A stretch of DNA of 35,765 bases, taken from positions 1 to 35,765 of the forward strand of contig CAMCXJ010000002.1 in the NCBI GenBank assembly GCA_945883455.1, read 5' to 3'. This document shows positions 1 to 35,765 of this stretch, in pieces. Made by a program: the position numbers and the translations under genes. The DNA is from Prosthecobacter debontii (GTDB lineage Bacteria; Verrucomicrobiota; Verrucomicrobiia; Verrucomicrobiales; Akkermansiaceae). The notes beneath the pieces are model-generated. The model searched no databases and was not told the origin of the DNA. It saw only the letters and a list, made by a program, of their open reading frames with translations. Positions within the stretch are counted from its first letter, which is position 1, and each line of letters begins with the position of its first letter.

Positions 1-1
1 T

Positions 2-295
2 CCCGAACCAACTCCCGCGCCAGAAGCCGCTGCTGCAGGCTCCGGTGATCCCGTCGCGATCATGAAAGCCAGCATCCAAGCGGGCGAGATTAAGGAATTT
101 TCCTTCGATCAGGTTCTCGAATGGCAGCCCGGCGAGGGAACGGAAACGATCGACGGCCAAGGCTATCAAACCGGCATCGCATCCTACAAGGCGGAGACGG
201 TTTTCGGTGTGAAAACGATCCAGGCCAAGGCACTCATCCAGGGCGGCAAGGTAGTCCGCTGGCTCTGGCCCAAGAGCGGCATGGAAATCAAATAA
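2..295 (+). CDS. C-terminal part of a protein that begins upstream of the window (hypothetical)
   Basis: Frame is open from base 2 (PEPTPAPEAAAAGSGDPVAIMKAS...) to TAA at 293-295. The ORF-track start at 62 is probably internal. Confidence 0.6.
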   Translation, partial: PEPTPAPEAAAAGSGDPVAIMKASIQAGEIKEFSFDQVLEWQPGEGTETIDGQGYQTGIASYKAETVFGVKTIQAKALIQGGKVVRWLWPKSGMEIK

Positions 296-300
296 GTAAG

Positions 301-352
301 TGGCTTGGGCGTCCCGCCCCAGGCCGTTTCGGAGGTGTCTCGCCTCCCTATC
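301..352. repeat. Two consecutive short hairpins between the upstream gene and dprA
   Basis: GGGCG-tcc-CGCCC followed by GGAGG-tgtctcg-CCTCC. No T-run follows. Confidence 0.45.
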
Positions 353-381
353 TTTCCCCATCCCTTCCCCATTCCTTACCC

Positions 382-1485
382 ATGTCCCCCCGCGAAGCCA
401 TCCTCGCCCTCAACCTCCTGCCATCCTTCGGTCCCGTCCGCATCACCCGCCTGCTTGAGGCTTTTGGCGATGCCGAGAGCGTTCTCAACGCCCCGGCGAA
501 GAGTCTGCTGCGCGTGGAAGGCATCGGCCCGGAGACGGCGAAGCTCATCTCCTCTTGGCAGGATCACGTCGATCCCGCGAAGGAACTCGCCGAGGCGGAG
601 GAGCGGGGCATCGCCATCATCACCCGCGAGGATCCCTCCTATCCGAAGCACCTGCTCCAGGCCTACGACGCGCCCATCCTACTGTATGTCTGGGGGGAAA
701 TCACCGCCCGCGACCGCCATGCCATCAGCGTCGTCGGTTCGCGCCGCGCCACGACCTACGGCGTCAACGCCACCCGCAAGCTCACCTACCAGCTCGCCCA
801 CGCCGGTTTCACCATCGTCTCCGGACTCGCCCGCGGCATCGATACCGCCGCGCACGAGTCTGCGCTCGCTGCGAAAGGCCGCACCATCGCGGTCGTCGGC
901 TCCGGTTTGGCGCGGCTCTACCCGCCGGAAAACCTGGCCCTCGCGCAAAAGATCGCCGATGGCAACGGCGCGGTGATTTCCGAGTTTCCTCTGCACCGGG
1001 AGCCCGACAAGCAGACCTTCCCCATGCGCAACCGCATCGTCGCCGCGTGGTGCCAAGCTCTGCTCGTCACCGAGTGCCCCGCCTGGTCCGGCTCACTCAT
1101 CACCGCAAACCTCGCCTCCGAATACGGCAAGCCCATCTTCGCCGTCCCCGGTCCCATCGACAAACCCTCCTCCGCCGGCTGCAACCAGCTCATCCGCGAC
1201 GGCGCCACCCTCGTCTCCGACGCCTCCCACATCATCGACGACATGGGCGATCTGCCCTTCGCCCGCAGCAACGAACTATCCCTCACGGAAACCCGCGACG
1301 AACCTGAACTCCCGCCCGAAGAAGCCGCCGTCCTCGCCGCCATGCCCGCCGGCGACGAGATGGCCATCGACACCCTCATCCAGCACAGCGGCCTGCCCTC
1401 ATCCGCCGTTACCGCCGCCCTTTTCAAACTCGAACTCCGCCGCCTCGTCCGCCCGCTGCCGGGCTTCCGGTTCATCCGGAGGTAA
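382..1485 (+). CDS. dprA: DNA processing protein DprA (Rossmann-like fold, DNA uptake and recombination)
   Basis: SVVGSRRATTYGVNATRKL, VSGLARGIDTAAHESAL, VVGSGLARLYPPENLALA, FPMRNRIVAAW and C-terminal winged-helix-like end. ATG at 382 begins the N-terminal HhH region (MSPREAILALNLLPSFGPVR). Confidence 0.93.
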   Translation: MSPREAILALNLLPSFGPVRITRLLEAFGDAESVLNAPAKSLLRVEGIGPETAKLISSWQDHVDPAKELAEAEERGIAIITREDPSYPKHLLQAYDAPILLYVWGEITARDRHAISVVGSRRATTYGVNATRKLTYQLAHAGFTIVSGLARGIDTAAHESALAAKGRTIAVVGSGLARLYPPENLALAQKIADGNGAVISEFPLHREPDKQTFPMRNRIVAAWCQALLVTECPAWSGSLITANLASEYGKPIFAVPGPIDKPSSAGCNQLIRDGATLVSDASHIIDDMGDLPFARSNELSLTETRDEPELPPEEAAVLAAMPAGDEMAIDTLIQHSGLPSSAVTAALFKLELRRLVRPLPGFRFIRR

Positions 1486-1569
1486 GAAAGGGATGGTATC
1501 CAGAATTACAATATTTTCATAAACACGGTGACCATCACAAACTAGCTGGAAATCCGATCAAATACTGTA

Positions 1570-2655
1570 TCACGGTTTCTCAGCCGGAGCCTCAAGCGCC
1601 TCGATGTGGCGGCGCACTCCTTCCGTGATGCCACGTTCGCTGTAGCCGCCTTCCAGAAGGGAAACGATGCGTTCGTGGCCTTGCTCGCGGCAGAGCGCGC
1701 GGAGGATTTCCGTAAGCTCGCCATAGACATCGCTCGACCAACCGAGCGCGCCGAGCGGATCGGCCTCGTGGGCATCGAAGCCGGCGGAAATGATCAGCAG
1801 CTGCGGTTTGAATTTCCGGAAAGCCTCGGTGAGCGTCGTCCTGAAAACCTTGAGCACCGCCTCATCGCCGCCGCCGGGAGAGAGCGGCACGTTCAGGTTG
1901 AGACCCTTGCCCGCCCCTTCCCCGATGATGTCCGGAGAGCCGCTCGGGCCGGGATAAAAAGGATATTGGTGCGTGTTGAAAACGAATACCGTGGGATCTT
2001 TGAGGAACATTTCCTGCGTGCCATCGCCATGGTGCACGTCCCAATCAACGATCATCACGCGCTCCAGCTTGTGGTGTTTCTGGGCGTAGCGGGCGGCGAT
2101 CGCGGCATTGCCGAAAAAGCAGAAGCCCTTGGCGCGGTCCGGCATCGCGTGATGTCCCGGCGGGCGCACGGCGGCGAAGGCGTTGGTCACGCGCCCCGCC
2201 ATCACCGCATCCACCGCCGTCAGGGCTCCGGCCACGGCTTTCACCGCCACCTCGTAGGTGCGCGGCGAAATGGGGTTGTCCGCCCCGAGGCGGGTGACAC
2301 CCTCGGCGGCCTTGCAGGCGTTTTTCAGCTCCTTCACGTAATCCTCCTCGTGCATCTCAAGGACCCACGGCATCGGATCGATCTTGTCGCTCGGCCCCGT
2401 CCAAAGCAGGCGCTTCGAAACGGGGTGTGCCTTGAGATGCTTTGTCATCATGCGCAGCCGATCCGGACTTTCCGGGAAGCCGGGACCGGTGTCGTGTTCG
2501 AGAAAAATGTCATCATAGATCAGTGCCGTGCGGAAGGCGGCGGGCTGTTTCTCGTCGGCAAGCGTCGTCATGGTAAAAAAGGACCAAGTGATCGCGCCGA
2601 GAAGCAAAGCGGAGATCCGGTGCGACGCGAGCCTGGGGTGGGGGTTCGGTTTCAT
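1570..2655 (-). CDS. Exported histone deacetylase-family (class II HDAC-like/acetylpolyamine amidohydrolase-like) protein
   Basis: RPPGHHA, VDWDVHHGDGTQEMF, SAGFDAHEADPLG and EGGYS motifs, after an N-terminal hydrophobic signal-like segment ending TLADEKQP. Confidence 0.88.
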   Translation of the reverse strand: MKPNPHPRLASHRISALLLGAITWSFFTMTTLADEKQPAAFRTALIYDDIFLEHDTGPGFPESPDRLRMMTKHLKAHPVSKRLLWTGPSDKIDPMPWVLEMHEEDYVKELKNACKAAEGVTRLGADNPISPRTYEVAVKAVAGALTAVDAVMAGRVTNAFAAVRPPGHHAMPDRAKGFCFFGNAAIAARYAQKHHKLERVMIVDWDVHHGDGTQEMFLKDPTVFVFNTHQYPFYPGPSGSPDIIGEGAGKGLNLNVPLSPGGGDEAVLKVFRTTLTEAFRKFKPQLLIISAGFDAHEADPLGALGWSSDVYGELTEILRALCREQGHERIVSLLEGGYSERGITEGVRRHIEALEAPAEKP

Positions 2656-2792
2656 CATCTGTCGGGGGTTGTGCGGCACAATGGCTTATGTCCACACGGT
2701 GGCTGGTTTTTCGCCGTCCACAAGCGGGTGCTTCCGCTCGGAAAGGGCGAATCCGGCTGCAAGATCCCGCAAGCCCAGCACGTTGCCGTCCT

Positions 2793-3683
2793 ATGCTGAA
2801 AAAATCCATCCTCCTCTCCCTTCTGCTGGCGGCCCATGCATCCGGCCAGCAAACTTCGCCGAAACTCTCCCTCCCGGAAATGCCGGAGCCTTCCCTGGGG
2901 GCGGATTCCATGGAAAAACTGGGAATCCCGAATGGCAAGGTTACGGATTTCGTGTTCAGCGATTCCAAGGTGTTTCCCGGCACGAAACGCCGCATCCATC
3001 TCTACGTCCCCGCCCAATACGATGCGAAAAAGGAGACCGCTGTGATGGTTTTCCAGGACGGCCACACCTACGTGAACCCCAACGGCGAATTCCGCGTCAC
3101 CACGGTTTTCGACAACCTGATCGCGGCCAGCGACATGCCGCCGGTCATCGGGATTTTTATCGACCCGGGCCACAAGGGGGATTCCAAGCCCGGGGCTCCC
3201 TGGAAAAACAACAACCGCAGCTTCGAATACGACACGCTCTCCGCGGATTACGCGACCTTTCTCATCGATGAAATCCTCCCGCTCGTGGGTAAGGATTACA
3301 ACCTCACCAAAGATCCGGATCTACGCGCGATCTGCGGCACCAGCTCCGGCGGGATCTGCGCGTGGACGGTCGCATGGGAAAGGCCGGACGCGTTCCGAAA
3401 AGTAGTTTCCTCCATCGGCTCCTTCACCAACATCCGCGGCGGCGACGTCTACCCCGGCCTCATCCGCAAGACCGAAAAGAAACCCATCCGCGGCTTTTTC
3501 CAGGAAGGCATCAACGACCTCGACAACGAGCACGGCAACTGGCCGCTCGGCAACATGGCCATGGAATCGGCCCTGAAATTCAAGGGCTACGACCACAGAT
3601 ACGTCTGGGGCCACGGCGCCCACAACGGCAAACACATGGGAGCCATTTTCCCGGATGCGATGCGCTGGCTGTGGAGAAAATAA
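2793..3683 (+). CDS. Secreted esterase of the enterochelin-esterase-like (Fes/D) alpha/beta hydrolase family
   Basis: Signal peptide MLKKSILLSLLLAAHASGQ; RRIHLYVPAQYD, VMVFQDGHTYV, nucleophile elbow ICGTSSGGICAW, C-terminal HGAHNGKHMGAIFPDAMRWLW. Confidence 0.85.
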   Translation: MLKKSILLSLLLAAHASGQQTSPKLSLPEMPEPSLGADSMEKLGIPNGKVTDFVFSDSKVFPGTKRRIHLYVPAQYDAKKETAVMVFQDGHTYVNPNGEFRVTTVFDNLIAASDMPPVIGIFIDPGHKGDSKPGAPWKNNNRSFEYDTLSADYATFLIDEILPLVGKDYNLTKDPDLRAICGTSSGGICAWTVAWERPDAFRKVVSSIGSFTNIRGGDVYPGLIRKTEKKPIRGFFQEGINDLDNEHGNWPLGNMAMESALKFKGYDHRYVWGHGAHNGKHMGAIFPDAMRWLWRK

Positions 3684-3706
3684 GCGCAGGGCGGTGAACA
3701 CGCGCG

Positions 3707-4000
3707 CTAATCATCCTGATCAAGGATAAGCAGGTAAGTAGCGAGGATACGCGCGGACGTTTCCGGATCCAGATGCCCCATGGGGCGCAGCGCCTTGCGG
3801 TGGATGGGGCGGATCAGATCGCAGGCAACCACATGCTCCTTGTCCGCAATCAGGATTTTTTCCCGAAGCGGCGTGAGCGAAATATCCGAACGCAAAGGGC
3901 AGACAAGCTGGGTGGGGAGTGAGGACAAAGCCGGATGTTGCAGTCCGACGAGGTTTGGCTTGGATCCTTTCGCGGTGGAGCAGTAGAGTGGCAATCTCAT
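3707..4000 (-). CDS. Probable toxin of a TA module (CcdB-like)
   Basis: About 97 aa with a CcdB-like layout (VGLQHPALSSLPTQLVCPL ... EHVVACDLIRPIHRKAL). ATG overlaps the stop of the upstream small ORF (ATGA, 3997-4000). Confidence 0.55.
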   Translation of the reverse strand: MRLPLYCSTAKGSKPNLVGLQHPALSSLPTQLVCPLRSDISLTPLREKILIADKEHVVACDLIRPIHRKALRPMGHLDPETSARILATYLLILDQDD

Positions 4001-4245
4001 GCCTCGGAAATGGGGAATTGAGCGTTAAGGGCGAGCGTTTCCCTGGCGACTTCTGGTGTGTAGGCGGCGACGGCGGCGGCGTAAAATTTCGCCCTCTCGC
4101 GTTTCCGCGCCTCCGCATCCAAAAGCTCACCGATGAAAACGGACTTGGGTTTGTCTCCGCGGAGCTTGTCGATCAGTTGGGTGGAAGCCTCGTTCAAGGT
4201 CAGTGTCCGACGGAGATTTTTCGGCGACTTGTTAGCGACTTTCAT
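3997..4245 (-). CDS. Probable antitoxin partner (CcdA/RHH-like)
   Basis: Small basic N-terminus and charged C-terminus (MKVANKSPKNLRRTLTLNEASTQLIDKL...). Overlaps the toxin start by 4 bp. Confidence 0.5.
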   Translation of the reverse strand: MKVANKSPKNLRRTLTLNEASTQLIDKLRGDKPKSVFIGELLDAEARKRERAKFYAAAVAAYTPEVARETLALNAQFPISEA

Positions 4246-4287
4246 GCGATCAACCTGCCTTCGGTGACTTCTTTGGTCAAGCCGCAA

Positions 4288-5625
4288 TCAGGATTCTCCC
4301 CGCTGCGCGCGCCAATGCTCCAGCCGTTCCTTAATCCGCCTTTCCATGCCCTGCTCGCCGGGGTGGTAGTAGGTGCGGCCTTCGGGGAGGTAGGCTTGGG
4401 GGATGTAGTGGCCTTCGTAATCGTGGGAGTAAAGGTAGCGCATGGCCTCCTCGGGTTTGCCGGTGAGCCTTTTCGAGGTGGGGGTGCGGAGGTGCTCGGG
4501 GACGGCGAGGGTGCGGCCGGTTTCGACATCGGAAATGGCGGCGCCGAGGGCGGCGTAGGCGGTGTTCGATTTCGGCGAGGTGGCCAGATAAACGGTGGCA
4601 TGCGCGAGCGGGATGCGGCCTTCCGGCATGCCGATGAATTCGAGGGCGTGGTGGGCGTCGAGTGCGATGCGCAGCGCGCCGGAATCCGCGAGGCCGATGT
4701 CTTCCGAGGCGGCGATGACGAGGCGGCGGGAGATGAAACGCGGGTCCTCGCCGGCGTGGAGCATTTTCGCGAGCCAGTAGAGCGCGGCGTCGGGATCGGA
4801 GCCGCGGATGGATTTGATGAAGGCGGAGATGGTGTCGTAGTGGCCCTCGTCGCCGTAGTGGACGGCTTTGCGTTGGATCGATTCCTCGGCTACTGCCAAA
4901 GAAATATGGATTGATGATTGTTGATTTCGGATTTCGGATTTTTGAGGGAGGGATGCCAGCTCAAGCGCGGTGAGCGCCTTGCGGACGTCGCCGTCGGAGA
5001 GTTTCGCGAGATGGTCGAGGGCTTCAGGGTCAGCGGTGATATTCTGTTTTCCGAGGCCGCGCTCGTCATCGGCGAGCGCGTTTTCTAACAGTTTTCGGAT
5101 GGATGTTTCATCGACCGCTTCGAGCTGAAAAATCTGCGAGCGCGAGACCAGCGGCGAGTTGACGTAGAAATACGGGTTGTGCGTGGTCGCGCCGATGAAG
5201 CGCACCGTGCCGCGCTCCAGGTGCGGGAGCAGGGTGTCCTGCTGCGCCTTGTTGAAGCGGTGGATCTCGTCGATGAAAAGGATCGTCGTCTCGCCGCGCA
5301 GATCGCGGTTCATCTTCGCCAGCGCGATTTTCTCGCGGATTTCGGCGACGTTCGATTCGACCCCGTTTAAGGTCTCGAAACGCGAGCCGGTGGTTTTCGC
5401 GATCACGCCGGCGAGCGAGGTTTTTCCCGTGCCCGGCGGGCCGTAGAAAATGAGCGAGGCGAAGCGGTCCGCATCGATGGCGCGGCGCAGTAGTTTGCCC
5501 TCGCCGAGGATGTGATCCTGACCCAGCACCTCATCGAGCGTGCGCGGCCTCATGCGGGCGGCGAGCGGTTCGGAAACCGCCGGCTTTTCGGATTTCGCGG
5601 CGGGCGTGGAAAACAGGTCGGACAC
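4288..5625 (-). CDS. rarA: Replication-associated recombination protein A (MgsA/RarA AAA+ ATPase)
   Basis: RMRPRTLDEVLGQDHILGEGKLLRR, Walker A GPPGTGKT, Walker B ILFIDEIHRFNKAQQD, IGATTHNPYFYVNSPLVSRS; GTG start. Confidence 0.95.
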   Translation of the reverse strand: MSDLFSTPAAKSEKPAVSEPLAARMRPRTLDEVLGQDHILGEGKLLRRAIDADRFASLIFYGPPGTGKTSLAGVIAKTTGSRFETLNGVESNVAEIREKIALAKMNRDLRGETTILFIDEIHRFNKAQQDTLLPHLERGTVRFIGATTHNPYFYVNSPLVSRSQIFQLEAVDETSIRKLLENALADDERGLGKQNITADPEALDHLAKLSDGDVRKALTALELASLPQKSEIRNQQSSIHISLAVAEESIQRKAVHYGDEGHYDTISAFIKSIRGSDPDAALYWLAKMLHAGEDPRFISRRLVIAASEDIGLADSGALRIALDAHHALEFIGMPEGRIPLAHATVYLATSPKSNTAYAALGAAISDVETGRTLAVPEHLRTPTSKRLTGKPEEAMRYLYSHDYEGHYIPQAYLPEGRTYYHPGEQGMERRIKERLEHWRAQRGES

Positions 5626-5670
5626 TTCGGGGAAACTTTAAGTTTTAAACTTTAAACTCCAAGGAAGAGT

Positions 5671-6411
5671 TCACTTCAATTTCTGCACCTTGATGCGTTT
5701 CCAGAACATGCGGTCGCGCCAGTCGGCGAAAGAGACGGTGTGCGATTCGAGCCGCGAGCCGGTTGCGACATCATCGCCTGCGACGAGGATTTCGTTGAGG
5801 CTGTCCTCGGTGCTGAGCGCGCGGACGCAGGGGAAACGGGCGGCGAGGTTTTTCCGGGTGGCGGATTGCTTCGCGCGGTGGCCGGGGCCGGTGACGAGGT
5901 TCAGCGCGAGGAGGCCGCCGGGCGCGAGGGAGTTTTTCAGTAGGCCGAGCCAATCTGCATCGCAGGTGTCGGCGCGGAAAACATCCTCATCCCCGGCGAG
6001 GTAGAGGTCGTCGATGATCACGTCGAAACGGCGCTTGTTCTGTTTCATCCATTCATAGGCATCGGCGATGACAATCTCCGCGCCCGTTTCGCCGAGGTGC
6101 ATCTCCTTTTCCGCTAGCGCGATGAGTTCCGCGTCGAGGTCGATGCCCGTCAGGGAAGCCTCCTGCAAAAGGTGGCGCAGGGTGCGCAATGCCGTGCCGC
6201 CCGCCACGCCGAGCATGAGGATGGAGGCGGGCTTTCCGGAGGGGCACAGCATGGCCGCAGCAGCGAGCAAATCCCACGCGAGTCCGGTCAGGAAACGTTT
6301 CTCGTGATAGGAAGCATGGATCGCCCCCGCCACGCGGAACTCGGTCGCGTGCGCTGATTTCCAGACGGCGATGCGCTGGAATCGGGTTGGGAAATCGCCT
6401 GTTTTCCGCAT
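5671..6411 (-). CDS. Class I SAM-dependent methyltransferase / spermidine synthase-like protein
   Basis: ILMLGVAGGTALRTL, GIDLDAELIALAEK, FDVIIDDLY. Start placed at MRKTGDFPTRFQR because the upstream extension looks non-coding and overlaps the divergent promoter region. Confidence 0.75.
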   Translation of the reverse strand: MRKTGDFPTRFQRIAVWKSAHATEFRVAGAIHASYHEKRFLTGLAWDLLAAAAMLCPSGKPASILMLGVAGGTALRTLRHLLQEASLTGIDLDAELIALAEKEMHLGETGAEIVIADAYEWMKQNKRRFDVIIDDLYLAGDEDVFRADTCDADWLGLLKNSLAPGGLLALNLVTGPGHRAKQSATRKNLAARFPCVRALSTEDSLNEILVAGDDVATGSRLESHTVSFADWRDRMFWKRIKVQKLK

Positions 6412-6578
6412 TTGAAAACCATCTAACAGGAACGGGCGCGCAGGGGAAGGAGGATTTGTGCGCACTATTGGCGCTTGGAAATCGAGCCGACGGAGCGCGC
6501 CCATCAGACAAAAAACCCACTCACCACCCGACATTTCTGGACGGATCCGTTTTTCCTGATTCTGCATTACGACCCCGC

Positions 6579-6607
6579 TTGACGGGAGCGCGCCGCCCAC
6601 CTTTAAT
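6579..6607 (+). promoter_or_regulatory. Candidate sigma70-type promoter for the lipoprotein gene at 6671
   Basis: TTGACG (6579-6584), 17-bp spacer, TTTAAT (6602-6607). Confidence 0.5.
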
Positions 6608-6670
6608 GGGGTCCCACGGGTGCCATCCCGGTTTCCGCTAACGTAGAACTCTCGAACGCCAATCACCGCC

Positions 6671-7102
6671 ATGAAATCCAAGTTTATCCTTAGTCTGCCG
6701 CTCATCGGCTGCCTTGCTTTCGCGTCATGCTATCAAGTCCCCGACAAACCGCGCAGGACGAAGCCTCCCGTGCGGAACGAAACGGTCACTAGCGAAGATC
6801 AGCAAAAAATTCAAGATCAGCGCGACCGGATGAAGGAGAATGAGGAGAAGGAAAAAACCGAAACGACTACCGAAGTTCCCGAGGAAACTCCTGAGACCAC
6901 CACCACCACCACCACAACGCCCGACAAGCCCGTTGAGAAGCGCGCCGATTACGACTTCGCGAATCCCGTTCCCGGCAAGGAAGGCTTCGTGTTCAGCCCC
7001 TACAACAACAAGCTGGTTGATGTCCGCGACATTCCTAGCGGCACGCTTGTGCAGGATCCGACTTACCCGGCCTCCGAGAAAAAGTATTTCCGCGTGCCGT
7101 AA
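6671..7102 (+). CDS. Lipoprotein with Glu/Thr/Pro-rich linker and C-terminal SPYNNKLVDVRDIPSGT...FRVP motif
   Basis: Signal peptide with lipobox-like FASC; Thr8 tract encoded by an ACC-rich repeat. Confidence 0.75.
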   Translation: MKSKFILSLPLIGCLAFASCYQVPDKPRRTKPPVRNETVTSEDQQKIQDQRDRMKENEEKEKTETTTEVPEETPETTTTTTTTPDKPVEKRADYDFANPVPGKEGFVFSPYNNKLVDVRDIPSGTLVQDPTYPASEKKYFRVP

Positions 7103-7137
7103 AAATTCGCCGAACTCACCAACACGAACTTTCCCAC

Positions 7138-7171
7138 GACCGGGTCCAAGCCCTTGGATCCGGTCTTTTTT
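7138..7171 (+). terminator. Rho-independent terminator abutting the tyrA start
   Basis: GACCGGGTCCAA-gccc-TTGGATCCGGTC (12-bp stem including one G-T pair) then TTTTTT, directly followed by ATG at 7172. Confidence 0.85.
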
Positions 7172-8020
7172 ATGAGCCAACCTTTCCAGAAAATCGGCAT
7201 CCTCGGCGGCGGCCTGCTCGGCGGTTCCACGGCGCTCGCGTTGCGGGAAAAAGCCGATGTCCGGCTGTGGATTCGGAGACCCGAAGCGGTGCAATCCGCG
7301 CAACTCTCCGGCTTGGATTTTGCCACCGGTGAGCTCGCGGACGCCGTTGCCGAAACCAATCTCATCATCCTCGCCGTGCCCGTCGGGGCGATGCCCGCTC
7401 TGCTCTCCGCAGCGATGGCAGCGGGTTTACCGAAGGATTGCCTCGTCACCGATGTGGGCTCCGTGAAGGTCGCACCGCACCGCGATCTCGCGCCCGTTCT
7501 CGCACATAGCGGCAACCCTTTCATCGGCAGCCACCCGATGGCCGGCTCCGAACGCAACGGCCTCGCCGCCGCCCGCTCCGACCTTTTCCAAAACGCCGCC
7601 TGCCTGCTCACCAATGACTCTAGCACGTCATCGGATCTTTGCGTGGCGCTCGAGGATTTCTGGAAATTTCTCGGTTGCCGCACGAAATGGCTCGGCGCGT
7701 CGGAGCATGACCGGCTGGTCGCCCGCATCAGCCACCTGCCGCATGTCACCGCCGCCGCGACGGCTTTTGGAGCACTCTCCGCCAACACCGCTTCGGGAAT
7801 CCTTTCCGGCGGCGGTCTGCGCGACACCACCCGCGTGGCCGGGGGAAATCCCGAGATGTGGGCCGAGATCCTGCTGGAGAACCGGGGTGAAGTCGCCCGC
7901 TCCGTCCGCGAAACCATCGCCAAGCTCGATGAATTTCTTGTTGCCCTCGATGGGGCGAACCAAGAAGAACTCCGCCACCTGCTCACCGAAGCAAAAGCGC
8001 TACGCGACACCTTGCCATAG
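7172..8020 (+). CDS. tyrA: Prephenate dehydrogenase
   Basis: IGILGGGLLGGSTALALRE, VTDVGSVK, FIGSHPMAGSERNG, HDRLVARISHLPHV. ATG at 7172 preferred over the TTG at 7154, which lies inside the terminator stem. Confidence 0.88.
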   Translation: MSQPFQKIGILGGGLLGGSTALALREKADVRLWIRRPEAVQSAQLSGLDFATGELADAVAETNLIILAVPVGAMPALLSAAMAAGLPKDCLVTDVGSVKVAPHRDLAPVLAHSGNPFIGSHPMAGSERNGLAAARSDLFQNAACLLTNDSSTSSDLCVALEDFWKFLGCRTKWLGASEHDRLVARISHLPHVTAAATAFGALSANTASGILSGGGLRDTTRVAGGNPEMWAEILLENRGEVARSVRETIAKLDEFLVALDGANQEELRHLLTEAKALRDTLP

Positions 8021-8033
8021 AATTTTCCCACCC

Positions 8034-9383
8034 ATGTCCACCCTCCGCGTCACAGCCATCTCCTCCCTCCATGCCGAATTCAGCGTGCCGGGCGACAAGA
8101 GCATCTCCCACCGCGCGGCCATCCTCGGCGGCTTGTCGAACGGGGTCTGCGAAATTTCCAATTTCCTGCCCAGCGAGGATTGCGTGAACACCCTCAAGGC
8201 GATGCGCTCGCTCGGCGCAAGCTTCGATGTCCTTGAGGAAATAGATGGCTACGGCCCTACAAAACTCCGCATCCACGGGCGCTCGATGAAACTAACCGCC
8301 CCGGTAGCGCCCATCGACTGCGGCAACTCCGGCACCGGCATGAGGCTCCTCGCGGGCCTGCTGGCCGGCCAACCCTTCACCTCCGAGCTGTTCGGCGACG
8401 CCTCGCTTTCCTCCCGCCCGATGGGTCGCATCACCATTCCGCTTGCGGAAATGGGCGCGAACCTGGAGACGCTCGGCGAGAAGCCGGGCTGCGCGCCTTT
8501 GCGCATCCACGGCGGCAAGCTGAACCCCATCACCTACGAAATGCCGGTCGCCTCCGCCCAGGTGAAAAGCGCGGTGCTGCTGGCCGGGCTTTTTGCCGAA
8601 GGCACCACCACCGTGATCCAGCCCGCCGCCACCCGCGACCATACCGAGCGCATGTTCGCAGGCTTCCGGATTTCCTGCCGCACCCACGGCAACACCATCT
8701 CCATGCCCGGCGGACAGATGCCGGAGTCCTGCGATTTCACCGTCCCCGGCGATATCTCCTCCGCCGCCTTCTGGCTCGTCGCCGCCGCCGCGATGGACGG
8801 CTCCCGCCTGCTCATCAAGGACGTTGGCCTCAACCCCACCCGCACCGCCATCCTCAAAGTGCTCTCCCGCATGGGCGCTCACATGACGGAAATCCTCCAC
8901 AACACCGAGGGCGAACCGATCGGCAACGTCGAGATCCACGGCGCGCCGCTGAAAGGTACAACCCTGCTACCCGAGGAAATCCCCAACCTCATCGATGAGA
9001 TCCCCGTCATCGCCGTCGCCGCCGCGCTGGCCGAGGGCGACACCCACATCCGCAACGCCCGCGAACTGCGCGTGAAGGAAACCGACCGCATCACCACGAC
9101 CGTCGAGAACCTGCGTAAAATGGGAGCCGATGTGGAGGAGTTCGAGGACGGCATGACGATCCACGGCGGGCAGCCGCTCAAGGGCGCCGAGATCGACTCG
9201 CACGGCGATCACCGCATCGCCATGGCCTTCGCCATCGCCGGGCTTTTCGCCGAGGGCGAGACCGTCATCCACCACACCGACTGCATCAATACCTCCTACC
9301 CCGGCTTCGCCCACCACCTAGCAGCCGTTCTCCGCGAAAGCCGCGACACTGCGGATTTCATCCTGCCCACCGTGATCCCATGA
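8034..9383 (+). CDS. aroA: 3-phosphoshikimate 1-carboxyvinyltransferase (EPSP synthase)
   Basis: PGDKSISHRAAILG, GNSGTGMRLLAG, RVKETDRI, DHRIAMAFAIAG. ATG at 8034; the longer ORF from 7614 overlaps tyrA. Confidence 0.95.
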   Translation: MSTLRVTAISSLHAEFSVPGDKSISHRAAILGGLSNGVCEISNFLPSEDCVNTLKAMRSLGASFDVLEEIDGYGPTKLRIHGRSMKLTAPVAPIDCGNSGTGMRLLAGLLAGQPFTSELFGDASLSSRPMGRITIPLAEMGANLETLGEKPGCAPLRIHGGKLNPITYEMPVASAQVKSAVLLAGLFAEGTTTVIQPAATRDHTERMFAGFRISCRTHGNTISMPGGQMPESCDFTVPGDISSAAFWLVAAAAMDGSRLLIKDVGLNPTRTAILKVLSRMGAHMTEILHNTEGEPIGNVEIHGAPLKGTTLLPEEIPNLIDEIPVIAVAAALAEGDTHIRNARELRVKETDRITTTVENLRKMGADVEEFEDGMTIHGGQPLKGAEIDSHGDHRIAMAFAIAGLFAEGETVIHHTDCINTSYPGFAHHLAAVLRESRDTADFILPTVIP

Positions 9384-10663
9384 CCTATCACGCCATCGCC
9401 ATCGACGGCCCTGCGGCCTCCGGGAAAAGCACGCTCGCCCGCGCCCTCGCCGAACGCCTCGGCCTCGTCATGGTGAACTCCGGCGCAATGTACCGCGCCG
9501 TCACATGGAAAATCCTCCGTGAGGAAATCGACCCCGCCGACACGGCCGCTGTCATCCGCCTGCTCGATGGAATGGACATCCACTGCGGCCATGAAGGTAG
9601 CATCTCCACGATCCGCATCGACGGCACCGATCCCACCCCTTTCCTCCGCGAGCCGGAGATCAACGCGAACGTCTCCACCGTCTCGGCCATCCCGCAGGTG
9701 CGCGAAAGGCTCGTCGCCCTTCAGCGCGATTACCTGAAGCGCACCCACGTCGTCATGGAAGGCCGCGATATCGGCTCTGTCGTTTTCCCCGACACCCCTT
9801 TCAAGATCTACATCGATGCGGATCCCTCCGTCCGCGACGAACGCCGCTCCGTCGAGGGCGAGATCGATTCCGTCTCCCAGCGCGACGCCGCCGACAGCTC
9901 GCGCAAGACCGCTCCGCTGATGGTCGCGGACGGCGCCACAAAACTCGACACCTCCGCGCTCACGATCAGCGGAGTGGTTGACGCGGCCATCGGTATCCTA
10001 GGCAAGCAAGGTTTCCCCCTTCCACAGCACTTACCCGCAGAGGAACCGCCCACTCCCATGCGCTGGATTTACTGGCTCGGCTGGATGTCCTTCGGCGCCG
10101 CCTACCGCACCCTCTTCGGCCTGCGCGTCATCGGAAATGAAAACCTGATCAAGGCCGGCCCGGTGCTCATCGCCTCCAACCACCAAAGCTTTCTCGACCC
10201 GCCACTCATCGGGAACCTCTACCAGACCGAGATGGTTTACTTCGCCCGCAAGACCCTCTTCAAAGGCTTCGGAAAATGGCTCTACCCGCAGTGGAACGCC
10301 ATCCCCATCGACCAGGACAAGCCCGACACGAGCTCCATGAAAGCGGCGATCCGCAAACTCAAGGAAGGCTGGCGCGTCCTCGTTTTCCCGGAAGGCCAGC
10401 GCACCCTCGACGGCAGCATCAACGAGGCCGCTCCCGGCATCGGCATGATCGCCGCCAAGGCCGGCGTGCCCATCCAGCCCGTCCGCATCTTCGGCGCCGA
10501 CAAGGCTTTACCGCGTGGCTCCGGAAAAATCTCCTTCGCCCGCATCACCGTAAAAGTCGGCCCCCCCATCCTGCTCACGCCGGAGGAATTCAAGGCCTAC
10601 TCCCACAAGGAAGGCTATCTGGCTCTCACCGAGCGGATTATGGATGGGATCAAGGCCCTTTGA
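9380..10663 (+). CDS. Fusion protein: cytidylate kinase (N) and 1-acyl-sn-glycerol-3-phosphate acyltransferase PlsC (C)
   Basis: Cmk: [53 protein letters not shown]. Pls[17 protein letters not shown]. One frame; ATGA overlap with aroA. Confidence 0.92.
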
Positions 10664-10730
10664 ATTTTACGACCTTTCGTTGTGGCTGATTCCTCTTGGC
10701 AGACCCGCCTCGGTGGGAAAGCTTTGTGAC

Positions 10731-11519
10731 ATGTCAGCGACAACATATCTCAAGGAACTTTTCGACCTCACAGGGAAAACGGCGGTGGTGATCGGCGGCA
10801 CGGGCGAACTCTGCGGCACGATGGCCGTCGGCCTTGCGCGGGCGGGAGCCGAAGTGGTGCTCGGCGGGCGCATACCGGAAAAAGCGGAGAAGCGGCTCGC
10901 GGAAATCGAAGGCTACGGCGGGAAGGGTTACTTCGTTCCTGTCGATGTCACCTCGCGGCAGTCCCTCCATGACATGCTTGAGAAGGTTTTGGAAAAATCC
11001 GGCGGCGTGGACATCCTCATCAACGGCGCAGGCACCAACTCGCCCACGCCTTTCCTGGAGATCACGGAGGAGGAATACTCACGGATCATCGACACGAACC
11101 TCGCTTCCATCTTCCGCGCCTGCCAGGTTTTCGGGCAATATTTCGTCGATGACATGCGTCCCGCGTCCATCATCAACCTCGGCTCCATCTCCGGACTGAA
11201 CCCGCTTTCGCGCGTATTCACCTACTCCGCCTCGAAGGCCGCCGTGCACAACCTCACCCGCAACCTCGCCCGCGAGTGGGCGGATAAGGACATCCGCGTG
11301 AACACTCTCGTCCCCGGCTTTTTCCCCGCCGAGCAAAACCGCAAGGTGCTCGACGAGTCCCGCGTGCTCGACATCCTCCGCCACACCCCCGCCTCCCGTT
11401 TCGGCAACGCCGAGGAACTCATCGGAGCCACCCTCCTTCTCGCCTCCGCCAAGGCCGGCTCCTTCATCACCGGCATGGAAATGATCGTCGACGGTGGATT
11501 CCAGGCGATGAGTATCTGA
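10731..11519 (+). CDS. SDR-family oxidoreductase (D-mannonate/gluconate-dehydrogenase-like)
   Basis: [64 protein letters not shown]. Confidence 0.88.
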
Positions 11520-11524
11520 GACCC

Positions 11525-12202
11525 GTGCGCATCGACATCCTCACTCTTTTCCCCGAGATCGCGCTGGCACCCCTCAGCGACTCGATCATCCAGCGTGCGC
11601 GGGGCGCGGGGTTGGTTGATGTGCGCGGGCACAACCTGCGCGATTGGTCGGAGGATAAGCACCACCGCGTGGATGACTCGCCCTGCGGCGGCGGGCCGGG
11701 GATGGTCTTGCAGCCCGGGCCCTTACACGCCGCGATCACGGCGCTGAAAAAGCACGACACCCGCGTGATTTTGATGACACCGCAGGGCGCACCGCTGAAA
11801 CAGGCCCGCGTCCGCGAGCTTTCCGCCGAAACGCATCTCCTCATCGTCTGCGGCCATTACGAGGGCATCGACCACCGCATCGTCGAGACGCTCATCGACG
11901 AGGAAATCTCCATCGGTGATTACGTGCTGACCAACGGAGCCCTCGCCGCCGCCGTACTTTGCGATGCGGTTATTCGCCTCCTGCCCGGCGCGCTCGGCGA
12001 TTCGCAATCCGCTGTCGAGGAATCCTTCTCCGATCCCAATCTGTTAGAAGCGCCGTGCTACACGCGACCCATCGATTTCGTGGGCATGAAAGTCCCGGAG
12101 GTTTTGCTTTCCGGAAATCACGCGAAAATTGCGGTATGGCGAGGGGAAAAAGCGATCGAACGCACCCGCGAAAATCGACCGGATCTTGTAGAAAATACCT
12201 GA
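11525..12202 (+). CDS. trmD: tRNA (guanine-N1-)-methyltransferase
   Basis: IDILTLFPEIALAPLSDSIIQRA, DDSPCGGGPGMVL, IVCGHYEGIDHRI, SIGDYVLTNGALAA, YTRPIDFVGMKVPEVLLSGNHAKI; GTG start 5 nt after the SDR stop. Confidence 0.95.
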   Translation: MRIDILTLFPEIALAPLSDSIIQRARGAGLVDVRGHNLRDWSEDKHHRVDDSPCGGGPGMVLQPGPLHAAITALKKHDTRVILMTPQGAPLKQARVRELSAETHLLIVCGHYEGIDHRIVETLIDEEISIGDYVLTNGALAAAVLCDAVIRLLPGALGDSQSAVEESFSDPNLLEAPCYTRPIDFVGMKVPEVLLSGNHAKIAVWRGEKAIERTRENRPDLVENT

Positions 12203-12229
12203 CGTTGCCTGCCGCAAGCGATCTTGCGA

Positions 12230-12631
12230 TCACTCCGCCCAGTTCTCCAGTGTCAGCTCCGGAACGCGCTCAAACTCCGAGGTGTTGTTCGTAGCCAGCG
12301 GGAGGCTCAGTGCGAGAGCCTGCGCCGCGATCAGGCAGTCGAGTTCGCCGATCATCGTGCCGAGCGAACGCAGCTGTGCTTTAATTCGTCCGTAGTGTTC
12401 CGCCGCTTCGCCTGTGAAAGGCACGATCTCAAGCGGTGCGAGAAAGCGGAAAAGGGCGCTGCGGTTGCGCTCGATCTGGCTGCTTTTGGAAACACCGAAC
12501 TGGAGTTCCGCCAGCGTGATCGCCGTCACCCCGATCTCTCCCGGCTTGTATTGTCCGAACCGCTCGACCACACTCGCCGGACGGTGTTTCATCACGTAGA
12601 TGCAGATATTCGTATCGAGCAGGATCCTCAT
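12230..12631 (-). CDS. vapC: VapC-type PIN-domain toxin
   Basis: LLDTNICIYVMK, ITLAELQFGV, IGELDCLIAAQALAL, TNNTSEFERVPELTLENW. Confidence 0.9.
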   Translation of the reverse strand: MRILLDTNICIYVMKHRPASVVERFGQYKPGEIGVTAITLAELQFGVSKSSQIERNRSALFRFLAPLEIVPFTGEAAEHYGRIKAQLRSLGTMIGELDCLIAAQALALSLPLATNNTSEFERVPELTLENWAE

Positions 12632-12648
12632 GCTTCCATCCGAAAATA

Positions 12649-12921
12649 TCAGAGACCTTCCCGTTCCTTTTGCTCCCCCTGCTCACGATGCATCATGAAA
12701 TCAGGGGAAAAGTCCGCCGCCGCCTCAAAAAACGAATCCCAGCTATCCGTGATGGGACTGAGCACCACCGAATCGCCGATTTTCCGGATCGAAACGGCCG
12801 TCCCTTCAAACCGAAATTGCTTCGGCAGCCGCACCGCCTGGCTCTGTCCGTTTTTAAAAAGCTTCGCTTGCACACCGAAAGTAGATACTTTTAAGTGTAT
12901 CCTGTCAATCTTTGGTTTCAT
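12649..12921 (-). CDS. vapB: VapB-type antitoxin
   Basis: QAKLFKNGQSQAVRLPKQFRFEG (SpoVT/AbrB-like); ends 17 nt before vapC. Exact start uncertain. Confidence 0.85.
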   Translation of the reverse strand: MKPKIDRIHLKVSTFGVQAKLFKNGQSQAVRLPKQFRFEGTAVSIRKIGDSVVLSPITDSWDSFFEAAADFSPDFMMHREQGEQKEREGL

Positions 12922-12976
12922 ATTTGGATTGTCACGCAATGGGCAGTAAACTGCCAAAACCTGACCGCCACACGAA

Positions 12977-13192
12977 ATGAAACCCACCCTTCTCCTCCTT
13001 ATTCTCGCCGCAACCTCCCACGCGAAGACCTTGAAAATCGTGGCCGGCCCGTACGACCGCGCCAACACGGTCGTGACCGTTCCCGCGCCCGATGATGTGC
13101 CGGAAAACCCCGGCCTCAAATCGGCGGACGGGAAAATCCTTCCGCTTCAGCTTTCGGACAAAGGCACGGCGACCTCAGGGCGATCAAACTAG
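12977..13192 (+). pseudogene. Truncated secreted-protein gene (N-terminus resembles DUF6807/PmoA-family proteins), interrupted by the MITE-like element
   Basis: MKPTLLLLILAATSHAKTLKIVAGPYDRANTVVTVPAPDDVPENPGLKSADGKILPLQLSDKGTAT, then the frame enters the inserted element and stops. Confidence 0.6.
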
Positions 13193-13441
13193 GGAAAAGC
13201 CAAGCCCGTTTTCCCGTTAACCCGAAAACCGAAAAGGGAAATTTAACCACGGATGTCACGGAGGGGCACGGATGAAGAAAGAGTTATGGAAACATTTTCA
13301 AACCTGTACGGTTTATCCTTAAATCCGTGAAAATCCGGTGCCACCTGTCCGTCGTAGCCTTGGCGAACTTCTCTTCCTTGGCGGTTCAAAAATCTTCATT
13401 CCCGATTATGCCACGACTTCTCCCTAGCTTGGTCGCCCTGA
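13175..13441. mobile_element. 267-bp MITE-like non-autonomous element
   Basis: 27-bp terminal inverted repeats matching at 23/27 positions (13175-13201 and 13415-13441), flanked by an exact 8-bp direct repeat CGGCGACC (13167-13174 and 13442-13449). No transposase ORF. Confidence 0.8.
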
Positions 13442-13501
13442 CGGCGACCTTCATTTTGCCAGATTGACTTGCTCCCTGTTCCCTGCTTCAAAAGCCGCCC
13501 C

Positions 13502-15376
13502 ATGTCCGACCGCAAGACCCTCGACGAACGAGCCCAGATGACCGATCTCGAGCGCGTGCGCCACTCCGCCGCGCACGTAATGGCCACCGCCATCCTCCGC
13601 ATCTGGCCCGACGCGCAGTTCGCCTACGGCCCGCCCATCGAGAGCGGTTTCTACTACGAGTTCCGCATGGAGCACCGCATCACGCCGGATGACTTCGAAA
13701 AAATCGAGGCAGAGATGAAAAAAATCGCGAAGGAAAATCAGAAGTTCGACTACAAGGCGATCTCCCGCGAGGAAGCGAAGGCGATGGCCGAGTCCGGACG
13801 CCTCGGCGGCCTGACCGAGCGCCCGGGAAACCCTTCTCTCTTCAAGCTCGACCTCATCGACAAGATCCCGGAAGGCGAGCAGATCTCCTGTTTCCAGAAC
13901 GGCGATTTCATCGATCTCTGCGCCGGCCCGCACGTCGGCTACACCTCGAAGTGCAAGAACGTGAAACTCATGTCGGTCTCGTCGTCTTTCTACTTGGGCG
14001 ATGAATCGAAGGGCCAGCTCCAGCGGCTTTACGGCACGGCCTTCGAGAGCAAGGAGGAGCTGGAAAGCCACCTCGTCCGCCTTGAGGAGGCGAAAAAACG
14101 CGACCACCGCCGCCTCGGCCGCGAGCTGGGGCTTTTCCACATCGATGAAATGGTCGGCCAAGGCCTTGTCCTCTGGAAACCGAAGGGCGCCCTCGTCCGC
14201 CGCGCGCTCCAGGAATTCATCACCGCCGAGCTCGACAAGCAGGGCTACTCGCAGGTCTTCACCCCGCACATCGGCAAGCTCGACCTCTACCGCACCTCCG
14301 GCCATTTCCCCTACTACCAGGAAAGCCAATACCCCGCCATCGCCGAGCGCGACGTGTTGGAGAAACTCGCCGACGAGGACGCGACCTGCGCCACCCTCAT
14401 CAACGGCCTCTCGGACGGAACCTACGAAGGTTACCTGCTCAAGCCGATGAACTGCCCGCACCACATCAAGATTTTCGCGAGCGACCACCACTCCTACCGC
14501 GACCTGCCGGTGCGGCTTGCCGAGTTCGGCACCGTCTATCGCTGGGAACAATCCGGCGAACTCGGCGGCATGACCCGCGTCCGCGGTTTCACCCAGGACG
14601 ACGCCCACCTTTTCTGCACCCCCGACCAGGTGGCGCAGGAAGTGAAAGGCTGCCTCGACCTCGTGAAAAAGGTGCTCACCACCCTCGGCATGAACGATTA
14701 CCGAGTCCGCCTGTCCCTCCGCGATCCGGAGAGCGACAAATACGTTGGCTCATCCGAAAACTGGGACAAGGCCGAGGCCGCCCTCCGCGAGGCCGTGATC
14801 CATCTCGGCGTCGATTACACCGAGGAGCTCGGCGAGGCCGCGTTCTACGGGCCGAAGATCGACTTCGTCGTGAAAGACGTGATCGGCCGCGACTGGCAGC
14901 TCGGCACCGTGCAGGTGGATTACAACCTGCCCGTCCGCTTCAAGCTCTCTTACGTCGGCGAGGACAACAAGCCGCACATTCCCGTCATGATCCACCGCGC
15001 ACCCTTCGGATCTTTGGAAAGGTTCACCGGCCTGCTTATCGAGCATTTCGAAGGGAAATTCCCGACCTGGCTCGCCCCGGAACAGGTGCGCGTCCTCCCC
15101 ATTTCCGAGAAATCCCTCGAAGCCGCCGAGGAACTCGCCGCCAAGCTCGCTGATCTCGGTGTCCGCGTCTCCGTGGATCGCACTTCCGAAAAAGTCGGCG
15201 CGAAAATCCGCAACGCCCGCATGGAACGCGTCCCCAACATGGCGATCCTCGGTGCGAAGGAAGTGGAAGAAGGCACCGTCTCCGTCCGCATCCGCGGTGA
15301 AGAGCAGCCCATCACGAAAACCGTCCAGCAGTTCATCGACGATCTGCTAAAGGAAATCACTGAGCGCTCGCTCTAG
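13502..15376 (+). CDS. thrS: Threonine-tRNA ligase, lacking the N-terminal TGS domain
   Basis: HSAAHVMATAILRIWPDAQFAYGPPIESGFYYEF, MNCPHHIKIF, MTRVRGFTQDDAHLFCTPDQ, EAAFYGPKIDF, MIHRAPFGSLERF. Confidence 0.95.
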   Translation: MSDRKTLDERAQMTDLERVRHSAAHVMATAILRIWPDAQFAYGPPIESGFYYEFRMEHRITPDDFEKIEAEMKKIAKENQKFDYKAISREEAKAMAESGRLGGLTERPGNPSLFKLDLIDKIPEGEQISCFQNGDFIDLCAGPHVGYTSKCKNVKLMSVSSSFYLGDESKGQLQRLYGTAFESKEELESHLVRLEEAKKRDHRRLGRELGLFHIDEMVGQGLVLWKPKGALVRRALQEFITAELDKQGYSQVFTPHIGKLDLYRTSGHFPYYQESQYPAIAERDVLEKLADEDATCATLINGLSDGTYEGYLLKPMNCPHHIKIFASDHHSYRDLPVRLAEFGTVYRWEQSGELGGMTRVRGFTQDDAHLFCTPDQVAQEVKGCLDLVKKVLTTLGMNDYRVRLSLRDPESDKYVGSSENWDKAEAALREAVIHLGVDYTEELGEAAFYGPKIDFVVKDVIGRDWQLGTVQVDYNLPVRFKLSYVGEDNKPHIPVMIHRAPFGSLERFTGLLIEHFEGKFPTWLAPEQVRVLPISEKSLEAAEELAAKLADLGVRVSVDRTSEKVGAKIRNARMERVPNMAILGAKEVEEGTVSVRIRGEEQPITKTVQQFIDDLLKEITERSL

Positions 15377-15382
15377 GTAGCT

Positions 15383-15417
15383 GGGGATTCCAGCCGCAGG
15401 CTGTTCGGGAGGATTCC
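15383..15417. repeat. Paired short hairpins directly downstream of thrS
   Basis: CAGCC-gca-GGCTG then TTCGG-gaggatt-CCGAA. The 13-mer GGGGATTCCAGCC (15383-15395) recurs inverted at 16737-16749. Confidence 0.4.
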
Positions 15418-15595
15418 GAAGCGCTCATGGAAACCATGGATGTCCTCGCCGATCCCTTCGCCATTTCCGTTTGCCATCCTCTAACTGGTCAATCATACTT
15501 CTAAAAAGTTGCGTTTCTGGGTTGGATTTAAGCGGTTTGGACGGGAACATAGGCGTGTCCGTTATCTTTCGGATGAGAGCAGAACCATAAATTCA

Positions 15596-16666
15596 ATGAC
15601 AAAACCAAGCCATTCTTTTTGCCGGATCGGTCTGCTTGGAATTGCCTTGCTGCGAGCTGCCACAATGGATGCGAGCGCTACATTGGTGCAGGCGCAAGGT
15701 CTTGTCGTTGTGAGTGACGGTAGCACGAACAAATCCTATGCCCCCGCCTACGAATACACATCGCTGCGTTTGGCCGATGGGAGTTTCGGACTGAAATTGG
15801 TCGACGGCAAAAAAGTAGCAGGGCTAGAGAGGCATCTTGTGGCCCATTACGGATACGATACACGTCCCAGTGTAGGTGCCGTGGCCGCGATGGAATCCTT
15901 GGTCCGGGATCATGTAAAAACGGCGCCTTATCTCGCTCCCAGGATCGTAAGGATGAAAGAGGATTTGAGGGAAAGGGAACATGAGGCAGGAATCGCGGGA
16001 CAGTCCCTCAGCAAGCCTTCAGCGATTTTCGCCGCCGAGATGACCGTCAAGGGTCGCACCCTGAGAAACATCAGGGCGACCGCGCTCCAGAACGGCAAAA
16101 TCCGTTTTATGCATGACGAAGGGGCGTTCGCACTCGCTGCCGAGGAGCTTTCGGAATCTTTCCTGTCGAAAGTTAGCAAGAGCTTGCCGGACATCGCCAC
16201 GACAAAGGATTTCAAGGATTTAATGGCGACGTTTGTGAGCCCTGTTACGGTGGACGGCGAGAGCCTAACGGGTGTGCGAATTATCGGAAGAGAGGGAAAA
16301 AAACTAACCTTGGAAACTAGGCAGGGGAGACGAATCGTCGAGTCATCCACCATTGATTCTGCGGATTTGGTGAAGCTGGAAGATGCCCACCAGCGTCTCG
16401 CAAAGCTATCAGGTGAGTTTAGAGCGGCGCAGGTGAGAGAGGCGAGAAATCTGGTCGAGTATGTCGCCCGGCTGCAGAAAGAGGAGTTAGATCGCTACAG
16501 AAAGGAGCACGAGGCCATCGCCGAGTCGCAGGGGATAACCGTTAGCGTGGAAACAAAAATCATCGAGGAGTTCGAAAGGCGAAGTGGTGCTGCGTCCGCC
16601 GCGGGAAGCGCTGTTGAACCCGTACTTTTAGAGGAAATGCGAAAGGTTTTAGACGCGGCCGAGTAG
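15596..16666 (+). CDS. Hypothetical exported protein
   Basis: ORF with plausible signal sequence (MTKPSHSFCRIGLLGIALLRAATMDASA); no confident family. Confidence 0.65.
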   Translation: MTKPSHSFCRIGLLGIALLRAATMDASATLVQAQGLVVVSDGSTNKSYAPAYEYTSLRLADGSFGLKLVDGKKVAGLERHLVAHYGYDTRPSVGAVAAMESLVRDHVKTAPYLAPRIVRMKEDLREREHEAGIAGQSLSKPSAIFAAEMTVKGRTLRNIRATALQNGKIRFMHDEGAFALAAEELSESFLSKVSKSLPDIATTKDFKDLMATFVSPVTVDGESLTGVRIIGREGKKLTLETRQGRRIVESSTIDSADLVKLEDAHQRLAKLSGEFRAAQVREARNLVEYVARLQKEELDRYRKEHEAIAESQGITVSVETKIIEEFERRSGAASAAGSAVEPVLLEEMRKVLDAAE

Positions 16667-16824
16667 TTACGCCGACTGCAAAAAGTCTGTGCTTTGATTT
16701 GGAAGGTTGGGGTAAGATTCCCTAACAACGGACTGGGGCTGGAATCCCCGGTTACGATTTAATACGCTCGGATATTTGGCAAACGGTCTAACTGGATGCT
16801 GACCAATCTTGTGAATCTCTCGCC

Positions 16825-18093
16825 TCACGTGTGTTCCCATCCCGTGCGTGGCTTGCGGGTGGTGAGGGTGTTGGCCTCGGCATCGCCGGGAAATTCTTCC
16901 TTGGCGGGATCCCATGTAAGTTTCCGCCGGAGCTTGTAACCGATGTTGGCGAGGTGGCAGACGGTGGCGGTGCGATGGCCGGTCTCTGCGGAACAGATCG
17001 GTTCTTTGCGGGTTTTGATGCAGTCGAGCCAATTGCGGAGGTGATCCTTGGGCCAGGCGCTACCGTCTGCAATCGAAGCGGTGATGATCTCCGCAGGGTC
17101 GCTTTCGAGCAAATTCCGATCCACGCGAATCGTACCTTTCGTGCCTTCGAAGGTGCAGCCGGTCGGACCGCCATGAAACATCTCAACGCCGTTCGCATAG
17201 GTAAATTTCAAACCCGTTTCTCCCACCGCCGGAGGCTCGACGCTGACCGGGCCGCTGGCATCCATACCCATGGCCCATTGCGCGATGTCGAAATGGTGTG
17301 CGCCGATGTCCGCCAGCATGCCGCCGGCGTATTCCTCGTAATTGCGGAACGCAGGGAAATGGTTGTGGATACCTTTCGGGCAGAGTTTCTCGTGATATCC
17401 TCGCTGCGGCGCCGGGCCTAGCCAGAGATCCCAGTTCAGGTTTCCAGGCGTCTGTTGATCGGGAAGATCGCAGGGCTTTGGCGAAGCGCCGACACCGATG
17501 CGGATCGTCTTCAGATCGCCGATGCCACCTGTGCGGATCAGCTCCACTGCCTTGCGAAAATGATGACCGAACTCGCAGCGCTGCTGGCTGCCGGTTTGGA
17601 AAATGATCTTGTGATCCCGCACGCTGTTAACCAGCAGGCGGCCCTCGGCGATGTTCTGGGTGAGCGGCTTCTCGCAATAGATATCCAGTTTTTTTCTAGC
17701 CGCCGCGAGCGCCGGGTGAACGTGCATGTGGTCGGGCGTCATGATCACCACCGCGTCGAGATCGTCGCGCTCCAGCAGTTCACGATAATCCACATACGTC
17801 GCGCAGCCCTTGTAGGTGCCGGATTTCATGTCCTCCGCGTAGCGTTTCTCGACTTCTTCCTTCGCCTTCGCGAGCCGGGTGCCTTCCACCTCGCACACCG
17901 CAACGATGCGCACATCTGCTTGCCGTAGTGCGTGACTCATCACCCCGTAAGCCCGCTTGCCATATCCGATGAAGGCGATGTTGAGCTGCGCGTCCGCCGG
18001 CGCGGCGCGGAGCATGGACGAGCCAAAGGTAGCGGCGGCGGCAGTAGCGGTGAGGAAACGGCGGCGGGAAAGGGTAATTGGTTTTTGTATCAC
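16825..18093 (-). CDS. Gfo/Idh/MocA-family oxidoreductase with Tat-like signal
   Basis: SRRRFLTATAAAATFGSSMLRAAPADAQLNIAFIGYGKRAYG, VVIMTPDHMHVHPALAAARKKLDIYCEKPLTQN, GMLADIGAHHFDIAQWAM. GTG at 18093 taken as start; TTG at 18117 possible. Confidence 0.9.
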   Translation of the reverse strand: MIQKPITLSRRRFLTATAAAATFGSSMLRAAPADAQLNIAFIGYGKRAYGVMSHALRQADVRIVAVCEVEGTRLAKAKEEVEKRYAEDMKSGTYKGCATYVDYRELLERDDLDAVVIMTPDHMHVHPALAAARKKLDIYCEKPLTQNIAEGRLLVNSVRDHKIIFQTGSQQRCEFGHHFRKAVELIRTGGIGDLKTIRIGVGASPKPCDLPDQQTPGNLNWDLWLGPAPQRGYHEKLCPKGIHNHFPAFRNYEEYAGGMLADIGAHHFDIAQWAMGMDASGPVSVEPPAVGETGLKFTYANGVEMFHGGPTGCTFEGTKGTIRVDRNLLESDPAEIITASIADGSAWPKDHLRNWLDCIKTRKEPICSAETGHRTATVCHLANIGYKLRRKLTWDPAKEEFPGDAEANTLTTRKPRTGWEHT

Positions 18094-18202
18094 GAGAGTT
18101 GTTACGTGACGGGGCAAGCTTTTCTTTCCAACGGATACGATACTGACTTTGTTTTGACCTTACGAACGGCGCAGCGTATGCATAATATTTAGTCCTTTCC
18201 GC

Positions 18203-19396
18203 ATGAAACTTGCCATCCTTTCCTGCTCCCCTAAGTGCCACTCCACCCGCCGACTCATCGAGGCCGGGCGTAAACGCGGGCACAGGATTGAGGTCCTCAA
18301 CACCCAGCGCCTCACCATCGCGCTAGATCAGGGAGCTCCAGCTCTTTATTATCATGGGAAAGCCCTGCGCACCCCGGATGCGGTGTTGCCGCGGATCGGC
18401 ACATCGATCACGCGCTATGGCACCGCGGTGGTGCGGCAGTTTGAGCAGATGGATGTTTTTACACCAAACACCGCTGCAGGCATCAGCAACTCCCGCGACA
18501 AGCTGCGCTCGCTGCAGATCCTTTCCCGCCACGATGTTGGCATCCCCACCACGGCTTATGTGGATGACAAGCGCGACCTCGAGGACGCCCTGCAGCGCGT
18601 CGGCGGCGCACCCGTCATCATCAAGCTGCTAGAAGGCACGCAGGGCGTGGGCGTGATTCTCGCCGACAAGATCGAGATCGCGCGCGCCATCGTCGAGACC
18701 CTGCACTCCACCAAACAGCAGGTGTTGCTCCAGAAATTCGTGGCGGAAAGCAAAGGCAAGGATGTCCGCGCCTTCGTGATCGGGGATCGTGTGGTCGCTG
18801 CGATCCGGCGGGTGGCGCAGGGGCAGGAATTCCGATCCAACGTCCATCGCGGAGGAAAGGCCGAGGCGATCACGCTCGATCCCGCCTACGAGGAAGCCGC
18901 CGTCCGCGCCGCGCAGATCATGGGCCTGCGCATTTGCGGGGTGGATATGTTGGAAGGAAAAGACGGCCCACAGATCATGGAGGTGAATTCCTCACCTGGC
19001 CTCGAGGGCATCGAGGGGGCCACCGGTCTCGACATCGCTGGCGAGATCATCGATTACATAGGAGATCAGGTAAAATTTCCGGAAATCGATATCCGCCAGC
19101 GGCTGACTGTTTCGCGGGGCTATTCGGTGGCGGACATCCACATCCCGATCGGCAGTTCGTATGTAGGCATGTCGATCGAGCAAACCGGCTTGCGCGAACA
19201 GGATGTGGTGGTGCTCACTTTGCGCCGCAAGGGTATCGTCATTTCCAACCCCAAGGGCTGCCGTGTGTTGGAAGCCGATGACACCCTGCTCTGCTACGGT
19301 AGATCCGAGCACATGAAAGGTCTCATCCCCGCCAAGAAAAAGAAACACAGGAGGGTGAAAAAGCTGCCCACAAAACCGGAGAAAGACGAGCCGTGA
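18203..19396 (+). CDS. RimK-family alpha-L-glutamate ligase (ATP-grasp) with C-terminal TrkA-C/RCK_C-like domain
   Basis: MKLAILSCSPKCHSTRRLIEAG, VLPRIGTSITRYGTAVVRQFE, VIIKLLEGTQGVGV, MEVNSSPGLEGIE; then SRGYSVADIHIPIGSSYVGMSIEQTGLREQDVVVLTLRRKGIVISNPKGCRVLEADDTLLCYGRSEHM. Confidence 0.88.
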   Translation: MKLAILSCSPKCHSTRRLIEAGRKRGHRIEVLNTQRLTIALDQGAPALYYHGKALRTPDAVLPRIGTSITRYGTAVVRQFEQMDVFTPNTAAGISNSRDKLRSLQILSRHDVGIPTTAYVDDKRDLEDALQRVGGAPVIIKLLEGTQGVGVILADKIEIARAIVETLHSTKQQVLLQKFVAESKGKDVRAFVIGDRVVAAIRRVAQGQEFRSNVHRGGKAEAITLDPAYEEAAVRAAQIMGLRICGVDMLEGKDGPQIMEVNSSPGLEGIEGATGLDIAGEIIDYIGDQVKFPEIDIRQRLTVSRGYSVADIHIPIGSSYVGMSIEQTGLREQDVVVLTLRRKGIVISNPKGCRVLEADDTLLCYGRSEHMKGLIPAKKKKHRRVKKLPTKPEKDEP

Positions 19397-19836
19397 GCAT
19401 GACCATAGGCTGGCGCGAATGGGTCGAGTTTCCCGACTGGGGCATCCGCCTCAAAGCCAAAGCCGATACGGGTGCGCGCAGCAGTGCGATCGACTGTGCT
19501 GAGATCACCGAGCTACCCGGCAATCGTGTGTGTTTCACCGTCCGCCTCGACCGGAAGGACAAGAAACTAATTTCATTAGAGGCGGATATCATCGCCCGGA
19601 AAAAAGTACGCTCATCCACCGGCCGCCCAGCGAGCCGCCTCTTCGTAGAGACGCAACTCCGCCTCGCCGGGGTGGAGAAACGCATCATGGTCTCACTGGT
19701 TTCACGCAAGCGCATGATCCACCGCCTGCTCCTCGGGCGCGAGGCGCTTGCCAACGATTTCTTGGTCGATCCCGCCGTCGATCACTGGGCCACTCCGAAG
19801 AAACCGGCAAAAATCAAGCCGATGGGCGAGAAGTGA
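19393..19836 (+). CDS. RimB-like putative ATP-dependent zinc protease (PF05618-type)
   Basis: GWREWVEFPDWGIRLKAKADTGARSSAIDC, VRSSTGRPASR, LLLGREALANDFLVDP; GTGA overlap with the RimK-like gene. Confidence 0.85.
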   Translation: MSMTIGWREWVEFPDWGIRLKAKADTGARSSAIDCAEITELPGNRVCFTVRLDRKDKKLISLEADIIARKKVRSSTGRPASRLFVETQLRLAGVEKRIMVSLVSRKRMIHRLLLGREALANDFLVDPAVDHWATPKKPAKIKPMGEK

Positions 19837-19899
19837 CGTGCGGACAACGCGCCAGCGATCACCCCTCCGGAAGAATCCGAAGATTCAGTTGCCCCGATC

Positions 19900-21714
19900 T
19901 CATTTGCGATCCCGTTCCTTTCTCAGGCGTTCGATCATATCGTCCGGCAGAGGATCGCCGGTGACGAGCGAGAGTTCCCGGCGGATTTGTTCGTTCGAAT
20001 CCTCAAGGGCTTTATGTGCCCTAGCGACCGCTCTGTATCTTGCTTCCCAATCATCGCTGCGGCTGCCTAGCGCGCGAGCCACGCCGCGCAGCTCGGAGGT
20101 CACGGATTTGGCGCGGTCAAGCAGCTCGGAGCTGTCACGATCCGCTAAGCGGTCAAGGAGATCCAGTTTGGTGCGGGATTCATCGTGGAGTTTCTCCAGG
20201 ACCTCGGAATTCGCGTTGAAAATGCCCTCATCTTCGAAACTTGTAGCTGCCTTGATCGGCGCGATGGCGTGCCAGACCATCGCGGCGAGGATCTTTTTGG
20301 GCAGCGTGCGGGGCGGGCGCTCCGCGGATCCCTGGAGGGCTAGCATCTTTGCGGAAAAGTGCTGGGGCATTTCCGTATGGATATCGAGCAGCCGTTGGCG
20401 GATGAAGCGGTTTGCGAGGTAGGGGCCGAGAGTAGAGGCCGGAGCCTTGTCCTTGATTTCCTGGAACTTCGCGGAAACAGCGGCCTGTTTCTCATCGGGC
20501 TTCTTCGCGCAGAGTTTCGCCATCTCCTCGGGGCCGGACGCGGTGAAGACTTCGTATTTCAGGAAAAAATCCGGTTCCTCCAAGGTCAGCAGCGCGGCGA
20601 AGAACTCGGCGGAGTCCGCGGGAATCACCAGCCGTCCACCGTCGCCTTTCCGCAGTGCGTCCACAAAATACCAGAGGTAACGGGGCGAGGTCAGCCTGCC
20701 CCGGGTGTCGATGACTCCGATCACCGTGGCGTCCGGCTCAGCGCCGGAGAGGGCGGCGTGGGCGAGAACGAAGGCAGGCCCGGTGAGGCTGATCGTATTT
20801 TTGCCGAACGGATAGAGATCGCCGTCACCCGCTTGGAAGCTGATCCTGCCGTTATCCGGGAGCGCAACCCCGGAGTTCTCGAGGGCATTCATGATCGGGG
20901 AAACGATGAACTCTTTCACATCCGCATTGTTTATCTCCCAGCTCGGCACATTGAGCTGCAGGTTTCCGCTGGCTTCCCATTCCTCGAGCTTGGGCTGCGC
21001 CTCCATTCTCACGGTGGTGTTTCCGAACGCGTAACCGGTCTCTTTATCGAAGGCGAAGAGCACCGTCTTCACCGTCGCTTTCGTAAGCGAGATGCCCGCC
21101 ATTTTCAGTTCCGGCTTGATCGGTCCCAGCTTGCTTCCAGCTTCGTCAGGTTTTTCCAAACTGACGTTGTTCTTTTCGTCGAAGCTTGGCAGGGAAGCGA
21201 CCCAGCCGTCCCATTTCCCGCGCTCCGGGGATTTCAGTAAATCGACGGCGGCGGGATGATCAGGATCGAGCGCCGCGACGGTATCACCGAGGAGGTCAGC
21301 GAGGAGATTGCCATCCTTGCCCGCCTCCGGAGTGGAGAGCCAGCCGTTGAGTTGCCACGCTTCTGTCTTCGCGCGGGTGAGTCTTTCCGGATCCGGACTG
21401 TGGAGGTTCCCGCCACCGGTGATGGATGAAAGGATATCGCGCGCGGACGAGTTGGCGGGATCGAGGGCCAGGGCTAGCGCGAGTGCCTGCGCGGCGGTGC
21501 GGCGAAGGGGTGCTTCTTTCAGGGAGGCGCTCTGGGAGAGCAGGGTCATTGTCTGCGAGAGGGAGAGCATGGCATCCGTATCGATCGGAAGCTTGTCCCT
21601 GCGGAAAGGCGGCATCACATCGGCCGGCGGGACAAACGGGGGCGCGGCGCCGGATGTCACCGCAGGAAGGGTGAAAATCGCGGCGGCGAAAAATGATCGG
21701 ATGGCATTTGTCAT
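19900..21714 (-). CDS. Exported protein with a region resembling the Lon/S16 proteolytic fold, apparently without catalytic dyad
   Basis: Signal peptide MTNAIRSFFAAAIFTLPAVTSGA. Segment ATVKTVLFAFDKETGYAFGNTTVRME...LTGPAFVLAHAALSGAEPDATVIGVIDTRGRLTSPRYLWYFVDALRKGDGGRLVIPADSAEFF follows the order of Lon P-domain motifs. Confidence 0.7.
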   Translation of the reverse strand: MTNAIRSFFAAAIFTLPAVTSGAAPPFVPPADVMPPFRRDKLPIDTDAMLSLSQTMTLLSQSASLKEAPLRRTAAQALALALALDPANSSARDILSSITGGGNLHSPDPERLTRAKTEAWQLNGWLSTPEAGKDGNLLADLLGDTVAALDPDHPAAVDLLKSPERGKWDGWVASLPSFDEKNNVSLEKPDEAGSKLGPIKPELKMAGISLTKATVKTVLFAFDKETGYAFGNTTVRMEAQPKLEEWEASGNLQLNVPSWEINNADVKEFIVSPIMNALENSGVALPDNGRISFQAGDGDLYPFGKNTISLTGPAFVLAHAALSGAEPDATVIGVIDTRGRLTSPRYLWYFVDALRKGDGGRLVIPADSAEFFAALLTLEEPDFFLKYEVFTASGPEEMAKLCAKKPDEKQAAVSAKFQEIKDKAPASTLGPYLANRFIRQRLLDIHTEMPQHFSAKMLALQGSAERPPRTLPKKILAAMVWHAIAPIKAATSFEDEGIFNANSEVLEKLHDESRTKLDLLDRLADRDSSELLDRAKSVTSELRGVARALGSRSDDWEARYRAVARAHKALEDSNEQIRRELSLVTGDPLPDDMIERLRKERDRK

Positions 21715-21799
21715 GGCTTTAGCGGCGGATACTCGTATTTTTACGCTCGCGGACAAGAGAACATTGCGGCGCGGCATGCCTTTCTGCGAGGTTATCCGC

Positions 21800-22216
21800 A
21801 TGGAGGAGGTGACCAACGAGATGGCGACGCGCGAGGAAGTGATGTTTTTCGATACGGATTGCGGCGGCGTGGTGCACAACCTCGCCTATTTGCGGATGAT
21901 CGAAACTTGCCGGACGAGGCTCGCGGCGTTGCTGGGCATGGATCTGCGCGGGATGCCGGAGACGGGAATTTACCCGGTGCTGACGCGGACTGAGGTGGAT
22001 TACGAGAAGCCTGCGAAGCTCGGGGATTGGATCGAGATCCGGGGCAAGCTCGGGGAGGTGGGCGCGGCGAGATTTTGGTGCGAGTTCGAGATGCGCCGCG
22101 AGGAGGACGGGGCGCTGCTGGTCACGGCGCGGCAGGCGCTGGCGCTGGTGAAAATGCCGGAAGGCAAGCCGCTGCGCCTGCCCCGCGGCTTCGGCAAGCG
22201 CGGTGTGCCGGGTTAA
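21800..22216 (+). CDS. Acyl-CoA thioesterase, 4HBT/YbgC-like hotdog fold
   Basis: VMFFDTDCGGVVHNLAYLRMIETCR, PVLTRTEVDYEKPAKLGDWIEI. Confidence 0.88.
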   Translation: MEEVTNEMATREEVMFFDTDCGGVVHNLAYLRMIETCRTRLAALLGMDLRGMPETGIYPVLTRTEVDYEKPAKLGDWIEIRGKLGEVGAARFWCEFEMRREEDGALLVTARQALALVKMPEGKPLRLPRGFGKRGVPG

Positions 22217-23916
22217 TCGATTATCGCCTCGCGGAATCGCTTCACATTTCCCTCCACGGAACGGACTTCCTCTTCCAAGACATTGATCGCCCGGGCATTC
22301 CCGCCCTTCGCGATTTGCTCGATCTGGTTCTGCAATTCCAGCACATAAACGCTGGCGAGGGATGCGATCTCGCCCTCAAGCCCGCTTTGCATCGCCGCCT
22401 GTTTTTCCACATGGCTGGCGTGGATATCCTCCGCGCCGTCAACAGCCCGGAAGCCGGCGGGAAGCGTTTCCGGGAGCTTGTCACCGCTGTCCTCCCAGAT
22501 CCGCAGGTTTTCGGAAAGTGTTTCGCCGATGCGCTCGCGGTCCCCTAAGGAAAGCCCATCTGCGGCGGATTCCATCGCCTTCCTGTAATCGCTTAGGTTG
22601 GCCTTCATGTCGCGGCGATGGCTTTCCAGAGCTGGTCCTACTCGCTGGCGTATCGATGAGCGGGCGCGACGCAGGAGATCGGCGGGATCCGGCTCGGACT
22701 CTTCCTTGGCGGTAGGCGCCGGGCTTGGGTGGGGTGGCGTTTGTTCGGTTGCCGCCGGCACCTGCGGCAGGGAGAGAGGCGCGGCGGATTTTCCTTTCAT
22801 CACGAAATAGGTGACGGCCGCGACGATCAGCGCGATGAGCAGGAATATGACCAAGCCGGAACCCGAGGGCCCCTTGGCAAGGGGCTTCGGGGTTCCGTAG
22901 GGGCTCTGGGGCCTCAGCGCAGTGGCCGGGGAAGGGTTTGGCGGCGCGGCGCTTCGCCGAGAGAGCGCAGAATGGACGGGCCTGGACAGGGCGCTGTGGG
23001 CGGGTGCGGCGGCCGCTCGATGGACGGGCCTTGAAATCGCGGGCACTCCCGCGTTCGGCGTGGCCTTCGTGGCAGGCGTGCCTGTCCGCAGGGTGCGGTT
23101 CGGCATCACCGCGATGTTGCCAAGTTCCCGTGCGAGTTCGGCAGCGGAGGCGAATCGCCGGTTCGGATTCGGATGCGTGGCGCGCTGGATCACTGCATCG
23201 AGACGATGGTTGCAACCGCATATCTGCGAGGCCGGACGAGGGTCTGCGTTGGGCAGGTGACCTGTCAGGAGCTCATGGAGCATCACGCCTACGGAAAAGA
23301 TGTCGGTGCGCTGGTCGATTGTGAACGGTGGACGCAGAACTTCCGGCGCGGTGTAGCCCGGCGTGCCGAAGATCTGCTCACCATCTACGATCTGGCGCTC
23401 GAGCGTCCGCGCCAAGCCGAAATCCCCGATTTTAGGGTTCATCTGGCCGTCGAGCAGGATATTGGAAGGTTTGATGTCTCGGTGCAGGATCCCATAATCA
23501 TGGGCGTGCGCGAGGCCGTGACATACATTGATGACCAGATTGATTGCATCCGCATGTTCGATAGAAAAGCCATGTGCCGCGTGGTGAAGGGATTGCCCCT
23601 CTACGAACTCCATCACGATGAAAAGCAGCCCTTCCACCTCGCCGAAATCATACACGCCGATCAGGTTCGGATGGTTCAATTTCGCCATCGCCTTTGCCTC
23701 GGATTCAAACCCGGAGCGGAACTCGACGTTTGCTGAGAACTCGCGCGGCAGGATCTTGATCGCCACAGGACGCTCCAGCGACGTTTGCACCGCGTGGTAA
23801 ACCGCACCCATACCGCCGCACGCGATAAGTCCGAGGATCTCGTAATTGGGGAAAAGCCTCGCGACCTCCCCCACCTCGGGAGCTACAAATAGGGCGCTAT
23901 GTTTCGGCTCGCTCAT
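22213..23916 (-). CDS. Serine/threonine protein kinase with single C-terminal-side TM segment
   Basis: GGMGAVYHAVQTSLERPVAIKIL, ILHRDIKPSNILLDG, IGDFGLAR, GTPGYTAPEVLR; TM GLVIFLLIALIVAAVTYFVM and predicted helical tail. Confidence 0.95.
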   Translation of the reverse strand: MSEPKHSALFVAPEVGEVARLFPNYEILGLIACGGMGAVYHAVQTSLERPVAIKILPREFSANVEFRSGFESEAKAMAKLNHPNLIGVYDFGEVEGLLFIVMEFVEGQSLHHAAHGFSIEHADAINLVINVCHGLAHAHDYGILHRDIKPSNILLDGQMNPKIGDFGLARTLERQIVDGEQIFGTPGYTAPEVLRPPFTIDQRTDIFSVGVMLHELLTGHLPNADPRPASQICGCNHRLDAVIQRATHPNPNRRFASAAELARELGNIAVMPNRTLRTGTPATKATPNAGVPAISRPVHRAAAAPAHSALSRPVHSALSRRSAAPPNPSPATALRPQSPYGTPKPLAKGPSGSGLVIFLLIALIVAAVTYFVMKGKSAAPLSLPQVPAATEQTPPHPSPAPTAKEESEPDPADLLRRARSSIRQRVGPALESHRRDMKANLSDYRKAMESAADGLSLGDRERIGETLSENLRIWEDSGDKLPETLPAGFRAVDGAEDIHASHVEKQAAMQSGLEGEIASLASVYVLELQNQIEQIAKGGNARAINVLEEEVRSVEGNVKRFREAIID

Positions 23917-23960
23917 CGGATCGGTTTATTTTTACTTCACACACGACAATTAGTCAGGCG

Positions 23961-23983
23961 CTCGGACTTGTTACAAGCCCGAG
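23961..23983. promoter_or_regulatory. 23-bp near-perfect palindrome, candidate operator
   Basis: CTCGGACTTGT-T-ACAAGCCCGAG, one mismatched pair, in the divergent gap between the kinase and deaminase genes. Confidence 0.4.
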
Positions 23984-24057
23984 TAATCGTTTTCGAACAG
24001 CTTTACACAGGCAAAGGCGGGTCATATCCCTGCGGCCTTGTCAGCGATCGCCGGGAA

Positions 24058-24540
24058 ATGTATGAAATTACCATGAAAGAAGAATTCATGCGGCGCGCCA
24101 TCCAACTCGCGAGAAACGGCATGCGTGCCGGGGACGGCGGCCCCTTTGGCGCAGTCATCGTACGCGACACGGAAATCATCGGCGAGGGCTGGAACCGCGT
24201 CCTCGCCACCAACGATCCCACCGCCCACGGCGAGATCGTAGCCATCCGCGATGCGTGCGTGAAAACCGGCAGCCACACTCTGGAAGGCTGCGTGATCCAT
24301 ACCACCGGCCAGCCCTGCCCGATGTGTCTCGGCGCGATCCATTGGGCGCGTATTTCCACGATTCACTATGGCTTCGATATCACCATTGCCGCCCGCCTCG
24401 GGTTCGATGACTGCGAGTTCTTCCGCCAGTTCACCTTGCCAGCCGCCGAGCGCTCGATCCCCGAGACACAGCTCGCCCGCGAAGAGGCGCTCGCGCTGGC
24501 GGAGGAATACCTAGCGATGCCCGGTAGAAAAATTTACTAA
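24058..24540 (+). CDS. Nucleoside/guanine deaminase (CDA-fold, GuaD-like)
   Basis: GGPFGAVIVRD, NDPTAHGEIVAIRDAC, TTGQPCPMCLGAIHWARI. Confidence 0.9.
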   Translation: MYEITMKEEFMRRAIQLARNGMRAGDGGPFGAVIVRDTEIIGEGWNRVLATNDPTAHGEIVAIRDACVKTGSHTLEGCVIHTTGQPCPMCLGAIHWARISTIHYGFDITIAARLGFDDCEFFRQFTLPAAERSIPETQLAREEALALAEEYLAMPGRKIY

Positions 24541-24603
24541 CGCACAGGTCCACCGCAACAGCTGGCTTGACGTTTCAAGAAACAGGGTGGGAATATCCCG
24601 CGC

Positions 24604-25797
24604 ATGGCATGGCGTGTGGACGAAGCGGTGGAACACGGGTTGATCGACAACACCGTCGAGGGGCTCACCACCGGCAGGATCTGGCTCGCGGGGCGCGATG
24701 AGCCATTGATCCTTTCCCTCAACGGCGACTGCTGGCGGGATCTCGCGGGAACCGTCCTGGAGTTCGAAAATCCCAATCCCCGCGTCTGCCCCGAGGCCTC
24801 CGAACTCGATACCGAGCAAACCGGCATCATTGGCGATGTCACTGCCTCCCGCAAAGCACGTGTGCCGGAAATTTCCGAAGAAGAAATGGACGAGTGCGAA
24901 CGGCTCGGTCAGGAAATCCCTTTTCAATGGAGCAACGTCCTTTACCTCGAGTGGTTCAGCGAAATCAACGGGCGAGTGCTTATCGAGGCGGCCGATTATC
25001 ACCTCAAGGTCTCCGCCAGCGAATGGCAGATGGACGAGGATCAGGAGGAGGCGCAGAAACTCGCAAACCTCAGCGCGATGCGGGATTTCCTCGCCCAGGT
25101 GATACGCCGTGCCGAGCCAGACGATTCCTCAGGAAGCGCACCCGACACCGCCAAAGGCGAGCTCGACGAGTTCGAGTGGGAAGAGCGCCTCAAGGAATCC
25201 GACCGCCTTAGCGACGCCTATCAGGAGGTGCTGGAGAAATACATCGACGACCACGATAGCGAGCGGAAAGAGGCTTTTGTAATGGGCTGGGACGGTCTTC
25301 TCGGAGCCATGGCGGAACGCGAGGAAAGCGGCGAGGACGACGACTTCGATGATGAAGGGGATTTCCACGAAGAATGGCGGGACTCCGACGATGACGATGA
25401 AGAAGACGATGAAGACGATGAGGATTGGCTCGCCGAAAGCCACCCATTACAAACGAGGGCACGCGAGGTGGCGATGCGCTGCTTTGATCTGCTGAGCCGC
25501 GGTGATGATAAGGACAGCCCGGCGCAGCGGCTCGTATCCGATCTGATGCAGGTCAGCGCCAAGCTCGCGGGCGTGCTCCACGGGTATGACGGCACTCACG
25601 AGCCTGAGTCCGGGTTCGTCCTTGCGGTACTGAAACGCTGCCTAAATTGGATCAACGATGCCGTTGGCGCTTGCGGCGAATTGATTGCCACTGCAGACGA
25701 TCCTGATGCTTACGCTTCCCTCGTAAACCTACGCGACGAAATTTTTGCTATCCGCGACGGGATTATCGAACTTCGCCGGGAACTCAAGAAAAGTTGA
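24604..25797 (+). CDS. Hypothetical cytoplasmic protein with strongly acidic central tract
   Basis: Long ORF; central EDDDFDDEGDFHEEWRDSDDDDEEDDEDDEDW; no recognised domain. Confidence 0.75.
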   Translation: MAWRVDEAVEHGLIDNTVEGLTTGRIWLAGRDEPLILSLNGDCWRDLAGTVLEFENPNPRVCPEASELDTEQTGIIGDVTASRKARVPEISEEEMDECERLGQEIPFQWSNVLYLEWFSEINGRVLIEAADYHLKVSASEWQMDEDQEEAQKLANLSAMRDFLAQVIRRAEPDDSSGSAPDTAKGELDEFEWEERLKESDRLSDAYQEVLEKYIDDHDSERKEAFVMGWDGLLGAMAEREESGEDDDFDDEGDFHEEWRDSDDDDEEDDEDDEDWLAESHPLQTRAREVAMRCFDLLSRGDDKDSPAQRLVSDLMQVSAKLAGVLHGYDGTHEPESGFVLAVLKRCLNWINDAVGACGELIATADDPDAYASLVNLRDEIFAIRDGIIELRRELKKS

Positions 25798-25831
25798 CAA
25801 ATTCAAACTCCGGCATACTCATTTCCTTCAC

Positions 25832-26017
25832 ATGAAAAAGATATTGAGAACGTCATTTCTGTATGTGGCTGCCCTCGCAGTCCTATCATCCTGTAACACC
25901 ACCGTTGGGCTAGGGCGAGACATGCGTGTCCTCGGCACCGAGATGGAAAAAAAAGCAGAGCAGCAGACAGGCGGTTCTGGGGCGGAATATCAGTCTGGCG
26001 GCGCACCCGTTTACTAG
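25832..26017 (+). CDS. Entericidin-like small lipoprotein
   Basis: MKKILRTSFLYVAALAVLSSCNTTVGLGRDMRVLGTEMEKKAEQ; lipobox SSC. Confidence 0.75.
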   Translation: MKKILRTSFLYVAALAVLSSCNTTVGLGRDMRVLGTEMEKKAEQQTGGSGAEYQSGGAPVY

Positions 26018-26028
26018 TTTCCTAGTAA
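26011..26028. repeat. Palindrome spanning the stop codons of two convergent genes
   Basis: TTACTAG-tttc-CTAGTAA. Contains TAG (26015-26017, + gene) and CTA (26022-26024, - gene). Confidence 0.6.
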
Positions 26029-26627
26029 TCCCGCCAGAAAGCGAAAGCGCAAACCAGCGTGGCCGCGCCATAGGCCAGCCCGCAGAGGCAGGCGGAGCGC
26101 CAGCGTCCCGGAGTGGCGGTCACCCATGTCACCGCGTCGCGGAAAAGGTAGGGCATACCCACCCAAAAAAGCGCCGCCGTCAGCAGGGCATAGGCAAAGA
26201 TAGGGATCAACAGTCGGCTGGCAGGATCCTTCAGGAAAGCGGCATCCAGCAGCGGCGCAGCCACCATCAACCCTAGCAGGCCCAGCGCGCGCACCGCGAG
26301 AAAATCGCGCACGCTTATGGATACCAGCACCAGCGAAGCTGGAACCAGCAGGCGTAGGATCGGCTTGATGTTGTTGAACTCGCCGAGATCCATGCGCAGC
26401 GAGCTTAGCTTGCCCATGCCTTCCGGCGCGACCAGCAGCCAGAACCACGCTAGGCCGATGCCCAGAATGATCTGCCCGGAGAGGTTATGGCGCGGAAACT
26501 TTTTGAGCCAACCCTGAACCAGCGCGGGCTTTGCGAGCATCAACGCATGGGAGCCGACGAGCCAAGCGCCCAGCAGCAGCCCCGCTGTGAACAACGGGAT
26601 CATTTCATAAGGGTGGCGGGCGTCCAT
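26022..26627 (-). CDS. Integral membrane protein, function unknown
   Basis: 201 aa with multiple hydrophobic segments. Confidence 0.75.
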   Translation of the reverse strand: MDARHPYEMIPLFTAGLLLGAWLVGSHALMLAKPALVQGWLKKFPRHNLSGQIILGIGLAWFWLLVAPEGMGKLSSLRMDLGEFNNIKPILRLLVPASLVLVSISVRDFLAVRALGLLGLMVAAPLLDAAFLKDPASRLLIPIFAYALLTAALFWVGMPYLFRDAVTWVTATPGRWRSACLCGLAYGAATLVCAFAFWRDY

Positions 26628-26879
26628 GTGACGAAGGGATTAGGCTGAGCACGCCAGACATTCAAGCGGGAACTGCCGCAGCGTCCATGCGCGGTGTGGA
26701 TCTGCCCTGTAATGTCATTTCCCAAAAAATGAAACCCCGCATGGCGCGCGGTAGGGACACCGCCCCCCCCGCCGTGTGTCACCCCTTCGCCGTGTAGTCG
26801 AAAACGAGCGCTTTATCTAAGATGGGAATGAGGAGTTTCAACATGGTCGCACCTTGCACAAGTTTTTCGGCGCAGCCAA

Positions 26880-28370
26880 TCACCACTTTTTGAAATCACC
26901 TTTTAAATCGGGGTTTTTCGCGGGCTGGAGGGCTTTGGTGACTCCGTAGAAGTTCATGATGCGGCTGGTGAGATCGCCGACGACTTCAGGCTGTTCGGCG
27001 GCGAGGTTCTTCGTTTCTCCGGGGTCGGCTTCGAGGTCGAAGAGTTCGGCGCGCTCGGGCCATTGCCAGCGGATGAGCTTCCATTTCCCGGCGCGGATGG
27101 CGGTGCCGGGGGAACCGCCTTGGTTGCCCCAATGCGGGTAATGCCAGAACATCGCGCGGCCGCTGGGGGCGGCGTTGGGTTTCTCTAGGTAGGGGAGGAA
27201 GGAGGCGCCGTCCTTGTGCTGGTCGGGTAGTGCATCGTGGCCGGTGGCGGCGAGGAGGGTGGGGAAGAAATCGGCGGAATATACGGGCTCGGCGGTGGTT
27301 TTTCCCCCATGGCCGGTGGCGGGGTTCCGCACGAGGAGAGGGACGCGGATGCCACCTTCGTAGAGCCAGCCTTTCCCGGCGCGGTAGGGGAGGTTCGTGG
27401 TCGGTGAGCCTTCAGAGGTGGAGAGGCCACCGTTGTCGGAAGAGAAAACGACGATCGTGTTTTCCGCGAGGCGGCTTTCCTCCAGCGCATCGAAGACCTG
27501 CCCGCAGGCGGCGTCCATGGACTCGATCATGGCGGCATAAACGGCATGGGAGTGGACCGTGCGGTTCTCGCGGGGAGGTTCGGGGGCGAAGCTGTCCTTC
27601 AGCCCTAGGCGCTTGCGTTTCGCCTCATACTTTTTCACCAGAACCTCGGGTGCCATGAGCGGGGTGTGGACGGCGTAGAAGGAGAGATAGGCGAGGAAGG
27701 GCTTGTCCTTGTTTGCCTTGATGAAGTCCGCCGTCTCGCGGCCGAGCCTTTCGTCAAGGTGCTCGCCGTCCGGGCCGTCCTTGATCTTGGGATTCCCGTA
27801 GGGGGAGAAATATTTTTTCCCGCCATACGGGCCGCCGCCCTGACCGCCGCCGATGTTGATGTCGAAACCGTGGTCTTCCGGGAAATGTCCCTCCGGCCCG
27901 AGATGCCATTTCCCGGCGAAGAAGGTGGCGTAGCCGTGTTTCTTAAAAGCCTGGGCAAGGGTGACGGTGCCGTCCGGCAGGTGGCCGAGGTAGGGGGCTG
28001 GCCAGAGGGGGCGGTTTGATTTGGGGCCGGGTTTCGCGAAAAATGCCCGGGGATCGTAGTTCGCCGGGATGGAGCCGAAGTGCTGGTTGGGCGCGCCGAA
28101 GTAATCGGTGTTCCGCGTCCGGGCGGGGTTTCGTCCGGTCATGATCGCGGAGCGGGTCGGAGAACAGACGGGGCAGGCGGAGTAGCCGTTGGTGAAGTTC
28201 ACCGCCGTTTTCGCGAACTTGGCGAGGTTCGGGGTTTCGTAGAACGGGTCGGTGCCGTCGAGGTTCACGTCGGTCACACCAAGGTCGTCCACGAGGATGA
28301 AGACGATGTTTTGCGGCTTCTCGGCAGCGTGGAGGAGCGGGATGAGGAGAGAGAGGACGAGGATTTTCAT
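26880..28370 (-). CDS. Secreted sulfatase (S1-type, formylglycine-dependent)
   Basis: Signal peptide; NIVFILVDDLGVTDVNLDG, CSPTRSAIMTGRNPAR (CxPxR), AGKWHLG, VFSSDNGG. Start at MKILVLSLLIPLLHA. Confidence 0.93.
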   Translation of the reverse strand: MKILVLSLLIPLLHAAEKPQNIVFILVDDLGVTDVNLDGTDPFYETPNLAKFAKTAVNFTNGYSACPVCSPTRSAIMTGRNPARTRNTDYFGAPNQHFGSIPANYDPRAFFAKPGPKSNRPLWPAPYLGHLPDGTVTLAQAFKKHGYATFFAGKWHLGPEGHFPEDHGFDINIGGGQGGGPYGGKKYFSPYGNPKIKDGPDGEHLDERLGRETADFIKANKDKPFLAYLSFYAVHTPLMAPEVLVKKYEAKRKRLGLKDSFAPEPPRENRTVHSHAVYAAMIESMDAACGQVFDALEESRLAENTIVVFSSDNGGLSTSEGSPTTNLPYRAGKGWLYEGGIRVPLLVRNPATGHGGKTTAEPVYSADFFPTLLAATGHDALPDQHKDGASFLPYLEKPNAAPSGRAMFWHYPHWGNQGGSPGTAIRAGKWKLIRWQWPERAELFDLEADPGETKNLAAEQPEVVGDLTSRIMNFYGVTKALQPAKNPDLKGDFKKW

Positions 28371-28428
28371 CACTGCAAACCGTGAGCTGCGGCATCCCTT
28401 TGTCAAAACGATTCGGAACATCCGTGAG

Positions 28429-28770
28429 TCAGCTATCTCTTCCGTCCACGCCGATTTTTTTCCTACCTAGCAGATACATCGGGAAGCCGAGAAAAATCGA
28501 TACAAGCAGCACGAAAGGCCAAGCTTTCACGTTTCCAACGACTGGTGGTACCGCGTTCATATTTTCCTCGTAAATCTTGTAAAGCTCCGCCGCCTCTTCC
28601 GCATCCTCATCGCCCACGACCACCCGGATTCCGCCGATCGCGTGAGTGTAAAGCCAGTGAATCTGGGGAGTGTATTCGTCATAAACATGCGCGGAAATTC
28701 CCTCGGACTCCAGAAACGAGCGGAACAGATAGGCATCCTCCCCCTTGTAGAATCTTGCGATGGTTTCCAT
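28429..28770 (-). CDS. DUF2007-like protein with C-terminal TM segment
   Basis: METIARFYKGEDAYLFRSFLESEGISAHVYDEYTPQ...GGIRVVVGDEDAEEAAELY, then AWPFVLLVSIFLGFPMYLLG. Confidence 0.7.
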   Translation of the reverse strand: METIARFYKGEDAYLFRSFLESEGISAHVYDEYTPQIHWLYTHAIGGIRVVVGDEDAEEAAELYKIYEENMNAVPPVVGNVKAWPFVLLVSIFLGFPMYLLGRKKIGVDGRDS

Positions 28771-28886
28771 GACGTTGGTAAGAACATTCGCTGCCCGCTC
28801 CGGTCTTGGAAAGCAGCAAAACGCCCTTCCAAGACACCTTTCCGATGCTGGACAAAAAGTAATCCGTCCACGAACATACGCGCCCG

Positions 28887-31580
28887 ATGTCAGAGTTAGC
28901 GAAAGCCTACGAGCCGCAGGCCGTGGAGGAAAAATGGTATGCCGCATGGCTGGAGGCGGGGTGTTTTCGCGCCGATGAGAATTCCGAAAAGGAGCCCTAC
29001 TCCATTGTCATCCCGCCGCCCAACGTCACCGGCATCCTGCACCTCGGACACGTACTCAACAACGCGATCCAGGATATCCTCGCCCGCCGCGCGCGGCAGG
29101 AGGGGAAAGAAGTTCTCTGGCTCCCCGGCACCGACCACGCGGGCATTGCCACGCAGGCGAAGGTTGAGCGCGAGCTGCGCGAAAAGGAAGGCAAGACCCG
29201 CCGCGACCTCGGCCGCGACGAGTTCCTCAAGCGCGTCTGGGATTTCAAGAACACCCACGGCGACATCATCATCAAGCAGCTGAAGCGCCTCGGCTGTTCC
29301 TGCGATTGGTCGCGCGAGCGTTTCACGATGGACGCGGAATACACGCGTTGGGTAAGTCAGGTATTCGTGGATCTTTTCAACGAAGGCCTGATCTACCGCG
29401 GCAAGCGGATGGTGAACTGGTGCCCCGTTTCCCTCACCGCCCTCTCCGACGAGGAGGTGATCATGAAAGCCTCGCGCTCCAAGCTTTTCACCATGAGATA
29501 CGAGCTCGCCGACAGCCCCGGCGAGTTTATCCACATCTCCACCACCCGCCCGGAAACGCTGATGGGAGACGTCGCCATCGCGGTGCATCCCAAGCATCCC
29601 AAATACGCCCAGTGGATCGGAAAAATGGTCAAACGCCCCTTCCCTGCCGCACTCATCCCGATCATCGGCGATGAAATGGTTGATCTCGAATTCGGCACCG
29701 GCGCGCTGAAAATCACGCCCGCACATGACAAGGTAGATTTCGAGATAGGCATGAAGCACGGGCTGGAAATCATCGACGTGCTCCATCCCGACGGCACCAT
29801 CAACTGCCCCGCGCTCCCCGAGCTGCATGGCCTCGACCGCTTCGTCGCCCGCCGCGCCGCCGCCGCGAAGCTGGAGGAAATGGGACTGCTCATCGGTATC
29901 GAGGAATACGAGAACAACGTCGGCTATTCCGAGCGTGCCGACGTGCCGATCGAGCCGCGCATTTCCATGCAATGGTTCCTGCGCTACCCAGAAATCGCGA
30001 AATCCACGGAAGCGGTGGCCTCCGGCGAGATCCAGTTCCGCCCTGAACGCTGGGCGAAAACCTACGCCCATTGGATGGAGAATCTCAAGGATTGGTGCAT
30101 TAGCCGCCAGCTCTGGTGGGGGCATCAGATTCCTGTTTGGTATCGGAAAGATAAGCTCGATTCACTGAAAAACGCTGAATCGCTCGAAACGAAGGACGCC
30201 GCCGCCGGGGACATCTACGTCGGCGTCGAGCCGCCTGCCGATGGCGATTGGGTGCGCGACGAGGACGTCATGGATACCTGGTTTTCCTCATGGCTCTGGC
30301 CCTTTGCTACGATGAGTGACGTAGGTGAAAACTCCGCGATCTTGAGAAAGTTTTATCCTACCACTGATCTAGTAACAGGCCCGGACATCATCTTCTTCTG
30401 GGTCGCGCGCATGATCATGGCGGGCTACCACTTCGCCGATGGGCTGCCGTTCAAGAACGTTTATTTTACCTCCATCATCCGCGACCTCAAAGGACGCAAG
30501 ATGAGCAAATCCCTCGGCAACTCCCCCGACCCCATCGACCTCATGGACAAGTTCGGAGCCGATGGACTGCGCTTCGGGCTGATGCGCATCGCGCCGGTGG
30601 GTGCCGATGTACGTTTCGACGAATCGTCGGTCGAAGAAGGCCGCAACTTTGCAAACAAGCTCTATAACGCCTGCCGGTTCCGGCAAATGGATAAGGAAGT
30701 TTCAAATTTCAAAACTCAAATTTCAAAAGATCATAGCCTGCCGGTTTATCACATCCTAGTGATATCGAAGCTCGACCAACTCGCCGAAGACCTTAAAGGC
30801 ATCTACGCCGAATACCGCTTTGGCGAGATCGCGCAGCGGCTCTACGAATTCCTCTGGAACGACTTCTGCGACAAATGGCTCGAAGCGGTGAAAGGCGACC
30901 TCCGTGAATCCGCCACCGCCGAAGCCCGCGCCGCTGCGCTCGGCACCTTCGATGCCGTGATGAGCCGTTACCTACAGCTCCTGCATCCCTACATGCCGCA
31001 CGTCACCGAGGAGCTTTCCGAGCGCATGAACTACGTTTCCCCGGGCGAGTTCGTGATGAGAAAATCCCTACCGGAGAAACCGCTGCTCGCGGAACTTTCC
31101 GCAGGTGAAATCGCCGCTGCCGAAAAGCAAGCCGCCGCGATCTACGAAACCGCCGGACGCCTGCGCAACCTCAAGGCGGAATACAACCTCGGCTCCCGCA
31201 AGGATGTGCGCTTCGTGATGAAAGGCGCGGCCGCATGGCTTTCCGGCGAACTCAACGTCCTCGCCCTGCTTGCCGGATCTACTGAGATTCTAGTAGATGA
31301 CGCCTACGAAGCCCCGAAAGGAACCCCCGCCGCCGTCACCCCTGTCGGCGAGGCCTACATGCCGATGGAAGGCCTGATCGATGTCGAAGCCGAGCGCGTC
31401 CGCATTTCCAAGGAGATCGAGAAGATACGCATCGAGGTGACGAAATCCGAAGGCAAGCTAGGCACCGCTACCTTCGTGGATCGCGCTCCGGCAGAGGTGG
31501 TGGTGCAGGAAAAGCAGCGCCTTAAAGAATGGAAAACCAAGCTGGCGCTGCTCGGTGAAATGCTCGTAGCACTAAGATAA
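28887..31580 (+). CDS. valS: Valine-tRNA ligase
   Basis: PPPNVTGILHLGHVLNNAIQDILAR, PGTDHAGIATQ, KMSKSLGNSPDPIDLM; C-terminal coiled coil. Confidence 0.97.
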   Translation: MSELAKAYEPQAVEEKWYAAWLEAGCFRADENSEKEPYSIVIPPPNVTGILHLGHVLNNAIQDILARRARQEGKEVLWLPGTDHAGIATQAKVERELREKEGKTRRDLGRDEFLKRVWDFKNTHGDIIIKQLKRLGCSCDWSRERFTMDAEYTRWVSQVFVDLFNEGLIYRGKRMVNWCPVSLTALSDEEVIMKASRSKLFTMRYELADSPGEFIHISTTRPETLMGDVAIAVHPKHPKYAQWIGKMVKRPFPAALIPIIGDEMVDLEFGTGALKITPAHDKVDFEIGMKHGLEIIDVLHPDGTINCPALPELHGLDRFVARRAAAAKLEEMGLLIGIEEYENNVGYSERADVPIEPRISMQWFLRYPEIAKSTEAVASGEIQFRPERWAKTYAHWMENLKDWCISRQLWWGHQIPVWYRKDKLDSLKNAESLETKDAAAGDIYVGVEPPADGDWVRDEDVMDTWFSSWLWPFATMSDVGENSAILRKFYPTTDLVTGPDIIFFWVARMIMAGYHFADGLPFKNVYFTSIIRDLKGRKMSKSLGNSPDPIDLMDKFGADGLRFGLMRIAPVGADVRFDESSVEEGRNFANKLYNACRFRQMDKEVSNFKTQISKDHSLPVYHILVISKLDQLAEDLKGIYAEYRFGEIAQRLYEFLWNDFCDKWLEAVKGDLRESATAEARAAALGTFDAVMSRYLQLLHPYMPHVTEELSERMNYVSPGEFVMRKSLPEKPLLAELSAGEIAAAEKQAAAIYETAGRLRNLKAEYNLGSRKDVRFVMKGAAAWLSGELNVLALLAGSTEILVDDAYEAPKGTPAAVTPVGEAYMPMEGLIDVEAERVRISKEIEKIRIEVTKSEGKLGTATFVDRAPAEVVVQEKQRLKEWKTKLALLGEMLVALR

Positions 31581-31583
31581 ACC

Positions 31584-32642
31584 ATGCCCGAACTCGACGA
31601 AATTCAGGGAATCAGTGAAACCTCATTGCAGCTTCTCGAAGCCAGCGGCATTGATAGCCTCGCGGCACTCGCGGCGCTGGATGCTGGTCATCTTGTTGCT
31701 GAATTAAAACTAGCGAACCAGACGCTTTCCCTCGTGAAACGCGTGCCCAGTAAAGCCGCCGTCTTGCGCTGGATCACGCAAGCTGTGGCAATCGTAGAGG
31801 TGGAACCTGCTGGTAACACTCTGCCTGAGATTGAACCAGCGGTAAACTTCGAGGCGAACGCAGATGTGGCAGAAATGCTGGCGCGAGCGCCATGCGCTAT
31901 ACCGCTGCCGGGCAAGATTATAATGGGGAAAGGTCTACAAGTCTCCGACGTGCCCGCTGGTATTCTATTGAACCGCTATTCGGGAGACCTTGAAGTGCGC
32001 ATCGGTAACACCGCGCCGCCTAAGCTAGAGTTACCAATACGCCGACAGAGCAGCAACTTCGAAACCATCTCAAAATCATCGGCGCGAGTGACCTTTGTCG
32101 CAAATCCAGCGCAGCCTGCTAACCCGATCAAAGAGAAAGGCAATCGGATACCGGGCTCGAAGAGCGGGCATGAGGAAGATCGCGTCGCCTTGATCCGCAC
32201 TCCACGCGTGGAGACGAACCTAGGAAAGGATCCGGAGTCCCGTCAATACATCCGCGGTGTGCTCCATACTCACCCGTGGCACTTGCGCATCGGAGCCGTT
32301 TTTACCTTGCTGCTACTGGTTAACCTACCACTCGCCGTTGTTTCCGCCTTCCTTCTACTGGCATCGCAGGAGAAGCCGGAAAACTTTGCATGGGTGCCGG
32401 ATTGGTGGCTCGCCTTCCCCATCGCGCTACCTGTCACCGGTCTAGGCTATCTGCTCTGGGGATTGACCGGAAAATGCCGTATCTGCAACCAGAAGCTTTT
32501 CGCCCGCAGAGGCGCATTCAAGCATATCAAAGCTCACCGCATCATAGGCATGGGCTTTATTGTTCCTCTTTGCCTACACCTGTTGGCGTTCAAATGGTTC
32601 CGCTGCTCTTCTTGCGGCACGCCCGTTCGCCTAAAGAAATAG
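31584..32642 (+). CDS. Membrane protein with N-terminal helix-hairpin-helix (DUF4332-like) region and two CxxC motifs
   Basis: ELDEIQGISETSLQLLEASGIDSLAALAALD; TM segments; CRICNQKLF and CSSCGTPV near the C-terminus. Confidence 0.7.
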   Translation: MPELDEIQGISETSLQLLEASGIDSLAALAALDAGHLVAELKLANQTLSLVKRVPSKAAVLRWITQAVAIVEVEPAGNTLPEIEPAVNFEANADVAEMLARAPCAIPLPGKIIMGKGLQVSDVPAGILLNRYSGDLEVRIGNTAPPKLELPIRRQSSNFETISKSSARVTFVANPAQPANPIKEKGNRIPGSKSGHEEDRVALIRTPRVETNLGKDPESRQYIRGVLHTHPWHLRIGAVFTLLLLVNLPLAVVSAFLLLASQEKPENFAWVPDWWLAFPIALPVTGLGYLLWGLTGKCRICNQKLFARRGAFKHIKAHRIIGMGFIVPLCLHLLAFKWFRCSSCGTPVRLKK

Positions 32643-32645
32643 GAC

Positions 32646-33566
32646 ATGAATGCAAGGCGATCATTTTTCACCGCACTTGCCGCAGGATGCTTGCTAGTTT
32701 CATGCGGAAATGAAGCACCGATAATCAACCTTGACGAAGCCATGCCGCCGCCCGGAGTGGGCCCTAAGATCCGCACGCCCGCGGGAGGCGGTGTGCGCGT
32801 GAATCCCGGCGGCAACACGCAAATCCTACCGCTCAATGCCACTCCGCAGGATGAAATCGCGTATACGGATCCCGACAATCCTGATGCTGGCATACCGATG
32901 TTAGAGAACCTTATGGCCGTGCCCAAGAGAGGTCCGTGGGAGGAGAGCGAGACCATCGCGCGTCAGACCGCCGCCCGCGAGGGCAAGCCCATCCTCATCT
33001 GGTTCACCGACTCCGCGCGCAGCCCCATGTGCAAGGTTCTCAGCGCCGAGCTTTTTTCCACACCGAAATTCGAATCATGGGCGGCTGAAAACGTTGTCCG
33101 TCTGCGTGTGGACACCAGCGTTTCGGCAGACGATGATGATCTCTCGCTCGACGCGAAAATCACCCGTGAGGCCGAGATGCGGGCTTATGTGCAACGCTTA
33201 AAAAAGCGCTACCGTGTCCTCGGTCATCCCTCCGTGTTGTTGCTTAATCCCAGCGGTGAGGTCATCGAGCAGTTGCGCGGCTACAAGCGCGGCGACGCGG
33301 ATTACTTCTGGGGTCTCATCAAGCAGAATACCATCGCCGCGCGAATCTCGAGCGAGAAGTGGCGGAAAGAGCTTGAAGCGAAAGGTTACCGCGATTGGCG
33401 CGGGGGAAGCGGGCGCAAGGTCTTCGCCAAGCTCGCCTCCTACTCCAAGGGCACGCTCATCCTCATTGAACCGGGTGGCGAGCGTTTCCGAACCCAAGAA
33501 AACAATCTTTCCAAAGAAGATAGGAAATGGTTGGCTGATCAAAAAGCATTGCGTGGCATCGAATGA
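32646..33566 (+). CDS. Lipoprotein with thioredoxin-like domain and C-terminal SHD1-like segment
   Basis: CLLVSC lipobox; GKPILIWFTDSARSPMCKVL, LGHPSVLLLNPSGEVI; YRDWRGGSGRKVFAKLASYSKGTLILIEPGGERFRTQENNLSKEDRKWL. Confidence 0.75.
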   Translation: MNARRSFFTALAAGCLLVSCGNEAPIINLDEAMPPPGVGPKIRTPAGGGVRVNPGGNTQILPLNATPQDEIAYTDPDNPDAGIPMLENLMAVPKRGPWEESETIARQTAAREGKPILIWFTDSARSPMCKVLSAELFSTPKFESWAAENVVRLRVDTSVSADDDDLSLDAKITREAEMRAYVQRLKKRYRVLGHPSVLLLNPSGEVIEQLRGYKRGDADYFWGLIKQNTIAARISSEKWRKELEAKGYRDWRGGSGRKVFAKLASYSKGTLILIEPGGERFRTQENNLSKEDRKWLADQKALRGIE

Positions 33567-35230
33567 AATTTTTCCCGCTCATCATGCTTCTCTGCCTTCC
33601 TCTTATTTTTTCCTCATTACTTCATGCGGAAAAAGAAGGGCCCCGCCCGAACATCATCGTCATCATGTCGGACGACATGGGCTACTCGGATCCCGGCTGC
33701 TTCGGCGGCGAGATCGAGACGCCCACCCTCGACAAGCTCGCCGCCAACGGCCTGCGCTACACCCGTTTCTACAACACCGGCCGCTGCTGCCCCACCCGCG
33801 CCTCGCTCCTCACCGGCCTCTACGCCCACCAGACGGGCATCGGCCGGATGACCGACGACCTCGGCCAGCCCGGCTACCGCGGCAACCTTTCGCGCAACGC
33901 CATCACCCTCGCCGAGGCGCTCAAGCCCGCCGGATACCGCACCTACATGTCGGGGAAATGGCATGTCACCACCCAGCTCAAGCCCGACGGCGACAAGGCG
34001 AACTGGCCCCGCCAGCGCGGCTTCAACCGCTTCTACGGCACCATCATAGGCGCAGGCAGTTTCTATGATCCGTGGACGCTCACCCGCGAAAACGACGCGA
34101 TCACCCCGGAAAACGATCCGCTCTACAAGCCCGAGCGCTACCACTACACCGAGGCGATCAGCGACAACGCCGTCATGTTCGCCAAGGAGCATGCGAAGAA
34201 ACACGCGGGCGAACCTTTCCTCATGTATGTCGCCTACACCGCCCCGCACTGGCCCATGCATGCTTTCCCGGAGGATATCGAAAAATACAATGGCCGCTAC
34301 GACGCCGGATACGAGGCGATCCGCAAGGCCCGCTTCGAGCGCATGAGGAAAATGGGCCTCATTCCCGATGAATGGGAACTCAGCCCCCCTTCGCAGCGTT
34401 GGGCGGATGTGCCGGAGGAAAGGCGCGCCTGGGAACTCCGCTGCATGGAAACCTACGCCGCGATGGTGACCGCCATGGATCGCGGCATCGGCCGCCTCGT
34501 CGCCGCCCTCGAAGCCAACGGCCAGCTCGACAACACCCTCATCCTCTACCTCCACGACAACGGCGGCTGCGCCGAGCAACTCGGCCGCAAGCCGCTCAAG
34601 CATGTACCGGAAGGCATCGTCCCCATGGCAAAGGACGAGCTTCAGAAAAGTATAATCCCGCAGCGCTCACGCGAAGGCGTGCCGGTGCTCACCGGCCCTG
34701 AGGTCATGCCCGGTCCCGCCGATACCTACATCGCTTACGGGCAGGGCTGGGCCAACGTTTCCAACACCCCTTTCCGCCTCTACAAATCGAACAACCACGA
34801 GGGCGGTATCTCCACCCCGCTCATCGCCCACTGGCCCAAGGGCATCAGCGCACGCGGCGAGCTCCGCCACCGCCCCGGCCACCTCATCGACATCATGGCC
34901 ACCTGCGTCGAACTCGCCGGAGCCGATCACCCCGGCGGCGACATCCTCCCCATGGAAGGAGCCAGTCTCGCCGCGAGTTTCACCAAGGACGAAAACCCCG
35001 ACCGCGCCCTCCTCTGGGAGCACTACGACAGCCGCGCGATCCGGCGCGGAAAGTGGAAACTCGTCGGCCTCCCCGGCAAACCATGGGAACTCTACGACAT
35101 CGAGGCCGACCGATCCGAGATGCACGAGCTTTCCGCAAAACACCCGGAAACCGCCAAGGAACTCGCCGACCTCTGGGAAAAGGAAGCCCACCGCACCCTC
35201 ATTTACCCGAGGCCGACGGGTAAGAAGTGA
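33563..35230 (+). CDS. Secreted arylsulfatase (S1-type)
   Basis: PNIIVIMSDDMGYSDPGCFGGEI, CCPTRASLLTG, MSGKWHV, HDNGGCAE; ATGA overlap with the preceding lipoprotein gene. Confidence 0.95.
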   Translation: MKFFPLIMLLCLPLIFSSLLHAEKEGPRPNIIVIMSDDMGYSDPGCFGGEIETPTLDKLAANGLRYTRFYNTGRCCPTRASLLTGLYAHQTGIGRMTDDLGQPGYRGNLSRNAITLAEALKPAGYRTYMSGKWHVTTQLKPDGDKANWPRQRGFNRFYGTIIGAGSFYDPWTLTRENDAITPENDPLYKPERYHYTEAISDNAVMFAKEHAKKHAGEPFLMYVAYTAPHWPMHAFPEDIEKYNGRYDAGYEAIRKARFERMRKMGLIPDEWELSPPSQRWADVPEERRAWELRCMETYAAMVTAMDRGIGRLVAALEANGQLDNTLILYLHDNGGCAEQLGRKPLKHVPEGIVPMAKDELQKSIIPQRSREGVPVLTGPEVMPGPADTYIAYGQGWANVSNTPFRLYKSNNHEGGISTPLIAHWPKGISARGELRHRPGHLIDIMATCVELAGADHPGGDILPMEGASLAASFTKDENPDRALLWEHYDSRAIRRGKWKLVGLPGKPWELYDIEADRSEMHELSAKHPETAKELADLWEKEAHRTLIYPRPTGKK

Positions 35231-35304
35231 GGGAGATCTGAGATACTGCCGTGGTAGAAGCGATCAGGTTCGGTGACGGAGCGGAGGACGTAGGCGCAGT
35301 GCAT
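35203..35304 (-). pseudogene. Remnant of a GIY-YIG nuclease N-terminus
   Basis: Reverse-strand translation from ATG at 35304: MHCAYVLRSVTEPDRFYHGSISDLPHFLPVGLG*. Start fits the GIY-YIG pattern (YVLRS...FYxGS.SDL), then loses similarity at the sulfatase 3' end. Confidence 0.6.
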
Positions 35305-35439
35305 CGAGTATGGGGATCGTGACAGCCATGGGCTTGCGCAACGGAATCCCACTTCGATGAAAGCTACTAAGGACACTCATCGCTTCCGATTCGCCCTTCA
35401 ATGGCTTGCCATTTGTAACTTCCTACAAGGAAGCGCAGA

Positions 35440-35529
35440 TGGCGGAACGGGAGGGATTTGAACCCTCGGTAGAGTCACCCCTACGTTCCCTTAGCAAGGG
35501 AGTACTTTAGACCACTCAGCCACCGTTCC
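35440..35529 (-). tRNA. tRNA-Ser(GCU), CCA encoded
   Basis: Acceptor GGAACGG/CCGTTCC, anticodon loop TTGCTAA, long variable arm, GGTTCAAATCC T-arm, CCA at 35442-35440. Confidence 0.95.
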
Positions 35530-35553
35530 GTGAAATTGCTTTGAAGCGGGGAA

Positions 35554-35583
35554 ATCTTGAACACGGGAAACGGGTTCCGTCAA
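35554..35583 (-). promoter_or_regulatory. Candidate promoter for tRNA-Ser
   Basis: Reverse strand TTGACG (35583-35578), 18-bp spacer, CAAGAT (35559-35554), about 25 bp before the tRNA 5' end. Confidence 0.35.
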
Positions 35584-35615
35584 GAATGGGGTTCGCAGGA
35601 AACGGAATTTTTCGT

Positions 35616-35723
35616 ACTCAACGGCGGAGCCTTTGAGTGCGGAAGAAGTCGAAGACCCTGGACTGCGTGCAGCCTGCTGCCGCTTTCCGTCACGCAGCCT
35701 GCTGCTACGGGGCAAACTTGGGA
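35616..35723. repeat. Intergenic hairpin and duplicated CAGCCTGCTGC words
   Basis: ACTCAA-c-GGC-gga-GCC-t-TTGAGT hairpin at 35616-35638; GCAGCCTGCTGC occurs twice in the following roughly 70 bp. Confidence 0.4.
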
Positions 35724-35765
35724 AATGGCAAGCCCGTGCATGACCAATGCCGTCGGCTCGCAGCA

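Follow-up and report, generated by a model that had tools for sequence, protein, structure and literature searches.

MITEPye1 of Paracoccus yeei is a bacterial MITE that has been attributed to IS1182 (PMC11578231), and the TIMEs are inverted-repeat miniature elements derived from Tn3 (PMC4133298). We analysed a window of 35,765 nucleotides from Prosthecobacter debontii (the whole stretch of DNA under study) in which a short element of comparable build interrupts a gene relic just upstream of thrS. In a literature search of incomplete coverage, we found no MITE family linked to ISAs1 in Verrucomicrobiota. Insertion sequences of the ISAs1 family usually duplicate 8-10 bp of their target (ISfinder).

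We argue here that positions 13176-13440 are very probably a MITE that carries the ends of an ISAs1-family IS of Akkermansiaceae and related Verrucomicrobiota and that was inserted, with a duplication of 10 bp, in a DUF6807 gene. A preliminary description had already read the element as a MITE, and this reading was borne out by the ends, the duplication, the empty sites, the dispersed copies and a full-length IS with the same ends. Its measurements of the element and its list of candidate drivers had to be revised.

Boundaries of the element

Both end sequences lie exactly where the preliminary description had placed them, and over the 27 bp that it compared they differ at four positions, all transitions. 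A degenerate 27-mer for both ends has two matches in the window; with up to three mismatches allowed, shuffles lead one to expect none. The borders are different from those first proposed. The direct repeat CGGCGACC found at both flanks, which had been taken as a target duplication of 8 bp, forms the central part of an exact repeat that is 10 bp long, ACGGCGACCT, at 13166-13175 and 13441-13450. Once this repeat is set as its border, the element extends from 13176 to 13440 and measures 265 bp instead of 267 bp, the outermost bases formerly assigned to it belonging to the duplication. The terminal inverted repeat proper is likewise shorter than the 27-bp match: the repeat common to the family has 20 bp (CASGGCGATCAAGCYAGGGA), and 82 ends, all from copies whose duplication can be recognised, give CA(G/C)GGCGATCAAGC(T/C)AGGGA, also 20 bp. 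The base next outside CAGGG is random across these copies (T at 24 ends, C at 23, G at 21, A at 14) and therefore belongs to the target, not to the element. The 265 bp contain no ORF of transposase size, as had been reported, and the element is short in the way of MITEs. The features of the locus are the following.

12977-13175, forward strand: 5' part of a DUF6807 gene, of which about 66 codons are left ahead of the element that interrupts it; 81% amino acid identity to the intact protein of G004 (residues 1-67 of 389), which carries PF14100
13166-13175, no strand: left copy of the target duplication, ACGGCGACCT; exact match to 13441-13450, present once at the empty site of G004 and with one mismatch in G082
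13176-13440, no strand: non-autonomous MITE, very probably of ISAs1 type, 265 bp, with a mosaic interior and without a transposase ORF
13176-13195, forward strand: left terminal inverted repeat, CAGGGCGATCAAACTAGGGA; family consensus CASGGCGATCAAGCYAGGGA
13219-13367, forward strand: interior module 1; an independent dispersed repeat of about 190 bp (AACCCGAAAACCGAAA...AACCACGGATGNCACGGA...ATCCGTG), here in a truncated copy and elsewhere also found without ISAs1 ends
13358-13440, forward strand: interior module 2 and right end; the 83 bp are 97.6% identical to G008:C54:13354-13436, at another locus and in a second species
13421-13440, reverse strand: right terminal inverted repeat, CAGGGCGACCAAGCTAGGGA, of the family type
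13441-13450, no strand: right copy of the target duplication, ACGGCGACCT
13451-13463, forward strand: final 13 bp of the gene relic, to the truncation point; continues in frame with the intact gene of G004, which has TTCATCCTGCCGGA at this point
13464-13491, forward strand: promoter-like block of thrS, TTGACT-N17-TTCAA, outside the element; conserved upstream of thrS

We read the element as non-autonomous, bounded by inverted repeats and brought by transposition into a gene that survives only as a relic.

A family of copies defined by its ends

Copies were sought by pattern searches in which few mismatches were allowed, and their counts are lower bounds. We collected 62 elements with both ends from the genome of the window, its relatives and public contigs. 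The genome itself has a second complete copy (C14) and further single ends (C173, C83), the copies having different flanks as the preliminary description had anticipated. The ends are present in 18 of 59 relatives, nearly all of the same genus, and a reversed control pattern had no matches in the 59. Among the matches listed from a large genome collection (at least 80 loci), exact ends occur only in records labelled as Verrucomicrobiota, the labels being Akkermansiaceae, Rubritalea, Roseibacillus, Prosthecobacter and unnamed MAGs.

To obtain the length of the duplication, the left and right flanks of the 62 paired copies were compared for each assumed length from 5 to 14. At a length of 10 the repeat is exact in 22 of the 62 and agrees at 8 or more of the 10 positions in 37, with a mean flank identity of 0.73; at no other length does any of the 62 show an exact repeat, and mean identity is then about 0.25-0.31. 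Multiple copies, terminal repeats, duplications and empty sites, by which a MITE is recognised, were all found. The preliminary description had counted a single-copy sequence against its own reading: the full 265 bp do occur only once in the genome of the window, while the ends recur at multiple sites. The MITE family is defined by its ends and not by its interior.

Three loci of the family have arrangements of their own. In L238 (CAMAQB010000010.1, 6802-7313), two nearly identical MITE copies of 251 bp stand in direct tandem exactly 10 bp apart (CAAATACTTT); the pair as a whole is flanked by one duplication of 10 bp, GACAGGTTGG, and has the appearance of a dimer transposed as one unit. At L066 (G033:C64:21100-22600), a MITE insertion has grown into a tandem array: three MITE right ends follow each other at a spacing of 336 bp, the units are identical at 333 of 336 positions, and the same target sequence stands after each right end. 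The MITE interiors of L014 (G000:C14) and L044 (G005:C20) are 92% identical and their decayed target repeats are similar (GCATTGAC/GCATTGAT in the former, GCATTGAC/GAATTGAT in the latter), apparently the traces of one old insertion common to two species.

Mosaic interiors

What we least expected in this analysis is how many interiors go with one pair of ends: at least 18 distinct ones occur among the copies that have a good duplication. Thirteen of the 18 hold an inner palindrome that none of 40 shuffles matched in strength, and in about eight the arms consist of near-repeats, for example AACCRCRGAT... or AACC(RCRGAT)x3. Compared with shuffles, the window copy has no inner palindrome of this type beyond chance, and in the window a search for arms of this kind matched only low-complexity sequence. 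Hairpin repeats at many loci (e.g., L009, L004, L015, L246) carry in each arm about three near-repeats of a short unit after ACC; the units (ACGGAT, GCAGAT, GCGAAT, GCCAAG, ACAGAG, ACAAAA) vary between elements and are roughly constant within one. A literature search for the hairpin-arm strings found nothing relevant.

The interior of the window copy consists of two modules. The repeat of which module 1 is a part occurs without ISAs1 ends at three places in the same genome (C172, C203, C48) and also in G067 and G080. Modules 1 and 2 overlap in CCTTGGCGAA at the fusion point, and the presence of this sequence in both suggests that they may have been joined there by microhomology. The dispersed repeat of about 190 bp (AACCCGAA...TTCGGGTT; window 13219-13367, L302-L331) has inverted arms of CACGGAT near-repeats, which in some copies are expanded to seven or so units. 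At L100 (1062-1437; G008:C54) there are tandem units of 147 bp containing a CCTTGGCGAACTTC...TTGGCGGTTC module, the last of which terminates in a MITE right end.

The order of events admits a variant of our explanation, to which we give somewhat less than an even chance: another ISAs1 MITE may have inserted first, its interior being replaced later by the dispersed repeat via recombination. It would agree with the occurrence of module 2 and the right end elsewhere with a different left side (G008:C54), with module 1 being a truncated copy of an independent repeat, and with the full inner palindrome that most other interiors form and the window copy does not; however, the earlier form that it presumes did not turn up at the site in the window, and the fusion could equally have preceded the insertion. 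A broader idea, which we regard as tentative and on balance rather unlikely, is that the ISAs1 ends of this lineage act as a general carrier, the transposase mobilising short hairpin repeats that lack one of their own and thereby yielding mosaics like the window copy.

The insertion site and the region upstream of thrS

The preliminary description had placed the element in a gene relic whose frame, once rejoined, reads ...LSDKGTAT|FILPD before a stop. The frame is correct, and the empty sites it called for exist in G004 and G082, where trmD is followed by an intact DUF6807 gene (PF14100; 389 aa in G004) that continues uninterrupted through the target. These homologues have ...LSDDGTATFILPELAAG... 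at this spot, where the target occurs once, exact in G004 and one base off in G082. The stop, on the other hand, is not original to the gene: the relic is truncated at 13463/13464, its 3' part is lost, and homology to the DNA upstream of thrS of other species begins at 13464. In the related G008, the corresponding place between vapC and thrS holds no more of the DUF6807 gene than a 3' remnant with two stop codons. Since the window keeps a 5' remnant and G008 a 3' remnant, the gene was lost in different ways in two related genomes. Between trmD and the relic, the window also carries a PIN-domain (VapC-like) gene on the reverse strand (12230-12631), with a probable antitoxin partner just upstream of it.

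The promoter-like block begins 24 bp past the element. Its TTGAC...TTCAA pattern is found in 11 of 30 thrS upstream regions, including those of the window and of its six nearest relatives; the block at 13464-13491 was not called by a consensus scan. As the block starts at 13464 and is common to the nearest relatives, it was left whole by both the element and the rearrangement. We infer that it is the thrS promoter, and the element probably has no effect on thrS.

The element ends 61 bp upstream of the thrS start, its single strand folds better than shuffles (z -2.8) and it contains weak terminator-like stems, all of which would also suit a structural or regulatory intergenic repeat of thrS (a terminator, a riboswitch or a REP-like sequence) instead of a transposon. 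We consider this very improbable, given that the element is absent upstream of thrS in the compared relatives, the nearest of which keep the common block from 13464, that Rfam gave no match at E up to 1 in 12000-15000, and that there are a target duplication and an empty site.

ISAs1-family insertion sequences with the same ends

The full-length IS with the same ends that the preliminary description had proposed to look for was found in G032 (C16). It is complete, measures about 1.27 kb, has the ends CACGGCGATCAAGCTAGGGAGA and the target duplication TGGATCAGGC, and its transposase of 388 aa matches NF033564 (NCBIfam, ISAs1 family transposase) with an E of 5e-105. Two further IS have these ends: L220, a contig of 1261 bp from Roseibacillus persicicus KCTC 12988 that is in its entirety an IS with the family ends, and L236, from a MAG, with no visible duplication at the element ends. 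The 20-bp ends of the MITE match those of all three elements. PF13808 and PF01609 were found in the three transposases, which are 52-68% identical to one another and all terminate in LSLA-stop, encoded by the terminal repeat itself (TCC CTA GCT TGA). Partial or decayed relatives with the same end are present at G035:C242 and G032:C22.

Going by the shared ends, the driver of the MITE is the ISAs1 family, and the duplication of 10 bp falls inside the range usual for it. ISAs1 was absent from the candidates (IS1595, IS66, ISL3, IS256) among which the preliminary description had left the driver unnamed; that one of these 8-bp families drove the MITE is extremely improbable. In favour of it, an 8-bp repeat appears if the base beside each end is counted as element; against it, the family duplication is 10 bp, and the transposase encoded between the same ends in the complete IS is of the ISAs1 family.

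A miniature of 212 bp in G023 has kept some 100 bp from either end of the IS, at 81% and 75% identity, and at least one family member is thus an internal-deletion derivative. The window copy has no sequence in common with the IS beyond the 20-22-bp ends. No intact ISAs1 transposase with the family ends was found in the genome of the window, the assembly of which is 66% complete; C50 of this genome has one partial PF13808 match, without family ends. Further ISAs1 elements occur in the genus (G010, G074, G030); their ends follow the pattern CAGGGCTAMCTCATTTTGA or one close to it, and the G010 transposase is only about 41-44% identical. Given these different ends and this low identity, they are not the direct partner.

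We thus favour a scenario in which a cognate ISAs1-type DDE transposase, supplied in trans, would bind both 20-bp ends and move the element into the DUF6807 gene between trmD-vapBC and thrS. Joining to a target cut with a 10-bp stagger would leave ACGGCGACCT on either side. The interior would be a chimera in which the separate repeat was fused, at the shared CCTTGGCGAA, to the right part of a different copy. The DUF6807 gene would have decayed afterwards, or have been decaying already, with the loss here of its 3' part.

Comparison with known systems

The driver, the exact duplication length and the precise end sequence can now be given for a MITE family that extends across Akkermansiaceae and their neighbours. 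The family can be annotated and its insertions compared. An easy error is also corrected, in which random target bases beside the ends are counted as element and a duplication of 10 bp is misread as one of 8 bp. The varied interiors on one pair of ends constitute a natural data set on the acquisition of cargo by MITEs.

Like MITEPye1, the window element is short, has no transposase gene, carries IS-like ends between direct repeats and is presumably mobilised in trans; it differs in the family of its driver, and within its own family the same ends enclose at least 18 different interiors. With the TIMEs it shares being non-autonomous, keeping the ends of an IS or transposon and joining in mosaics. 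The ends of TIMEs are those of Tn3, whereas those of the window element are of ISAs1; Tn3 ends give a duplication of 5 bp. The ISAs1-family IS (NF033564; PF13808 and PF01609) of related genomes have, as complete elements, the same 20-bp ends and the same 10-bp duplication, from which the window element departs in its size of 265 bp, its lack of a transposase and its unrelated interior.
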